From the NCBI GenBank assembly GCA_011364965.1, contig RDOB01000003.1, positions 472,524 through 536,523 on the forward strand: a stretch of DNA of 64,000 nucleotides, in the 5' to 3' direction. Positions 1 to 64,000 of the stretch are shown here, in pieces (the first letter of the stretch is position 1; the number at the start of each line of letters is the position of its first letter). This stretch comes from Candidatus Heimdallarchaeota archaeon (lineage in GTDB: Archaea > Asgardarchaeota > Heimdallarchaeia > Hodarchaeales > Hodarchaeaceae). A program made the position numbers and the translations under genes. The notes beneath the pieces are model-generated. The model was not told the origin of the DNA and made no database searches. It saw only the letters and a program-made list of their open reading frames with translations.

Positions 1-1576
1 AGTAGAACGAATATTGAGATTGATTAGTAATTGATGAATAAACCACGGTATTGACTGAAATATTCCGTTCTACACCATTTACATGCCAAGGAATATAATT
101 CTGGGAGATATTTGCATAAGGAGTAAATCCAGAAAATGGATATGAAGAATTTAAGTCATTATTTACTAGTTCAATCCAATCATGGTTAGCTGTATTATTA
201 GGGAAAAAAAATGATCCAAAGAGAAAGAAAGTAGATTGTGAGGAGAGATCTTCCTCTTCATCCCATGAAATTATAAGTTTAGCTTTAGAATTAATACCTA
301 ATGAAGTAGAAATAGGAGCTTCAAACTCCATTCCAAAAATAGCATACCAAATAAAACTCATATTCCCAAATTCGGGAAAATTTATTGCTTGAGTAACAGA
401 ATGAGGCCATGAGGATACCCCTTCAGGCTTTGTGTTGAATTTATAATAAACAGGCAAATCACGTCCAGGAAGAGGATAGTCGACATTAGGCGAAGGAATT
501 ACAGGATAGGTTCGTGGAATAATTGTAGTTATCCCAATACAAATCAAAATGAAAAGTACTTTAGTCAAATTTTTCGAAACAGATATTGTTAGAGGGCTAG
601 GAAAATTACGAGTTTTTAGAGTCTTTATCAGAGATCCTATCAAAACCAAAGATAAAATGAAGGAAAGAAATAACAAAAAAATATGAATTACTATTGACTG
701 AATAAAAAAATCCAGATACTCGGCAGGAGAGGGAATATATGTATAATACCAATCAGGAGAGTAACTTCTCGAAGTTTTATTAACACTTCGGTTAACAATA
801 TCAGTTAGACGGTAACCATGACTTGTTATAACAGCAATTGCAGAGAATATAAACGAAATAAAAATTGCTGTGGGGACTGAAAGTTTGATAGATCGTGAAT
901 AACCTAAATAAAGAAATATTCCGATTACGATGAGTCCACTGAGAATGACTTGAACATATTGTGAAACCGAGGTGACGCTCATTCCTGTTACGGAAGGATT
1001 CTGAGTAATATACGAAGGGACATCACCATGTTGACTAAGATAAAAATAATTTTGGTTGGAGGGATAAACGGTAACTTGATAAATCCCAGGGAAAAGAAAG
1101 AATAATGTCTGGATGACCCCAACAGAGATGAAAATGAATAAAACACATAATATTGAAGTGAAAATGGGATTTTCGTGGAGTTTGAACCATTGATTCTTAT
1201 CGTGTGTAAAAGTTGCGATTTTTAAAAGGAGATTATCTAGTCCTTTTGAAACTTTTATCAGTAAGGATTCAACGGGATAGAGGAACTTTAACTCTGTTGG
1301 TAATTCCTTTACATTCATGGATGGAATAATGTCCTTGGAATGATATTCTTGAATCACTCGCTCAACAATTTTTTTCACAGGCTCACAATTGGATAAAACA
1401 GTAACCTCAGCATCCTCAGAGGATAATCCTGGTTCCTGTACGAGTATTTCATCATACATAGAATAAAGTTGATCTTCGAGATTATCAAGAAATTCATCTA
1501 CAAATACTTGAGAGACTTTTTTATTGAGAAGCTTCTTTTTAATTTGAGAAATATACTTTTCAATTAATTTAGTCAT
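1..1576 (-). CDS. Multi-pass membrane protein paired with PadR (C-terminus beyond window edge)
   Basis: An uninterrupted reading frame runs from an ATG at 1576 to the window edge, about 525 codons, so its C-terminus is missing. The first ~130 residues are charged and soluble, with a helical start resembling the HAAS/DUF1700-type domain that often accompanies PadR regulators. About five hydrophobic segments follow, then a long polar region that is probably extracytoplasmic and rich in Ser, Asn and aromatics. The ATG directly abuts the PadR stop codon, so the two are surely one transcript. By analogy with other PadR-membrane pairs the protein may sense or respond to envelope stress, but no catalytic motif is visible. 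The frame is certain; the function is unknown. Confidence 0.8.
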   Translation of the reverse strand, partial: MTKLIEKYISQIKKKLLNKKVSQVFVDEFLDNLEDQLYSMYDEILVQEPGLSSEDAEVTVLSNCEPVKKIVERVIQEYHSKDIIPSMNVKELPTELKFLYPVESLLIKVSKGLDNLLLKIATFTHDKNQWFKLHENPIFTSILCVLFIFISVGVIQTLFFLFPGIYQVTVYPSNQNYFYLSQHGDVPSYITQNPSVTGMSVTSVSQYVQVILSGLIVIGIFLYLGYSRSIKLSVPTAIFISFIFSAIAVITSHGYRLTDIVNRSVNKTSRSYSPDWYYTYIPSPAEYLDFFIQSIVIHIFLLFLSFILSLVLIGSLIKTLKTRNFPSPLTISVSKNLTKVLFILICIGITTIIPRTYPVIPSPNVDYPLPGRDLPVYYKFNTKPEGVSSWPHSVTQAINFPEFGNMSFIWYAIFGMEFEAPISTSLGINSKAKLIISWDEEEDLSSQSTFFLFGSFFFPNNTANHDWIELVNNDLNSSYPFSGFTPYANISQNYIPWHVNGVERNISVNTVVYSSITNQSQYSFY

Positions 1577-1942
1577 TTAAATCCCCTTTCTAGTTTGAAT
1601 TTGGCGTAAAACTGCATTTACAAACGTTTCTAACTCCTGCCATTTCATTAACCAACTAAATATCTCCTTTTCACCCTTAGAAGTTAAGGTATAGAAACGT
1701 TTCTTTCTATTAGAAGATTTATCTACCCATGTCTCTAAAAAGCCTGAATTAGACATCTTACTTAGCAAAGGGTAAAGAGTTCCCTCAGGAATGGCCTTAT
1801 CAATTAGATTTTCGACAAATTTCTTCATTTCATAGCCATATGATTGATTATTATGAAAACGAACAGCCTCCAAAAGTAAATATGGAACAAGATTAGCAAA
1901 GATATCTCTTTCAAGACGTTCATCTAATGACATGGGAATCAC
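1577..1942 (-). CDS. PadR-family transcriptional regulator
   Basis: A protein of about 120 residues with the PadR winged-helix signature: helices around SYGYEM, the recognition segment IPEGTLYPLLSKMSNSGFL, and a basic wing (SSNRKKRFYTLTSKGE). Length is normal for the small PadR subfamily. The frame opens with GTG at 1942; an ATG three codons in (1933) is an equally plausible start and no clear ribosome-binding site separates them. It lies directly upstream of, and abuts, a membrane protein gene, the usual PadR operon layout. The DNA just upstream carries a repeated 9-mer over the expected transcription start, suggesting autorepression. The family call is solid; the ligand is unknown. Confidence 0.9.
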   Translation of the reverse strand: MIPMSLDERLERDIFANLVPYLLLEAVRFHNNQSYGYEMKKFVENLIDKAIPEGTLYPLLSKMSNSGFLETWVDKSSNRKKRFYTLTSKGEKEIFSWLMKWQELETFVNAVLRQIQTRKGI

Positions 1943-1967
1943 AGAAGGAATTTTTCATAGAAATCCG

Positions 1968-2010
1968 ATGTATCGACTATCTATGTATCGATGCGCGAGA
2001 GTATAAAAAT
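1968..2010 (-). promoter_or_regulatory. TATA box and repeated operator-like 9-mer of the PadR operon
   Basis: A TATA-like element (ATTTTTATAC on the minus strand, 2001-2010) sits about 60 bp before the PadR start. Where transcription should begin, the 9-mer atgtatcga occurs twice as direct repeats (1968-1976 and 1983-1991), spaced 15 bp start to start. The first copy is also part of the inverted repeat CGAT-GT-ATCG. A repeated site over the start point of a PadR gene fits autoregulation; the binding protein is inferred from position only. Confidence 0.45.
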
Positions 2011-2134
2011 CTACTGATGATTGCATTTCTTTTCTATGGCTTTATAAAAGTGAACGAAACTTATAGGCTTTAGGGAATAGGTAAACTGAGTATTTAAAGT
2101 TCATTTTTGGATTTGGGATTTCTTTCCAATTTTC

Positions 2135-3439
2135 CTACTCAAATATCTTTTTCAGGGCTAATTTATCAATTAATTGTACGAAAAATTGATTATCAATGTT
2201 CAAATCTGATAGTTCTTTAAGAAATAATTTATAAGTAGAATGACTCGGATCAAATAGCCCATAAACGCGTCGAGTAAGCTTCTTTGAGCAATAGGATGAT
2301 AAATCGACCGTATTTAGTCCAGAATGAAGATTTTTAACAGCTTTTTTTATCCCTCGAATTAATTGGTCTTGATTGACCGCTTTCATCATACTGGTCACCT
2401 TTTCATTTCGTGTAATAGCCCATCCTGGATATCGAGGATATTTTGAAGGTCTTTTTTGCCTATCAGAATCTCCAGTGAAGGATACTTCAGATTTATAGAA
2501 CCCAGGTTGAAATAAACCGAAATCAATTTCACGCAAAGTTTTCCCTCTGCGATTAGAAATCACAAGGTAATTCCCACTATGTCGATCCCATGCACCACAG
2601 ACCGTGTCAAAAACCAGCATTTTACCCAAGTTTTCTGCGTCATTTAAAGTCAGTTCCTTAATATCCTCTTTGGATGCAATATAGAAATCCGTGGTTCCTG
2701 GGGCCAAAGGTTCGATTAAAAGATCAGAATCTGGGGCAAGTAGTTGAAAAAGAGCTGAATAGTTGTTGTACAACAACACAGCATAATGAGGTAAACCTAA
2801 ACCGATTAATTTACCAATCTGAAGCACCTGTAGCTCCATATTGGGATTATCCATTCGATCTTTTCGAGATAATGCCTTAACAAATAATCCGTGTCCTTTT
2901 GGAGATGAAAAAAAGAAAAATGTTGGATTAGCACTACCTCCTTTATTATCACGAAAAAATAATAATTTTTTAGGTTTACTGGAGGGAATTATTGAACTAA
3001 ATTGTTTAAATAATAAAATAACCATGGAATAGTATTCTAGCGATTTTTGTCGTCTACTCAAAACTAGATAAGAATCTATATAACCATGAACCAGTTTGTA
3101 TTTTCGAAGAATTGTCAAATCATTTATGGAAACATGATTAATTTTAAGGAAAAGCGCGTAATAAGAAGAAAAGGTGCTCCAGTGAAGTGCAAACTTTAAA
3201 TGCTCTTTAGTTTTGGGACCAGATACTTCCTCAAACGCAGAATGGAGATTTTTTCGAAACAACCGTTTATTATTAAACGGCTGGTCATTCTCAAGCTCGA
3301 TATCGAATGATATATAGCGGGGTATAGCAATTGTTTCAGATTTAGTAAAAACACCTTTAATTTTGATTTTCGATAAAAAAGCTCGAGTAGATCTTTCTGG
3401 ATTTTTTCCTTTTTCGATAATTCTATTCGAGGTATTCAC
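2135..3439 (-). CDS. PI3/PI4-kinase-like (atypical) kinase domain protein
   Basis: A 434-residue protein with the core motifs of the PI3/PI4-kinase and actin-fragmin-kinase branch of the kinase fold. There is a beta-3 lysine in GLFVKAL (about K188), a candidate alpha-C glutamate (about E202), the catalytic loop DRHSGN (285-290) and the metal-binding IDFG (305-308). The N-terminal ~150 residues are unrelated to anything I recognise. There is no transmembrane segment. Start is GTG with no evident Shine-Dalgarno sequence. It may phosphorylate a lipid or a protein; the motifs do not decide this. A HipA-like kinase is the main alternative, but the order DRHxxN then DFG fits PI3/PI4 better. It appears monocistronic. 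Confidence 0.65.
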   Translation of the reverse strand: MNTSNRIIEKGKNPERSTRAFLSKIKIKGVFTKSETIAIPRYISFDIELENDQPFNNKRLFRKNLHSAFEEVSGPKTKEHLKFALHWSTFSSYYALFLKINHVSINDLTILRKYKLVHGYIDSYLVLSRRQKSLEYYSMVILLFKQFSSIIPSSKPKKLLFFRDNKGGSANPTFFFFSSPKGHGLFVKALSRKDRMDNPNMELQVLQIGKLIGLGLPHYAVLLYNNYSALFQLLAPDSDLLIEPLAPGTTDFYIASKEDIKELTLNDAENLGKMLVFDTVCGAWDRHSGNYLVISNRRGKTLREIDFGLFQPGFYKSEVSFTGDSDRQKRPSKYPRYPGWAITRNEKVTSMMKAVNQDQLIRGIKKAVKNLHSGLNTVDLSSYCSKKLTRRVYGLFDPSHSTYKLFLKELSDLNIDNQFFVQLIDKLALKKIFE

Positions 3440-3943
3440 AGGAAAAAAATCTCCATTTATTAAAAGATCTAATTATTTAAGAAAAGACAAGATATCCAAA
3501 TAAATCTTTCTTATCAATCTCGAAATAGATGATAGAATATTCATTCTCTTAAATAAGGAAAATAATCATTATTAGGAGGAAGAGGATTAAAAACCATCCA
3601 AAGAGAGTGAGGAAATCGTTCTAAATCGAGTTAATCTAGAATAAAATTAATAGAAAAAATATTATAAGCTGAAATTTCCAGTAAACCAACCCTATATACT
3701 AACTCAATTTTTAGTTATTCCTCTGAAAGTCAATTGAACAAATTAAGTCATTTTCGCTTAGTTCTCCATTCATATTTAGGGAGTATTCGGTTTCATGACA
3801 ATTCGTAATTTACGACACACTTAATTATTCAACATTGACGGAACTATGAAATCATTTCGAAATTAAAAAAAAATAAAATTATATGAACCCAAAAATTAAA
3901 GAAAAACTAGGGAGTTTATTCCTGTAACTTTTTCGGATGAAAT
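3440..3943. other. Intergenic gap without recognisable gene
   Basis: About 500 bases of very AT-rich DNA between the kinase start and the histidine kinase stop. It should hold the kinase promoter (a TTTTAATAAA-like element on the minus strand near 3450-3460) and the terminator of the long upstream gene. No open frame, tRNA fold or strong inverted repeat was seen. Confidence 0.5.
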
Positions 3944-6900
3944 TCAGAAGTTTTGTAAAGGAAGCTCAATTGTAACTGTTGTTCCTTTATCCAAACCTTC
4001 GCTAAAAATACTAATTTCACCACCATGGGCCTCGATAATAGTTTTGCAAAGATATAAACCAATCCCGGTACCCCTGACTGAATACTTCGTGGGAAAGGAA
4101 ACAAATGGATCAAATAGGCGTGAAATATGTTCATCTAAGATACCTGCTCCGTTATCACGGATATTTACCCGAATGTTCTGATTATGAATCTGACATTCTA
4201 CAACAACTCGACGATTATCTTTATCACTATGATGAACTGCATTTTCCATTAAATTGTTCAACACTTGAGACATCCTATCGACATCTATTTCTACTAAAGC
4301 AGGTCTATCAAAATCCTTTACTACTAGTTGTAGTTGTTTTCCTAATAAGGTTTGATATGGTTCCATCTGTTTTGTTATAAAACTCTTAAATTCTACAACA
4401 GAGGTATTTAAAATAAAGATTCCCCTCTCAATCTTAGTAATTTCGCTAACACCAGTAATTAAAGTCTCTAATCTATTAATATTCTTCTCAAGAACATCAA
4501 AAAGATGCTCACGTCTTCTTGGGGGTATTTCATCATATCGAGACTTGAAAATTTCATAATAACCTTTGATAATCGTCAGGGGTGTCCGTAGTTCGTGACT
4601 AGTCAACGCTATAAAGTCTGCACGACGATTCTCTAAATCATTTCTAGCTTCCTCGGCCAATTTTGCACTAGTGATGTCTGATATAATCCCTACGGTTCCA
4701 ATAAACTCATTGTTCTCATCTAAGAGTATTGAACCGGCAACCCGGGTTATAATTTGAGTTCCATCTTTTCTAATAAATCCTAGTTCATATGGAGTAACAT
4801 CTTCCATATTATGACGCATTTCATTAGCTCGATAAAGGATTGGCCTATATTCTTCAGTTATAAATTCATCAACTTTGTGTCCAACCATCTCAGTTTCAGA
4901 ATAACCAAGCATATGAATTATAGCAGGATTGACAAAGGTTGTAACTGAATTTTTATCACTAACCCAAATACCCTCAGTTAAAGTTACAAATAATCTTCTA
5001 AATCGTTCTTCAGATTCTTCAAGTTTTCTTTGAGAGATGATTTTTTCAGTAATATCTCGAAAAGCTGCTACAACTCGGTTTTTTTCGGCCTGAAATGCAT
5101 GTATTTCGAAAAATCCTTTGAAATAATCATCCTCATAATATAACTGATCAACACTCCATTTAGATCCGTACTTGGCAACCGCACGACTCATTCGAGGAAT
5201 TTGTGTTGAAACAAGGTTTGGGATAGCCTGTTCAATTGTCATGCCGACTAAAGTATTACAATCAAATCCTAGAATCTCATTTGCGGTCTGGTTTCCTCCT
5301 ATAAATAACAATTCATCGTTTTCTTTTAGCTCACAAAGAAACATGCCAAAGGGACTATAGTTAAAAATATTCCTAAATCTCTCTTCTGATCTTTTTAACT
5401 CTTCCTCAGCTTTTTTGCTCTCAGTAATATCTCTAAATGACACAGCCATTTGATTTGGTTGGGTTTGGAACGCTGTAACCGCATAAATCCCTTTTATCCC
5501 ATGAGAATCATATTTAAAACTATCGATAACCCATTTAGTTCCTGTTTTAGCTACTTTACGATACATAGAGGGAACTTCTGTTTCAATTAAACCTGGAAAC
5601 GCTTCTTCGATGGTTTTACCAATAAATTCTTGAGACTGTATACCCAAAATTTGATCAGTCATTTGATTTGCATTTTGGAAAATTAATGAATTATCTGCTT
5701 CCAACTCATATAAAATCATAGCATTAGGATTGGACTCGAATATATTTCTAAAACGTTGTTCAGAGATCTTCAAATCCCTCTCTGCTTGTTTACGAAGAGT
5801 AATATCTTCACCAGAACTTAATGTACCTATGATCTCACCAAATTCGTTTCTAATAACGGTATTATGCCATGCAATGCATCTCAGCTTGCCTGATTTCGTC
5901 TTAACAATATTTTCAACATATTCAACAGCTGTGAACTCCCCTTTCATCAATTTATGAAAAACATCTTGTATTTGGCTGATGTTATCATCTGGGAGAAAAT
6001 TTTCAAACCAATTCATCCCTATGATCTCATCTTCTAAATATTCTAAGACTTCACAACCTTTGTTGTTAATCAAGGAAATATTCATATTTTTATCAATAGC
6101 TATCAATATTACTCCAGCAATATCAAGATATGTTTGAGCTCGATCTCTTTCTATCCTCAAGCGTTGTTCTAGTAATTTCCTATCTGTTATATTCAACGCA
6201 GTAAACGTAACACCTTTAGAAGGATCTGTAGGATCTATAGGAGTGGATCTTAAATCTATTTCTATGATTGTGCCATCTTTTCTTCTGAAAAAAGTATCAA
6301 TAACTCCAGTTCCATATTTGGCAATATCCGCATATTTTTCTCTCCCTATTCTTTGATATTCTTCATCTGAAGGATATAAAATCCTTGCATTTTTTCCAAT
6401 TAATTCCTCTTCTTTATACCGCAGCATTTGCATTAACGTTTTACTTAAATATGTTAGATTTCGGTTTTCATCAACTAAACCTATCCCTATTGGTGCCACT
6501 CTTAGGATGCTCTCATATTTTGCTTGACTTTCTTGTAATAACTGTTGAGTTTGCTTTAGATCTGAAATATCGACAATAGAAAGAATTACAAAGGACCAAT
6601 CATCTTTGAATTCGCTAGGCATGGTGGCACGATAAAAAATGCTGATTTCTTTTCCATCTAATGTCTTAGTTTTGCCTTCTGCTTCAAAAAAATCTTCCCC
6701 GGCAAAAAAAGCTGCAATTCCTTTTTCAAAATCACCCAAAAAATCTTCCAGTGCAAGAATTAGGTATTTATTGAGTAATTCTTCTTTGGAAAGAGCATTG
6801 AATAGTTTAAGACTGGATTCATTTATATCTAGCACTTTAATCAATTTAAGGAGATCAGAGATAGATGAAAATCTTGGATGAATCTGATCACTAAATTGGA

Positions 6901-9900
6901 TACCCTCAATAACAATTTTCAATTCTGATAGATCGATTAGCCAAGTGGAAATTGGGGCATTATCAAATAACTTTTTAAATTTAATTTCACTTTCTTTTAT
7001 TGATTCCTCAGTTTCTTTTAGCTTCGTAATATCGACATGATTTATTAATACTCGAGAAAGAGTCTCCTCGTGGCCAGGAACAACAATTACCTTGGTTAGA
7101 AGATATCGCCTTTTCCCATCGATTTTAGAGATGTGGGGAAATTCAATTACTGTCTTACCTGTAAGAAGCTGTAGATAATTATTTGCTGCAATTAAATTCT
7201 CTTGATTTTGTCTTATGTCCCAAGTTTTATATCTAAGTTCTCGGAATTCCTTCAAGTCATTAACATTGTAAAGTTCCAAGGTAGCACTGTTCAAATCCGT
7301 GTCCTTGACTAATTTAGCAACTTCTATAGCCTTTTGAGGATTATTCTTGAAAAAAACAGCTATATCTTCGACTCCTCGCTCCTTTAACTGGTTTATATAT
7401 GCTAAAGCCTCAGAAAAGTCTAATTCTCGCATAGGAATAGGCGTAGTTTCAAATAAATTACGATATCTTGATTCACTTCGTTCAAGTAACTCTATTGCTC
7501 TCTTTTTTTCAGTAATGTCGATAAATGCTAACATATTGGCTGGTTTTGCATTATATTGAATAGATCGGGAATAAATATCAAGCCATATAACAGCTTCAGC
7601 TTTTGTGATCATTCTAATTTGGTAATTGGTAACTGCACCAAACTGACCTAAATGGATCTTTTTTAAGCCAAAATCACGATCATCGGGATGGATGGAAGAT
7701 TCAAACTTATTGTTAATGATTTTATCGAGCGAATAACCAAAAGTGTCAGCAACGGTCTGATTTGCGTAAATTATCCTTTCATCTTGTATGATACAGATTC
7801 CTAAAACTGATTGTTCGGATAATATCCGAAATTTCTCCTCGCTTTCTTTTAGCTGCTTTTCAAATTCAGAGGCTTGAGTAATATCAAATATAGTTGCAAC
7901 AATTGACTTAATTTGCTTTTGTTCATCAAATATTGGGGTTGCATTGATAGAAAGTAGTCTTCTTTCACCTGTAGCTAATTCGATTGCATGTTTCACATCC
8001 CTTACAGGTTTTTTGCTTTCTAGTACCTTAGCAACGGGTAATTCTTCTTCAGGAAAAACTCCCCCGTTAATACTAGTTATTATCCATAGAGGATCGTTAT
8101 ATGTTCTCTCAGTAATCTGGTTTTTTGTAAGACCAAGTACTGTTTCGGCATATTTATTAGCAAAACTAATTTTTCCATCTGGATTGATGGTCACGATGCC
8201 AATAGGACTCATTTCCATAACATTTTCTAGAAATGATGTCTGTTGCTGGAGCTTAAGCTCCGTTTTCTTCATCTCGGTGATGTCTCTGGTTATACTACCT
8301 ATCATAAAGCCTTTTTCTGATTTTATTGGAAATGGGATCTGTTGAAGGTGCTTTATCTCCTCATCTTTTGTTTTAATTTTAATCTCCAAGATAGTGTTTA
8401 ACCATTCAGCATTTCCTTCTCTCAATGCCATAACGACTGACTGCTTGAGAGAATCCTTCCTCTGAGCAAATAAAATTGGATCAACAGATAATTTTGAATT
8501 TAGATCCCAATAATAATGGCCTAAAGAATCCTTTTTAGAATAACCAGTAATTCTCTCTTGACCTCTATTCCATTCAATTATTTTCCCATCTGTGTCTATT
8601 AAAGCTATTCCATCATATGATTGATTTATTATTGACATCAGTCTATTTTTAGTTTCAACGAGTTCTAATTCAGCTGTTTTTAATTCCGTAATATCTCTGG
8701 TAATACTGCCAATAAGACGGTCTTTACTGGTTTTAATGAAAAATGGAGTTTGTTCAATATATTTAATTTCTCCACTTCGTAAATAAATTGTTGAGGTAAA
8801 AGATTTACTCAACCACGGTGCTCTTTCTATACTAAAAGCTTGTAAAATGCGTTCTTTTGACTTTTCTAGATGCTCCCTACTTCTTAAGTTTGGGTCTCTG
8901 ATTTGATGTTGAATATCCCAAAATTTTTCACCTAAAACTTCTTCACGATTGTATTCAAAAATCTGCTCACTTGCGTGATTCCACTCATTAATGTTACCCG
9001 TAGTATCAATTAAGACAAGCCCGTCGCTTAATTGCTCAATGATAGAACGATATTTCTCTTCACGATCGATCAGCTCTTGTTCGAACCTTTTTTGGTTTGT
9101 AATATCCCTAATTATACTGCCAATCATGAAACTATTCTCAGTTGGGATTAGGAATGGTGAATCTTGAAGAATCTGAAATTCTCCATTTAAAGCTTTTATT
9201 GTGTATTCATGAACTGAATCAAACCAACTTCCTTTCCCTTCTCTCAAAAGTTCTTTTGTCATTCGTTCCATTACGAGCTCTATCTGGGATATTGAGCTCG
9301 TTTCAGGAACTAATGCAGCCTGAACAGTCCAAGAATATTTATATATGGCATCTTTTTGTAAGATCCCAGTTATTCGTTCCATTGCTGGATTCCATTCCCT
9401 GATTCTACCTTCTTGATCAATAAGAATAATCCCATCAGATGATTGATTTACAATGGAAGATAATCGGTTCTTGACCTCTCTGAGCTCCTGCTCGGCTTTT
9501 CTTCTTTCTGTGATATCTAAAACCGACACAATAACCTTTGAGAGAGATTCCTCATAACCAGGGACTACTGAAAGCTTAATAGAAGAAATTATTGATTTTC
9601 CAGTAAGCATTATCCCTGTAAACTCGGCTTCATATTCTGTTTTTCCCTCACTTAAATTTAATATCTCCTCTTTAAATGAATGGTATGCAGACTCATCAAA
9701 TATTTGATTTAGTCCTTTAAGTAATTTTTCTTTATTATCTGCACCATAGAGATCCAAGCTGATGTTATTAACATCAATAACTTTAACAAGAGAGGCTAAA
9801 TTCCGAAGTTCTTCAGGATTATTGTCTAAGAATGAACTTATGTTAGATGTTTTTCCTTTAAGCTCATCTAAATATTCTTTGGCTGCAGAAAAATCTTCCT

Positions 9901-10324
9901 CCCAAATGGAAATAGGGGCGTTCTCAAATAAAGTTTGATAGCGTGTCTCCGTTTCATGAACATTTTGATTCGTGGTTTCTTCAATAATAATCGCAAACTG
10001 ACTATCAATACTTATAAGTTGAAGCGATAACCAGATTTGTGATTCTCCTTTCTGAAATTTAAATTCTTTCTTAAATTCGGTTAAATCGACCGAAGAAATG
10101 TCTTGATCTGGAAATATTAGTGCAAGGGGATGTTTATTTACTAAATCATTGCTTGTAAATCCTAGAATCTCAAGAAATTTTTGATTAAAATAAGAAACTA
10201 AGCCTAGGATAGGATCATATAATAAAATGCCAATATTAAGGGAATCAACGAGTCTTTTAAGGTTTGTTAATCTTTTCTCTAAAAGAGAACATTTTTCTTG
10301 CAGTTGTTGGATCTGTTGTTCCAT
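3944..10324 (-). CDS. Giant soluble sensor histidine kinase with ~14 PAS domains
   Basis: A single uninterrupted 2126-residue frame. It holds about fourteen PAS domains in series, most ending in the DIT(E/D)-type PAC motif (e.g. RDITELK, FDITQAS, VDISDLK). The C-terminal 230 residues are a HisKA/HATPase_c core: H-box SHELRTPL (phospho-His near 1910), N-box near 2023 (LNNLMENAVHHS), G1 DNGAG near 2060 and G2 GTGIGL near 2087. No transmembrane segment or receiver domain is present, so it is a cytoplasmic orphan kinase. PAS 3-5 are close to each other, as are PAS 12-13, and PAS 2, 8 and 9 share a longer variant (APISxW start), showing growth by internal duplication. Ligands and partner are unknown; no response regulator lies nearby. 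Confidence 0.95.
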   Translation of the reverse strand: MEQQIQQLQEKCSLLEKRLTNLKRLVDSLNIGILLYDPILGLVSYFNQKFLEILGFTSNDLVNKHPLALIFPDQDISSVDLTEFKKEFKFQKGESQIWLSLQLISIDSQFAIIIEETTNQNVHETETRYQTLFENAPISIWEEDFSAAKEYLDELKGKTSNISSFLDNNPEELRNLASLVKVIDVNNISLDLYGADNKEKLLKGLNQIFDESAYHSFKEEILNLSEGKTEYEAEFTGIMLTGKSIISSIKLSVVPGYEESLSKVIVSVLDITERRKAEQELREVKNRLSSIVNQSSDGIILIDQEGRIREWNPAMERITGILQKDAIYKYSWTVQAALVPETSSISQIELVMERMTKELLREGKGSWFDSVHEYTIKALNGEFQILQDSPFLIPTENSFMIGSIIRDITNQKRFEQELIDREEKYRSIIEQLSDGLVLIDTTGNINEWNHASEQIFEYNREEVLGEKFWDIQHQIRDPNLRSREHLEKSKERILQAFSIERAPWLSKSFTSTIYLRSGEIKYIEQTPFFIKTSKDRLIGSITRDITELKTAELELVETKNRLMSIINQSYDGIALIDTDGKIIEWNRGQERITGYSKKDSLGHYYWDLNSKLSVDPILFAQRKDSLKQSVVMALREGNAEWLNTILEIKIKTKDEEIKHLQQIPFPIKSEKGFMIGSITRDITEMKKTELKLQQQTSFLENVMEMSPIGIVTINPDGKISFANKYAETVLGLTKNQITERTYNDPLWIITSINGGVFPEEELPVAKVLESKKPVRDVKHAIELATGERRLLSINATPIFDEQKQIKSIVATIFDITQASEFEKQLKESEEKFRILSEQSVLGICIIQDERIIYANQTVADTFGYSLDKIINNKFESSIHPDDRDFGLKKIHLGQFGAVTNYQIRMITKAEAVIWLDIYSRSIQYNAKPANMLAFIDITEKKRAIELLERSESRYRNLFETTPIPMRELDFSEALAYINQLKERGVEDIAVFFKNNPQKAIEVAKLVKDTDLNSATLELYNVNDLKEFRELRYKTWDIRQNQENLIAANNYLQLLTGKTVIEFPHISKIDGKRRYLLTKVIVVPGHEETLSRVLINHVDITKLKETEESIKESEIKFKKLFDNAPISTWLIDLSELKIVIEGIQFSDQIHPRFSSISDLLKLIKVLDINESSLKLFNALSKEELLNKYLILALEDFLGDFEKGIAAFFAGEDFFEAEGKTKTLDGKEISIFYRATMPSEFKDDWSFVILSIVDISDLKQTQQLLQESQAKYESILRVAPIGIGLVDENRNLTYLSKTLMQMLRYKEEELIGKNARILYPSDEEYQRIGREKYADIAKYGTGVIDTFFRRKDGTIIEIDLRSTPIDPTDPSKGVTFTALNITDRKLLEQRLRIERDRAQTYLDIAGVILIAIDKNMNISLINNKGCEVLEYLEDEIIGMNWFENFLPDDNISQIQDVFHKLMKGEFTAVEYVENIVKTKSGKLRCIAWHNTVIRNEFGEIIGTLSSGEDITLRKQAERDLKISEQRFRNIFESNPNAMILYELEADNSLIFQNANQMTDQILGIQSQEFIGKTIEEAFPGLIETEVPSMYRKVAKTGTKWVIDSFKYDSHGIKGIYAVTAFQTQPNQMAVSFRDITESKKAEEELKRSEERFRNIFNYSPFGMFLCELKENDELLFIGGNQTANEILGFDCNTLVGMTIEQAIPNLVSTQIPRMSRAVAKYGSKWSVDQLYYEDDYFKGFFEIHAFQAEKNRVVAAFRDITEKIISQRKLEESEERFRRLFVTLTEGIWVSDKNSVTTFVNPAIIHMLGYSETEMVGHKVDEFITEEYRPILYRANEMRHNMEDVTPYELGFIRKDGTQIITRVAGSILLDENNEFIGTVGIISDITSAKLAEEARNDLENRRADFIALTSHELRTPLTIIKGYYEIFKSRYDEIPPRRREHLFDVLEKNINRLETLITGVSEITKIERGIFILNTSVVEFKSFITKQMEPYQTLLGKQLQLVVKDFDRPALVEIDVDRMSQVLNNLMENAVHHSDKDNRRVVVECQIHNQNIRVNIRDNGAGILDEHISRLFDPFVSFPTKYSVRGTGIGLYLCKTIIEAHGGEISIFSEGLDKGTTVTIELPLQNF

Positions 10325-10578
10325 TAAAGATAATTCCTTTGAAATGTAATTACAATAACCAGCATTTGTATAAGAACCTACTCAAATGGCCTCTTAATAA
10401 CTTCAAAAATCAAAATAAAAACAATAAGAGAAACCTAGGAAAAACCTAACAGGATTATGAGAACATCTCAAGAAGTCTAAATTCATGTAAAAAATTGCAT
10501 AAACCCACCAAAAAAAATGCAGATCTCAAATGAAACCTATATCATTATTTCGGAGATAAACTGGATCTTTCAGAATGT

Positions 10579-11526
10579 TTATTTAGTTTTTACCACCATT
10601 TTTACTTTTTTATCTGACAAGCCAATGTGAGCTACTGCTCCTGATTGGAATTCCAAATAATCTTCTTCGATACCATCACTAAAGATAACCCCTCGCTCAG
10701 GCATCTGAGACTCAATCCTTAGGGTCTCATTGGTATTAATGCGACCATATATTATATTACTACCGGAAATTTTACTAGACCAAGGCTCCCGAACACAAAA
10801 GTGTAGAAAATTCGCATCCCAACGTGAAGTAAACTCCCATTCATTTAATGGATCCATTTGAGCAGATCTAAACCCATTAACTATTCCTATTGCTCCTGTA
10901 ACTATAGATTTATACCAACCAGTAGATCCTAGCCCAGTTGAGACTATAACACCGCTAGAACTATGTTGTTCCTCCAAATCTCGGAATTTTATCACGTATC
11001 TGGCTGATTGATGTGACTGATGACCAATGAAAATATCATTCACTCCTATTAGAACCTGACCCGTATTCAACTTTGCCTCAGCTAACGAAATATGCGTGAA
11101 GGAGGCATTACCACTATTTAGACGATTTAATTGTTGCTCAAACTCAGAAGCATCGAAAGGGAGTAGAATTCCTTCAATACGTGAAATGTCAGGATTTATA
11201 GCGATGATTGGCTGTTGATCTAAGTATTTGGCTGTATTGACTACCAAGCCGTCTCTTCCGAGCACTACGATAAGATCATTTCTATTAAAAAGAAAATTTG
11301 GTAGAAAAGCCTTTTCAATTACCTGAAATTTCTGATTTCTCGGAATGGCTTGTTTAAGTTGTCGAAGAGAATAATAATAAACATCATTGCTATTTTGGTA
11401 CTCTGTAAAGCTTATTCCTTGATGTTCTAAGTAAAAACGTGCCTGCTCTTTCGTATTGAAACGCTCAATTAGCAGATCCAGCCATGTCTTTTGTGTAACT
11501 ATAACAATTTTTCCATATTCGTCCAT
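10579..11526 (-). CDS. NAD-kinase-fold protein (ATP-NAD kinase-like)
   Basis: A 315-residue protein with the NAD kinase fold. The GGDG signature appears as GRDG (90-93), followed by the equivalent of the ALNE strand as GVNDIFIG (161-168) and the nucleotide-binding STGLGSTGW (196-204). The substituted second glycine and the ~80-residue N-terminal extension mark it as a diverged member, possibly with a different substrate from NAD. It lies 24 bp after the SPFH gene and is probably its operon partner. A second, more diverged NAD-kinase-like gene follows upstream. The fold is confident; NAD phosphorylation itself is not assured. Confidence 0.75.
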   Translation of the reverse strand: MDEYGKIVIVTQKTWLDLLIERFNTKEQARFYLEHQGISFTEYQNSNDVYYYSLRQLKQAIPRNQKFQVIEKAFLPNFLFNRNDLIVVLGRDGLVVNTAKYLDQQPIIAINPDISRIEGILLPFDASEFEQQLNRLNSGNASFTHISLAEAKLNTGQVLIGVNDIFIGHQSHQSARYVIKFRDLEEQHSSSGVIVSTGLGSTGWYKSIVTGAIGIVNGFRSAQMDPLNEWEFTSRWDANFLHFCVREPWSSKISGSNIIYGRINTNETLRIESQMPERGVIFSDGIEEDYLEFQSGAVAHIGLSDKKVKMVVKTK

Positions 11527-11550
11527 TAACTCACATCTGATTGATTTATA

Positions 11551-12408
11551 TTAATTATTAAGTAAAGAAGCTAATATTTCAGATGTTATGGTTAGAGATC
11601 CAATTCGTGAGGCGTTCTTAGATAATTCATTCAACGCTAAAGCCAGCACGAGCCGAGGATCTAATTCAGTGTAGACTTTGAGTTCTAATGCTTTAGCTTT
11701 AGCCAAATATTCGGCTTCTTCAATCGAATTTTTACCCCTTAAATCAATCAATGTCTGTTTCTTTTCTTCCAAGGTAATTTGAGTATTTAGCTCGTTTTCA
11801 CGGATTTTTTGCTCTTGTTCAACAGCTGCAGCCCTACGTGTGTAAATTGCTTCGTCTGCTTGTCGTTGTAAGCTTTCCCGAAAATCTGCTTCAAGAGCTT
11901 TAGAAATTTCAGGGGTGGGCATTATGGCATTGAAAGTGATAGACAAGATTTCAATTCCCATTTCTTGTAAAAGTGATGATTCAGACGTACTCTGTAAAAC
12001 AGTATCAGCTAAAACTGTATTAAGTGCTAGGACTTCTTCCAAATCTAGCATTTTAATCTGCTTCCGAGTAATCATTTGAATAACATTCTTAATCCTCAAC
12101 TCAAGTCTTTCGGGGTCTTCAGAGATGTACTGTCCGTCGTTAGGATAGATTTCAAAGTCTAATAACGACGCCATTCGGAGATGATCTTTAATCCTGTATG
12201 TTAAATGCCCTTGGACGCTAACCATCTGAAAATTCTTTGTAGTCTCTGTAAATATGAAGTTTGAGTCTATAGTTGTAGCAGGAATTGAAAAAATCGAACT
12301 ATTGTGTGTAAAATAGTAGAAAGATATGCCAAATCCCTTTTTCTTTACTTTTCCAGACACATATTTAATAATATACTTAGATGGATCTCCTTTAAAAAAT
12401 TTCAACAT
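11551..12408 (-). CDS. SPFH/Band 7 domain protein
   Basis: A 285-residue protein with an N-terminal SPFH (stomatin/prohibitin) domain, roughly 30-180, and a C-terminal amphipathic helical stretch rich in Ala, Glu, Gln and Arg (about 180-245) typical of the oligomerising coiled coil. Unlike classical stomatins it has no N-terminal membrane hairpin, so it may associate with membrane peripherally. It is the first gene of a likely operon with the NAD-kinase-fold protein 24 bp downstream. The promoter is preceded by a GAACCT/AGGTTC inverted repeat. The role is unknown; a scaffold that localises or regulates the kinase-like partner is a reasonable guess. Confidence 0.8.
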   Translation of the reverse strand: MLKFFKGDPSKYIIKYVSGKVKKKGFGISFYYFTHNSSIFSIPATTIDSNFIFTETTKNFQMVSVQGHLTYRIKDHLRMASLLDFEIYPNDGQYISEDPERLELRIKNVIQMITRKQIKMLDLEEVLALNTVLADTVLQSTSESSLLQEMGIEILSITFNAIMPTPEISKALEADFRESLQRQADEAIYTRRAAAVEQEQKIRENELNTQITLEEKKQTLIDLRGKNSIEEAEYLAKAKALELKVYTELDPRLVLALALNELSKNASRIGSLTITSEILASLLNN

Positions 12409-12454
12409 CTATAATACACCATTTATCATTTTGTTGCTCTTTTAGAGGATCTTC

Positions 12455-12490
12455 TGTGTATAATAAAATATAGAACCTTAATATAGGTTC
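12455..12490 (-). promoter_or_regulatory. Promoter of SPFH operon with adjacent inverted repeat
   Basis: On the minus strand a perfect 6-bp inverted repeat, GAACCT-N6-AGGTTC (12473-12490), directly abuts a TATA-like stretch (TATATTTTATTATA, 12458-12471) about 50 bp before the SPFH start. A palindrome touching the TATA box is a common place for an archaeal repressor or activator site. The factor is not known. Confidence 0.4.
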
Positions 12491-12585
12491 AGATGACGAT
12501 AAAAATTACTAAGAGGGAACAAAACAAAGGTAAAGATTACTAAGATATTACAAAAATCAACTTCCATTAAAAATTTGTGTATTCG

Positions 12586-13632
12586 CTAGGATTCCCCTTT
12601 TTCGGTCAAGTTATAATAATAAAGGTATTCTCGCATGTCTGTATAATTTTCTCGTCTTTTAACAAATCCTTTGCTTATTAATAGGTTAAGTGCATTTCTA
12701 ATCGTTTTCTGATTGCGGATATGAGTGGTATTGATCAGTTCATTAATACTAACTGGTTTATCATTGTTTTTTAGCACATGAAGGAGAAATTTAGCTGTTG
12801 AGGTCAAAGATTGAGTATCCTCAAATGATAATTTATCTTTAAGTTTATTTTGCAAACGAATACTATTTCTAAGAGAAAACTTGATGAAAGCGATTTCAAA
12901 TGGAGCTCGGGTTAGAGAAAAATAAGTATCATTGGTTTTAAATTGGTAGTTATCCACATTTATTACCAAAGGAAGTATTGCTTCAGTAATTTCAATCGCG
13001 ATCTCTGAATTCTGAGGTATAATTTGATGGGAGGTCGTAATATTTCGCGACGCGATAGAGATAATCTGGAATACAGACGAGTGAGGGTTAATTATTGCAC
13101 CTCCTAAATTAAAACTCATAGCAGTAGATCCTGTAGGAGTACATACGAGAATTGCATTTGCAGAATCTGAACCATCATTATAGAGTGACTCTTCATCTAC
13201 TCGAATATCATATCGAAGCCGTTTATTGATAGCTGAAGAGGTGACATGAATGTCATTCAACGCGTAGAATCTTTTTTCACTGGTTTCCAATTTGATTAGA
13301 GAACGCAAATCAAGGCCAAAATCATTCACAATGTATTGGTCTAACGCCCAAGAAAGATCATTCATGGTGACCTGGGCAAAGAAAGAATTATCTCCAGGAA
13401 GTTCAATACAAAGAAGTGGTGGAATATTTTCGATTTCTCGAACAATATTAAGCACATCATTATCATGAATAACAAGAAAAAGATCAAAATCTGAATTGGT
13501 GTTTAATTCTTTAAAACCTATTGGAATGAACATAAAATTAGGATTATCTAAGCGAATTTTGTCAACAATTTTAATTATAAGAGAAATTTCATAATCAGAG
13601 ATCATTTCTGATTTTATAAGAGCAATTTTCAA
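12586..13632 (-). CDS. NAD-kinase-fold domain fused to winged-helix DNA-binding domain
   Basis: A 348-residue protein. Residues 1-250 follow the NAD kinase pattern: ALNDIHVTSSAIN (124-136) matches the ALNE strand and CTPTGSTAMSFNLGGAI (164-180) matches the STPTGSTAY motif. The GGDG loop, however, reads PGDN (79-82), so ordinary kinase activity is doubtful. Residues ~265-345 form a winged helix (SINELINTTHIRNQKTIRNAL, then a basic wing). This looks like a transcription factor that uses a retired NAD kinase as nucleotide sensor. Start is TTG. It is transcribed divergently from the ssDNA-binding protein, with a perfect 16-bp palindrome between them, consistent with autoregulation. Confidence 0.7.
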   Translation of the reverse strand: MKIALIKSEMISDYEISLIIKIVDKIRLDNPNFMFIPIGFKELNTNSDFDLFLVIHDNDVLNIVREIENIPPLLCIELPGDNSFFAQVTMNDLSWALDQYIVNDFGLDLRSLIKLETSEKRFYALNDIHVTSSAINKRLRYDIRVDEESLYNDGSDSANAILVCTPTGSTAMSFNLGGAIINPHSSVFQIISIASRNITTSHQIIPQNSEIAIEITEAILPLVINVDNYQFKTNDTYFSLTRAPFEIAFIKFSLRNSIRLQNKLKDKLSFEDTQSLTSTAKFLLHVLKNNDKPVSINELINTTHIRNQKTIRNALNLLISKGFVKRRENYTDMREYLYYYNLTEKGES

Positions 13633-13719
13633 GCAATCATCACTGTTAAGGTAATTTGGAATTCTTATTTTGAAGTGGAGGCATTATTTAATTAATACAT
13701 TCATTCACAAAAATTCAGT

Positions 13720-13735
13720 ATGATATTAATATCAT
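13720..13735. promoter_or_regulatory. Perfect 16-bp palindrome between divergent genes
   Basis: ATGATATTAATATCAT is a perfect palindrome, 88 bp upstream of the NADK-winged-helix start and 15 bp upstream of the TATA box of the ssDNA-binding gene. Its position suits an operator. AT-rich palindromes can arise by chance, so this is suggestive only. Confidence 0.4.
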
Positions 13736-13750
13736 CGTTTATCTTCGCAT

Positions 13751-13779
13751 AAAGTATATAAACTCTCTTCAGAGAAGAG
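13751..13779 (+). promoter_or_regulatory. Promoter of the ssDNA-binding protein gene with hairpin-like inverted repeat
   Basis: An AAAGTATATAAAC TATA element (13751-13763) is followed at once by CTCTTC-AGA-GAAGAG (13765-13779), between TATA box and expected start point near 13785. A second TATA-like run (CTATATAT, about 13848-13855) sits ~25 bp before the ATG and could give a leaderless transcript. Two start points are therefore possible. Confidence 0.5.
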
Positions 13780-13875
13780 TTTATGGGAATAGAATAGATC
13801 TGGTTTCAAAATCGAATAACTCCGTTTTTTTCTCCTTAGCATGCTATTCTATATATCAAAATCTGTGTGTTACAT

Positions 13876-14355
13876 ATGAATTCAAGTACAATAACTTCTA
13901 TTGAAGATTTAAAACCGTACGACAACGATATCGTTGTAAATTTCCAAGTAATTGAACAACTTTCTGTCAAAGAGATTAGAAAAGGACACGATGCTGTGCA
14001 CAAAGTAGCTACTTTTAAAATTGCTGATGCAACTGGTTCGATCCGTTTAACAGTTTGGAACGAAGCTATTGATAAAATTGATATTGGTCAGACCTATGAA
14101 TTAAATAAGGGCAATGTCAATGTTTTTCAAGACCACGCTCAACTCTCCGCAGGAAAAAATGGACAAATAAAACCTTGTGATGTTAAATTCCATATACTAA
14201 ATCAAGAAAATAATATTAGTGAACAGAAAGTAGTAAAAGAAAAGAGACAATCATCTAGAAGATCACCGAAGTTTCAAAAGAAAAGATACAACGAAGAAGA
14301 AGATACTTTTTCAGCTGAAGTCAACAAGAAGTATTTATGGGCAGAAAAGCGATAA
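13876..14355 (+). CDS. Single-OB-fold ssDNA-binding protein, SOSS-B/RPA-like
   Basis: About 159 residues. The N-terminal ~110 form one OB-fold very like human SOSS-B1/hSSB1: VATFKIADATGSIRLTVW corresponds to its KVADKTGSINISVW strand, and GQTYELNKGNVNVFQDHAQL to the following strands. The C-terminal ~50 residues are basic then acidic (RRSPKFQKKR, EEED), a disordered tail likely used for DNA or protein contacts. The frame opens at GTG 13867, but ATG 13876 is the better start and fits a leaderless promoter ~25 bp upstream. It probably protects ssDNA in repair or replication. The gene is divergent from the NADK-winged-helix regulator. Confidence 0.85.
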   Translation: MNSSTITSIEDLKPYDNDIVVNFQVIEQLSVKEIRKGHDAVHKVATFKIADATGSIRLTVWNEAIDKIDIGQTYELNKGNVNVFQDHAQLSAGKNGQIKPCDVKFHILNQENNISEQKVVKEKRQSSRRSPKFQKKRYNEEEDTFSAEVNKKYLWAEKR

Positions 14356-14630
14356 TATCCGAGTAGAATCAGAGATAGATGGGGATTATTATCGCTCCAT
14401 CCTCTGAGGCTTAAACGCTTGATCGAATCAATAATCTTCCTTTTTTATCATTTAGTTATAATATATGTGTTAAATACCTCAATTATAGACTTTCCAGTAG
14501 ATAAAAGGCAGATTAACCACGTTCTTCCTATTGTTAAGTTATTTCTCTAAAAAAACTTTTATAAAGGAGAAGTCATATGGAGGTAATTTTATTCTCACGT
14601 TGGACCATAAGGAAGAAAGGCGGAAATTAG

Positions 14631-15752
14631 ATGACTATAGGATTGGGAAAAAAAATATCAAACAAAACTCTATTATATGTATTCTATGGATATATAATCT
14701 TCTCTCTTGGGGTATTAGCTATTAATGTTCTTCGTAATTTTGACTCGCTAATAGAACCACTGTTTACCCGTCCCCCTGATTTATTCTTAGTGACTTATAG
14801 CTTATCAATCCTTTTAGGATCGTTTTGCACTTATAGATTAATCCTCTTCTATAAGGAATCACTATCCAGTCAATATCTCGTACTAGCTGTGTTTACCTTC
14901 GGAATGTCTGTCACAATGTTTCTCTGGCAGATGTGGCTTGAGTTTTTTTCACTCGTTAATCTTGATATTTCTCTAGCGTGGACGAGCTATATCGAACCAG
15001 AAATTATGATTGGTCAGGCAAATTATTTTATTGGAATGATCGCCATGCTGATCTATGCAATTAGACTACGGGTTTGGAATGATTATCATATTCTTGTGAA
15101 AATTTTCTTTATCTGGCTTCTCTATGAAAATATTGTCATGGGATTCCTTTACTGGCCAGTTGGGCGAACTCTCCTGTGGTTAGATATCCTCCCGTTTGGT
15201 TATTGGGAGAACCCCCAATTTCTTTTAAATTTGATCTCTCCATATTATATCGTTACTACAGCCATTTTACCAGAATTAATATCTTTTTATGCTGCTTTAT
15301 TTAATCCTATCGGTTTTGGTGTCCCATTGTTCTTTGTTTATGCATATCTTAGTGCTAAACCAGAAATAAGTACCTCGAAAATCTTTTGGTCTCGTGTTTT
15401 CTGGATTTTATTCGGCCTGTCCAATATTATCCTGGAATTAATTAGTATCTTCGATTTAGCTTCATTTTTTGGTATACAAACAGCCAGTGTATGGTATGGA
15501 TTGTTGTCAGTTAAACAGACCATAATTTTATCAGGTTTAGCAATTCTATTTGTTCTTGCGCCTGAAGCTCTGCTTATTACACGGGCGCAAATCTTTCAAG
15601 CAAAAGCATTGTATCGAAAAGTAGAACGCGGAGAACTAGGACCCCCAGTTCAATCAAATGTTTTAGATTATAAATCCCGTTTCCGGACGTACATCGATTC
15701 ATTCCCCGCTGAACTTAAAGCTGCCCTTAAAAAAGAGCAAACAGAATCCTGA
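14631..15752 (+). CDS. Polytopic membrane protein of unknown function
   Basis: 373 residues with about eight or nine hydrophobic segments spread from residue 12 to 325, and a charged cytoplasmic tail (last ~55 residues, RKVERGELG... to the end). There are many Trp, Tyr and Phe residues at predicted membrane borders. No transporter, enzyme or sensor motif is recognised. The ATG at 14631 follows a purine-rich AGGCGGAAATTAG. It stands alone, with a T-run (14438-14447) upstream that could end the preceding gene. Confidence 0.75.
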   Translation: MTIGLGKKISNKTLLYVFYGYIIFSLGVLAINVLRNFDSLIEPLFTRPPDLFLVTYSLSILLGSFCTYRLILFYKESLSSQYLVLAVFTFGMSVTMFLWQMWLEFFSLVNLDISLAWTSYIEPEIMIGQANYFIGMIAMLIYAIRLRVWNDYHILVKIFFIWLLYENIVMGFLYWPVGRTLLWLDILPFGYWENPQFLLNLISPYYIVTTAILPELISFYAALFNPIGFGVPLFFVYAYLSAKPEISTSKIFWSRVFWILFGLSNIILELISIFDLASFFGIQTASVWYGLLSVKQTIILSGLAILFVLAPEALLITRAQIFQAKALYRKVERGELGPPVQSNVLDYKSRFRTYIDSFPAELKAALKKEQTES

Positions 15753-15945
15753 TTTCAGTGATTTACAGAATTTAGCAAAAAATAGGCGCGGGGAGAAGTA
15801 ATTCTCTAAAAACCTTCTTTCAACTTAGGATCTCACTTCTGAATTTAAATATTGCAGTGATCATCCAAATAAATAGCGAACAAAGACAACGTTAACAATA
15901 AGACTTTCAACAATAATTTCCACTATTCCAGATGGTGCGTTAAAA

Positions 15946-16206
15946 ATGACACAGAATACACACCTCAATAAAAGAGGCAATTGGCAAGACCTTAGCGGTA
16001 TTAGAATTGTTGTAGCGGCATTTGGCCTTCTATGTGGACTAACGGGAATAATTGCGGGATGGTTTGAAATCCAGCAAGGGAATATTACCCCTGATGGATT
16101 AGTAATTAGCACAATTGGTTCAAATTATACTATAGCGGATGATCTTACTTATTTTGCCATCACGATCATTCCTAATATGATGATACCTGGAATATTAGCT
16201 ATATAG
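15946..16206 (+). pseudogene. Truncated membrane protein (N-terminal part only)
   Basis: The 86-codon frame has one complete hydrophobic segment (IRIVVAAFGLLCGLTGIIAG) and a second that is cut off by a stop right after TIIPNMMIPGILAI, where a membrane helix should continue. The downstream 190 bp contain no continuation in any frame that I could follow. It is most simply a gene that lost its 3' part, although a short expressed protein cannot be excluded. Family unknown. Confidence 0.4.
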
Positions 16207-16402
16207 CTGACTCAGAAAGTATTATTCAATTTGTTGAATAAGCGGTTTGTTTGTATAAAAGCAGTCTATTTTTTGTCTGTTTTGAGATTGTCTCGGATTT
16301 TAAAGGTTGATTATTATAAGTTTATCACATATAATGAGACCTCTAGTAAAATTTAAGTATGATAAAAGTATGAGGCATTTTTAGAAATGAGGTATTTTTA
16401 AG

Positions 16403-16861
16403 TTGACAAATCGTCGTATCGATCTAGATCAATATGATAAAGCCATAATCATTATATGGGCGATTTTAATCGCGTTATTGTTAGGAGCCATTGAAGCACA
16501 GGCTTTTGCATATTATTTAGACTATGAACTGCATAATTTTCCGTTTTATTGGTTAATATATACATTATTCATCTTTTTAATGTTATCAATCATTCCATTC
16601 CTCACACGAGAAAAGACAGATTGGTTATTGACGATTGGTGGTGCGTTCTTAATTCAATTTTTTCAAGATATCGGACATTGGTTAACAAAAATGCTTATTC
16701 AAGGTACCTGGACACTTGGTGACCCCCTTTGGACTCCCCTTTGGGATCTTTTCCATATTAGTTTTCCAATCCCCCTGTTCTGGATTATTGATTGGATTAT
16801 TTTTGGGATATTCTTTATTATCTGGTGGATGTTAGACAGATACCTCCCAGTAGCAAACTAA
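16403..16861 (+). CDS. Small four-helix membrane protein, unknown
   Basis: 152 residues beginning at a TTG after a weak purine stretch. Four hydrophobic segments are visible: ~14-37, ~45-64, ~72-90 and ~118-145, the last Trp- and Ile-rich. A histidine (GHWLTKM, about residue 92) and the loop GDPLWTPLWDLFHI look conserved in style but match no family I know. It is not obviously in an operon with the nitroreductase downstream (316-bp gap). Confidence 0.65.
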   Translation: MTNRRIDLDQYDKAIIIIWAILIALLLGAIEAQAFAYYLDYELHNFPFYWLIYTLFIFLMLSIIPFLTREKTDWLLTIGGAFLIQFFQDIGHWLTKMLIQGTWTLGDPLWTPLWDLFHISFPIPLFWIIDWIIFGIFFIIWWMLDRYLPVAN

Positions 16862-16919
16862 TCAATATGTTGCGAAGGTTCCTCCGAACTGAAAGCGAGT
16901 TTTCAAATCCTCTCGAAGA

Positions 16920-17030
16920 TTAAGTAAGAATCACCGTTACGACAGCGACGCTAGTCGTATCTTGAGTATCAGTAAGACGTTCATTAAGAAGGTTCAATCT
17001 AAATCCTTTACCTCTATTACGCTCAACAAC
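16920..17030 (-). pseudogene. Relic: C-terminal fragment of an unidentified protein
   Basis: In the gap before the nitroreductase gene the minus strand reads 36 codons with normal amino-acid usage (VVERNRGKGFRLNLLNERL, then TDTQ...VTVILT) ending in TAA, bounded upstream by TAG. There is no start codon. The local sequence is less AT-rich than the flanks, which suggests former coding. The 'GFRLNLLNERL' run faintly recalls the G2 region of LytS-type kinases, but this is weak. Nothing else was found in 16862-17177. Confidence 0.3.
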
Positions 17031-17177
17031 CTATAAACAAGAATTTCGTGAATTACTTCAAGCTTTCTAAACTCTCATAAGGTTGCAAAAGGAATTAAGT
17101 TTTAACTACTACTTTTATTAAATACAAAAAAGGAAGAATGAGAAAGACACCAAACAACTTCAATTGAAGGAAAAATA

Positions 17178-17942
17178 ATGAATGAAACCATCAAAACGAT
17201 CCATAGATTAAGATCAATACATAAGTTTTCTAATAAAGAAATTTCTAACTCAGATTTGAAAATTATTCTTGAAGCAGCAGTATGTGCAGCCAATGCGTCA
17301 GCAAGACAGAGTTATTCGATTATTGTAGTTGAGGATAGAACTATTTTAGAAACTTCTCATTTTTATGGAGCAAACAAAGCGTTGGTATTTTGTGTTGATT
17401 ATAACCGTATTGCAGACATAGCTAAATATTTGAATCATCCTATTGAATCTGGAAATATCATAAGATTCATCACAGGAAGTACAGATACAATTCTCGCAGC
17501 ACAAACAGCCGCAATTGCGGCACAATCACTTAATATTGATTCTCTTTTCACTAATAGCCTTCATAGAGCTAATATAACAGAAATTTATAAACTGTTAAAC
17601 CTTCCAGATAAATACTGCTTTCCTTTAATAACTCTGTGTTTAGGGTATTCAGAAACAGAACCAACGAGGAAAAAAGGTCGATTGCGGAATTCGGGAATCA
17701 TACATCACGGTAAGTACCAAAAGTTAACAACTGAAGAATTAAAAAAACTTGTAAATGACTATGATAATGAGGAAAAGCAGTTAGGTTTGATTTCATCAGA
17801 AAAATGGTCCGAAATGGGATTTAAGCATTATCTAGATTGGTTTTACACCAAATGGCCAACCCTTGCCATGAACAAATCGAAAGTGGAAGAATTTCATAAG
17901 ATCTTAAGGAAAGTGGGATTCTTAACTTCAATTCCAATCTAG
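17178..17942 (+). CDS. Nitroreductase-family FMN oxidoreductase
   Basis: 254 residues with nitroreductase features: an N-terminal RLRSIHKFSNKEIS matching the RRSIRKF phosphate-binding start, AANASARQSYSIIVV for the flavin contact, AAQTAAIAAQSLNID for the long helix, and LGYSETEPTRKKGRLR for the LGYPxxxPxxKPR ending. A ~70-residue helical C-terminal extension follows, as in some archaeal members. It probably reduces an unsaturated or nitro compound with NAD(P)H; the true substrate is unknown. It forms a convergent pair with the acyltransferase gene; a 14-bp palindrome (AATAAACGTTTATT, 17966-17979) lies between them and may act in termination. Confidence 0.85.
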   Translation: MNETIKTIHRLRSIHKFSNKEISNSDLKIILEAAVCAANASARQSYSIIVVEDRTILETSHFYGANKALVFCVDYNRIADIAKYLNHPIESGNIIRFITGSTDTILAAQTAAIAAQSLNIDSLFTNSLHRANITEIYKLLNLPDKYCFPLITLCLGYSETEPTRKKGRLRNSGIIHHGKYQKLTTEELKKLVNDYDNEEKQLGLISSEKWSEMGFKHYLDWFYTKWPTLAMNKSKVEEFHKILRKVGFLTSIPI

Positions 17943-18010
17943 ATGAAGTAAGTAAAATTAAATAAAATAAACGTTTATTCTATTATACACACTTTACAGG
18001 GGAATGAAAA

Positions 18011-19189
18011 TCAAAGGATTTTTTGAAGACCATAATAACTTGCTGAATAACAAAGGAAGATTGTTATTGGGAAAACCACAGCAAGCTTAATAACTGGAAA
18101 GAGAGAGATAGGAGCAAATAGAAGGGATAAGAAGATAAGAATAGGGGGATGAATAAGGTACATATGAAAGGATGTTGAAGAAAAACGTTGTAGGAGAAGG
18201 TTTTGAGTATTAAATTTTTTATGAAAGATCGGAATTAAAACGAAAATCATACTTAAACAAATAACATTGTCAACCACCGCAAAGATTAGAGCAGGAACGG
18301 AAATTCCCCCCATAAAAACATTCAAATTCGAATCAATGCCTAGAACTAGAAAAATATAAACGAAGAATGCTAAAAAACTTACAACTATAGTAATAGACCA
18401 AGCTTTGAAATATTTAGTTTCTCGAAACATAATTTCAAACCAGTTGTATCGAGCAGCCAAAGCTCCAACAGTAAACATCATTAGATATTGGATCATGAAA
18501 GGGAGGGGTACTCCTAATGGAAATTCATCAATAGCAAATTCGATACGAACCATAAAAGTAGCAATACCCAAAATGATTCCTAAGAATAATAAATAACCAT
18601 ATCTTGGGATAGAAAATTCCTTGGGTATGTATTGTTGAACAGAATCAAGGTGTCTCCAAAAAGTATAACCCGCGGTAAATATTAATAGCACAAATAGAAA
18701 CCACATAGGACCCGCAGATGTCAGAAAGTTGACAAAACTCTCCAATGATCGGAATTGAACGAGGTAGTAGTCGATTAAAGACCCAGTAAGTACTGGTTGG
18801 GAATTCCATGGTTCAATTCCTAAGGTAGCTAGATAATACTTTAAAAGGGGGTCAATAAGTACACTATACAGTAGAAAAGGAATACCAAGACGAGTGAGTC
18901 GCTCTTTCCAAAATAACTTAACTCCTTTATTATCATAACTTCTAGGAGTAAAATAACCACCTAGAAGAAAAAAAAGACCCAGCAGGGAACTCTGAAACAA
19001 TCCTCCAATAGATGTCAATAATGCAAAAATGATATAACTAAAAGGGTCAACAAGATTAGACTCCACATAATACCACCATCCCGAACCTTCGTATGTAACC
19101 CGAGCGTGTTGGAATATTACGAGAATAGCAAAAAAAAGCTTCATGTTATCAAGAAAAATGAGTCGTGGTTTCTTAGATTCCGTATTCAT
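18011..19189 (-). CDS. Acyltransferase 3 family membrane protein
   Basis: 392 residues with about ten membrane helices. The N-terminus LIFLDNMKLFFAILVIFQHA carries the family's R/LDxLK...H pattern with the catalytic-type histidine (about 27). The segment SAGPMWFLFVLLIF is also typical of acyltransferase 3 (OafA/MdoC-like) enzymes, and the C-terminus shows SSTSFHMYLIHPP, the usual late SFxxYLxHxP motif. Such proteins O-acylate surface sugars or lipids. The start follows a short leader; the next gene on the same strand is the ICMT-like enzyme 57 bp upstream, so they may share a transcript. Confidence 0.85.
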   Translation of the reverse strand: MNTESKKPRLIFLDNMKLFFAILVIFQHARVTYEGSGWWYYVESNLVDPFSYIIFALLTSIGGLFQSSLLGLFFLLGGYFTPRSYDNKGVKLFWKERLTRLGIPFLLYSVLIDPLLKYYLATLGIEPWNSQPVLTGSLIDYYLVQFRSLESFVNFLTSAGPMWFLFVLLIFTAGYTFWRHLDSVQQYIPKEFSIPRYGYLLFLGIILGIATFMVRIEFAIDEFPLGVPLPFMIQYLMMFTVGALAARYNWFEIMFRETKYFKAWSITIVVSFLAFFVYIFLVLGIDSNLNVFMGGISVPALIFAVVDNVICLSMIFVLIPIFHKKFNTQNLLLQRFSSTSFHMYLIHPPILIFLSLLFAPISLFPVIKLAVVFPITIFLCYSASYYGLQKIL

Positions 19190-19246
19190 TTAGCTTATTC
19201 ACCTGTAACCTAAACATGATAACAATATTCAATAAATATACAATTT

Positions 19247-19927
19247 TTAATAAATCCTAGGGATTAAGCGTTTTGTACGTTTAATGTAGCTTTTATATTC
19301 TTCTCCTAAATTAGTTAGTAATAATTTTTCTTCTAAATCAATTCTACTCATAGTAAGAGGAAGCATGAAAAGAACAACGAAACAGGATGAGAGAAGACCT
19401 CCAAAAGCAAAAGTATATCCAAACAAAAATAGAATATAACCTAAATAGAGAGGATGGCGAATATATCGATAAATTCCGTTGGTAATTAATTGGTGATGGT
19501 CTTTTATCACGATCCTAGGTGTACCATACGGTCCAAGGAGGATCCTACTCCAAATCATTAGAATTCCTCCGCACAACAACACTAGATTACCGAAGATAGC
19601 CATTGCTAAAGCAATTGGATATTGAATGAATTGCCGAAGGAAAATTTGGTATTCAGCATAGGGAATATACAAGAGAAAAGGGATAAAAAAGAATAATAGG
19701 AAAATCACCAAAGTGCTTTTTTTGAATTGATCCTTTTCTTCTCCAACCCAGAGAGGTCGAAATAATATGTCTCCAGCAAGAAAAACACATAGTAATAGCA
19801 TAGTAACCAAATTTAAAATTGTTGCTTCATCGTATAACTCTGGCCAAAGAATTATAATCAAGTTTATATAAATCAATAAAATTGGAATGCCAATAAATTT
19901 CCTTTTTACAATATTCTGTTTCCACAA
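19247..19927 (-). CDS. Isoprenylcysteine carboxyl methyltransferase-like membrane enzyme
   Basis: 226 residues and about five to six membrane helices. The C-terminal half has the ICMT/phospholipid-methyltransferase signature: LITNGIYRYIRHPLYLGYIL, then the acidic DLEEKLL and the ending EEYKSYIKRTKRLIPRIY. The fold methylates a lipid-linked or small hydrophobic substrate using SAM at the membrane. A second member of the family lies at 39878-40570. The archaeal substrate is unknown. It sits upstream of the acyltransferase-3 gene on the same strand. Confidence 0.85.
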   Translation of the reverse strand: MWKQNIVKRKFIGIPILLIYINLIIILWPELYDEATILNLVTMLLLCVFLAGDILFRPLWVGEEKDQFKKSTLVIFLLFFFIPFLLYIPYAEYQIFLRQFIQYPIALAMAIFGNLVLLCGGILMIWSRILLGPYGTPRIVIKDHHQLITNGIYRYIRHPLYLGYILFLFGYTFAFGGLLSSCFVVLFMLPLTMSRIDLEEKLLLTNLGEEYKSYIKRTKRLIPRIY

Positions 19928-19972
19928 TATTAATGTACTCCTCTATCTTGCTTACTTTGGATTGATCTCGAT

Positions 19973-20157
19973 TTACATATAAATCCTAAAAAGATTATTC
20001 TTATCTGAATTTGATCTTAACCATGAAATTACTAGGAGGCTCAGAAGTAAATTTTTCCATAATTCTCGTCCCAACGCGGTTAAATTTCCATAAATACCAT
20101 ACGAGATGCTACATCTTGCCAATTATACCTCTTATAACGAAGAATTTCCTCTTAAAT
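19973..20157 (-). pseudogene. Relic of a group-4 glycosyltransferase C-terminus
   Basis: The minus strand reads EEILRYKRYNWQDVASRMV before a stop, and in a shifted frame GIYGNLTALGRELW followed by a hydrophobic tail and TAA at 19973. 'RYNWxDVAxRM...IYGNL' is the typical end of a GT4 glycosyltransferase (YSWexVAxkxxxiY). No start or GT-B domain remains, so this is a 3' remnant with at least one frameshift. Confidence 0.45.
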
Positions 20158-20196
20158 TATAAATATAAACCTGAAGAATGAAGGTAGTTGAATATT

Positions 20197-21024
20197 ATGG
20201 ATGAATTAGGAGAATATAAAATCCAGGATTTCCCGAGAAATCGGCTAAGCATAACTGATTATTTAGATGTAGCACAAAAACGACATATAATCACTGGTCT
20301 CCTAGAATTGGATATAACAAAAGCACGTGAAAGACTAAAAACCTATAAGAATAAGACTGGAAATGCAATTTCATTTACAGGTTGGATTTGTTGGTGTATA
20401 GGCCAAGTTATAGAAAATAATAAAGAAATTCATGCCGCTAGAAAAGGAAGAAGTAAATTAGTATTTTTTGAAGACGTCGATATCACAATTCAAGTTGAAA
20501 GATCTGTGAAAGGAAAAAAAATTCCATTACCTTATGTCCTACGAAAGGTTAACCAGAAATCGGTTTTGGAAATAACAAAAGAAATCCGGACTGTACAAAA
20601 ACAAACTTTTGACAATCAAAATGTTCAGGTGCTAGGAAACCGAAGTAATCTTCGATATTTAGCTAGAATTGGAGTCTATTTGCCAAAATTTATACGCGCT
20701 CGCTTTTGGAAACGAGTCATCTGGAATCCATTTTCTTTGAAAAGGCTATCTGGCCTTGTATCGGTTACAGCTGTGGGAATGTTTGGAACTAATCTAGGAT
20801 GGGCAATTCCGCTTAGTGGTTTTCCTATATCAATAGCCATTGGAGGAATAGGAAAGAAACCTGGGGTCGTGAATGATACAATCCAAATCAGAGAATATTT
20901 GGCTGTAACTTTACAATTTGATCATGATATCATTGATGGAGCACCTGCGACAAGATTTGGTGCTGCTTTGATTGAATATCTTGAATCAGCAAGGGGTTTG
21001 GAAAACATCTTAATCGACGGATAA
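20197..21024 (+). CDS. 2-oxoacid dehydrogenase E2-type acyltransferase catalytic domain, stand-alone
   Basis: About 275 residues corresponding only to the catalytic (CAT-like) domain of E2 acyltransferases. The active-site motif FDHDIIDGAPATRF near the C-terminus keeps both the catalytic His and Asp of HxxxDG. There is no lipoyl or peripheral-subunit-binding domain, so it probably acylates a small or protein substrate from an acyl-CoA rather than serving in a dehydrogenase complex. The frame opens at TTG 20188, but ATG 20197 is better spaced from GAAGGTAG. A paralog at 45502-46335 has lost the catalytic residues. Confidence 0.8.
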   Translation: MDELGEYKIQDFPRNRLSITDYLDVAQKRHIITGLLELDITKARERLKTYKNKTGNAISFTGWICWCIGQVIENNKEIHAARKGRSKLVFFEDVDITIQVERSVKGKKIPLPYVLRKVNQKSVLEITKEIRTVQKQTFDNQNVQVLGNRSNLRYLARIGVYLPKFIRARFWKRVIWNPFSLKRLSGLVSVTAVGMFGTNLGWAIPLSGFPISIAIGGIGKKPGVVNDTIQIREYLAVTLQFDHDIIDGAPATRFGAALIEYLESARGLENILIDG

Positions 21025-21120
21025 TTACTAATGGTCTAGAGAATAATAATGATCTTAAGAGAAAGATCTTTTCGATGATCTCTTGAAAAATTGCTATAAT
21101 AATCCTGAAGGTTTCCTAAA

Positions 21121-21139
21121 GGAATTTTGAAAAAATTCC
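21121..21139. terminator. Hairpin after the E2-type acyltransferase gene
   Basis: GGAATTTT-GAA-AAAATTCC is a perfect 8-bp stem with a 3-nt loop, about 100 bp after the stop codon and 80 bp before the next gene. It could be an RNA terminator or processing signal, or a palindromic site for the downstream methyltransferase promoter. Confidence 0.35.
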
Positions 21140-21219
21140 TGCAATTCCCCCTACCACAATCATAGATATTAAAAGAACCAATAAAATCTTTTGATCAAAG
21201 CGTTAATCAGGGGATTTTT

Positions 21220-22053
21220 TTGGTAAAAACTAAAAAAACAACTAATCTAACGATTTATGATATTGGTGGTAAATTAGGAAGTACAGGAGGACATTTCGGA
21301 GGCATTGCAGCAACAGAACTCATGATATCTAAGCTGGGTATTTCAAGCTCTAATGCTGTAAAAATTTTAGAAATTGGATGTGGCACAGGGGGAACATCTT
21401 GCCTTATTGCTGAACAATATGGAGGAGAGGTTACTGGAATCGATATATCAGAGGATATGATTGAAGGAGCTAGAAAACGCGCCGTTAAAAAAGGATTGAA
21501 AAACGTTACATTCAAAGTAGCGAATGCTCACAAGCTTCCATTTGAGAATGAATCCTTTGACATCGTTATTGCAGAATCAGCTACCGCTCTTATCCCAGAT
21601 CCGTCAAAAGCACTATCTGAATATTATCGAGTAACAAAACCCAATGGTCAAGTAGGAAATATTGACCTATTTATTATTCCTGGAGCGCCTGAAAAAGTAT
21701 TTGAATTAATAAATGAGGTTATTATAGGGGCAGTAGGTAGAGCGATCAAGATACCAACAGCTGATCAATACTACAAATTGTTTGAAGAAGCAGGCTATAC
21801 CAATCTCTCAATCGAGAAAAATCAGGAATCAGTTCTTGAATATACATCTTTTAAATATATGAAGAAAGAATATGGTATCCTTGGCCTAACGAAAATCACC
21901 CTGAAAATGTGTTATTATATGATATTTAATGGTGCTTTTCGAAGATTACTATTTAAGATCAGAAAATTTCAAAGGGTTGTTTTTGAAAAAGATGAAAACG
22001 GTAAGTGTCGTTATGTAGGCTATATAGTTTTGGTTGGTCAGAAACCAGGGTAA
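21220..22053 (+). CDS. Class I SAM-dependent methyltransferase
   Basis: 277 residues with motif I ILEIGCGTGGTSCLIAEQYG, motif II VTGIDISEDMI, VANAHKLPFENESFDIVIAES for motifs II-III, and LSEYYRVTKPNGQVG for the post-III strand; this is the Methyltransf_11/UbiE-like pattern. A C-terminal ~100-residue helical region with two hydrophobic stretches may bind a lipid-like substrate. The start is a TTG (21220) preceded by AGGGGA with 5-nt spacing, so the unusual codon is supported. Substrate unknown. Confidence 0.88.
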   Translation: MVKTKKTTNLTIYDIGGKLGSTGGHFGGIAATELMISKLGISSSNAVKILEIGCGTGGTSCLIAEQYGGEVTGIDISEDMIEGARKRAVKKGLKNVTFKVANAHKLPFENESFDIVIAESATALIPDPSKALSEYYRVTKPNGQVGNIDLFIIPGAPEKVFELINEVIIGAVGRAIKIPTADQYYKLFEEAGYTNLSIEKNQESVLEYTSFKYMKKEYGILGLTKITLKMCYYMIFNGAFRRLLFKIRKFQRVVFEKDENGKCRYVGYIVLVGQKPG

Positions 22054-22102
22054 GAACGGCAGGGAATCCATTAGGATATTCTAGATTTTTCAATAATTTC
22101 CG

Positions 22103-22122
22103 TAAGTTAGAAACATAACTTA
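22103..22122. terminator. Hairpin between convergent genes
   Basis: TAAGTTA-GAAACA-TAACTTA is a perfect 7-bp stem in the 107-bp gap between the converging methyltransferase and alpha/alpha-barrel genes. The position suits a bidirectional terminator. Confidence 0.4.
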
Positions 22123-22160
22123 TTATTCCAATTCAACCTTCAATGCAACTTTGAAATATT

Positions 22161-23210
22161 TTAAGAAGAATCTTGAATTGAGAATTCACAATAATTTTTT
22201 AAAACAAAGGCGGCCCTGAAGGTCAACCATTTTGAGGGAGTGTTTTTCTTTTCTATTTCTACTAACATTGGATTCCTATGCGCGGATTGATTTATCCAAA
22301 ATCCAAGGGGATCCATGGAATTAATTATGTGCTCAACTGCTTCTTTGAATTCCTTATGATAAGGGATTTTGCCTTTCGCTAGCCAATATAGGGTTTCTAG
22401 AGCATCAGAAGTATATGATTGAGGAAATCCAAATTTCATCCAACTCTTTTTTAATTCACTTTTTTCTAATTTCTCAGGTTGGGACAAAAATCGTGCTCTA
22501 ATTTTCCGTATTTCCTTAGCAGTTTTTCCTTTAATCATATTATGGTAATCTTTAGACCCCAAAGGTACATATCTAAAAATCTTGTTTTCTATCATTCTTT
22601 CAACAATAATCTCTACGGCCTTTTCAACTTCTGAAGATCTGTTATGATTATCTAAGATTGAATATAAAGCTAAAACCTTTGTAAGAGCCATTTGGCAATC
22701 AGGTAACAGCGTATATAATGGATCGGGAGAACAGAATGCACCATGGTCCTCTAGGATTTGATTAGTGAGAAAATCAATTCCTTTCTGGGTATTTTCATTA
22801 TTAATCTCAAAATGATTAAGCGCTCGAATTAGATTTGCTGTCAAACACATTAAAAGGAAGTTGGAACCAATTTTGTGAGTGAATCCTCCTTCAGGTAATT
22901 GATAGGAAAGGATTTTTAGACATGCTTTTTGGATTAATTCCTCTGGATTCGCATTTAATTCGCATAAGAAGATTAATTGCCAATAATCGCCAGTATATTT
23001 CTTATAAGGGTTTTTAGAGCTACTCCAAGCTCCATTAGGTTTTATTAAAGAAATTAATTTCTCAATTGGCGGATACTGATTTACTTCCTTAATCTCAAGC
23101 ACTGTAAGAGGTTCATTTTTTATGAATTTTTTTGTCATATTCCTCACAGGGGGATTATTGGCTTCTAATAACCAATTAAGAGTTTTAGCTGGCAACTGAA
23201 AGAATCTCAC
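22161..23210 (-). CDS. Alpha/alpha-toroid (prenyltransferase/squalene-cyclase repeat-like) protein
   Basis: 349 residues, all helical. The start LNWLLEANNPPVRNMTKKFI matches a group of uncharacterised proteins built on the terpenoid-cyclase/protein-prenyltransferase barrel. Repeats show the QxxxGGF/GxW style: LISLIKPNGAWS, KILSYQLPEGGFTH, IINSMDPLGFWINQ. The DxDD motif of cyclases is absent, so cyclase chemistry is not indicated. The ending PSKWLTFRAAFVLKNY is also typical of the group. Some relatives are mislabelled NifH in databases. Function unknown. Confidence 0.7.
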   Translation of the reverse strand: MRFFQLPAKTLNWLLEANNPPVRNMTKKFIKNEPLTVLEIKEVNQYPPIEKLISLIKPNGAWSSSKNPYKKYTGDYWQLIFLCELNANPEELIQKACLKILSYQLPEGGFTHKIGSNFLLMCLTANLIRALNHFEINNENTQKGIDFLTNQILEDHGAFCSPDPLYTLLPDCQMALTKVLALYSILDNHNRSSEVEKAVEIIVERMIENKIFRYVPLGSKDYHNMIKGKTAKEIRKIRARFLSQPEKLEKSELKKSWMKFGFPQSYTSDALETLYWLAKGKIPYHKEFKEAVEHIINSMDPLGFWINQSAHRNPMLVEIEKKNTPSKWLTFRAAFVLKNYCEFSIQDSS

Positions 23211-23274
23211 TTGATTACCTCAATTTTTAACTGGTTTTGTGAAATAAAATCAATAAGAGTCGTTCCTCAATAAT

Positions 23275-23765
23275 TTAACATATAGAATAGATGAGCTGAT
23301 TTATAGCCTTTATGAAATAGCCATTCCCCTGATTATCCATTAAAAATGCTACAACATCCATAGTGACTCCAACATCCCATTGGGGATCAGCACGTGCTAT
23401 TCTAGCTAAATAATTACCATCAACAAATACTTCCTGATCAGTGAAATTAGTTTCCCAAATTTCAGCTCCATTGATGACAAAATCTATATTTGATTCTAAA
23501 TCTGAAAGAAATGGATTCTGATCAGTGAAACGAACTTCAATCCGAGTAAAAGACCAGAACTTCTTGCTGGATCAAGCATAAAATCACGCTAAAGATAGGT
23601 TTCTAGCGTGAATGTTCTGTTCTTGTATCCCAGTTCGACTGGTGCACTTAATAATGTTGCTTTATCAAGAGTTGAAAGCTGAGGAATTTCAAGAAAGGGA
23701 AGAAAAATAGATTCAAGTCCCATGCTAATGAAAAAAACGACGAATAAAGAAGTCTTGGATATCAT
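23275..23765 (-). pseudogene. Decayed secreted protein gene
   Basis: An N-terminal signal-like segment (MISKTSLFVVFFISMGLESI) leads into VELGYKNRTFTLETYL, then a TAG, then RDFMLDPARSSG in the same frame. In related secreted proteins this region reads LWRDFMP, so the TAG probably replaced a Trp codon. Past a frameshift the reading continues as RIEVRFTDQNPFL and runs about 85 codons to TAA at 23275. One nonsense change plus one frameshift make this a pseudogene. Its 5' end abuts another gene remnant in the opposite direction. Confidence 0.55.
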
Positions 23766-23770
23766 AATGA

Positions 23771-24256
23771 TATTCAAGTGGAAAATGGAGTAATATTTGG
23801 TATACGGGAGGTTCAAACGGAACTAAGTTGTTTAATTCTACAAATCCAATAACACCTATATTGATGAATCATTACATGGAAACAGATGCTTCTTATATTA
23901 CTAATTTGGCAATATTAGACGAATTCTTATACGCATCAGATTTTTATTTGGGATTTAGAATATTTAAAATCTCAGATTTGAATATTCTCTCAGAAATTGG
24001 CCGTGATGAAGCAGGAGGATCCCCCTTGGGATTTCAAGTGGTGGATGAATTTGCATTTGTCGCTAGCCAGATTAGGGGTATACAAATAATAGAAGTTCAA
24101 TTTGAAGGTAGTCAAATTCAAGACACAAAGACAACGAACCAAATTGAAGGTACTAAACCAAGTGACAACAGAACACAGATTGAAGCAGAAATCGCACTTT
24201 TGAGCGTTTTAGTTCTAAGTTTATATACAAGAGGAAGAGAGAAGAAGAGATTATAA
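23771..24256 (+). pseudogene. 3' remnant of an LVIVD-repeat protein
   Basis: The open frame has no convincing start; TTG 23828 is the first candidate, but the frame is already coding-like before it. FLYASDFYLGFRIFKISDLN and FAFVASQIRGIQIIEV are LVIVD beta-propeller repeats (xYVAxxxxGLxIxDVS). Only about two blades remain of the six or seven expected. A Thr/Gln-rich stalk and a weak hydrophobic C-terminus (IALLSVLVLSLYTRGREKK) follow, as in cell-surface proteins of Asgard and methanogens. It is probably the tail of a gene whose 5' part was deleted. Confidence 0.5.
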
Positions 24257-24285
24257 GAAATAACTTTCAGGGGAACTGTAAAGTT

Positions 24286-25215
24286 CTACCTGTGAATCTT
24301 GAACCTATTTCTGTCTTCAGGATTGATCCCAACTTGCATAGAATTCGATTCGACTTGAAAAGCAAAGGCCATTCGAGGAGTATTGAAATCGATACCAAAT
24401 TCCTGTTCATTTAACATAATAACACCTCCCAAACCTGAAATCTGTTCAAGGTCTTGAATTGCCTTGAATGCAGCACTTGATAAAGATTCTTCTCTTTTCG
24501 CGTATTCTACTGCTTTTTTTGTCAATAAAACCTTGATAATATCCTCTCCATAGCCCGTTGCGACCGCTCCGATATGAGCATCAATATATGCTCCAGCTCC
24601 CCAAATTGGTGTATCCCCAACTCTTCCCACTCGCTTATAAGGAGTACCCCCTGTGGAAACGCCCGCAGCAATTTTTCCAGTAAGATCAATACACAAAGCT
24701 CCCACAGTTCCCATGCCATTTGGTTTTCGATGAAATGTATCTTTAGGATGAAAATCCTTCTTCCCTTTAATCTGATAATATCGCTCTAATTCACGACCTA
24801 TTAAAAGTGATTCAGGAGATACTTCTTTGAAACCATGTTCTAAAGCAAATAAGTTAGCTCCCCTCCCCACTAAGATATGATGGTTAGTTTTTTCCATAAC
24901 TAACCTGGCAAGCTGAATCGGATTAGCAATGTTGGTAACTGCACAGACAGAGCCAAAATGAAAATCCTCAGTTGCAATAATTGCATCCATTTCTACTTCA
25001 CCGATTTGGTTGACAAATGATCCACGCCCCGCGTCAAACGTAGGATTATGTTCCATTAGACTAATTGCTGCTTCAACTGCATCTAAAGAAGATTTACCTT
25101 CCCTTAAGCTTTTAGAAGCTGTATCACACGCTTCTTGAACGCCTTGAAGGTGATCTAGGACAGCATCATCAGGAATATCCCACGCTCCGCCATGAATAAT
25201 GACACCATACTTCAA
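24286..25215 (-). CDS. Isoaspartyl peptidase / L-asparaginase (Ntn-hydrolase, family T2)
   Basis: 309 residues beginning VIIHGGAWDIP, the family's hallmark first strand. Autocleavage should occur before T170 in PNGMGTVGALCID, giving an alpha chain of ~169 and a beta chain of ~140 residues. GVSTGGTPYKRVGRVGDTPIWGAGAYID and AVATGYGE supply the substrate-binding strands. It hydrolyses beta-aspartyl peptides formed by protein damage, or asparagine, in the cytoplasm. All key motifs are intact and the length is normal. It lies 83 bp downstream of the aminotransferase gene on the same strand, so the two may share a transcript. Confidence 0.93.
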   Translation of the reverse strand: MKYGVIIHGGAWDIPDDAVLDHLQGVQEACDTASKSLREGKSSLDAVEAAISLMEHNPTFDAGRGSFVNQIGEVEMDAIIATEDFHFGSVCAVTNIANPIQLARLVMEKTNHHILVGRGANLFALEHGFKEVSPESLLIGRELERYYQIKGKKDFHPKDTFHRKPNGMGTVGALCIDLTGKIAAGVSTGGTPYKRVGRVGDTPIWGAGAYIDAHIGAVATGYGEDIIKVLLTKKAVEYAKREESLSSAAFKAIQDLEQISGLGGVIMLNEQEFGIDFNTPRMAFAFQVESNSMQVGINPEDRNRFKIHR

Positions 25216-25298
25216 ATGATAGACCTCGGTTACGAAGATAAGATGAACTGGATTAATAAATAATTTGAACTCGTTTCAAAGTATTAAGCGAATTAATG

Positions 25299-26480
25299 CT
25301 ACTTACTCAATACATTCAGCGACTTCTTTAAGGCCTGAGCTCCCTGTAATAGTGCATCATAAGATTCTAAGGTCACAAAACGCAGGTGATTTCTTGCGGG
25401 GGAAAAACCATAAGCTGAACCAGGGGTCACATAAATATGGTGAGTTTTCAACAAATATTTCGCAAGTATTTCATCATCAATATCATAAATAATTCTAGGG
25501 AACACGTATGTCCCTCCTTGAGCTGGAACCACTGAAATACCATCGATTGACTCGAGATGTTCTGTTAGAAATATCTGTTTTTTGTGTATGCTCTGGGTAA
25601 AATCTAATGTTGCCTCTTTCGATTCTCGTAATGCTAGTTTGGCGATTTCTTGGGCAATAGAAGTAACTCCAAGACGACCTTTACACAAGTGTTCCAATTG
25701 GAACCATATTTCAGGGTATTTTTCCAACGGATCATGCCATCCAAGATAACCCAAACGAAATCCTGGTAAACGATATACCTTACTAAAACCATTTAGATAA
25801 ATCACAGGATTATCATAAGCAAACTCTAGAGGGGACACAAATTTACCAAATGTCAAAGAATCGTATATTTCATCTGTGATAATAATCAGATTATGTTGGC
25901 CTGCGATATTAATTAGTTCTTTAAGTGTCTTTTCTGAATATACTGCACCAGTAGGACTATTTGGAGTGATAATTACTATAGCTTTTGTATCAGGATGCTT
26001 TTCAAGTGAAGTTACTAATTGATCCATGTCAGGATTCCAATTTAACTGTTCATCACAGTCATAAAACCAGATCTTTGAGAATCTTCGAGCTTGAACAATT
26101 AAGGGTATATATGAAGGATCAGGAATGGCCAAGCTACCAGGATTCTTATAGAAAAGAGCATCGAATGTTAAAGGAAAACCTTCGGATACACCATAAGTCA
26201 TAACTAATCTATTTGGAGGTATTTCAACATTAGAGATTCCCTGAATCCGTTGACTTAGTGCATGCCTTAATTCATCGTCTCCATTCCAGCTAGGATACCC
26301 TGAAAAATTGGAAATTTGCAATTGATTAATTTGTTTTTGGATAGCTGCCTCTAATACATACCCATAGACGGGAGGGTCACAATTTGATAGGTGTAAAAAA
26401 TTTGGAATCGATTGAGCAATTTTGTTTAGATCTGAAATAATACCCATGTAACTGAATCTTGAGAGGTCCTCATTTTTCAT
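25299..26480 (-). CDS. PLP-dependent class I/II aminotransferase
   Basis: 393 residues with the fold-type I aspartate aminotransferase pattern: YPSWNGDDELRHAL (substrate arm), TYGVSEGFPLTFDAL (cofactor phosphate), ITPNSPTGAVYS, ITDEIYDSLTF (Asp to pyridine N), and the Schiff-base lysine K234 in GFSKVYRLPGFRLGY. The C-terminal Arg in NHLRFV should bind substrate carboxylate. It probably uses aspartate, alanine or an aromatic acid; motifs do not decide. It is followed by the isoaspartyl peptidase, which would yield aspartate, and a functional link is possible. Confidence 0.9.
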   Translation of the reverse strand: MKNEDLSRFSYMGIISDLNKIAQSIPNFLHLSNCDPPVYGYVLEAAIQKQINQLQISNFSGYPSWNGDDELRHALSQRIQGISNVEIPPNRLVMTYGVSEGFPLTFDALFYKNPGSLAIPDPSYIPLIVQARRFSKIWFYDCDEQLNWNPDMDQLVTSLEKHPDTKAIVIITPNSPTGAVYSEKTLKELINIAGQHNLIIITDEIYDSLTFGKFVSPLEFAYDNPVIYLNGFSKVYRLPGFRLGYLGWHDPLEKYPEIWFQLEHLCKGRLGVTSIAQEIAKLALRESKEATLDFTQSIHKKQIFLTEHLESIDGISVVPAQGGTYVFPRIIYDIDDEILAKYLLKTHHIYVTPGSAYGFSPARNHLRFVTLESYDALLQGAQALKKSLNVLSK

Positions 26481-26602
26481 ATTTAATTGATAAGTTGAAT
26501 TCAGATTAAGCGCCTCCTAAATATGATTTCTGGATATATATTTATTTTTAGAATTTTCGTCTCAGTCAATTAATCCGATTACATCAAATTCCCTGATTTA
26601 TG

Positions 26603-28012
26603 CTATTCTTTGAGTAAAAAATGAATCACTTTTTCTTCTATTTTCTCTATGGTATTAAAATCAATATTTTTTTCGATATATTCTACCAATAGGCTAAGTT
26701 TTCCAGCACAGGTTACCGCTCCTACAACTAAATTAACCATTACTAAAGGAAACATACCACCAGGATTCATGATCAAACGATCTAACTCTAATGTTCCATA
26801 TTTTCGTGGAAAATCTAAGCGCGTGAGATTTGTCAGTGCTATTCCTAAAAAGGTCTTATCTAACGAACTCATTTTTTCTCTTTTAAGAATAGATGACACC
26901 ATATCATCTTGGTTGCTGAATGTAGAGAATTTCTTATACCGTGGAGAGTTTGATGGGACAAATTTCCCTAATAGCTTATAACAAAGCGATTCTATAATAC
27001 CTGGCTCAAGGTAACTCCATGTTTCTAGCTCATTGAATAGATTCTTGTTATTATAAAGAGAATTCACCTTTTGATGAAGTTTTCGAGCATTATCCCAGAA
27101 ATTCATTTTATTATTATACTTTAACTTCACCTTAACCCCGCCAGCAAAATAACCCATAGCTTCCCCTGCTGGCTTTAGAATGCGATCTCTCACACTAGCA
27201 GCAATTACTACATATGGATTAACAGTATTGCCTTCAAGATTATATTGAGCACCTAAAAATGCGGCAATTAAGGCTGAATTTACTGTTACGCGTTCCTTTC
27301 TACAACGCTCAACCAAAACGGAAGTTTGAGCTTCAGTTAGTTCTATAGAGAGAATTTGATGTTTATAGGTGTTCCAATATGCTTCACTCAGAATCATATA
27401 ATCTTCCTGATCAAAGAATATAGGGGATTTTAACCAGTTTTTATTAAATCGGTTAATAAAATATTTACTAATAGGATTAACAGAAACTTCTTTCGGTATA
27501 GTATCCTTATCAATTGGGATTGGGTCAGGTAATACCTCTACTTCTCGTGTAGGATCTCCCAGATGAGTTATTAGATCTCTTGCAAGATAAGCTAGCGACA
27601 TCCCATCACATATAATATGATGGCATAAAATAATTAATTCAGATACTTCTGGAGAATAGATTAATATAAAACGAATAGCAGGACGCTCTTCAAAGTCAAA
27701 AGGAATTTTGCAGACATCATGAACTTTCTTCCTCCAATGTGCATCCGATTCGCGTCTTACGATTTCTATTGGAATTTCTTTAACTCCTTCTGATGTAAAC
27801 CATAGGTTATGATCATTATCCTCACAAATTCGAACCCTGAGGTTCAGGTGTCTCTGTTGGACTTTATTAATAGCTTCTCTGAACAAATTCTCGGAAATTA
27901 CGCCTTTAATTCTAGCAACCATTGTGACAATAGCAAAAGGGGATCGATTAAACACACGTTCTAGAGGAGTTATTCTACGTTCGTATTTCTTAACTTTTAA
28001 AGTATCCTTCAT
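26603..28012 (-). CDS. Condensation-domain / alcohol acetyltransferase-like acyltransferase
   Basis: 469 residues of the CoA-dependent acyltransferase (condensation/PapA/AATase) superfamily. The catalytic HHxxxDG motif is HHIICDG at 131-137. Typical supports are IKGVISENLFREAI at the start, TVNSALIAAFLGAQY and a late TNLTRLDFPRKYGTLEL in place of the DFGWG structural motif. It stands alone without an adenylation or carrier domain, so it likely esterifies an alcohol or lipid rather than working in a peptide synthetase. It is divergent from a double-winged-helix regulator, 308 bp apart, which may control it. Confidence 0.8.
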   Translation of the reverse strand: MKDTLKVKKYERRITPLERVFNRSPFAIVTMVARIKGVISENLFREAINKVQQRHLNLRVRICEDNDHNLWFTSEGVKEIPIEIVRRESDAHWRKKVHDVCKIPFDFEERPAIRFILIYSPEVSELIILCHHIICDGMSLAYLARDLITHLGDPTREVEVLPDPIPIDKDTIPKEVSVNPISKYFINRFNKNWLKSPIFFDQEDYMILSEAYWNTYKHQILSIELTEAQTSVLVERCRKERVTVNSALIAAFLGAQYNLEGNTVNPYVVIAASVRDRILKPAGEAMGYFAGGVKVKLKYNNKMNFWDNARKLHQKVNSLYNNKNLFNELETWSYLEPGIIESLCYKLLGKFVPSNSPRYKKFSTFSNQDDMVSSILKREKMSSLDKTFLGIALTNLTRLDFPRKYGTLELDRLIMNPGGMFPLVMVNLVVGAVTCAGKLSLLVEYIEKNIDFNTIEKIEEKVIHFLLKE

Positions 28013-28320
28013 TGGTTTTAAGACCTCTTTAAAGGTTGCATATGAAATGATAAAATAATCTGTAAAATTTGAAAGTCAATTTATATAAAGGAAAATAATA
28101 TATAAATATTTTCATAAAAAACCAAAAATTCAGAAAAACATTTAAACTTTTCATTTAAAGTATAATAATGAGATTTGCCACAATCAGAAATTAAACACAA
28201 GAATATGTAAAAATCAATTAGAATTTTGGAATCAATCAACACCACAGAAAATCTAAGGTTCAAGGATAAATACTATTCAAATCCAATTGAAGATTTCACA
28301 AATGGGGAAATAATTAGAAA

Positions 28321-29475
28321 ATGAAACCTGATCCTATTAAAAAGAATTTTATTAAATTAATGGATGAAATCCATACAGGATTATTATTTCCAAAGAATTA
28401 TTTTGGTTGTATGATGGCTGTATTCATTGAGCAAGAACCTACAACTCAAGATCGCATTAAAGAGTTAACAGGATATTCTAAAACAACAATTTCTCAAATG
28501 CTAAAACTAATACAGGTAAATTTCCCTCTAAAACAAATTAAAAAGATTGGAACAAGGAAAAAGTTCTATAAAATTGATATCAGTACCGAAGATTTTATGA
28601 TTGTTTTTCTTACAATGATTATTGATACATATAAGGATAAAATAGATTTTCTCATTCCATTGATAAAAGAAATAGACCCCTACACACACAACCACCCAAG
28701 ATTTAACAATTTAAAGCAATTTTTAGAAGCATATTACAGATTTTCAACTCTTTTCATCAATCTTCTGGTTGATACAGCTGATGAATTTGGAGATATGATT
28801 AAAACAGGAAAAATTAAATCAACAGATCTCTCCAATATAGATATTCTAAATTCCCAAGAAGCTTTGAACTACATTCAAAATCTTTTAAATCCCCCAATAC
28901 CACCTCAACACTTTTCGGAAAGGCCAATTATGGATAAAAAATTAGCTGAATTATATTCACAGTTCAAAAATAAATTCTTTCAGAAATTCCGAGAAAATTT
29001 AACAATAGCTAGGTCTCAAACGGAAGTCGCGAGAGTAATAATTGGAACAGAGATGCTCTTAGAGAAACGGCCTATTTCACAAGAAGAGATTAGAAAAGCT
29101 ACTAATTTCCAAAGAAGTACCATATCCAATGCTTTGAAAATATTGTTAGAAAGGAAAATGATACTACTAATTAAACAGCCCCACATTAGAAAAAAGTACT
29201 ATTTAATGGTTCAATCATGGGACACTAGGACTATTAATAGATTTAAAATCAATATTAATTATGCTAATGAAATGAAAGAAAAAATTAGAAGTCTAATTGA
29301 AAATATTGAACCTGAAGATACAAATAGTGAGAAAGAAGTATTGAAGGAATTCCTAGAGCAGATTCATTATTCCTACGACCAGTTTGAACAATATTTCAAG
29401 CTTCTTGAAGTAAAATATCTTAATAGTAGAGTTAAAGAATACATGGAGATGAATAAACTTAATTCTTCAAAGTAG
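28321..29475 (+). CDS. Transcriptional regulator with two tandem GbsR/MarR-like winged helices
   Basis: 384 residues built as an internal duplication. The first winged helix (about 30-90) has TTQDRIKELTGYSKTTISQM then a basic wing TRKKFYKID. The second (about 240-305) has ISQEEIRKATNFQRSTISNA then RKKYYLMV. Each is followed by a long helical region (about 95-165 and 310-380), so one chain could mimic a MarR/GbsR dimer. No ligand domain is obvious. It is divergent from the condensation-domain acyltransferase and is a candidate for its control. The intergenic DNA is extremely AT-rich, with several TATA-like runs near 28085-28115. Confidence 0.75.
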   Translation: MKPDPIKKNFIKLMDEIHTGLLFPKNYFGCMMAVFIEQEPTTQDRIKELTGYSKTTISQMLKLIQVNFPLKQIKKIGTRKKFYKIDISTEDFMIVFLTMIIDTYKDKIDFLIPLIKEIDPYTHNHPRFNNLKQFLEAYYRFSTLFINLLVDTADEFGDMIKTGKIKSTDLSNIDILNSQEALNYIQNLLNPPIPPQHFSERPIMDKKLAELYSQFKNKFFQKFRENLTIARSQTEVARVIIGTEMLLEKRPISQEEIRKATNFQRSTISNALKILLERKMILLIKQPHIRKKYYLMVQSWDTRTINRFKININYANEMKEKIRSLIENIEPEDTNSEKEVLKEFLEQIHYSYDQFEQYFKLLEVKYLNSRVKEYMEMNKLNSSK

Positions 29476-29789
29476 ATTTTTAGAACTTAGCATTACTTAT
29501 AAGGAAAATGTAATCAAACTGAAATCAACACCCTTGTGTTAAAATCTATAAATAGAAGGGATTTTTCTAATAACCTTCTTTAAACACGAAATTAGAGTTC
29601 AGAAGTAGATACTTTGCTGTTAGAGGATATTACCTTGACTGCCTCGAAAAGTACTCGAAACGTTGGATTTCCAATAAGATATATTATATAAATTGATATT
29701 CTAAAAGTATAGGCGATATTAAGATCATTTTATTGTAAACTTGCAATAGAAACGAGAAAACCTGATTTGAAGTTAAATTGTGAACTTTA
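29476..29789. other. Intergenic gap, promoter region
   Basis: It contains a small stem-loop AACAC-CCTT-GTGTT (29527-29540) soon after the regulator stop, which may mark its 3' end. A strong AT-run (ATATATTATATAAATT, about 29680-29695) could be the TATA box of the propeller-RING gene. No gene was seen. Confidence 0.4.
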
Positions 29790-31100
29790 ATGAATTCAAC
29801 AAACCAAAGCGATGATATAACAAATTACAAAATTCAACTAGAAACAATTTCATCTTTCAGCACACCAATAGAATGCTATGCATTAACGATCGGAAAAATC
29901 ACCAAAGATATTCCTCAACTAGTATTGAGCTGTTATAAAGATAATTTGCTTGTAATGAACCCAGATGGGAATCTAGCGACGGAATTAGAATGGTCAACAA
30001 ATTTTACATGTGTAACAATTGGTAAACTAGCGAGTTCAAAGAATATCATCTCTGGAAGTCTCGATGGCACCGTTAGAGTTATGAATTCGCGGGGAGCTCT
30101 CATCTGGACGAAAGATCTAGGTCTGAACGCTCCAATCAAAAATATAACAATAGGAAATATGAATGGGACTGAAAGTTCACAATTGCTAGTTGCAACTGGG
30201 GAAATCAACGTTGCTATACTGCTAGATAAATCTGGAGAAATACTTTGGAAAAAACAAATGGAAAATCGTATTGTTGGGTCAGATATTGGAGTTATTCTCC
30301 CAAATGGAAACCCAATGGCTTTAATTTTCGAAGCAAATGGCACTTTAAATTTAATTAATCTTGAGGGTGAAATTGTAGAGAGGTATAATTTCAATAATAA
30401 AGTTGCAAATGGTTTACTAATGTCCTATGGGAATTTGAAATTTATAATTACTACCGAAAAGGAAAATATTTCATTCTGGAAAATAACAGATAAACTTAAC
30501 CTACTCTTTTCTACTAAATGGAAGGGAAGGATTAGGAAAATCTATGCAAGCAAAATTTTTGATTCGGAAAATGATTGTTTAGCAATTATGACCAAGAATG
30601 GAGAAATTTCTATTTCAAGAGTCATAGTAACTCGTTATGACGAAGATAGGAAGGCTTTTAATGCAATTCAATACTTTGATCCTGGCGTAAGTCTAGAAAA
30701 ATTACGATCAATCATATTAGACCTATTAAAGAGTTTTGGAGTGGCCGGTATCCCGATTAATAGAATTCATCAGTCCTATATTGAGAGAACGAAAAGTTTA
30801 GTAAGTTATCAGGAGTTCTACAAAGATCTACTTGCCATACAATCCAGTGGAAAACTTGGCGGACGTATTGACACTTCAGGAACCCCAGATACTGAATCTG
30901 ATGATATATTGATAATTAATACTGATAAGTTCTTTTGTATGGCCTGCAATGGTCAATATTCAGTGTTATCTCGTCACTCTCAATGCGACCAATGCTTAAG
31001 ATTCCTCTGTGAAGAATGCTACTCCGCTCGTGAGGCTGTTGGGTTTATCGAATGTCCTTATTGTCAAGCTTCAGCTTCTCACTTTCGTAAAATCACTTAA
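29790..31100 (+). CDS. Beta-propeller protein with C-terminal RING-like zinc finger
   Basis: 436 residues. Residues ~15-285 are blade-like repeats (e.g. NLLVMNPDGNLATELEW, GTVRVMNSRGALIWTKDL, NVAILLDKSGEILWKKQM) similar to PQQ/WD-type propellers. Residues ~295-375 are helical and may form a small winged-helix or hinge. The last 55 residues hold eight cysteines, C383-x2-C386-x12-C399-x2-C402-x4-C407-x2-C410-x11-C422-x2-C425, the spacing of a C4C4 RING or related treble-clef finger. There is no signal peptide or membrane segment. A ubiquitin-ligase-like or scaffold role is possible, but no ubiquitin, E1 or E2 gene lies in the window. Confidence 0.7.
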   Translation: MNSTNQSDDITNYKIQLETISSFSTPIECYALTIGKITKDIPQLVLSCYKDNLLVMNPDGNLATELEWSTNFTCVTIGKLASSKNIISGSLDGTVRVMNSRGALIWTKDLGLNAPIKNITIGNMNGTESSQLLVATGEINVAILLDKSGEILWKKQMENRIVGSDIGVILPNGNPMALIFEANGTLNLINLEGEIVERYNFNNKVANGLLMSYGNLKFIITTEKENISFWKITDKLNLLFSTKWKGRIRKIYASKIFDSENDCLAIMTKNGEISISRVIVTRYDEDRKAFNAIQYFDPGVSLEKLRSIILDLLKSFGVAGIPINRIHQSYIERTKSLVSYQEFYKDLLAIQSSGKLGGRIDTSGTPDTESDDILIINTDKFFCMACNGQYSVLSRHSQCDQCLRFLCEECYSAREAVGFIECPYCQASASHFRKIT

Positions 31101-31117
31101 GGTTTAAATGGGGAATT

Positions 31118-31139
31118 GGTCTCTAATTATTTAGAGACC
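31118..31139. terminator. Bidirectional terminator hairpin
   Basis: GGTCTCTAA-TTAT-TTAGAGACC is a perfect 9-bp stem with a 4-nt loop in the 49-bp gap between the converging propeller-RING gene and the receptor operon. Its position and symmetry fit transcription termination in both directions. Confidence 0.6.
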
Positions 31140-31149
31140 TACCCTTAAT

Positions 31150-32637
31150 TTAATCTTCCCAGAATGAATCATCTAACTTTGAAGATTCTTTCTTGGCATC
31201 TTCCTGAAGAACATTCAACATACTCTTAAAGGCACGTGTTAAATCTCCCACTTCATCATCCTTATTTTCAAGTTCACTGTCGATTTGTAAATCTAAATCG
31301 GATAAGAGATCTTCCCGTATTGTATCGGTCGCCATTTTAGAAGCTATTGTAGTTAAGTGGTTGATAGGTTCAATAATCCTAGCAGACAACCATGTACCAA
31401 TACTGAGTGAAAGAAAGGCAGCAAAACCTATAGTTATAATTACTTGAATTATAGTAGTCAAGGTTGCAGCCTGAATTCGGCTTTGAAGAGGAGAAACTGA
31501 AGCTAGAGCTTCTTCCTCTGGTACAATTATCAAACAAATGTAATCCCCTTTTCCAACTGAATTGAAGGCGAGATAAAATGTTTTCCCATTTCGAGTGTAT
31601 TCTATGACTCCCGAGGAATCTCCAGAGGTTATTACGGTAATTTGATATTCTGTAATTGCTGGTTGACCGTTAATATTGACTTCAACCTCATCAAGAGTTG
31701 GTAAATCATCGTTAGGATTTACCGCGGTCCATTCTGGATGCGCGATAACCGTTCCAGATTGTTGAATTAACACAGCATATCCTGTATCTAGTATCTGAAT
31801 GTTAATGATCTTTTCCTTGATACTTTCAATTGTGATATCTGCAAAGATACATCCCAACAAGACACTAGTAGATGGATGGTATATGGCCTTTCCTATAGTA
31901 ATTAGTAATGCTCCATCTATAGGATCGAAATAAGGTGCAGTAAAGACGATATCTCCATTTCCTTGTCTTACTTCTGAATACCAATCCTCTTGAGTAGCGT
32001 AAAAAGGGTCTGATACTCGTTCCTGATCAGTTCCTCCTACCACACTCCCAGGATAATTTATAAAGAGATCAGATGTCTCAAAAGCGATGTATAGCCAACG
32101 GATTTCTGGAGCATTCAAATGGATGCTCTGAAAGATGTAATCCATATGAGCCATTCGTTGGATTGTATCATTTAAACTGGGATCAGCCTCAAGGAGAGTA
32201 AGATAGTTGGAAGAATCAGATCCTGGAAAATAATAACTAGCGTAACTCCAAGAAAGATACACATCATAAAGTGAGTCCAAATAGGTGTCATTAGGATAGA
32301 GTTCTAATCCTCGATCATATTCAAAGAAATAGTCGTAAAATACGGTTCTGTTTGTGTACCGAGAATCCAGGTGGAATAGATTCTCACATTCTTCAGCCAT
32401 AGCGTTAACATAAGCCTCTGCACTACTTAATTTTTGGTTTACAATGAGAGAATTTTGGATTGCTGTTTGTTCAATATTCTCTTGAATTTGGGTACTCAAT
32501 GCATCAGTGCTCATAGAGGTTGTTGTTTGGCCTACAAATCCTACAAATAAGGTACTGATTGAACCAATCAATATTAAAGAAACGAGACTGAAAATAACAA
32601 AACTAATGATTATATTTTGTTTTATACTTCTTGCCAT
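31150..32637 (-). CDS. Membrane receptor: dCache sensor plus HAMP, no output domain
   Basis: 495 residues. An N-terminal membrane helix (about 10-32), a ~340-residue extracytoplasmic double-Cache domain (WLYIAFETSDLFINYPG, QEDWYSEVRQGNGDIVFTAPYFD, GCIFADITIESIKEKI, GYAVLIQQSGTVIAHP), a second helix (about 392-416) and a HAMP domain (ARIIEPINHLTTIASKMA). It ends ~50 residues later with an acidic tail. Chemoreceptor signalling and kinase domains are absent. It starts 11 bp after the stop of the dCache-TPR-VWA gene, so the two are one operon and probably a hetero-complex. Confidence 0.88.
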   Translation of the reverse strand: MARSIKQNIIISFVIFSLVSLILIGSISTLFVGFVGQTTTSMSTDALSTQIQENIEQTAIQNSLIVNQKLSSAEAYVNAMAEECENLFHLDSRYTNRTVFYDYFFEYDRGLELYPNDTYLDSLYDVYLSWSYASYYFPGSDSSNYLTLLEADPSLNDTIQRMAHMDYIFQSIHLNAPEIRWLYIAFETSDLFINYPGSVVGGTDQERVSDPFYATQEDWYSEVRQGNGDIVFTAPYFDPIDGALLITIGKAIYHPSTSVLLGCIFADITIESIKEKIINIQILDTGYAVLIQQSGTVIAHPEWTAVNPNDDLPTLDEVEVNINGQPAITEYQITVITSGDSSGVIEYTRNGKTFYLAFNSVGKGDYICLIIVPEEEALASVSPLQSRIQAATLTTIIQVIITIGFAAFLSLSIGTWLSARIIEPINHLTTIASKMATDTIREDLLSDLDLQIDSELENKDDEVGDLTRAFKSMLNVLQEDAKKESSKLDDSFWED

Positions 32638-32648
32638 CTTAATTCCTC

Positions 32649-35399
32649 CTATACATCCAATACATCAAACCCTTCGACATCGACTTCTCCCATAACTTCT
32701 CTTATTTCTTTGAAAGCATTATCTATTGCCGTACTAATAGAAATACTAGGATCAGAAACGTCTATATACCGGCCACGAGGGGTCATGTCGCAGAGCTCAC
32801 GAAGTTTAGGTGCTAGTGCCTTCACTTCTGATCCCACACCTACAATGACTATATTAATAGTCAAAAGATTCTCGTCAATAAAATCAGGTATTGATTGTGC
32901 CATTATTCTAGTGAAGATATCAGGTATAAGACTAGACCGTCTTTTTCGCTCAAGTGAAAATCTATGACTTTTATTATCTTCGCCATCAGTTAATGCTATG
33001 AGCCACTTCTGTTCGTTGCCTTTTTCGTTATTTAAAAAGATTAACGCGTCTCCCAACGCATCATAAAATGCAGTCATACCATCAGGATATTTTAAACTTG
33101 AAATTGTTTTGAGAATTGTGCTTTCTCGGTTACGTACATCCCCTAGTGGCAACAATGTTTTAGATTCTGAGGAAAAAATAACAAGGCCAACTTTATCTTG
33201 AGGATTAATTTGATCTTGGAACAATTTTCTGGTTCCTTTTACAACAGATCTAATCTTAGAACCATCCATCGAACCAGAATAATCTAAAACAAATAAAGCC
33301 ATTTTTGGCATAATCAACTTTTTCCTAATATTCGCTGCAGAAACTTTTGCTCGGTGACTCTCTGTAGAACGATCTAATTCATCATACGTTGAGGCCATAC
33401 GATCAAGGCATTTTAAAGCAATATTTACATCATCCACTGATTTAGCTAAGTCAAATGATTTTTGAAGAAGTTTTAATCCTTCTTCGTGTTTGGCCTGTAC
33501 AATATGGAAAATTGCATATTTCAAATAACTGTGAGCAAGTCCACGTGTTTCATTATTCTTTTCCGCAAGATGAATAGCCTCTTTATATTCCCTCTCTGCT
33601 TTATCAAAGTCCCCTAAACGTTCATGGATTATCCCAAGGTTACCAATTCGAGTGATTAAACCTTTAGTATTATTGATTTCCTCATCATAAGCTTTTGCTC
33701 TTTCCAAAAGCTGCAAACTCATTTGATAAGCTTCACGGTCGAGATACAATAGGCCAAGATTATTAAGGCGAGAAGCTAAGCCTTTCTTGTCTCCTTGTTT
33801 CTCACCAATATCAATAGCTTCCTGATAATGTTCCCGAGCCCTGTTAAAATCATTCCAAGCTCGATAGATGTTGCCAAGGTTATTTTTCGCTATGGCTATT
33901 CCTCGTTCGTTTTTCGTGGTTGTAAAGAGGGTGAGGGCTTTTTGGTAGTTTTGGTATGCGCGTTTAAGATCACCTCTATAATAGTCTGTATTTCCAAAAC
34001 GTAGAGATGTTAATAGATTATCAAATGCTGAATGCAATGTTGCTACTTCCTTCCCCATACTTCGTGGATTCCCACGTAAATCTCTTGATAAATCGCCTTC
34101 TGCTATAAAATTTACCATGCTAGTAAGTTCTTTAACAGGTTGTACAATTTTATTTGACATATATGAACCTGCTACAACGACTCCTATGATTACTACCGAT
34201 AAAGCTAAGATAAATACCATCGTTTGTTGAATAGCTAGATTATTAATCGTATTTCTAATAGCTATGGCTGATGCAATTATATCTTGTTCTGGTACGACAA
34301 TACCCAAAGAATATCCAGTTGTATTAATTGGAATGTAGGAAATATACCATGTTTTGCCCATCTTAGCGTAAGGTTCCGTCACAATTTGACCAGAAATCAT
34401 TTTTGGTAAAATATTGGATTCAAAGGAAGTTTTTTCGGTAACTGATTGGCCAAATTCCAACTCTCCGAGAGTTGGGACTTCTTCAGCTTCGGGATCGGCT
34501 TCAGGGTGGGAAATAACATTTCCCTGTGAATCAATCATAAAAGCATACCCATTATCCAGAACTTCCACTCCTAAAATAGCATCATTAATAACATCAATTG
34601 TAATATCTGCACTCACAACTCCAATCAAAGATCCGTTGGAAAAGTGGGAAGGCCGGCCTATTGACATCAATAATCCTGCAGGATCCCAATAAGGGGAAGT
34701 AAATGCTGTAGAATCATCATCCAAGCTTGCTGCGTTCGTATACCATTCTTCTGCATGAGGATCGTAATCAAATCCCGTTGTTTCATAAAAATCTATACAC
34801 CATGACATACTATCATAAGGATAGTTCTTAAATAAGTGCCCATCTCCTTCAAAACCGGCATAAAGCCATACATAATTGCGATTTGCTTTGTGCAAAGATC
34901 TAAACATATTATCCATATTTGATGCGCTGTTTAGTATTTCCTGCATTTGAGAACTAAGATCGAAGGGATCATTCCCTCTCATATGCTCCTTGGGGAGATA
35001 ATAACAGCTAACATCAAATGAGATGTAAGATTCATAATCCGAATCATAAGCTAGTCCAGGAACGTTATATCCTGTTTCTGCAAATTCTAAAGCAGAATCC
35101 CAATAATAAGAATGACCAGGAGTGATATTCACTTCCCCATTAAAGAGCGATTCAGTATATCGATCCAGCATTTTGATTTCTGATTCATACTGTTTGAATG
35201 TTTCATCAATGAAAAGAGCTTCATCTGATGCAATACGCTCAAGATTTGCAATGGAATCAGCTCTAAGGGCATCACTTGAATCTTGAGAATTTTCCTGTGA
35301 TAATAATAAAATCTGAGTACCGCTAAGTAATGCCAGAAAAATTACGGGAACAACTAATAATGTCATAAATACAACTAAAATTTTTCTCTGAAGGTTCAA
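32649..35399 (-). CDS. Membrane receptor with dCache, HAMP, TPR and von Willebrand A domains
   Basis: 916 residues. TM1 ~7-28; extracytoplasmic dCache ~30-385 (VWLYAGFEGDGHLFKNYP, AEEWYTNAASLDDDSTAFTS, GVVSADITIDVIND); TM2 ~392-412; HAMP ~413-465 (NKIVQPVKELTSMVNFIAEG); about six 40-residue TPRs ~470-690 (NNLGNIYRAWNDFNRAREHY, NNLGLLYLDREAYQMSLQLL and so on); and a VWA domain 697-905. The metal site is complete: DYSGS (706-710), T776 in DGMTAF and TDGED (804-808). The likely output is cation-dependent protein binding in the cytoplasm, controlled by an external ligand. The downstream partner carries the same sensor without output. I know no characterised protein with this order. Confidence 0.88.
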   Translation of the reverse strand: MNLQRKILVVFMTLLVVPVIFLALLSGTQILLLSQENSQDSSDALRADSIANLERIASDEALFIDETFKQYESEIKMLDRYTESLFNGEVNITPGHSYYWDSALEFAETGYNVPGLAYDSDYESYISFDVSCYYLPKEHMRGNDPFDLSSQMQEILNSASNMDNMFRSLHKANRNYVWLYAGFEGDGHLFKNYPYDSMSWCIDFYETTGFDYDPHAEEWYTNAASLDDDSTAFTSPYWDPAGLLMSIGRPSHFSNGSLIGVVSADITIDVINDAILGVEVLDNGYAFMIDSQGNVISHPEADPEAEEVPTLGELEFGQSVTEKTSFESNILPKMISGQIVTEPYAKMGKTWYISYIPINTTGYSLGIVVPEQDIIASAIAIRNTINNLAIQQTMVFILALSVVIIGVVVAGSYMSNKIVQPVKELTSMVNFIAEGDLSRDLRGNPRSMGKEVATLHSAFDNLLTSLRFGNTDYYRGDLKRAYQNYQKALTLFTTTKNERGIAIAKNNLGNIYRAWNDFNRAREHYQEAIDIGEKQGDKKGLASRLNNLGLLYLDREAYQMSLQLLERAKAYDEEINNTKGLITRIGNLGIIHERLGDFDKAEREYKEAIHLAEKNNETRGLAHSYLKYAIFHIVQAKHEEGLKLLQKSFDLAKSVDDVNIALKCLDRMASTYDELDRSTESHRAKVSAANIRKKLIMPKMALFVLDYSGSMDGSKIRSVVKGTRKLFQDQINPQDKVGLVIFSSESKTLLPLGDVRNRESTILKTISSLKYPDGMTAFYDALGDALIFLNNEKGNEQKWLIALTDGEDNKSHRFSLERKRRSSLIPDIFTRIMAQSIPDFIDENLLTINIVIVGVGSEVKALAPKLRELCDMTPRGRYIDVSDPSISISTAIDNAFKEIREVMGEVDVEGFDVLDV

Positions 35400-35569
35400 A
35401 TTTGTATCAACCTCTCGTAGACCAAAAACTATTGGTGAAATTCAGCTCAAACCAGAAGTAGTTTATCTTTTAAATGCTCCTAATGACGAACCTGTAGAGA
35501 ACTTCTACAATGTTACAGCTTATATATTATGCAAATATAAGGTAAGAAAAAGAAGAGGCAATCCCTTCA

Positions 35570-37477
35570 ATGAAATCTACCGAATGGACTATTAATGACT
35601 CTCAGAACGTCTATGGAATAGGAAAAACTTTTCGGGAGTTTAATTTCCTAGAAATTAATTCCCAGGGAGAATTATGCTTGAGAATTAAAGACGAAATAAT
35701 TTCATTCAAAGAAATTCTATCCCGTCTTCATAAACAAATCACATGGACGGATATTGATCAATGTCCTTCATTAACCCTACGGATACCACAGCTGGTTGAA
35801 TATCAAATTGCCAAACTAAACCAATCTTTTTCAAAAGCACTCAATGAGTATAATTATAAAGGAGAGTTCACTGCTGTTTATCCTATTAAAGTAAATCAGC
35901 AGAAACATGCCATTAATTCGGTATTAAAAAGCAAATTTATAAAATATGGACTTGAAGTGGGAACAAAAGCTGAATTTCTTATAACCCTAAGAGCCCTTAA
36001 AGACCATACTGATAGATATTTAGTTTGCAATGGGGTAAAGGATTTAGAATATTTAGGATTAGCTATTAAAAAGCTTCAGGAAGGGTGGAATGTCCTCATA
36101 TCGGTTGAAACCTTTAGAGAATTGAAAACTCTTCTCAATTTAACTACAGATCCATCAATCTTGAAATTGAGCTTGCGATTAAAACCCTATTTTTCTGTGA
36201 GTGGACACTGGGCGCACTCATCAGGAAGGGACTCGAAATTTGGATTGTCTATCGGTGAATTAACAGAAGTTTTAACTTACCTAGAGGAAACTAATAATAA
36301 AAATATCGTTGTGGCTCTTCATGCTCATATTGGGTCTCAGATTACATCTCTTGAAGACTTCAAATTTTTAGCCCAATATCTCACTATATTGTATAAGGAA
36401 TTTAGAAATAAAGGGTTACATAATCTTCACATATTAGACTTTGGTGGAGGGCTTTCAATAGATTATGAAGGAAGAATTACCGACAAAAATCCAGACACCT
36501 TTGATACTTATGCGAAGCATATAGTTGAAGGGATTGTAACAACAATAGATGATTTTGATCACCCTGATATCATGATTGAAACAGGTAGGGCTATTACTGC
36601 TCTTTCATCCATTGTACTTGCTCAAATTCTTGAAATAAAAGATATTTTCCCAGAAGGAAAGATTAAGGATGAGGAAAAGGCTTTTGTTGAAGAATGGAAA
36701 AAGAGAATTCAAAAAATTACTACAGTAGATGAATTCCGAACCACGTGGTTTGAGTTATTAGGTTATGATGCTAAAAAGAATTCATCTTTAAGAACTACTT
36801 CCGAGTTATTTCATCATGAAATCCTAGTGAGCAAAATTCGTAGGCTATTTCGAAAAGAATTGGGAAAGGAGTTCTATCTGAAGACCCTACAACAATTCAT
36901 AAGCGACCCAAGCCTTAATCTGCTTTTTACTCAAGCAGAGAAATATGCTCTTTGTAATTTCTCTGTCTTTAATAGCGCTTGTGATCATATTCTAGTTAAG
37001 CAATATTTTCCTATTTTTCCAATAGAATTTCTTGATAAACAACCAGAAACTATAGTTAGAATTGTAGATATTACTTGTGACTCTGATGGCGAGATATCCC
37101 AATTTATCACCAAAAGAACAGATACTCACCCTAAATTTACCCTTGATCATTACCCGCTCCAAATTCCAGTCCCTGTAACACTGAAAGGAATCCCCGTTCC
37201 CAATTGTGATGGTTTGAATGAATCTTATTTTGCAATTGGACTTTTAGGAGCTTATCAGGATATTATAGAATTCGATCATAATCTTCTAGGTGATCTTCCA
37301 GACGCATTAATTCAGTTAGATGGAGATGATTGGAAAATTGAATGGTCTTCAGACCCTGAAAGTCCACAAAAATTAATTACAAAAATGGGATACAAAGGAG
37401 ATGAAATTTTCCCAAATATGGGAAAAATGTCTTATGCAAAGGACTCGTGGAACAGAAAGGAGAATAATACTGATTAA
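35570..37477 (+). CDS. speA: Biosynthetic arginine decarboxylase (PLP-dependent, SpeA type)
   Basis: 635 residues, full length for the family. The N-terminal PLP barrel shows FTAVYPIKVNQQ with the Schiff-base Lys K107, GLEVGTKAEFLI, YLVCNGVKD, and HAHIGSQI for the cofactor His. The C-terminal part has DITCDSDGEISQF with the catalytic Cys near 503. It converts arginine to agmatine, the first step of polyamine synthesis. Most archaea instead use a pyruvoyl arginine decarboxylase, so this bacterial-type gene hints at transfer. No agmatinase lies beside it. A TATA-like TATATATTAT lies ~45 bp before the ATG, preceded by the inverted repeat GTAGA-N5-TCTAC (35494-35508). Confidence 0.93.
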   Translation: MKSTEWTINDSQNVYGIGKTFREFNFLEINSQGELCLRIKDEIISFKEILSRLHKQITWTDIDQCPSLTLRIPQLVEYQIAKLNQSFSKALNEYNYKGEFTAVYPIKVNQQKHAINSVLKSKFIKYGLEVGTKAEFLITLRALKDHTDRYLVCNGVKDLEYLGLAIKKLQEGWNVLISVETFRELKTLLNLTTDPSILKLSLRLKPYFSVSGHWAHSSGRDSKFGLSIGELTEVLTYLEETNNKNIVVALHAHIGSQITSLEDFKFLAQYLTILYKEFRNKGLHNLHILDFGGGLSIDYEGRITDKNPDTFDTYAKHIVEGIVTTIDDFDHPDIMIETGRAITALSSIVLAQILEIKDIFPEGKIKDEEKAFVEEWKKRIQKITTVDEFRTTWFELLGYDAKKNSSLRTTSELFHHEILVSKIRRLFRKELGKEFYLKTLQQFISDPSLNLLFTQAEKYALCNFSVFNSACDHILVKQYFPIFPIEFLDKQPETIVRIVDITCDSDGEISQFITKRTDTHPKFTLDHYPLQIPVPVTLKGIPVPNCDGLNESYFAIGLLGAYQDIIEFDHNLLGDLPDALIQLDGDDWKIEWSSDPESPQKLITKMGYKGDEIFPNMGKMSYAKDSWNRKENNTD

Positions 37478-37698
37478 TCATCATGTGAACTCCTTATTGT
37501 CTCATTTCCTACTAGTTCGACAGTAGTTCAAGCTTCTTCGATAAAAATGGACAGAAAAGAACTTAATACATCAAAATAGGTCCATGGAAAAAACATTTAA
37601 GAAAACTATATCTCATTAGCGGAAGTTATCCAAGATTTCATATCAAATCTGTTTTCTGTTTTTCTTCATCAGATCATATCAATAATCTTTGTATGTAA

Positions 37699-37905
37699 TT
37701 AATTAGGCATTATATATCCCTCTAGCAGTTCCTGAACTTCCTCAATGGAATATCTACGATCAAGTTCACCACACGATTAATGTGGAAGCTATAATTTTAA
37801 GTAATCGGGTTTGTTTCGATATAAACAAAAGGAAGACCATCCGCAAAAATGCTCCGTTTCCAATCTACCTCTTGTTTTATGGTTTCTAGCTCTATCTAGA
37901 GCAAT
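37699..37905 (-). pseudogene. Relic of an unidentified gene
   Basis: In the 37478-37930 gap the minus strand carries coding-like pieces in two frames. The first is ALDRARNHKTRGRLETEH then FCGWSSFCLYRNKPDYL to a stop. After a frameshift comes GELDRRYSIEEVQELLEGY ending IMPN and TAA at 37699. The composition is that of protein-coding DNA. The source family is not recognised. The rest of the gap (37478-37698) shows nothing. Confidence 0.35.
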
Positions 37906-37930
37906 TTATATTGCCATCGTGCATGAAATT

Positions 37931-38506
37931 CTAAATCTTTTTTGTAGCTTTGATGAAAAACCACTTTTTATGGTTATCTGCAATTTTAAGGTGAAATTTG
38001 GTTTCATTAAGTATCTGTTTTACTACCATTAAATTACGATTCCTTTGTTTTGTACCATAACCAGTATTTATCTTCTTTCCACTAGGTAAGGTAATTTGTA
38101 GCCTTAAAATAAATAAATCATTCTGATTTGATATTGTTGCATCCCAAATCCAAAATTCCCCATTATTTTTTAAAACGCGATATGTTTCCTTGCACATTGC
38201 TCTAAATGTCTCCAAGGACATATACATTCCACTAAAGAATAATGTAGCATTGTCAAAATACTCATTAGTATAAGGAAGATCGGTTGCATCAGCTAGAATC
38301 CAATTAGCATTCAGAGCATGTGGTTTTGCCTCATCAATTTCGCTTTGAAGTTTATCTATGGCTGTAATTCGTTCTTTTCCAATTTGAGCTATGACCCCTT
38401 CTCCACCTCCTCCAATATCAATAACTGAACCATCAGGTATTGATTCAATAATAATTTTTGTCATTGGAGTAAAAAGCATTTGAATAAATGGTTTTAATCT
38501 TCTCAT
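37931..38506 (-). CDS. Small class I SAM-dependent methyltransferase
   Basis: 191 residues. Motif I is VIDIGGGGEGVIAQIG, motif II ITAIDKL, motif III ILADATDLPYTNEYFDNATL and the post-III strand YRVLKNNGEFWIWDA. It is compact, without a substrate domain beyond the Rossmann core, and the last ~50 residues (IADNHKKWFFIKATKKI) close the sheet. Substrate unknown. Gene decay lies just downstream, but this frame is intact. The next gene upstream on the same strand ends 72 bp away and may share its transcript. Confidence 0.85.
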   Translation of the reverse strand: MRRLKPFIQMLFTPMTKIIIESIPDGSVIDIGGGGEGVIAQIGKERITAIDKLQSEIDEAKPHALNANWILADATDLPYTNEYFDNATLFFSGMYMSLETFRAMCKETYRVLKNNGEFWIWDATISNQNDLFILRLQITLPSGKKINTGYGTKQRNRNLMVVKQILNETKFHLKIADNHKKWFFIKATKKI

Positions 38507-38578
38507 TCTTTTTCACTTTGCCTTAGAGAGAGTTTAATCAAAAATAAATAATCCAGAAAAGTAAATTTCTGATGACCA

Positions 38579-39571
38579 TCATGCAAGAGAATCCAAAACT
38601 GATTGTGGTAAATAAAAAGCAAACTTGCAGTTCTCATCTCCGTTAAGAACTGATGACAATAACTGCACTTTAACAGGTTGATCTAATACGGCTTCCCAAT
38701 AGTTTTTGAAGTAACCTGCGCTACAATTACAGAAAATTGGAGGAATTTGTTGATCTTCCATCAAAAAAGCTTCACGTATCCAAGGACAATGACAGTAATA
38801 ATATCGTTTCTTTTGTTCATTGGGCTCATTAAGATACTGTTTAATCATATAAGGGGTTTTTTTTATCAAAACCTGGTTTCCTTCGCGTATTCCTGTTTCA
38901 ATTGATTGATCATTTTTAACAAAATCGATAACTTGTTGATCAACTTCTTGTGTATAAAAAAGAGTCCCCTCTTCATGATGTTTCTCGAGAGTCTTTACAT
39001 AGTTTTGATGTTTGAGTCGTAAAAATTCATCAATATCCTTACTTTTAAGGAATTCTTCCCGTGGTTTTTTATAAGCCTCTCTATACTTATCACGTAATCC
39101 ATCTGCAAGGAATTCAACGCATTTTTTTCTGTCAACTTGAGCAAGGAATCGTTCTATCAATTTTTTGGTGATTTCAGGCTTCTTTTGCGGATTTGTACCA
39201 AGAGGGGGAAATGCGATGTCTTTAAAGATAATATTTCTTATTTCATCCCCAAATTCTTTAGTTAAACGTTCCGAAAAGTTGACCAATACCTCCTTGCCAT
39301 CAATAATTTCAATTGAAGCAATCAATAATTGATGATTCTTAATATAATGACCAAAACGCACAAGAGCAAGGTAATTATCAAATGAGTTCTTATTTTTTTC
39401 AATTAAATGAGTTGAGTAATTATAAACATCCTCATATGTTGCATAAATGATTGATTTATCCTTTTCAGATAGAAATTGATTAAAATCGTTAATAGTATCC
39501 ACAGTATCAGTAATCTTTTCCAAGTCTATTTTTCTTTCCATCAAGAAGTCTGTAAATCCATCTACATCCAT
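38579..39571 (-). CDS. Protein of unknown function with Cys-rich C-terminal ligand-binding-like domain
   Basis: About 330 residues from the ATG at 39571, which has GGTGAT just upstream; a TTG 14 codons earlier is in frame but poorer. The N-terminal 200 residues are helical and charged. The C-terminal ~90 have the pattern YYYCHCPWIREA, CNCSAGYFKNYWEAVL, PVKVQLLSSVLNGDENCKF, which recalls V4R or ATC-hydrolase-type small-molecule-binding domains, where a late Gxxx-Cxf strand closes the fold. Four of the cysteines (CHC, CNC) could bind a metal. No catalytic role can be named. Confidence 0.6.
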   Translation of the reverse strand: MDVDGFTDFLMERKIDLEKITDTVDTINDFNQFLSEKDKSIIYATYEDVYNYSTHLIEKNKNSFDNYLALVRFGHYIKNHQLLIASIEIIDGKEVLVNFSERLTKEFGDEIRNIIFKDIAFPPLGTNPQKKPEITKKLIERFLAQVDRKKCVEFLADGLRDKYREAYKKPREEFLKSKDIDEFLRLKHQNYVKTLEKHHEEGTLFYTQEVDQQVIDFVKNDQSIETGIREGNQVLIKKTPYMIKQYLNEPNEQKKRYYYCHCPWIREAFLMEDQQIPPIFCNCSAGYFKNYWEAVLDQPVKVQLLSSVLNGDENCKFAFYLPQSVLDSLA

Positions 39572-39877
39572 GTAATCACCCAAGATTTGAAAAATTACTA
39601 ATCTAAATGACAATTAATGACAATAATTGGCATAATTTATTAGCACTATTGTGTTGGCAATTTTCTCTTTCATTATATTTTTTTTGAAAATTAATTTGAA
39701 TCTAATGCGTTGGATGGAAGAACTAATAATCTAAACCAGAAGAATTATTAAGGTTTCCTTTTAACTCACTAATTGACAAATTTATCAACACAAAGTTCAA
39801 AAAAAGTATTCTTTCAATTATCCAAACTCCAATCAAAAGAAAGATTAAGAATGATTTTTCGAATTTGGTGACTTTTT

Positions 39878-40570
39878 CTAATAGATCTTAGGTACGAGAC
39901 GAAATTTGACTCGGTTCATGTATTCCTTATATCCTGGGAGGTGATTTACTAGCATATTTTCTTCTATTCGGATTCTATAAAGAAGCAAGAGAATAAATAA
40001 TAAAGATCCTAATAAACCGACCAACGATCCCAATGCAAGCGGAATGCAGATACAGAAAATTACTACTGTAAAATACATTGGATGTCTTATATAGCGATAT
40101 GGACCAGTAGTTATCAGTTCATGGTCTTTGTGAATAACCAATCCTTTGGAAGCATATCTATTAACCTTATTAACATAGGTCATGGCAATTAACCCAAATA
40201 TCAAGCCCATAAATCCAAGGATCTCAATATACCAAGGAAGGGGAGAGATCCTTAAAGCGTGATCAATACCAGGAAAAATCATGAGAAACACAAACACTGG
40301 TACAGCGAGAATCATGAAAGTTTTATCAGGGAAAATTTTGGTATCTGGATCATCGGTAGTATATTTGCTTCGTTTCATTAATATCGCTGGATCTTTGATT
40401 AGAGAATAGAGTAAATATAAGAATATATATACGAAAAAAATGATGATAAACAACCAACCTTCTAACCAAGAAAAATCATTAGCTGGAAGGAGGATAAGCG
40501 CTCCAAAGATAATAAACGTTATTGGAGTGTAGAAAATCATGATTAATAAGATTTTAAGGCGGTCATTCAT
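39878..40570 (-). CDS. Isoprenylcysteine carboxyl methyltransferase-like membrane enzyme (second copy)
   Basis: 230 residues, five or six membrane helices. The C-terminal signature is LITTGPYRYIRHPMYFTVVI, then RIRIEENMLVNHLPGYKEYMNRVKFRLVPKIY, matching the ICMT/PEMT family. The N-terminal region differs from the 19247-19927 copy (residues 31-100 with LEGWLFIIIFF and the polar loop RSKYTTDDPD), so the two probably have distinct substrates. It acts at the membrane with SAM. A 48-codon frame lies just upstream on the same strand. Confidence 0.85.
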   Translation of the reverse strand: MNDRLKILLIMIFYTPITFIIFGALILLPANDFSWLEGWLFIIIFFVYIFLYLLYSLIKDPAILMKRSKYTTDDPDTKIFPDKTFMILAVPVFVFLMIFPGIDHALRISPLPWYIEILGFMGLIFGLIAMTYVNKVNRYASKGLVIHKDHELITTGPYRYIRHPMYFTVVIFCICIPLALGSLVGLLGSLLFILLLLYRIRIEENMLVNHLPGYKEYMNRVKFRLVPKIY

Positions 40571-40690
40571 ATATTTCCCTCGAAAGACAGATTTAAATTA
40601 GTTCTACAAGAAGATTCACATAGTTAGGAAAAAATTACTAATATCTAGTTTTTAAGCAATTTTATTAACGCAAATTTCAATAATTGGTGC

Positions 40691-40837
40691 TTATTTAGTG
40701 GTATTAGAAAATTCGTGCTCAATTGCTTTTACAAATGCATTAAATTTGCTTTTCTCTTCCATAAATTCACCAGATAAACTTTCATTAATATTAGGATTCA
40801 AATAATTATTTATTCCTAAAATGGATATATTCAACAT
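40691..40837 (-). CDS. Possible small protein (48 residues)
   Basis: An ATG at 40837 opens a 48-codon frame (MLNISILGINNYLNPNINES... to FVKAIEHEFSNTTK) ending 120 bp before the ICMT-like gene on the same strand. The C-terminal half, EEKSKFNAFVKAIEHEF, would form an amphipathic helix. It may be an expressed small protein or another gene remnant. The remainder of 40571-40929 is promoter-like AT-rich DNA. Confidence 0.3.
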   Translation of the reverse strand: MLNISILGINNYLNPNINESLSGEFMEEKSKFNAFVKAIEHEFSNTTK

Positions 40838-40929
40838 CACATATCAAAACGATTGCGCTAATCAAAAGGATTTTATAACAACAGACACTAGATTATATGA
40901 ACCTTTTTTAAGCTAACAAACAATGACTA

Positions 40930-41388
40930 ATGGAGATCGCCAATTTGATATCAAAAAGCATATTATTTCCCCTCATTACATTATTTACCATAATCATTGG
41001 ATTAACAATTGCTTATTTCATATCACAAGAATCAATTGCTGTGAATTTAGCGGAGATTGATACTGAATTTTCACTTCACATCGGGGAGTCAGCTATCATA
41101 AAAGATCAGGGGATCAAAATTAAATTTATTGATGTATTAGAAGATTCTAGATGTCCGAGTGATGTACAATGTATATGGGAGGGAACAGTCTCCTTAATGA
41201 TAAATATAAAATATAACGAACAGGATCTAGGGAATTTTGTTCTAAATTCAACTAATTTACATAAAGCATCCTTCATGGAGTATTATGTTCAATTCAAGGA
41301 GCTAAATCCATATCCGGTTTCAACCCAGATTATTCCAAAGACAGCGTATCAAGCCACTTTTAGAGTTGCTCAATATGGACTTGATTGA
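40930..41388 (+). CDS. Membrane-anchored extracytoplasmic protein with FxDVxEDSRCPxxVxCIWxG domain
   Basis: 152 residues. One N-terminal membrane helix (about 11-33, PLITLFTIIIGLTIAYFI) anchors a small beta domain outside the cell. KFIDVLEDSRCPSDVQCIWEGTV is the signature of a small domain known from bacterial lipoproteins of unknown role; its two cysteines (about 75 and 81) may form a disulfide. No lipobox is present. It stands alone and is divergent from the small frame upstream. Confidence 0.7.
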   Translation: MEIANLISKSILFPLITLFTIIIGLTIAYFISQESIAVNLAEIDTEFSLHIGESAIIKDQGIKIKFIDVLEDSRCPSDVQCIWEGTVSLMINIKYNEQDLGNFVLNSTNLHKASFMEYYVQFKELNPYPVSTQIIPKTAYQATFRVAQYGLD

Positions 41389-41820
41389 GATTTTTGATAT
41401 TACATGTGATATATGACATACTTGTAGAGGCAAATTAATAGCGAATTTTCAAGCTATTTTACAAATAGTGATCGCAATCTTCATCATATTCTGTTTTTGC
41501 CCTGGAATTGCAATCTTATTAGCTATCAACTTTTCTTTTATAATTATTGTAACTTATGAACACTAATATTTCAAATTTAATTGATTTAAATAAATAAAAT
41601 GGATATATTGAAGTTTGTGAAAGAATTATCCCTGCTTTCAACCTTTACTCAAGCTATTGCTTTAAAGAGGCTTCCAAGAAACATGAGTTTGTCATAAGAT
41701 TGAAATAAACATCTAAAGAAGGATTATTTTATCATACCAAGTTTCTTTCCTTCTTTATAACATAATTCCTGAATTTAAAAGCATTTTCGAAAAGTCCCTA
41801 AGGGGGATAAATGTTCAATT
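41389..41820. other. Intergenic gap with a start-less hydrophobic frame
   Basis: About 430 bases between convergent genes. The plus strand around 41440-41565 reads a hydrophobic stretch (IVIAIFIIFCFCPGIAILLA) without a plausible start, perhaps a relic of a membrane segment. No RNA gene or strong hairpin was seen. Confidence 0.3.
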
Positions 41821-42210
41821 TCAAGTAGAGGCCTTAATACCAAAATCAATTCTGGAGGGAATTAGGATCCCATAGATTTTCTTGGTCAATTTATGGAATT
41901 GAATTTGTAATTGCTTATCTTGATCACCATGACTAGCAATATAATCCCAAGCATCTCGGGTAAGGCCATAATGCTGCAATCTGTCATTTATTATTTGTTC
42001 AAATGAATAAATTCCGTCTTGATATGAAATCGCCTTACTTAGTATCAAATCGAATTCAATAGCTAATTGTAAGTAAATCTTTTGCTCAGTTGAGGTTAGT
42101 TTGGATGAGGCAAGGGATTTGGGAAAAATAAAATCCAATGGTAAATGATAACTAAGCTTGATTGTGTTCAAGTCTTCTTCAGTTTCTTTATCTTCTATCA
42201 TAACTTTCAT
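41821..42210 (-). CDS. Hypothetical soluble protein
   Basis: 129 residues, mainly helical and acidic at the start (MIEDKETEEDLNTIK). Segments such as LPLDFIFPKSLASSKLTSTE and RLQHYGLTRDAWDYIASHGD look ordered and conserved in style, but I recognise no family. It stands alone. A perfect inverted repeat TTACACA-CA-TGTGTAA lies about 75 bp upstream of the start and suggests specific regulation. Confidence 0.6.
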   Translation of the reverse strand: MKVMIEDKETEEDLNTIKLSYHLPLDFIFPKSLASSKLTSTEQKIYLQLAIEFDLILSKAISYQDGIYSFEQIINDRLQHYGLTRDAWDYIASHGDQDKQLQIQFHKLTKKIYGILIPSRIDFGIKAST

Positions 42211-42283
42211 TTCCTTGTGTTTTGTCTAGTAAAGGAGATTTTCTCTGGATATTTCAATGAAATAGATAGAAAAATAGTTTGAG

Positions 42284-42299
42284 TTACACACATGTGTAA
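42284..42299. promoter_or_regulatory. 16-bp inverted repeat upstream of hypothetical gene
   Basis: TTACACA-CA-TGTGTAA has perfect 7-bp arms. It sits 74 bp before the start of the 129-residue hypothetical protein, in otherwise featureless DNA, where an operator would be expected. Confidence 0.4.
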
Positions 42300-42837
42300 A
42301 TAAGTCATCTCCATAAAAATTCAATTCACGAAAAAATGACCTAAATTACTCTTTAATGGACAGAAAGCATATATCTGGTTTTTTTTAATATTTAAGTAAA
42401 GAAACGTCTATTTGCTCACAATGGGAATATATACTTACTTTTTATCTTCTAAAAAGTATTTCAGAATTGTCAAAATCTGAATTAGGTTTAATCCTGATCC
42501 TGTTTCTACATCATAGAAATTATTGAGCTTTTGAAAAGCAAAATTTTAGAAAAAAAATTAATTTTCATCTATTAAATTAAAAATAACATTGATGGACTAA
42601 TTTACTTGATTTAAGAGAAGATTTAGTGTTCCATTCCTTTATTAGATAAACTAATACCGTGAACCAATTTCCCAAAGGATTACCAAGAACTTCTGAAGGT
42701 AAATTACTAGTATCTATATTTAGATTTTAATAAAGAACATATTTCACAGTATTTTACCAACGTATAGATTACCAAAATCTGAGTATTTAAAAGGTGAAAA
42801 ACATCCTGATTAAGTGGAAAATTTCCGAGGAATGATG
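42300..42837. other. Intergenic gap with a short possible relic
   Basis: On the minus strand, 42435-42548 reads a start-less coding-like piece (NFAFQKLNNFYDVETGSGL, then LIQILTILKYFLEDKK and stop). It may be the 3' end of a lost gene. A TATA-like TATTTAAAAG near 42784-42793 probably serves the GNAT gene. Nothing else was seen. Confidence 0.3.
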
Positions 42838-43740
42838 ATGCCAAATATTGAAATTAGAGGATTTAATCCAGATCGATTAGAAGAATTAGCAAAAGAGCAA
42901 ACACAAATATATAATGAAGCAACCTCTAAATTACCTGAATATGCACCAGCTAAGGTTGAAGATACCATTACGAGGTTCAAAAGGGAAACTTTTGATCAAA
43001 GTCGAATGTTCTATGCATATGAAGGAGAGAAATTGTTGGGATATTCGGGTTTGACTGGACGAAACGAGCAGGAAAACCGACGAGGAGTGGGATATCCTTG
43101 GTTAAGAGAAGGAACTCCAGATATTGTTAGAGATCAATTATATGAGGCAATGGAAACAAAATGTAGACAAGAGGGAACAGCTTTACTAAGAGTTTATGGT
43201 TCTCCGCGTTACCCTGAACAATTGAACTTCTTTAAATCGAAAAAATTCAAAATAGAAGTCGAATTCTTAGTACATCATAAAGATTTAAAGACCAATGAGT
43301 TTAAAATTCCAAATAAATACATTTTCCGGGAGTTAAAGAAAGAGGATTTACCTGTATTAGAAAAAGTATCGCAAAATGACCCTAAAATGAAATCCCCATT
43401 TATTGCGTCTGATTTTGAGCAGTACATGAATTCAACAGATTATGATGCAGAAAGTATAGTTATTGCAGAAAAAAATGGATCTGTAGTTGGATTCTATGGG
43501 ATGTTTATCCCCCCAGATCCAGATAATGAAAAAGTATATTTTGGGGGAGTAGCAATTCATGGAGATTATCAAGAAATAGAACCATACCTCCTCATGGAAC
43601 TAGAAAACAGAGCAATCAAACGAGGAAAAAAGAAATTTGAGATAACATTCTTTCCTGATTCTCCCCGCTTACCATTTGCAAAAGAACGAGGTTACATCTT
43701 AACAGAACATAGTTACCAACTAGATAAAAGACTTGATTAA
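42838..43740 (+). CDS. GNAT-family acetyltransferase with tandem GNAT-like domains
   Basis: About 300 residues. The N-terminal half (IEIRGFNPDRLEELAKEQTQ..., AYEGEKLLGYSGL) and the C-terminal half (YIFRELKKEDLPVLEKVSQ, SIVIAEKNGSVVGFYGMFI, VYFGGVAIHGDY) each follow the GNAT strand order, the second better preserved. The usual R/Q-x-x-G-x-G/A CoA loop is not obvious in either, so the acetyl donor site may be altered. The frame opens at GTG 42814, but GAGGA at 42827-42831 is correctly spaced for ATG 42838. Substrate unknown. Confidence 0.75.
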   Translation: MPNIEIRGFNPDRLEELAKEQTQIYNEATSKLPEYAPAKVEDTITRFKRETFDQSRMFYAYEGEKLLGYSGLTGRNEQENRRGVGYPWLREGTPDIVRDQLYEAMETKCRQEGTALLRVYGSPRYPEQLNFFKSKKFKIEVEFLVHHKDLKTNEFKIPNKYIFRELKKEDLPVLEKVSQNDPKMKSPFIASDFEQYMNSTDYDAESIVIAEKNGSVVGFYGMFIPPDPDNEKVYFGGVAIHGDYQEIEPYLLMELENRAIKRGKKKFEITFFPDSPRLPFAKERGYILTEHSYQLDKRLD

Positions 43741-43789
43741 TCAATCACCTCTGTGAAAACTTGAATCGATTTATATTTTCAAATTCATG

Positions 43790-44070
43790 GTGTTTCAACC
43801 AATTTCATTCGATTCTGGGCATTTAAAAAGTAACAGCTGAGTACCCAACAAGTAGAATTCCAGTGAAACGTAAAATGCACATCCAATTAGAAGCTTTCAA
43901 AATACCCAATCAGAATGCGATCACAAGAATATTATATACAAAATAAAGCAGAATAACGATTGAACTTGAAAGAGTACGAATGGTGCTTATTTAACTAATA
44001 TATTGAGATGTAAAATCATAATTCCCCTATAACAAACCTCCGAGTATACCAGTACCACTATAAAGTAGTG
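43790..44070 (-). pseudogene. DUF998 membrane protein pseudogene with several in-frame stops
   Basis: One continuous minus-strand frame reads LYSGTGILGGLL*, GNYDFTSQYIS*, ISTIRTLSSSIVILLYFVYN, ILVIAF*, LGILKASN... and RFTGILLVGYSAVTF*MPRI. This matches the DUF998 pattern (QYISELSAIGAPTR, a helix, IAFGLGVxxSA, LRxTGxLLVGYG). The frame is kept while stops replace what should be Glu (ISELS) and Gly (AFGLG), so point mutations rather than indels broke it. The 3' part is missing. The surrounding gap 43741-44166 holds nothing else. Confidence 0.55.
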
Positions 44071-44166
44071 AAGAGAAGATATCACAGATGAAGAAGAATT
44101 TTCTTGGTTACCGTGGAGTTTCAACCATTTTAAACCCCATCAGTAAATAATATTGGATTGCTTTCC

Positions 44167-45363
44167 TTAGTCGCGGTAAGGATCTCTTATACCAATTGAA
44201 CGGTACATTGCTGTACGTAGAGCGAAGTCTCTTGGATCTATAAGAGCCATACCCATCCCGTTGGGGACATAAGCATATCCAATCTTGGCTTGTGGGTTAG
44301 CAAATCCAAATGAACCTCCTGTTCCGGGCATCCCAAATGAGCTGGGAGCTCCAAAGGGATTCTTCGGAGAGGGTCTCATGAAACCAAGCGAGAATGGTGT
44401 CTCCTGTTTAAAGGCCAAGTCTCGGAATCCTTGTTGTGGTGCCACTGGTAGCGCCATCAGTTGTTGTAATGTTTCCTCTCGTATTCCAAGCTCCTTTCCA
44501 CCTGTCGCAAAGACACTGTATGCATGAGCAATCGCACGAGCTGTTCCCACTCCTCCTCCTGAAGGAACCTCGAAACTTCTGGTGTATATGCACTCTTTGT
44601 CTAATGAAATGTCAGTTCCTAACAATGATCTGCGGAATACTGAGCGTGGATTCATCGATGCCAGAATCAACGATAATGGCATTCCTCGCATTGATAAAAG
44701 GCTGATTTTGGCTTGTCGGAGGGTAGCTAGCCTGTTATCTGGAATTTCTTCTGGAAGACTGATGTAGAAGTCAAGGCCAAGCGGAGTTGCAATTTCATCC
44801 TGAAAGTACTGCCCTATACTGCGACCTTTGGGATCAACTCGGCGCAAAAGCTCGCTTTGGTAGTATCCAAGGGTAATAGCATGGTAACCTTGCCTTGTTC
44901 CTGGTTCCCAAGCCGGTTTTTGTTGCGCCAGGATTACTGCTAAGCGATTAAGGTTTGCTATAAGATCCTTATTATTTTGTCCCTCGAATTCAAAAAGACC
45001 AGCTTGATGTGCCAGTAATTGCCTGATAGTGATTTTTTCCTTGCCTTGTTGAGCAAATTCAGGCCAATACCTTGAGATAGGCTCGTCATAGTCAAAAAAT
45101 CCCTGTGAATTAGCAAGTGCCATAGCTAGACCAGCTAATCCCTTTGTAGTCGACCAAACGATCACCATTGTGTCTTCTTCCCAAGGTTCTCTTGTAGTTT
45201 CATTCCTGATGCCACCCCATAGGTCTACTACTTTTTCTCCCTGATAATAAATGCAACAGGCAGCCCCAAGCTCATTACGCCTCTCGAAGTTTTCAGCGAA
45301 GGCTTCGCGCACAGCTTCAAATCCGGGTTTAACAAAACCTGATACCGCACTTTTTTTGCCCAC
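44167..45363 (-). CDS. Serine hydrolase of the beta-lactamase / esterase EstB family
   Basis: 398 residues with the SxxK motif STTK (71-74), the Tyr motif as GYHAITLGY (about 160) and GTGGSFGF in place of the KTG-type strand. WEPGTRQGYHAITLGYY and PLGLDFYI are typical of class C-like esterases. There is no signal peptide, so it is probably a cytoplasmic esterase or amidase rather than an antibiotic resistance enzyme. The DNA is far more GC-rich than the surroundings (31 of 60 G/C at 44821-44880), suggesting acquisition. It is divergent from the degenerate E2-type acyltransferase. Confidence 0.88.
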   Translation of the reverse strand: MGKKSAVSGFVKPGFEAVREAFAENFERRNELGAACCIYYQGEKVVDLWGGIRNETTREPWEEDTMVIVWSTTKGLAGLAMALANSQGFFDYDEPISRYWPEFAQQGKEKITIRQLLAHQAGLFEFEGQNNKDLIANLNRLAVILAQQKPAWEPGTRQGYHAITLGYYQSELLRRVDPKGRSIGQYFQDEIATPLGLDFYISLPEEIPDNRLATLRQAKISLLSMRGMPLSLILASMNPRSVFRRSLLGTDISLDKECIYTRSFEVPSGGGVGTARAIAHAYSVFATGGKELGIREETLQQLMALPVAPQQGFRDLAFKQETPFSLGFMRPSPKNPFGAPSSFGMPGTGGSFGFANPQAKIGYAYVPNGMGMALIDPRDFALRTAMYRSIGIRDPYRD

Positions 45364-45501
45364 TTCGATTCACCGTGTTGTTTATAAAGAAAATGATTAA
45401 CAAAAATTTATTAAATATTTATATATAGTGTGGAGATACATAAAAGGTACAAAGTGCTTAGGCATTTCAGTTCTCACGCTTGGAAATGAGGTTTTTTGTT
45501 T

Positions 45502-46335
45502 ATGACTACAGGAAAGCAAGACTCAGAGGTGAAACCTGAAGATTCAGGAGGTAATATTCCTTTCAGGGAAATAACCCGCAGATCCACTGGGCCCATAGAC
45601 CTTCTTAACAACATTGCACCGAAAAATCGAATCTACGGACTGGTTGAAATCGATGTCACCAAAGCACGTAAGTTTATCTCGGAGAATGAAGCGAAAACTG
45701 GGGAGAAACTGTCCTTCACAGCTTGGGTGATAAAGTGCATTGCTCAAGCCATAAGCGAACATAGAGAAATCCAAGCCTTCAAGAAAGGGAAGATGAAGCT
45801 CATTGTTTTCGATGATGTCGACGTTGGCATGATTATCGAACGACAGGTAAAATCAGAAAGGTTCCCAACCCAATATATCGTTAGAAAGGCAAATGAAAAG
45901 AGTTTCAGGCAGATTCATGATGAAATTCGCCGAGCTCAGAAACCAAACACTAGTGAATCTATCGTTACTGGTGAAGGAATTCCTAATTCAGTTAGTATCT
46001 TTCTTCGCCTGCCAGGCCCTTTAAAAAAGCCTTTTTGGTGGAAAATTAGGTCGGATCCTTTTCTGAGGAAGCGTCTCATGGGTACTGTTGGCGTCACAGC
46101 ACTAGGCATGTTCGGGAAGGGGGGTGGATGGGCCATTCCAATCGGTTTGCACTCTGTGGTCTTCGCATTGGGAGGAATCAGCAGAAAACCAAGAGATCTG
46201 GCTAATCCAGTTGATATTGTTGAATACCTCTGCACAACTGTTATGTTCGATGAGGAAGTGTCATTTGGAGCCCCCGCAACCCGGTTCCTTGCTAAACTTT
46301 CAGAACTCATGCAGACGGGGTTTGGTCTCGAATGA
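45502..46335 (+). CDS. E2-type acyltransferase-fold protein lacking the catalytic His/Asp
   Basis: About 277 residues, homologous over its length to the 20197-21024 protein (shared ITKARxxxxxYxxKTG-like start, GTVGVTALGMFG with the Trp-Ala-Ile-Pro strand, GAPATRF near the end). The active site that reads FDHDIIDGAPATRF in the paralog reads FDEEVSFGAPATRF here, so both catalytic residues of HxxxDG are gone while the rest is conserved. It may be a binding or regulatory protein. ATG 45502 is preferred over TTG 45496. Like its divergent neighbour it is GC-richer than the flanks, and the pair shares an AT-rich bidirectional promoter (about 45410-45430). Confidence 0.8.
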   Translation: MTTGKQDSEVKPEDSGGNIPFREITRRSTGPIDLLNNIAPKNRIYGLVEIDVTKARKFISENEAKTGEKLSFTAWVIKCIAQAISEHREIQAFKKGKMKLIVFDDVDVGMIIERQVKSERFPTQYIVRKANEKSFRQIHDEIRRAQKPNTSESIVTGEGIPNSVSIFLRLPGPLKKPFWWKIRSDPFLRKRLMGTVGVTALGMFGKGGGWAIPIGLHSVVFALGGISRKPRDLANPVDIVEYLCTTVMFDEEVSFGAPATRFLAKLSELMQTGFGLE

Positions 46336-46501
46336 TTGATAGTGTGGGGATATTTGAGATTGAGGTATTCATCCAATAGAATAGTACCCTCATATTCCAT
46401 CCTCAACGATTCATTCACAAGAGTGTAATACCAATTCAATGATTTAGCAGAAGTACTAAAAGAAAAAGATAGATTAGACATTTTATAGCGGAGATGATGC
46501 A

Positions 46502-46966
46502 GTGAAAATTCTTGTAGCATTTGATTCAAAATATGGAAACACAAAAACTGTAGCAGAAACTATTGTAGATGGTATGGAAGCAATTGGGGACATTAATGTT
46601 ACACTCATCAATATGAAAAAAGTTGATTTCAAGAAGCTAGATGAATATGATGCAATCGTAATGGGTTGTCCTACTCATTTTGGGAAGGCAACTAGAACAG
46701 CTATGAAATTCATTGAGAGACTTGGAAAAACTAGTGAAACAGGAAAGCCAATAGCCACCTTTGATACGTACTTTAAAACTGATTTCGAAAAAGCAGTAAA
46801 GAAGATGGAGAAAAAAATAAGAGAGGAAATATCTGGATCTCAACTGTTACTTCCAAGCTTATCTATAGAAGTTGAGGATATGAAGGGACCCATCTTGGAG
46901 AAAGAATTACCTAAATGTAGAGAATTCGGAAAACGGATTGTTTCTCAACTTAAATCTGAATTTTAG
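46502..46966 (+). CDS. Flavodoxin-like protein
   Basis: 154 residues. The FMN phosphate loop is SKYGNTKTVAETIVDGM (about 9-25), and the second loop MGCPTHFGKATRTAMKFIER contacts the isoalloxazine ring. ATFDTYFKTDFEKAVKKM supplies the third strand. The length fits a short flavodoxin or flavodoxin-domain oxidoreductase, acting as a single-electron carrier in the cytoplasm. Start is GTG. The upstream gap has coding-like antisense sequence judged to be chance. It does not share a transcript with the GC-rich neighbour. Confidence 0.88.
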   Translation: MKILVAFDSKYGNTKTVAETIVDGMEAIGDINVTLINMKKVDFKKLDEYDAIVMGCPTHFGKATRTAMKFIERLGKTSETGKPIATFDTYFKTDFEKAVKKMEKKIREEISGSQLLLPSLSIEVEDMKGPILEKELPKCREFGKRIVSQLKSEF

Positions 46967-47063
46967 ATGGAATCTTTGATAATTCAAAATTGAAAATGAC
47001 TCGACAAAGGAAATAAACTGGCTTTGTTGCACAATTCAGAGCTTTTTCTATAATTCCATTTTG

Positions 47064-47465
47064 CTATGGGCAGAATTTAACTTCTCGTTGAGAAGCAAGC
47101 CAGAGATCAACTCCAAGTTCCCTCATCTTTTTCATATTATCAATAGTCTTCGCGTGGTTTAGAGCTTGTTTTCCAAATTCAATTAACTTTTCGCAAACAA
47201 AATCCTTACATTCAAAGCAGTAGGTTAATCCTTGGTTAATAGCACAAGATCGAAACGGACAATCAGAAGTCCAGCACCTATCGGCTATACCTCTACACTT
47301 TTCACAAGATACAGAAATGATGCTTGCATCAATATTTTCCTTGAAGAATTTAAGTAATCTATCATGCAGTTCAGGTTCACCATGTGACGCACGATAAATA
47401 TCACAAACAGCACAATTTAGTCCGCAAAAACTGAGATCCCATTCTTTTTTTATATCGTTTTTCAA
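47064..47465 (-). CDS. DUF3795 cysteine-rich protein
   Basis: 133 residues with the DUF3795 pattern: FCGLNCAVCDIYRA at the start, then CEKCRG, CWTSDCPFRSCAINQGLTYCFECKDFVCEKLIEFG. The ten or so cysteines are placed to bind zinc or an iron-sulfur cluster. Such proteins are common in archaea and anaerobic bacteria; their role is not established. It forms a convergent pair with the flavodoxin gene. A related C-terminal Cys pattern appears in the 59268-59636 protein. Confidence 0.85.
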   Translation of the reverse strand: MKNDIKKEWDLSFCGLNCAVCDIYRASHGEPELHDRLLKFFKENIDASIISVSCEKCRGIADRCWTSDCPFRSCAINQGLTYCFECKDFVCEKLIEFGKQALNHAKTIDNMKKMRELGVDLWLASQREVKFCP

Positions 47466-48063
47466 TGTAATTCTCCGTAGTTTGAAAATACTATGGACAT
47501 GAGTTTAACGATTTTTATAATAAAAATATTATTTAATCATAAATTCTAGCTGCTTTTCGAAATAAAGTTGGTTATCTATTAATTTACCTAAAAAAGGTTA
47601 TCAAATAGATTTATTGTTATTCAAAAGCTTTCAAATTTCCGATGATTATTTTTAATGAAAGTCTTAAAAAAGAACTAATACACTACAATTGGAACTTAAT
47701 TTATACATTATATATTTTTGTGCTTCAGGTACGTCCTAAACAGAATGAACGACATTATTCTACCCGTTCAGCAGATCCTACTAAGTATTAGTAAAATAAT
47801 AAATTGCTATTATTTTAGTTTTAATGAAGAATCTCCCATAATCGCAAAAGGAGATCATGAAGCCACGATCACTTTAACTTTACCTTAAAGGTTAATTAGG
47901 TTACTATTTAGGTTCATCAGAGCTAGGAAGAGATACTTTCCAAAACGAAAATAGTGTCTTTCCATTTAAATATGTCTTCTCTTCATTGAATTGGCTCAAT
48001 CCGTAGCAAAATCAAGAAATTTGATCCTAGAGTATTTGGAAAATGAACGATAACCATTGAGGA
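47466..48063. other. Intergenic gap, ~600 bp
   Basis: It contains promoters for the flanking divergent genes, including a TATA-like run near 47700-47718. A 49-codon plus-strand frame (ATG 47641 to TAG 47788) ends in the unusual, less AT-biased LQVRPKQNERHYSTRSADPT, which may be a relic. No RNA gene was recognised. Confidence 0.3.
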
Positions 48064-49722
48064 ATGAAATTGAATAATAAAATGAAATTATTAACAGTAA
48101 CCACAATTAGTATTCTGCTATTAAGCATAAGCATTGTTAGTTGTGGATCTATCCTTGATTCAGGTCAAAATTTGCAACTGCAAGTTAATATTGCAGATTT
48201 TACGTATTCTACCTATCTAGGAGGAGATAATTCGGTTCTTTCAGAAGTTAATATTGAAGATCAGATCAGAGATGTGACCATTGATTCGCAAGAAAACATT
48301 ATTGTCACGGGAAACACTTTATGTGCCAATTTTCCTATTAGAAATGCTTTTCAGGATACTTTTGCTGGTGGCGGGAATGATATTCATGGTGTTGGCGGGG
48401 ATGCCTTCTTGACGAAGTTTGATAAAGAGGGACAGCTTGTGTGGTCTACATTTTTAGGTGGAAGTGGCTTAGATGGAGGGAAATTTGTTAAAGTAATAGA
48501 AAACGATAAGATAATTGTACTAGGGATTACTAAATCAAGTGATTTTCCTACCACTGATGGCGCTTATCAGAAAAACTACTGTAATAACTATGATATGTTT
48601 ATAACAATGTTTTCTTCAAATGGATCAATGATCTATTCAAGTTTTCTAGGTGAGAGTGGAAACGAAGATATATCTGATTTTGAACTTGACTCAGCTGGCA
48701 ATCTAATTATCTCAGGTCTTACTACATCTATTAATTATCCAGTGACGGCAAATGCAGCTCAACCAACTATTGGGGGTGAAACAGACGGTTTTCTCATGCG
48801 TTTATCTCCAAATTGCTCTTCGATCCTATACTCAACTTATTTAGGGGGGATTAATAATGACACGATTAACGAAATTAGTTTAGATGGCCAAAGTAATATT
48901 GTTGTTACAGGATACACTCTGAGCTCAAATTTTCCAGTTACACCCAATGCTTTTCAAAGTTCCATGAATAGCACCCTTAGTGACACCTTTATGGCAATAT
49001 ATAACTCTTCTGGCCAGAAAACCTATGCTACTTACTTTGGAGGTTCAGAATCGGATTATAGCTCAGGAATTGCAATTGATTCAGGAGGAAATATCATTGT
49101 GGGGGGTAGAACCTATTCTACCGATTTTCCTACAATAAATGCCTGGCATGCAAATTATAGTAGTATTATGGTTGATGGATTTGTCACAAAATTCAGTGCA
49201 GATGGCCAAGAACTAATTTTTTCGGGTAATTATGGAGCATCTAGTTGGGATATAATCCATGGTGTATCAATTGATTCTAATGACAATATTATTGTAAGTG
49301 GATATGCAGACATTGATCCAAATGGTTTTCCTATTTTAAATGCATTTCAAGAAGACATCTACGGCCGGTGTGATATTGTCATAATGATGCTTTCTCCAGC
49401 AGGTCAACCATTATTTGGAACTTATTTAGGAGGTAATGAAATAGATCATCCGTGGAATCAATATCTTACTAGTAATAATCTCTATATTGTGGGATTCACG
49501 AAATCCGCTAATTTCTTTACAACTAGCAATGGTTACCAGCAAACGCTCAGAGGAAATCATGATGGATTCCTCTTTAGGTTCGATATAGAAGGATATTTAA
49601 ATGCATTAACAGAATTGGATCCTAGTGCTAGTTTTGATCCATTTTTTCTAGTTATTGTTGGTTTATTCTCCATTTTGGGAATTGGAGTAATTTTTTATAG
49701 AATTTTACGCCGTACGAGTTAG
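48064..49722 (+). CDS. Surface-anchored SBBP-repeat beta-propeller protein
   Basis: 552 residues. An N-terminal signal peptide (MKLLTVTTISILLLSISIV) is followed by about nine SBBP repeats of the form YSTYLGGxxxD, IxIDSxGNIIVxGxT, SxxFPxTxxAFQ and so on, which build a beta-propeller. A C-terminal membrane helix (about 527-547, PFFLVIVGLFSILGIGVIFY) with a basic tail anchors it, so the propeller faces outside. Ligand unknown. Many Asgard and bacterial genomes carry such cell-surface proteins. No neighbour suggests a partner. Confidence 0.88.
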   Translation: MKLNNKMKLLTVTTISILLLSISIVSCGSILDSGQNLQLQVNIADFTYSTYLGGDNSVLSEVNIEDQIRDVTIDSQENIIVTGNTLCANFPIRNAFQDTFAGGGNDIHGVGGDAFLTKFDKEGQLVWSTFLGGSGLDGGKFVKVIENDKIIVLGITKSSDFPTTDGAYQKNYCNNYDMFITMFSSNGSMIYSSFLGESGNEDISDFELDSAGNLIISGLTTSINYPVTANAAQPTIGGETDGFLMRLSPNCSSILYSTYLGGINNDTINEISLDGQSNIVVTGYTLSSNFPVTPNAFQSSMNSTLSDTFMAIYNSSGQKTYATYFGGSESDYSSGIAIDSGGNIIVGGRTYSTDFPTINAWHANYSSIMVDGFVTKFSADGQELIFSGNYGASSWDIIHGVSIDSNDNIIVSGYADIDPNGFPILNAFQEDIYGRCDIVIMMLSPAGQPLFGTYLGGNEIDHPWNQYLTSNNLYIVGFTKSANFFTTSNGYQQTLRGNHDGFLFRFDIEGYLNALTELDPSASFDPFFLVIVGLFSILGIGVIFYRILRRTS

Positions 49723-49886
49723 TTAAAATCAGTAAAAATCTACGATTTGATAATCAACCCCTCCTGTTCTAAAAGGGAAGCAGCAGAGTATATAAGGTTT
49801 CTTTTTGGTGAAACATTAAACAACCTACAAACACTACATATAACTAAAATATGGATTTGCATACTCCAATATCAAAAAATTAGTAT

Positions 49887-50852
49887 TTATGGAACAACTC
49901 CAAATCCTAAAACTACGCCATTAAATTCAGTAACTGAAACATCCTTAAGTCCCACTGTGGTTAGGTCATGAAAAATCTCATCTTTTGATATATTTGCTAT
50001 TAACGGGTTTGAAGCAACCAATTCAATAAATGAATCAATAATGAAATGATTAACTTTTGGGGGGATGGAAAATGAGGCAACTATTACTAATCCTGCTGAT
50101 TTAGTAACCCGAACAGCTTCTTTAAGAAGCTCTGTGGAACTCAAATTAAAAAATTCCTTTCTTTTTTGGTAGGATGTTAAATAACAGGCATCAAAGTCCT
50201 TATCTGGCTCTCTAACTTTTCCACTGAGAATCTTTGTTTGATGTATTTCAGATGAATACGGTAGAACATATTTCTGAAAAGAATCATTCGCTGCAACAAC
50301 ATGGATGTGTTTTGCATAACGTTCAATAATCGGATACGCATGTACGTCCAAAGAAGCTTCCTGGCTAATAACAAGGATAGAATCAACCTCTTGAGTCACT
50401 CCAAGCTGATTAATAATAAAAGAAGCAATTTCAGGGAAAAATGAACGAAAATTAAAACCAGTAAAAGAAAATAAGGAGCCAATCTGTTTAAAAGCATTAT
50501 CTGATTTTGGAGTCAGATGAACAAGTGATATATTTCCCATAGAGTCAGCAGAGAATTCAAGGAATCCCTTTCTTTCAAGCTTGTTTAAGCTGTTGTAAAA
50601 ACTAGAAGCTGAGATTCTTTTCTGGGGAGAAAGGTATGAATTTATACTTTGTAGAACAGTATAACGTACAGTTCCTTCAGGAAAGGCCGATATCATGAGT
50701 AATATAAAAACTTGAGATATAGATAAATCAATCACATCATCAAAGCCTGTAAAAGTATCAATTGATGAACTATTATTAGAATTTCCCGTGTTTTGGTTTC
50801 GTTTGTCTGAGAACAAATAATTTCTTCTCCATAATTGAATCAGTTGAATCAC
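49887..50852 (-). CDS. Winged-helix domain fused to a methyltransferase-like Rossmann domain
   Basis: 321 residues, GTG start. Residues ~45-125 form a PadR-like winged helix (SQVFILLMISAFPEG..., ISASSFYNSLNKLERKGFLEF, wing ADSMGNISLVHLT). Residues ~150-320 follow the order of a class I SAM methyltransferase, with DSILVISQEASLDVHAYPII in place of motif I, DFDACYLTSYQ for motif III and AVRVTKSAGLVIVASFS for the post-III strand. The glycine-rich loop is absent, so SAM binding or methylation is uncertain; it could be a SAM- or ligand-responsive repressor. It is divergent from the ATC-hydrolase-like gene, with three identical-type palindromes between. Confidence 0.7.
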   Translation of the reverse strand: MIQLIQLWRRNYLFSDKRNQNTGNSNNSSSIDTFTGFDDVIDLSISQVFILLMISAFPEGTVRYTVLQSINSYLSPQKRISASSFYNSLNKLERKGFLEFSADSMGNISLVHLTPKSDNAFKQIGSLFSFTGFNFRSFFPEIASFIINQLGVTQEVDSILVISQEASLDVHAYPIIERYAKHIHVVAANDSFQKYVLPYSSEIHQTKILSGKVREPDKDFDACYLTSYQKRKEFFNLSSTELLKEAVRVTKSAGLVIVASFSIPPKVNHFIIDSFIELVASNPLIANISKDEIFHDLTTVGLKDVSVTEFNGVVLGFGVVP

Positions 50853-50909
50853 GATTCATTTACTTATAGTCTAATAATGTATGGTCAATAGTTTATCTTT
50901 TTTATAGAT

Positions 50910-51008
50910 TTCCAATTCTGGAAAATATAATTTTAAATTAAATTTTATTTATTTTAGAATTCCTTTATTTAAATTCCAAATTTAGAATCATTAATTCCAT
51001 AATTGGAA
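50910..51008. promoter_or_regulatory. Three TTCCA-N4-TGGAA operator sites in a divergent promoter region
   Basis: The palindrome occurs at 50910-50923 (TTCCAATTCTGGAA), 50974-50987 (TTCCAAATTTAGAA, one mismatch) and 50995-51008 (TTCCATAATTGGAA). Read toward its own gene, each outer copy fits TTCCANAATTGGAA and is followed almost at once by a TATA-like element: TCTATAAAAAAG before the winged-helix gene, CCTTTTTAAGG before the ATC-hydrolase-like gene. Centres are 64 and 21 bp apart; 21 bp is two helical turns. Binding at the outer sites would block TBP/TFB on both sides. Confidence 0.7.
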
Positions 51009-51122
51009 AACCTTTTTAAGGATTTATTATCTTCTCTCAAAATCGCTGATAGCAATTCATGAATCATGATCTTGATCATTTATAATGAAATCAGTCTTTT
51101 AAAACACAAGATGTGATGAATT

Positions 51123-51827
51123 ATGATAAAAACAATATTTAAAAAATTTATTCGGAAAAAAGCATGGGGAACTCACAAAAAAGCCATAACTCAGGTATTA
51201 ATACCGAGATGCAGACGGGATGGAGTACCAGAGTACGGTCGTTTCACTTACAAAGATATAGAACGGATAATATTCCAAACAGAATCGAATATTAGAGAGT
51301 TAATGTCTTATTTCAAAAACCTTGATAATATTGGTAATTATATGATGCAATATGCTGGATTAATATATTTAGCTATATATAGAGCTCTAAAAGATGAGAA
51401 CATAGATTCTACTTATGCTATGAATCTAATTGGGGATATTCAATGGCAATATCGTATGAATAGTAATGGTTTATTTCCTATACTTGATCCGTTAAGACTG
51501 AAATTAGCCAAATTTAGAGCAAAAAGCCCAATAGATTTTCTGGGAAAACGTCTTGAAGACGCGTTGAAATACCCATATACCGAACCAGGCTATAAAGCAA
51601 AACTTTACAAAGATAAGGATGTATATTGTATGAATCTCTATTCATGTACGGTTTTTGATTTCTATAAACAATTCGGACAGGAAGAGATAACCTTGTTCAG
51701 AAGAACTTGGTGTACCTATGATTTTGCAGTTGCAGAATATCTTGTTGAGGGTGGAAAATATGAAAGAGAACATACACTCTCCGATGGGGATGAGGTATGT
51801 GATATGAAATTTTTTATTGGAAAGTAA
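51123..51827 (+). CDS. L-2-amino-thiazoline-4-carboxylate hydrolase-like protein
   Basis: 234 residues resembling the ATC-hydrolase family: a helical first half, then YCMNLYSCTVFDFYKQFGQEE, FRRTWCTYDFAVAEYLVEGG, and the ending YEREHTLSDGDEVCDMKFF, which matches the family's RTxTLAxGDxxCDFxF. The conserved cysteines (about 189, 206, 227) are present. In bacteria the named enzyme opens a thiazoline ring to give N-carbamoyl-cysteine, but most members are uncharacterised and may simply bind a small molecule. It appears to be controlled together with the divergent winged-helix gene through shared palindromes. Confidence 0.75.
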   Translation: MIKTIFKKFIRKKAWGTHKKAITQVLIPRCRRDGVPEYGRFTYKDIERIIFQTESNIRELMSYFKNLDNIGNYMMQYAGLIYLAIYRALKDENIDSTYAMNLIGDIQWQYRMNSNGLFPILDPLRLKLAKFRAKSPIDFLGKRLEDALKYPYTEPGYKAKLYKDKDVYCMNLYSCTVFDFYKQFGQEEITLFRRTWCTYDFAVAEYLVEGGKYEREHTLSDGDEVCDMKFFIGK

Positions 51828-51921
51828 ATCCATTTTCGCTCCAATTAAGTAAATAGTATGTCTAAAAGCTCTAAAATCAAAGGAAAATATAATTAATTAT
51901 AGATTCAGTAATTCACCTGAC

Positions 51922-54900
51922 TCAAGTGTCAACTGTTTTTCTATTCTTTTCGGCCTCAGCATAAAAGAATGGATCAGAAGCTGTGTGAGGATCAAGCGCT
52001 GACTTAATGCGGGACAACCAAATGTGGTAATTCCCACATGCAGGACCGAACTTTTGATTTGCTTCTACACCAAATGCTGCAATGGGAACACCCAAAGCTT
52101 TATCAATTGTATCGGAAATTCCTCTTTCTACCAATTCACGTGTTGCTATTGATGATTCAGGATTTCCAGGATTATACAAAATGATTCCTTCAAGATAACC
52201 TAAATGACCGCTTTCAAATGTTCCCCCTGAGCCCAAATCACCTCCATCATCAAGAATTAACCCTTGTTTAATATAGGGCTGCTTAATTTTAGCTACATAC
52301 TCTGCTTGAGCATGAGCTAGATCCCAAGTATCGAATGCACCAAGCATAGTTGCCATGCCCTGAGATGGACGAAACGCAGCTTGAGTATTGTTTGCATTGC
52401 GGAATAACAACCAGAAAAGTGTTGATTGCTTTTCACGTCTAAGTTTCTGCCAAAGCGGGAAATGTGGAATCCAATCCTGTAAGGGGCGAAATATGCGTAA
52501 GGGAAACAGTGGATCGGGAATAGGTTTGGTTAATAACCCCGTAAGTTTTAAAAACCATGGACGAAGAGGTAAGTTCATTGGAACGACAACTCCACCTGTT
52601 TCACGCCGAATTTGCTTTAACGCCTTCATTTTCCAGGCAAATTCCCCGTCTGAAGCCGAGAAAATGGCTGTACTGATAATATTGTTAGCAATTTTTTGGA
52701 AGATTCCACTCTCTAATGCAGTTTTTAATTCCTCATTCGTATCTGTCAATCCTAAGGCAGTAAAAAACATCGCTGTACGGAATTCACCAAAATTGAGTTC
52801 CGCTTCACCCATTTTGTAACCAGCATCTTTTTCAGCTTCTCGTGATGGGAATGCAATTGCATTCATGGCGCAGCGTGGTGGTACTTTCTTTAAAACGTAT
52901 TTAGGAGATTTTCCTTCTACCTCCCACTCTCGCGGGCCATCCCACTTATACAGCTTGATGGCACAGCGTGTAAACACACCTAATCCTCCTAATGTTCCCT
53001 GAAATCCACGAACAATTCCACGCATTGATGGTCCAGGTCCATCAGCTGAAAACCAACCACATCCTGCTCCTGCACTCCCAAGGATGATAACTTCTCCCGT
53101 TGGCAAGACCCACTCCAATCCTAGCAGATTTCGACCAGAGAAACTTGTAGCTGCGCCTGAAACTCCGTAACCCCAAGAAGCTGCGTGTGATGCTAGTAAA
53201 GAATGATTTGCACCTGAGGAAACAATATGACACGTTAATCCGTCCTTTATAATATTTGTCTGCAAGTCAGTAGCTCGGACATATGGTTCTATGACTGCAA
53301 TTTGGTTCTGGATATCAATCTCGATAGTTTGATTCATACGTTTTAAATCGAGAATAATTACGTTTTCATTCGATGCAGCCGCGGCAGCGTGAAACCCAGT
53401 TGAGATTGGTTTTGCCATGAAGCGGCTGTTAGAGCAAAATTTCATGATTTCCTGAACTTCAGAAGTAGTTTTGGGCATAACCACAGCTGCTGGACGTGGA
53501 AGCCACAAGGATCCATCCTTATTAATAGTTTCGGGATTCATATAGTAAGCATAAGTATCAAGAACGCAAGGAGCAGTAGATACCCATTTTTTTCCAACAA
53601 TTTCCTCTAGTTCTGAAATATCTCTCTCTTTGTGTATAGATACGGGTGTTTTTCGCCTTTCTGGTATATTAAACCACTTTCCTCGCTGTAATACATTTTT
53701 TGGATCGAAAATGGCCTTGATGGTTTCAACTAGTCGTGTATTGCTGGGATTTTGGTCCCAGACTAATTCTGAAGCAGAACCATAAGGTCTACTAAAGAAT
53801 GCGCCAGCTGCCATTAACTGCCTCGTAGCATTTTTTTCGAGTTTCTGCAGCTGCTTTACATGTTGGGAGGAGGTTGGATCATAAGGAATGAGTAATTCAA
53901 TATGACATGCGTGGTTCTGAACCATTGGTTGAATATAAATGCCAATTTCTGAATTACTGATACCTAGCTCACTTGCTAGTTCCGCAAAGACTGTTAAAAA
54001 CCCAGGTACACGATTTAGTGTCGATTGGAAGATAATAGACAGGCAACCACCACGCAAAGTGTCACGCCAATCCTTAACACCACAAGTTTGAGTAGCTTTT
54101 TCAAATAACTTTACTGCAGAGAGATCTCCAATGCAAGGTTCGAGCTGTAAGTTATTCGGATAAGCAATTTGTTCAATATCGTGTTTATGGTAAACTAGCC
54201 GTTCTTGAGGTAACCTCTCGAATCCAGCTATACTTTGAAGACATATAAACTCAGGTAGAGAACTCCTAAAGTCATTGAATTCTTGGATGCTCTCAGCTGA
54301 CATTAAAAGTGAGGCAGCTGTACGATTCAGAATAAATGATTGCTCTCCGAGTAACCCTCGTTGCACAGCATAAACATAATCAAATAAATCTGTTAATTGT
54401 TCAGCTCCAACTAAATAATGTTCCTGTATAGTGGGGAGGATCTCAGTTCGAAGTGTTATCCAGGTAACAATGCCAAAGGTACCTTGAGATCCCATTACTA
54501 CACGATGAAAATCGGTTTGTGATGGACCTGACGGATATTTCTGAGCACCTCCAGAATGGCGTTGCTGTTCGATACTTCCAGGCCCTCCTGCAGCTCCTGT
54601 TCGAAATCGTTCCCCACTACCAAAAAAGAACTCAGTACTCCCGACAGGATCCCCACTATCCCATTGTTTATTTGCCCAAGTGCTCGGTTCTCTGTCCATT
54701 ACTGCAGCTAGTACGCTTTTTCCATCTCGAGGTGCTAGAGGCATAGGAATGGTCATTCCATGGGACAGCAGTGTATTCTTAAGTTGTTTATAGGTTACTC
54801 CAGGCTCCACACGACAAACACGGTTACGGCGATCGATTAAATCTATCTTTTTCCAGTGAGACAAATCCACCTGAATATGGCGTTCTTGATTTATGATTCC

Positions 54901-55137
54901 TCCTTTGCGGTGTTTACCTGTGGAGGATGTAACAGTCAAGTTAAGATCACGTTCGTTAGCAAAGTGGATAATATTACCTAGCTCATCAATATTCTCAGGT
55001 CGTACAATACAGATAGGAGAATAGCCCAGCTCTTGTAATCCGTACATGGTTGTACAGCATAAATCCTCTGGATTTGCGTTCAAGGTACCAGCAGGCATTA
55101 TTTTTCTCAATTGTGTAATGAAATCAGATTGTTTCAT
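51922..55137 (-). CDS. Double FAD-linked oxidase (two GlcD-like modules in one chain)
   Basis: 1071 residues. Module 1 (1-490) is a complete FAD-linked oxidase: ICIVRPENIDELGNII, EPGVTYKQL (111-119), MGSQGTFGIV (215-224) and the usual ending DPKNVLQRGKW (478-488). Module 2 (about 520-1071) repeats the PCMH-type domain: RPAAVVMPKTTSEVQEI, NQIAVIEPYVRATDLQ, ASWGYGVSGAATSFSGRNLL, GFQGTLGGLGVFTR. Lactate, glycolate or another hydroxy-acid is a likely substrate class. It starts 4 bp after the CCG iron-sulfur gene, which should take its electrons. The DNA is GC-richer (30 of 60 at 53041-53100). Start ATG. I know no characterised double enzyme of this kind. Confidence 0.85.
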   Translation of the reverse strand: MKQSDFITQLRKIMPAGTLNANPEDLCCTTMYGLQELGYSPICIVRPENIDELGNIIHFANERDLNLTVTSSTGKHRKGGIINQERHIQVDLSHWKKIDLIDRRNRVCRVEPGVTYKQLKNTLLSHGMTIPMPLAPRDGKSVLAAVMDREPSTWANKQWDSGDPVGSTEFFFGSGERFRTGAAGGPGSIEQQRHSGGAQKYPSGPSQTDFHRVVMGSQGTFGIVTWITLRTEILPTIQEHYLVGAEQLTDLFDYVYAVQRGLLGEQSFILNRTAASLLMSAESIQEFNDFRSSLPEFICLQSIAGFERLPQERLVYHKHDIEQIAYPNNLQLEPCIGDLSAVKLFEKATQTCGVKDWRDTLRGGCLSIIFQSTLNRVPGFLTVFAELASELGISNSEIGIYIQPMVQNHACHIELLIPYDPTSSQHVKQLQKLEKNATRQLMAAGAFFSRPYGSASELVWDQNPSNTRLVETIKAIFDPKNVLQRGKWFNIPERRKTPVSIHKERDISELEEIVGKKWVSTAPCVLDTYAYYMNPETINKDGSLWLPRPAAVVMPKTTSEVQEIMKFCSNSRFMAKPISTGFHAAAAASNENVIILDLKRMNQTIEIDIQNQIAVIEPYVRATDLQTNIIKDGLTCHIVSSGANHSLLASHAASWGYGVSGAATSFSGRNLLGLEWVLPTGEVIILGSAGAGCGWFSADGPGPSMRGIVRGFQGTLGGLGVFTRCAIKLYKWDGPREWEVEGKSPKYVLKKVPPRCAMNAIAFPSREAEKDAGYKMGEAELNFGEFRTAMFFTALGLTDTNEELKTALESGIFQKIANNIISTAIFSASDGEFAWKMKALKQIRRETGGVVVPMNLPLRPWFLKLTGLLTKPIPDPLFPLRIFRPLQDWIPHFPLWQKLRREKQSTLFWLLFRNANNTQAAFRPSQGMATMLGAFDTWDLAHAQAEYVAKIKQPYIKQGLILDDGGDLGSGGTFESGHLGYLEGIILYNPGNPESSIATRELVERGISDTIDKALGVPIAAFGVEANQKFGPACGNYHIWLSRIKSALDPHTASDPFFYAEAEKNRKTVDT

Positions 55138-55141
55138 TGTA

Positions 55142-56386
55142 TTATTCCAGTCCTACGGCTTCATATACTAGATCTACTAGATCTACTACTGGTAGAGTTA
55201 CTTCTTCCTGCCAGCGACTTAGGTTGTGTCTACAGTGCTGACAACAAGTAACTAACATTTCTGCATTCACATCACGAGCTTCATCGAGGCGATGGATGGC
55301 TGCCGATCGGGATACATTAGGGTGGGCATCTGGAACTCCCCCTCCTCCACCACAGCAGTATGAATGCTCTCGGATTCGGTACATCTCAACAAATTTTATT
55401 CCAGGAATCTTTCGTAAGACTTTCCTAGGTGCATCAAAAACACCATTCACCCCATAGTTTATTGATTTTGGCGGTTTAAAGTAACGCATTACTCCGTGAG
55501 TTTGGAGTTCTTCTCCATCCCATTTCTGAATTGGTTCACTTTGTCGTCCCAAATAACATGGATCATGATAAGTTATTTGTTGTTGGATGGGATAAGTTAA
55601 TTGCAGCTTCCTTTTTTGGAGGAGTGTTAGGAGAAACTCGCTGACATGTAAAACCTTCGCTTTAATTAAAAAGCCGTAACGGGGATATTTGGAGCGAAAC
55701 ATGCCCAAATCTTCCCCGCACAAGGTGATTATGATCTCCACTGCAGTTTTATTAAGTTGATCGGTTACCTCTTGAGCTTGTTTGATAAATTCCTCTCTAT
55801 GCCCTGTCCAATAGGCTTCAATCCCACTATCTGGTTCATTCCCCTCCAAAATACCGAAATCAACTTGAGAATGCTGAAGTAATAGAGCTAATTTTCGTGC
55901 GGAAGAAGCATGATGCAAATTATAGTTCGCATCGCTTCCCACATAGAGTAACACCTTGGATCTTTCTTTAGGGAGAATTTTAAGATTTAACCCCATCGCC
56001 CAATGAGAAATTGGGATTTTTTCTGGTCTTTGTTCAAGATCTAGACCAGATTCAACTATATGTTCTTTTAGTGCCATGATGACTTCCTGTCGTTCAGCAG
56101 TCATTATAAATTTGCAAGAGACATCACATGCCCCACAGGTAGTACACGCGGAAAGGATTTGGGCTAGATCATTATCAACTTCGATCCGACCATCAAGTAA
56201 TGCCAATGCCATGACTTGGATCCCCCCTCCTGAATAAGCATGAAAATGATACTCATCAACTGGAGGACAAGCACTAATAAATTTTGTAGTTTTCTGAATA
56301 GTAGGCATAGGTACGAGTTTACATAAACTACAGCGCACACATTTTTTCATATCCTCTCGTAGGGTTTCCAATCGTTCCAAACTCAT
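55142..56386 (-). CDS. Iron-sulfur CCG-domain oxidoreductase subunit (GlpC/HdrD-like)
   Basis: 414 residues. The N-terminus has two cluster-binding sites, CVRCSLC (16-22) with a later CP, and CTTCGACDVSC (about 91-101). The C-terminal half carries two CCG domains: ITYHDPCYLGRQSE with HSYCCGGGGG, and VTCCQHCRHNL. This is the build of GlpC, LutA/GlcF and HdrD, which pass electrons from an FAD oxidase to a quinone or other carrier. It lies between the double FAD oxidase (4 bp) and the CrtC-like gene (11 bp), so the three form an operon and probably a complex. Confidence 0.9.
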   Translation of the reverse strand: MSLERLETLREDMKKCVRCSLCKLVPMPTIQKTTKFISACPPVDEYHFHAYSGGGIQVMALALLDGRIEVDNDLAQILSACTTCGACDVSCKFIMTAERQEVIMALKEHIVESGLDLEQRPEKIPISHWAMGLNLKILPKERSKVLLYVGSDANYNLHHASSARKLALLLQHSQVDFGILEGNEPDSGIEAYWTGHREEFIKQAQEVTDQLNKTAVEIIITLCGEDLGMFRSKYPRYGFLIKAKVLHVSEFLLTLLQKRKLQLTYPIQQQITYHDPCYLGRQSEPIQKWDGEELQTHGVMRYFKPPKSINYGVNGVFDAPRKVLRKIPGIKFVEMYRIREHSYCCGGGGGVPDAHPNVSRSAAIHRLDEARDVNAEMLVTCCQHCRHNLSRWQEEVTLPVVDLVDLVYEAVGLE

Positions 56387-56397
56387 ATTAGTTCCTC

Positions 56398-57477
56398 TTA
56401 TAACGGTTTGAATATAACAATTTCATGTAAAGTAGCTCCAGTTTCTTTTACGATTTTCCCAGCTCGAGTCACATCTAGCTCAAAATCAGATACAAGTCTG
56501 AAATATCCTGGTTGTATTCTCATAAGATATTTTGCTAGTAAACGAAAAACTGGATTAAAATTAAGTAACATATCTTGAGCTTCTAGAATCTTTTTGACCT
56601 TGAGAACTACTTTCATCGCATCAGCTGCATGGATAGTGATTTGTTCTGGAAACCGATGTTTTGCTTTTGTGTTGTAAGAAAACTCAGCTTGGAGAAAATC
56701 AAACTCCCCAGTACTGAGAATTACATCCTGTCCCTCAGCAAGCATCAGTACCTTAACTTGATGATTAGCTACCTTTTCATTACATTGAATAAAGGCATAG
56801 GAAACTGTAAAATTCTCGGAATATATTCGCCCCCACATCCAGTAATTAATAATGCTCTGAAAAGGAAAATTTAACCAGTTATGGTCATGGTAACCTATTC
56901 CTGTAACTTCAATTGTATTATTTCCCTCTGTAATCGTCCCTTCTACTTTTGCACGTGCAAAAGGAACAACCCAACCAAAATATCCCATATTTCCAAAATG
57001 ACTAAGCCCCGAACCTGGTTTCCAGCCATTGACTTCAGCTTTATAAATGATATGACATGCAAGACCTTTCTCGTTAACATAGATTTCATAAACTGGTAAT
57101 TCATTAGTTCCTTTTTCCACTCGGAGTTTATTCTTCCCTATCGTGACTTCAGGTTTATCCTGAGAAGCACTGAAATCCGATTTACTATAAGTTACGACTT
57201 TTTGAATTCGTTTTCCATCAGGTTTGATCAGAGTGATTTCAACACCGATTTTGCCTTGTAGCAGACCAGGATTGGGATATTTTGCATAGAAAAACACCAC
57301 AAGAGTGTATCCGTTGTCTAGATGAGCATCAAAATACCACCATTCATACATACCCCTTTTATTCATATCTATATGCAAACTATCCTCTGATAACGGTAGA
57401 ACTTTAATCCGTGTGTCATATTTTCCAGGGCCTGTCCAGCCTTCATTAACTTCAGTGTTTTTCGTCACTTTTAGCAC
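56398..57477 (-). CDS. CrtC/AttH-like lipocalin-fold protein
   Basis: 359 residues resembling the hydroxyneurosporene synthase (CrtC)/AttH family: MYEWWYFDAHLDNGYTLVV near the start, GSGLSHFGNMGYFGWVVPFA, VTGIGYHDHNWLNFP and YWMWGRIYSENFTVSY in the middle. These Trp, His and Asp motifs line the two-lipocalin cavity that binds hydrophobic substrates; CrtC hydrates carotenoids. No carotenoid genes lie here, so an isoprenoid or lipid hydratase or binding role is the more cautious view. As first gene of the operon with the Fe-S and FAD subunits it may supply or bind their substrate. Confidence 0.8.
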   Translation of the reverse strand: MLKVTKNTEVNEGWTGPGKYDTRIKVLPLSEDSLHIDMNKRGMYEWWYFDAHLDNGYTLVVFFYAKYPNPGLLQGKIGVEITLIKPDGKRIQKVVTYSKSDFSASQDKPEVTIGKNKLRVEKGTNELPVYEIYVNEKGLACHIIYKAEVNGWKPGSGLSHFGNMGYFGWVVPFARAKVEGTITEGNNTIEVTGIGYHDHNWLNFPFQSIINYWMWGRIYSENFTVSYAFIQCNEKVANHQVKVLMLAEGQDVILSTGEFDFLQAEFSYNTKAKHRFPEQITIHAADAMKVVLKVKKILEAQDMLLNFNPVFRLLAKYLMRIQPGYFRLVSDFELDVTRAGKIVKETGATLHEIVIFKPL

Positions 57478-57629
57478 CTGAATTTCTTTTCAAAGTCTTA
57501 GAACGCGTGGAAAATGATTCTTGATTTAATTCATTATATAGTTGTTGTGATTACATTCTAGCTTATATCTATAAAATACAATAATACTTTTCTAAGTCCC
57601 TTTTCAGGATTAATACGTGATTTTCGGTT

Positions 57630-57854
57630 TCAATTATCTGCATTATTAGTGATTAACCGCACTATAAGGAGTAACATTTGAGTAGATAAGAAACGAGCAC
57701 CAAAATCTGCATTATGATGAAAATCTTCTCGTTGGTGGTTCAAATGATGAGTAATTCGTCAATATTCCTCGTAAATTCTCTTTAATAAAAAAGTTGAAAC
57801 GGGAGGATTAGCTGGAAATGACTCATTTGTTGGGTGTTTTAACTCTCTTGGGAA
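57630..57854 (-). pseudogene. Possible relic of a TnpB-type transposase
   Basis: In the 57478-57936 gap the minus strand has an open stretch broken by one TGA (where Trp would fit): VSTFLLKRIYEEY*, then RITHHLNHQREDFHHNADFG and LSTQMLLLIVRLITNNADN, stop at 57630. 'xxxNQREDFxHKLS' is a hallmark of TnpB of IS605/IS1341 elements, and a Trp-to-stop change is a typical decay step. The match is short and not certain. The rest of the gap has a TATA element (AATTTTATACC, near 57900) for the peptidase gene. Confidence 0.3.
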
Positions 57855-57936
57855 TTATAATTCTGAAATGCAAATCTTCAAGATTGATAGCTAATGATAA
57901 TTTTATACCCAATACTTTTATCTGTCGTGGATTGAA

Positions 57937-59100
57937 ATGCTTGAAGAGCTCTTAAAAAAACTTGACTTAAACTATACGTTGAAATTACTGAAAAATATAA
58001 TCCAAATAAATTCTACTGTCGGAAATGAGGGAGAATTGGTAGAATTTCTCAAAAATGAATTGGAATCCTTAGGTTTGAAATGCACACTCGACGAAGTAGA
58101 ACCAAATAGGCCAAATATTTATTCAAAGTTAATTGGTATAAATCCAGGAAAGAAAATTAACTATAACGGTCATACTGACACAATTCCTGTTGTTGATGGA
58201 TGGGAAACAGATCCGTTTGAACCTATCATAAACAACGGAAAATTATATGGCTTAGGCGCTTGCGATATGAAAGCAGGTATTGCTTGTGCAATAAATATGT
58301 TACGAGCTTTCGTTGAATCAGATTATACATTCAATGGGGAACTTTCTTTTTCTGGAGTAATTGATGAAGAAGCTTTTGGAAAAGGAGCAAAAGCAATGCT
58401 TTCCCATTCTGAATTTAAAAATGTAGATGCAATAGTATTAGGTGAACCATATCCTGGGGATGAAATACAACCCATTCCTCTAGGCATTACTGGAAAAATA
58501 TTGTATGATATCACAGTCAAAGGAAAAGCAGCACATGCATTTAGGCCATATTTAGGAATTAATGCAATTGAGGAGTTAGGAAAAATCATAACAAACCTTG
58601 ATAAACTAAATTTCAAGAACCACCCCGATTTCGGTAAAGGGAATTACTCCACGTTGAAGATTGAGGGTGGATATGAAATTTATTCAGTTGTAGTACCTGC
58701 GTTTGCGCGTATGGAAGTAAATCGATTATTAGTCCCTGGCGAGACTGCTCAGTCTGCTATAGATGATATGAATAATTTAATAGAATCCATAAATCTTTCC
58801 TCTCAAGTAACAGTTGAAATTAAACCTCCTCTTTATCAAGCATATATTAGTGATAGAAATGATCTTATTTTCCGAGTGTTTGACAAGGTTTATCGTAGTG
58901 TTATGGGGAAAGCCCCATTCTATGAGTATACTTCTGGCATTACTGATGCTAATATCTTTGCTGGAGAAGGAAATATTCCATGTCTTCACTTAGGGCCGCA
59001 CCAAGAGACAGCTCACCAAAAAAACGAATATATTTCGTTAGATTGCTTGGAACCATTATCCAAAATGTATGCTTTAATTGCCATGAATTTTCTTGAATAA
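57937..59100 (+). CDS. M20-family metallopeptidase (ArgE/DapE/ACY1 group)
   Basis: 387 residues. The two-zinc site is complete: NGHTDTIPV (H79, D81), GACDMKAG (D110), VIDEEAFGKGA (E144, E145), LGEP for the next acid, and the C-terminal HLGPHQETAHQKNEYI. The insert domain (about 180-290) has the family's AAHAFRPYLGINAIEELG dimerisation segment. It likely removes an acyl group from an amino acid or cleaves a dipeptide; closest in style to ArgE/DapE, but context does not name the substrate. A TATA-like element lies ~30 bp before the ATG, suggesting a very short leader. Confidence 0.9.
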   Translation: MLEELLKKLDLNYTLKLLKNIIQINSTVGNEGELVEFLKNELESLGLKCTLDEVEPNRPNIYSKLIGINPGKKINYNGHTDTIPVVDGWETDPFEPIINNGKLYGLGACDMKAGIACAINMLRAFVESDYTFNGELSFSGVIDEEAFGKGAKAMLSHSEFKNVDAIVLGEPYPGDEIQPIPLGITGKILYDITVKGKAAHAFRPYLGINAIEELGKIITNLDKLNFKNHPDFGKGNYSTLKIEGGYEIYSVVVPAFARMEVNRLLVPGETAQSAIDDMNNLIESINLSSQVTVEIKPPLYQAYISDRNDLIFRVFDKVYRSVMGKAPFYEYTSGITDANIFAGEGNIPCLHLGPHQETAHQKNEYISLDCLEPLSKMYALIAMNFLE

Positions 59101-59267
59101 TTCGCTTTTTCTCTTATTAAATAAAATATGTATTCTGGTTAGTTAGAAGAAAACAAATCAAAATAATAAATAATCTATAGCGAGGGGAGATAACAAATCA
59201 ACCTATATAGAGGAAGGTCAGGAAACATAAAAAGAGAAATCCTCATGATGGAAAAAAGGTGTTAAAA

Positions 59268-59636
59268 ATGAACTATCTAGCTGGTTTAATGATATGTGAA
59301 ATGGAATCAGAACAAAAAGCTCAAAAAAATGCAGAAAAAATGAAAAATTGTCCAAAATTACTAAGTTGTGGGATAACTGATACCACATATTATGGGTTTT
59401 ATATTAGTCAAGCTGGAACAGAATGGTGGTTTGAAATCCCGGTAGAAAAACCAGATTTATTGGGAGCGAAAAAAATCCGCATCGAAATGATTCAAAAGCT
59501 CATAATACCAGATGATTTTAGTTTCAAAAACAAAAATGAACTTATAGATAATGAAACTACTCCTTGTGGATCAAACTGCTCAAAATGCCAAGCTAAAGAT
59601 CAGTACTATTGTACGGGGTGTCCTGCATTATATTAA
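59268..59636 (+). CDS. Small protein with C-terminal cysteine cluster
   Basis: 122 residues from ATG 59268 (a GTG three codons earlier is in frame). The first ~90 residues are an alpha/beta domain (YLAGLMICEMESEQ, TTYYGFYISQAGTEWWFEIP). The last 25 have CGSNCSKCQAKDQYYCTGCPA, five or six cysteines in a pattern shared with the start of DUF3795 proteins, so a metal site is likely. Function unknown. It stands alone, 255 bp before the radical SAM gene. Confidence 0.65.
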   Translation: MNYLAGLMICEMESEQKAQKNAEKMKNCPKLLSCGITDTTYYGFYISQAGTEWWFEIPVEKPDLLGAKKIRIEMIQKLIIPDDFSFKNKNELIDNETTPCGSNCSKCQAKDQYYCTGCPALY

Positions 59637-59891
59637 GTGATTTACTTGTTTATTATCATTAAATGATGATTATTACACATTCGTTATACAATTCAAATGA
59701 CTAAAGCCTTACTTGATCCTCATTTCACATACAAAACTCTAATCATTAGTGAGACCTATTATATCATCCCATTAATTTCAAAAAGTCTCGTACTATTATT
59801 TGGAACGAATTTTTCAGTAAATTCCTCCTCTTGATCCATCTATAAGGATATCCAATTTTAAAAGGGTGATTTCCATAGGAAACATAGAAAG

Positions 59892-60644
59892 ATGAATATA
59901 GAAGAAAGAAAAAATCAAGGTGCTGATATAGAATCATTTGATAATGTGACACTTACTAATAAAACTATAACACAAATATGTAAAGATGATCTCACGAATG
60001 AACCATTAAGAAAGTACTATCGGTTTAGATATTCAAAGCAGTTTTATGGGGGAATAGTAACAGGAGATATCGTTGGATGTAATTTACGCTGCGCGTATTG
60101 TTGGTCCCAAAAAACAGCATGGTATCCACAAAAAGGATCATGGCAGAGCGTAGATCAAGTAGTAAAAATATTATTAAATCTCGCTAACAACAATCATTGC
60201 GAAAAGATTAGACTAAGCGGAGGGGAACCCACTCTTTGTCGAAAACATTTGATAACCATCATTCAACAACTACCTGATCACTTTTCTTTCATTTTAGAAA
60301 CAAATGGAATTCTGTTAACAAACAAAGAGTACATTCAGGAATTGGAAACTTTAACTAATCCCCCTTATGTGAGAATTAGCTTAAAAGCAGGACAAACACT
60401 TTATTCCAGAATCACAGGGGCTTCACTTGAAGCATATAGAGCACAACTTCAAACAATTAAAATTCTAAAACACTCATCTTTACAGTTTAATGTGGCCATT
60501 ATAGCTGAATTTTTCACTTCTGAAGAAATACGGAAAATTGAACGATTGATAGCACCTAAAAGACTAGAAAGAGAGCAATTGATTGTCTATCCTTTTGTTA
60601 GAGAAACTCTGAGAAAGAGGGGATTAGAATCTTTAGGAATTTGA
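59892..60644 (+). pseudogene. Radical SAM protein, probably truncated by a premature stop
   Basis: 250 codons. The cluster motif is CNLRCAYC (C63, C67, C70), preceded by VTGDIVG, and the SAM-binding RLSGGEPT follows at about 110. FILETNGILLT and VRISLKAGQ fit the barrel strands of PflA-like or molybdopterin-type radical SAM enzymes. The frame stops after RGLESLGI, but coding-like sequence continues beyond the stop (next entry), so the active protein was probably longer by 40-60 residues. The catalytic core is intact, so partial function is possible. Confidence 0.75.
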
Positions 60645-60829
60645 AGAGCTGAAGCTAAGCTGTATGGTAATCATTATCCAAGATGTTCAATACGAAGGAT
60701 TACACTGGAGATTTAATTGATTCATGGAATATAACCAAAGTATATCCGACTCCATTTGGGAAGAAAGTTGTGAATAACTTCATCTCTTTGGAATTTAAAA
60801 ATCAGACTCTCTTCTTGCGTTTGGTTTGA
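60645..60829 (+). pseudogene. Former C-terminal part of the radical SAM gene
   Basis: Directly after the stop the same frame reads RAEAKLYGNHYPR. A shifted frame then gives FNTKDYTGDLIDSWNITKVY, PTPFGKKVV. Joined, these resemble a natural end of an archaeal radical SAM protein (...AKLYGNxYPRxNTKDYTGDLI). So the gene carries a nonsense change and a frameshift. The tail overlaps the end of the converging nitrilase gene. Confidence 0.45.
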
Positions 60830-61700
60830 ATTTTATCCCATACAAAACCCAATGCAATGTTTAGATTTCGAAGTACATGAATCATTAATGATATCTTCAA
60901 ATAAATGATTCTAAGCCTTCGTATAATCCATGATTGGTTTTTTATAATAGCTATCTCATAAATTAAGTAAGTATCAGAGTTTTCGCTTCTCGCACAGATT
61001 CTTCCCAATGGATTAGAAATAGTAATGTGACCATTCCAAAATTGTTTTCCCTCTACTCCATAACGATTAGCACTGACAATCCAAGCGTTATAATTTTTAG
61101 CATTATAACCGACACCGAAAGCCTTGGGATCTTTTTCGTCAGCAAGGCTGTGAAGTATTAAATCAAGTTGTTTTCTCTTTAGCTCCTTTGAAACACGATG
61201 ATTTTGGATATCATAGCAGATTATAATGCCAGTTTTAATGCTTTTGATGTTAAGTATCGTGACAAGGGTAGATCCAGGAACAAAGGTTGATGACTTCAAA
61301 TAATTTTTACGATGAACGGCAAGAATGTCCCCAGTTCTATCAATAAACACCTGAGAATTATAGATTCTCCCATTCTCAGATTCGGTCATACCACACAAAT
61401 CATTACCCCATATTTTCTGGCTAACTCTGCTACAAAATTCGTCTCCTTTCCTGGGATGGATTTGGAAATTCTTTGATGGTACCCCTTGTTATCTTCAGGA
61501 TAATTATACCAACCCAAGATTGCCTCACCAAATAAAATTAATTCAACATCGGGTTCAACTGTTAGAATTTGTTTAATGTAATGTTTAATTGTTTGAAGAT
61601 TTTTTTCTGGAGAAGGATCACATTTCATAGCAACAGTAGCAACTTTTAATGAAACATCAGCATTCTTTAAATTGTACAGAAAACGATCTAAAATAGACAT
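60802..61700 (-). pseudogene. Carbon-nitrogen (nitrilase-superfamily) hydrolase split by a frameshift
   Basis: Two overlapping frames together make one nitrilase-fold protein. The upstream part (61700-61386) has LKVATVAMKCDPSPEKNLQT and the catalytic Glu in LILFGEAILGW. The downstream part (from about 61398) has the catalytic Lys in HRKNYLK and the nucleophile Cys in GIIICYDIQ. The break lies at 61387-61394, where GTGTG appears; removing one GT restores YGVMICGMTESENGRIYNSQ. The gene is therefore intact apart from a 2-bp insertion, either a recent mutation or a sequencing error. The C-terminal ~30 residues are basic. Substrate would be an amide or nitrile. Confidence 0.75.
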
Positions 61701-62290
61701 CTTGTTAGCAGCCAGAAAAAAGAGGTTTTATAATCACTAATTTCTATAGAGGTTTATGGAATCATCCCACTTAGTATATGATATAAAAATTTATTTCGAT
61801 GCAAACGAAAAAAATTGAAAATGGCTGATGGCGTTGGCTAGGTTAAGGTAAGTACAAACTAGGGTAAATATTGTCTTCTTAAACCGATGATCTCTTTACA
61901 TTTACAATTGTTATAAATAAACTTGGATATCCTGCTATAAAATTCAATCGACTAGAGATACAATTTCCATTTAATCTGATCCTAATGAATAAATATCTCC
62001 TGAAATGAGAAGATTGCATAAAATCCAGATATTATTTGTGGGAACACTAGAGAAGAGACTAAGAATAGCTTTTTCTAGAAGGCACGGATGTGTATGATTG
62101 AGTTTATTACTTACGTCTGGTTATACGACGCTTAATTAAAGGAAAATACAACATTCATATCCTAAAAACTGCTAAGCATGGCGTATTCTTTTCAAACATA
62201 AAAAAATTCCATTTAGGATGTAAAATTTGCTCATAGAGTTGAAATGCTTAATTACCACAATGAAATCGTTTATAATGATAGGGAGAAAAT
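61701..62290. other. Intergenic gap, ~590 bp
   Basis: Divergent region between the broken nitrilase and the MFS gene. It should hold both promoters. Only very short open runs are present (e.g. MIEFITYVWLYDA near 62094-62135), possibly relics. No hairpin or RNA gene stands out. Confidence 0.4.
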
Positions 62291-63643
62291 TTGGATTTAA
62301 TCATGAACGAGACTGATCCCCCGTCATACCTCCAGAATTTGAGAAAAGTTTTCCAGTCACGAAATTATGTGGTAATTCTTCTTACAAACTATACGGGATC
62401 ACTTTTTCTTGCAGCATGGATATATCTAAATTTATTTTTTAGAGACGTCGGAATAAGCTATCTAGAATTAGGAATAGCAAACGGATGGTCAATGCTTATT
62501 GGTTTATTTTTCACTATGATTGGGGGATATTGGGCAGATAAATACATTCATCACAGACGTTATATGGCCACTTTTAATAAATTCTTTATCGCTATAGCGA
62601 TGTTATTAATGCCTTTTGTCGACACATTCACTAGCTTAGTATTTGTATGGACTGTTTTCTCATTTGCACAATTCTGTCAAGCATCCATTGATCCTATCCT
62701 ATTTGAATCTTTACCAAAGGAACAGATGGGAACTGGTACGAGTCTTTTTACATTAACAGGAGTTTTTGGAGTCCTAGGCCTTGTTCTAGTAGGATTTTTG
62801 ATTACTGATGGGTTTGTTGAAGGTCTTCGGACATTTTTTTTCATGGCGGGGATTGCGAGTATGGTAGATTTCTTCATTCGATTACGCTTTTTGGAGCAAA
62901 TAAAGATAGATAATCTAGGGAAAATGAATAAAAAAAATGGACTGGCTCAAGATTTAATAATGCAGTATTCTACTGGACTGAAAGTAATGTTAGCAGCGAT
63001 TCCGCTTTTATTCGTAGTATTTCTTTTAGATGTAGCCAGTGATATTAATTATCAATTCGCTCAAAATTTTTTTCTTAATGAAGAGGTAGGAATGAACTAT
63101 AACACACTAAATTATACGATGATAGGGTCAACAATCTTGGGGATTTTAGGTGGATTAGCTGCAGGAGGGCTTCTAGATCGAACAACCAACGACGCTAAAA
63201 TCATGTTTTTAGCATACTTTTTTTTACCATTTTCTATATTTCTACTATTCAATTCTCCTATATTACCTACTTGGATTAATTTTCAATCTAGTGAACTTTT
63301 ATTGGCACTCATTTCTAGTACAGCTTTTATTGCGGTGGTAATCAAAGCAGGTAATGATGTTATATGGAGGACAATAGCATGGGGAGCTGTTGGAAGAAAA
63401 TTACCTCGAGAACATACAGGAAAGGTAATGGCAATATTGGGAATGGCTATACAAACACTAGGAGTAATACTAAGCCCAATAGCTGGATTCATTTATGAAC
63501 AGGAAGGAGGAGGACGGTTATTGATTATCGCAATGGGAATAAACACTATTATTCTTTTTCTGTTACTGATTAGCTGGATAAGGAGTCGAAGTGAGTCGTA
63601 CAAGCAAAAACAAGCTGCTTTACCAGTCGTGGGAGAAATTTAA
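62291..63643 (+). CDS. Major facilitator superfamily transporter
   Basis: 450 residues with twelve predicted membrane helices in two halves around a central cytoplasmic loop (about 200-225, IKIDNLGKMNKKNG). The MFS loop signature appears as GGYWADKYIHHRRYM (about 79-93) and in the second half as GGLLDRTTNDAKIM. No charged residue pattern names a substrate; drug or metabolite export is common for this type. The TTG at 62291 is the preferred start because GGGAG (62281-62285) is spaced 5 nt from it; the next ATG (62303) is too far. Confidence 0.88.
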   Translation: MDLIMNETDPPSYLQNLRKVFQSRNYVVILLTNYTGSLFLAAWIYLNLFFRDVGISYLELGIANGWSMLIGLFFTMIGGYWADKYIHHRRYMATFNKFFIAIAMLLMPFVDTFTSLVFVWTVFSFAQFCQASIDPILFESLPKEQMGTGTSLFTLTGVFGVLGLVLVGFLITDGFVEGLRTFFFMAGIASMVDFFIRLRFLEQIKIDNLGKMNKKNGLAQDLIMQYSTGLKVMLAAIPLLFVVFLLDVASDINYQFAQNFFLNEEVGMNYNTLNYTMIGSTILGILGGLAAGGLLDRTTNDAKIMFLAYFFLPFSIFLLFNSPILPTWINFQSSELLLALISSTAFIAVVIKAGNDVIWRTIAWGAVGRKLPREHTGKVMAILGMAIQTLGVILSPIAGFIYEQEGGGRLLIIAMGINTIILFLLLISWIRSRSESYKQKQAALPVVGEI

Positions 63644-63670
63644 ATGGAACTAGAGCTGAGAATGCTGAAT

Positions 63671-63895
63671 TCAATAAATAAAAAAAGAACTCAAAATTAA
63701 TTCAGAATCGGGTACTGCACCAAAAAAAGGCAAATGTAACATCCTACCCAATACAATAGGATCCTTGTATTCATCATAAATATTTTTACAGAATTTTAGT
63801 ATATCTGTTATAACCAGATAATTTATAGTAATTTTAAAAGCATTAGATATATCATCAGTTTTAAAATATCCACTGACTTCTATAAAGTATTTCAC
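63671..63895 (-). CDS. Possible small protein downstream of an NTF2-like gene
   Basis: 74 residues from a GTG (VSGYFKTDDISNAFKITINY, ... ending SELILSSFFIY). It begins 19 bp after the stop of the partial NTF2-like gene on the same strand, as an operon partner would. No family is recognised, and the reading could also be a decayed fragment. It faces the MFS gene end to end. Confidence 0.35.
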   Translation of the reverse strand: MKYFIEVSGYFKTDDISNAFKITINYLVITDILKFCKNIYDEYKDPIVLGRMLHLPFFGAVPDSELILSSFFIY

Positions 63896-63914
63896 AAAGG
63901 TTTTCCTTCTGTTT

Positions 63915-64000
63915 CTATTCTAACGGTTGAGAGAGTTTATGAACAATCCACCAGCGCTTATCGATTTTCATTAGATTAAAGTAATCTAAATACCCAAATC
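63915..64000 (-). CDS. NTF2-like / putative lumazine-binding protein, C-terminal end only
   Basis: From the window edge the minus strand reads FGYLDYFNLMKIDKRWWIV then HKLSQPLE and TAG. 'DYxxLxKIDxxWWIVxK' is the closing strand pair of SnoaL/NTF2-like proteins of the putative lumazine-binding type. The start lies beyond 64000. Only 27 residues are visible, so the call rests on one motif. Confidence 0.55.
   Translation of the reverse strand, partial: FGYLDYFNLMKIDKRWWIVHKLSQPLE

What the first reader, a model, noticed from the sequence alone, without database searches (positions are those of the whole stretch)
31150..35399. Two-gene receptor operon: dCache-HAMP-TPR-VWA plus an output-less dCache-HAMP partner
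Seen: both proteins have the same outside sensor plus HAMP. One ends in TPR repeats and a VWA domain with a complete metal site (DYSGS, T776, TDGED). The other ends just after HAMP. They are 11 bp apart. Known: HAMP normally drives kinases or chemoreceptor tips, and VWA domains bind protein partners through a cation. Inference: an external ligand may control a VWA-mediated assembly in the cytoplasm, with the short partner as a co-receptor or modulator, a signalling route without phosphorylation. Eukaryotic calcium-channel alpha2-delta subunits also combine VWA and Cache, though on the outside.
Basis: partly seen in the sequence, partly recalled or inferred. Interest (0 to 1): 0.8.

Follow-up and report, generated by a model that had tools for sequence, protein, structure and literature searches.

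The report
Asgard paired receptor with VWA output
Across many Asgard archaea, two linked membrane receptors always occur side by side, one ending in a protein-binding VWA module and its twin in nothing, usually next to a beta-propeller gene and an arginine decarboxylase gene, which suggests a cell-surface sensor, perhaps for amines, that signals by gripping a partner protein and has none of the usual signalling enzyme domains.

Summary
The long protein (916 aa; TM-dCache-TM-HAMP-TPR-VWA) and its output-less twin (495 aa; TM-dCache-TM-HAMP) are not a one-off fusion. The long receptor's HAMP-TPR junction occurs in about 65 of 228 Asgard genomes (nine families). In all 53 loci where both genes could be read, the long gene comes first and the twin follows on the same strand, usually within 16 bp. 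VWA metal-site residues are invariant in 36 of 36 sequences. Where the sensor was lost, both proteins lost it. Two further genes recur beside the pair: a beta-propeller/zinc protein (29790-31100) and a biosynthetic arginine decarboxylase (35570-37477). In decarboxylase-linked loci the arginine that grips the carboxylate in amino-acid-sensing dCache domains is never kept; it is acidic in 21 of 21 twins and 13 of 19 long receptors, which fits a cationic amine better than an amino acid. I propose a heteromeric, possibly amine-sensing receptor whose cytoplasmic TPR-VWA arm captures a partner, probably the propeller protein. Architecture and pairing are shown; ligand, partner and output are inferred. 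I found no published description, but preprints and most subscription journals were not searchable.

The parts
32649..35399 (-). Long receptor, 916 aa: TM-dCache_1-TM-HAMP-TPR-VWA
   Evidence: ORF and Pfam; 36-sequence alignment A5; AlphaFold model pLDDT 83, pTM 0.47
34275..35318 (-). Extracellular dCache sensor of the long receptor (about residues 28-375), with E217 at the position of PctA R126
   Evidence: Pfam dCache_1; alignment to PctB; position table
33999..34166 (-). HAMP domain of the long receptor (about residues 412-467), running into the conserved LRFGN junction
   Evidence: Homology to L102, HAMP 37.5 bits; junction invariants
33315..33989 (-). TPR solenoid (about residues 471-695)
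   Evidence: Pfam TPR_12 3.5e-25; regular helix pairs in the model
32730..33305 (-). VWA domain (about residues 699-890); MIDAS DYSGS at 33284-33270, T776 at 33074-33072, TDGED at 32990-32976
   Evidence: Pfam VWA; MIDAS residues invariant 36/36
32638..32648 (-). 11-bp spacer; Shine-Dalgarno-like GGAGG overlaps the long gene's stop codon
   Evidence: Sequence; spacers of 53 loci
31150..32637 (-). Short receptor, 495 aa: TM-dCache_1-TM-HAMP, no output domain; E217 at the position of PctA R126
   Evidence: ORF and Pfam; alignment A7; position table
29790..31100 (+). Beta-propeller protein with helical (winged-helix-like) and FYVE/RING-like zinc C-terminal parts, 436 aa; third recurrent component
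   Evidence: Pfam; neighbourhoods; AlphaFold model pLDDT 84
35570..37477 (+). Biosynthetic arginine decarboxylase (SpeA type), divergent from the pair
   Evidence: NCBIfam NF003763 385.5 bits, cut-off 369; neighbourhoods
35400..35569 (.). 170-bp divergent intergenic region between the long receptor and the decarboxylase
   Evidence: ORF coordinates

Best explanation
The two genes encode the two subunits of one transmembrane receptor. Each subunit has an extracellular dCache domain and a HAMP domain; HAMP domains work as dimers, so I infer a long-short heteromer. In the decarboxylase-linked branch, which includes this window, the pocket has lost the arginine that holds an amino acid's carboxylate and usually has an acidic residue there, so the ligand is probably a cationic amine (agmatine, putrescine or another polyamine). 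Ligand binding shifts HAMP, and the helix running from HAMP into the TPR solenoid repositions the TPR-VWA arm. The intact MIDAS then binds or releases a cytoplasmic protein through a divalent cation. The best candidate partner is the beta-propeller/zinc protein encoded next door. Shown: architecture, constant pairing, gene order, MIDAS conservation, propeller and decarboxylase linkage, pocket substitution. Inferred: heteromer, amine ligand, VWA-propeller contact, and control of amine metabolism.
For: Pairing: 53/53 readable loci have long then short on one strand, nearly all with a gap of 16 bp or less or an overlap. Short genes without a long one are at contig ends, apart from a rearranged copy in G214. 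Joint evolution: distance correlation r = 0.80 (0.89 for the HAMP part), 21 of 31 splits shared. Joint sensor loss: L094, L102, L103, L104 have a long protein of about 575 aa and a short one of about 150 aa, each reduced to two TM segments plus HAMP before any output. Propeller: strong matches (E < 1e-40) sit at these clusters in f1, f17-f20 and f28, with few exceptions; its zinc finger is fused to the short receptor in L040, which lacks a propeller neighbour (E = 5e-14). Amine: a SpeA-type gene lies beside the pair in f1, f3, f4 and f28; at the PctA R126 position no decarboxylase-linked long (0/19) or short (0/21) receptor has R, while 21/21 shorts and 13/19 longs are acidic (my tally). The Y144/D146/D173 positions are mostly kept; the TlpQ residues I equate with them by alignment (Y208/D210/D239) bind the primary amine of its ligand (PMC6234866).
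Against: No ligand, complex or output has been measured. Acidic residues at the R126 position also occur in some loci without a decarboxylase neighbour (L095, L098), and the f3 and f4 long receptors mostly have Y, Q, F or S there, so the link between pocket and decarboxylase is imperfect. The published amine motif was not matched position by position. The correlation partly reflects shared species history. The propeller is absent beside f3, f4 and f11 clusters and has no strong match elsewhere in those genomes, so it cannot be the only partner. Neighbourhood cannot say whether the decarboxylase is a target, a source of the ligand or merely co-located. Heteromer structure could not be predicted here, and the long-chain model has pTM 0.47.
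Confidence: 0.5

Rival explanations
1. The pair is a heteromeric receptor, but the ligand is not an amine: each branch senses something different, and the decarboxylase is a chance or housekeeping neighbour.
For: Loci without a decarboxylase keep the amino-acid motif (L089, L092, L093) or have other residues (L090, L096, L097); dCache domains bind many ligand classes; the f3/f4 long receptors are not acidic at the key position.
Against: The decarboxylase is adjacent in f1, f3, f4 and f28 with different orientations, which suggests repeated or retained linkage, and arginine is absent at the key position in all of those loci.
Confidence: 0.3
2. The long receptor works as a homodimer, and the short protein is a separate homodimeric decoy or modulator that binds the ligand without signalling.
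For: The short protein has a complete sensor and HAMP but no output; HAMP proteins commonly form homodimers (general knowledge).
Against: Tight, fixed-order translational linkage and the joint loss of both dCache domains in one clade fit a shared complex better; a sensorless decoy would have no purpose.
Confidence: 0.12
3. The TPR-VWA arm is a scaffold for a AAA+ (MoxR-type) chaperone, as for many prokaryotic VWA proteins, and the propeller is incidental.
For: Prokaryotic VWA proteins often pair with MoxR ATPases (general knowledge), and the genome encodes several AAA_3 proteins.
Against: The AAA_3 matches in this genome lie on other contigs, and the propeller recurs beside the pair in six families.
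Confidence: 0.08

Closest known systems
dCache_1-HAMP chemoreceptors and histidine kinases (PctA, Mlp24, McpB; M. mazei 3LI8/3LIB)
   Same: Two-TM topology, extracellular dCache_1, HAMP; among the best structural and profile matches
   Different: No MCP, HisKA or HATPase domain; the output is TPR-VWA; a second, output-less subunit is encoded beside it
Polyamine and amine dCache sensors (TlpQ, McpU, dCache_1AM)
   Same: The Y and D positions that hold the primary amine are mostly kept; the carboxylate-binding R is missing
   Different: The published amine motif was not fully tested or matched; ligand unproven (PMC6234866, PMC10104139)
CaV alpha2-delta / CACHD1
   Same: Combine a VWA domain (intact MIDAS in alpha2-delta-1 and -2) with dCache_1
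   Different: There the VWA is inserted inside the extracellular dCache (PMC9901441); here it is cytoplasmic, after HAMP and TPR
Sensory rhodopsin-HtrII type pairs (from general knowledge)
   Same: In the dCache-less clade, two-TM-HAMP subunits sit beside a polytopic membrane protein gene
   Different: That protein has no Pfam match and 6 hydropathy-predicted segments; no relation to rhodopsins is shown
ITFG2 (KICSTOR) and BBSome propellers
   Same: Closest solved structures to the propeller by fold and by profile
   Different: Weak and generic: about 13% identity and TM-scores of 0.45-0.5 to ITFG2; propellers are ubiquitous

Membership tests
dCache_1 sensor domain | Pfam PF02743 match above gathering score | tested here: met
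   62.1 and 72.1 bits, cut-off 45
Amino-acid sensing dCache_1AA | R at the PctA R126 position together with the aromatic and D positions | tested here: not met
   E217 in both window proteins; the other positions tested are compatible
Amine sensing dCache_1AM | PctD W155, F188, Y189, M215, S217, D235 and R103 set | tested here: inconclusive
   Shared aromatic and final D positions present; the insertion with R103/D133 and the M215/S217 positions were not mapped
HAMP domain | PF00672 match | tested here: met
   Short protein 27.6 bits, cut-off 25; relative of the long protein, L102, 37.5 bits; the window long protein is not listed on its own
Chemoreceptor (MCP) | MCPsignal domain | tested here: not met
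   Not found in either protein; found in control L157 of the same genome
Histidine kinase | HisKA and HATPase_c domains | tested here: not met
   Not found in either protein; found in control L158 of the same genome
VWA with MIDAS | DxSxS, T and D metal-site residues | tested here: met
   Invariant in 36/36; metal binding itself is not testable here
alpha2-delta | VWA inserted within an extracellular dCache | tested here: not met
   VWA lies C-terminal to HAMP and TPR; the insertion is seen instead in L055 and L161
MoxR-VWA system | Adjacent MoxR-type AAA+ gene | tested here: not met
   All six AAA_3 matches in this genome lie on other contigs
Heteromeric receptor | Physical long-short complex | not testable with these tools
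   No complex prediction or experiment was available

The most novel reading that the evidence does not exclude
A distinct class of transmembrane signalling in Asgard archaea: a two-subunit dCache-HAMP receptor with no enzymatic output, in which ligand binding outside controls divalent-cation-dependent capture of a beta-propeller protein by a VWA arm inside, integrin-like in principle. The input module is swappable: one clade dropped both dCache domains and has a separate polytopic membrane protein gene in front instead.
Probability: 0.35. Interest if true: 0.88.

Novelty: new variant of a known kind. Interest (0 to 1): 0.72.

Why it matters
Receptors with this domain order normally feed kinases, chemotaxis arrays, phosphatases or nucleotide cyclases. 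A conserved receptor whose only recognisable output is a protein-capture domain would add a new output class, in the archaeal group closest to eukaryotes. The pocket change and the linked arginine decarboxylase give a directly testable ligand prediction, and the joint loss of both sensors makes the two-subunit idea testable as well.

Tried and rejected
Single-assembly fusion: rejected. Orphan short receptors: the cases checked are contig ends, except a rearranged copy in G214. Relatives outside Asgard: plasmid tblastn gave only partial matches annotated as TPR or CHAT proteins, none covering 80% of the query, and the genome-contig scan found two close relatives only, so bacteria and other archaea were not properly surveyed. 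TlpQ E170 as the equivalent of the R126 position: considered, but the numbering does not support it; dropped. Reading the propeller as a KICSTOR or BBSome relative: matches too weak and generic; kept as a lead only. MoxR partner: no supporting neighbour. Literature: searches combining Asgard with Cache domain and VWA, Asgard with KICSTOR, and HAMP with tetratricopeptide, VWA domain and Cache returned no paper; the library is open-licence PubMed Central only.

Full report
Identity and observation. The window lies in an Asgard archaeal genome; the closest named relatives are Candidatus Hodarchaeum mangrovi and Heimdallarchaeota bin272. The 11-bp spacer carries a Shine-Dalgarno-like sequence overlapping the long gene's stop codon.

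Distribution. An alignment of the HAMP-TPR junction matched 67 of 228 Asgard genomes at E <= 1e-7. Two of these (G008, G122) have only weak matches, which I take to be other HAMP proteins, leaving about 65 genomes in nine families (f1, f3, f4, f11, f17-f20, f28; the tool does not name them). Many of the remaining genomes are incomplete, so absence counts are soft. Two other receptors of the same genome show what ordinary outputs look like: L157 is dCache-HAMP-MCP and L158 a dCache histidine kinase.

Pairing. In 53 of 53 loci where both genes could be read on one strand, the long gene precedes the short one; nearly all gaps are 16 bp or less or small overlaps. The outliers are L101 (397 bp; a long ORF in which no VWA was detected) and overlaps of 89 and 26 bp in L118 and L126, probably from start-codon choice. 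Several of the 53 come from closely related species, so they are not 53 independent events. Short-receptor matches without a long one were checked and are contig ends, apart from G214, where the cluster is rearranged. Two propeller genes without a neighbouring pair were seen (G111, G085).

Joint evolution. Trees of the long cytoplasmic part and of the short protein share 21 of 31 splits, with distance correlations of 0.80 and 0.89; part of this is common species history. In L094, L102, L103 and L104 both proteins lack dCache and keep two TM segments and HAMP. The four group together in both trees, so this is probably one joint loss rather than several. A 244-251 aa polytopic membrane protein is encoded 33-67 bp upstream there; strong matches (E < 1e-100) occur in exactly five genomes, all of this type.

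Neighbours. A beta-propeller protein, with zinc-binding and helical C-terminal parts that differ between families, is next to the pair in f1, f17-f20 and f28. In f3 and f4 it is missing; there an AbrB/MazE-type protein (f3) or a small RING-type protein (f4) lies nearby. In L040 the short receptor carries a zinc tail matching that of the window propeller (E = 5e-14 for that single comparison). A SpeA-type arginine decarboxylase is divergent from the pair in f1 and directly downstream in f3, f4 and f28.

Ligand inference. Aligned to PctB, window residue E217 of the long protein falls on the arginine that binds the carboxylate in amino-acid sensors. In decarboxylase-linked loci this position is acidic in 21/21 short and 13/19 long receptors and arginine in none; L089, L092 and L093, without a decarboxylase neighbour, keep the full amino-acid motif in both proteins. 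Some other loci without a decarboxylase are also acidic, so the association is incomplete. In TlpQ, Y208/D210/D239 hold the primary amine; I equate these with the retained Y144/D146/D173 positions by alignment. An amine ligand is therefore favoured, not shown.

Structure. The AlphaFold model of the long protein gives dCache, a long TM-HAMP helix, a TPR solenoid and a VWA (pLDDT 83, pTM 0.47), so the relative placement of domains is uncertain. The propeller model (pLDDT 84, pTM 0.69) matches ITFG2 and BBSome propellers weakly.

Mechanism and status. Best reading: a two-subunit receptor that converts ligand binding outside into MIDAS-dependent protein capture inside. Pairing, conservation and linkage are shown; heteromer, ligand, partner and output are inferred. 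Targeted open-licence literature searches returned no description, which is weak evidence of novelty because preprints and most subscription journals were not searchable.

Noticed in passing
L055:7042-10085 (+); L056; L161:1857-5578 (+): alpha2-delta-like proteins in Asgard genomes: in L055 the VWA is inserted directly after the dCache RxWY motif (YDPRTRPWY...DISGSM), encoded next to a second dCache-type protein. This resembles the calcium-channel alpha2-delta arrangement and deserves its own study.
   Followed up: partly
L102:4760-5494 (+), L094:8358-9110 (-), L104:8385-9122 (-), L103:2313-3068 (-): Polytopic membrane protein (6 hydropathy-predicted segments) upstream of the dCache-less receptor pairs; strong matches in exactly five genomes. 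Possible replacement sensor in trans.
   Followed up: partly
window 29790-31100 (+) and L055:10262-11746 (+): Similar zinc motif (SRHxxCxQCxRxxC) at the end of the propeller protein and at the start of an LRR protein beside the alpha2-delta-like genes.
   Followed up: no
L116:4806-5894 (-): Histone-deacetylase-family gene near the receptor cluster in an f28 genome; similar-looking genes lie at the same place in other f28 loci, but only this one was classified.
   Followed up: no
window 3944-10324 (-): 2126-aa ORF overlapping a HATPase_c match, probably a large sensor kinase.
   Followed up: no
L087:2700-4655 (+), L088:10110-11858 (+): Short receptor with a zinc ribbon after HAMP, and HEAT repeats by Pfam in L087, in a family (f11) with no strong propeller match.
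   Followed up: no
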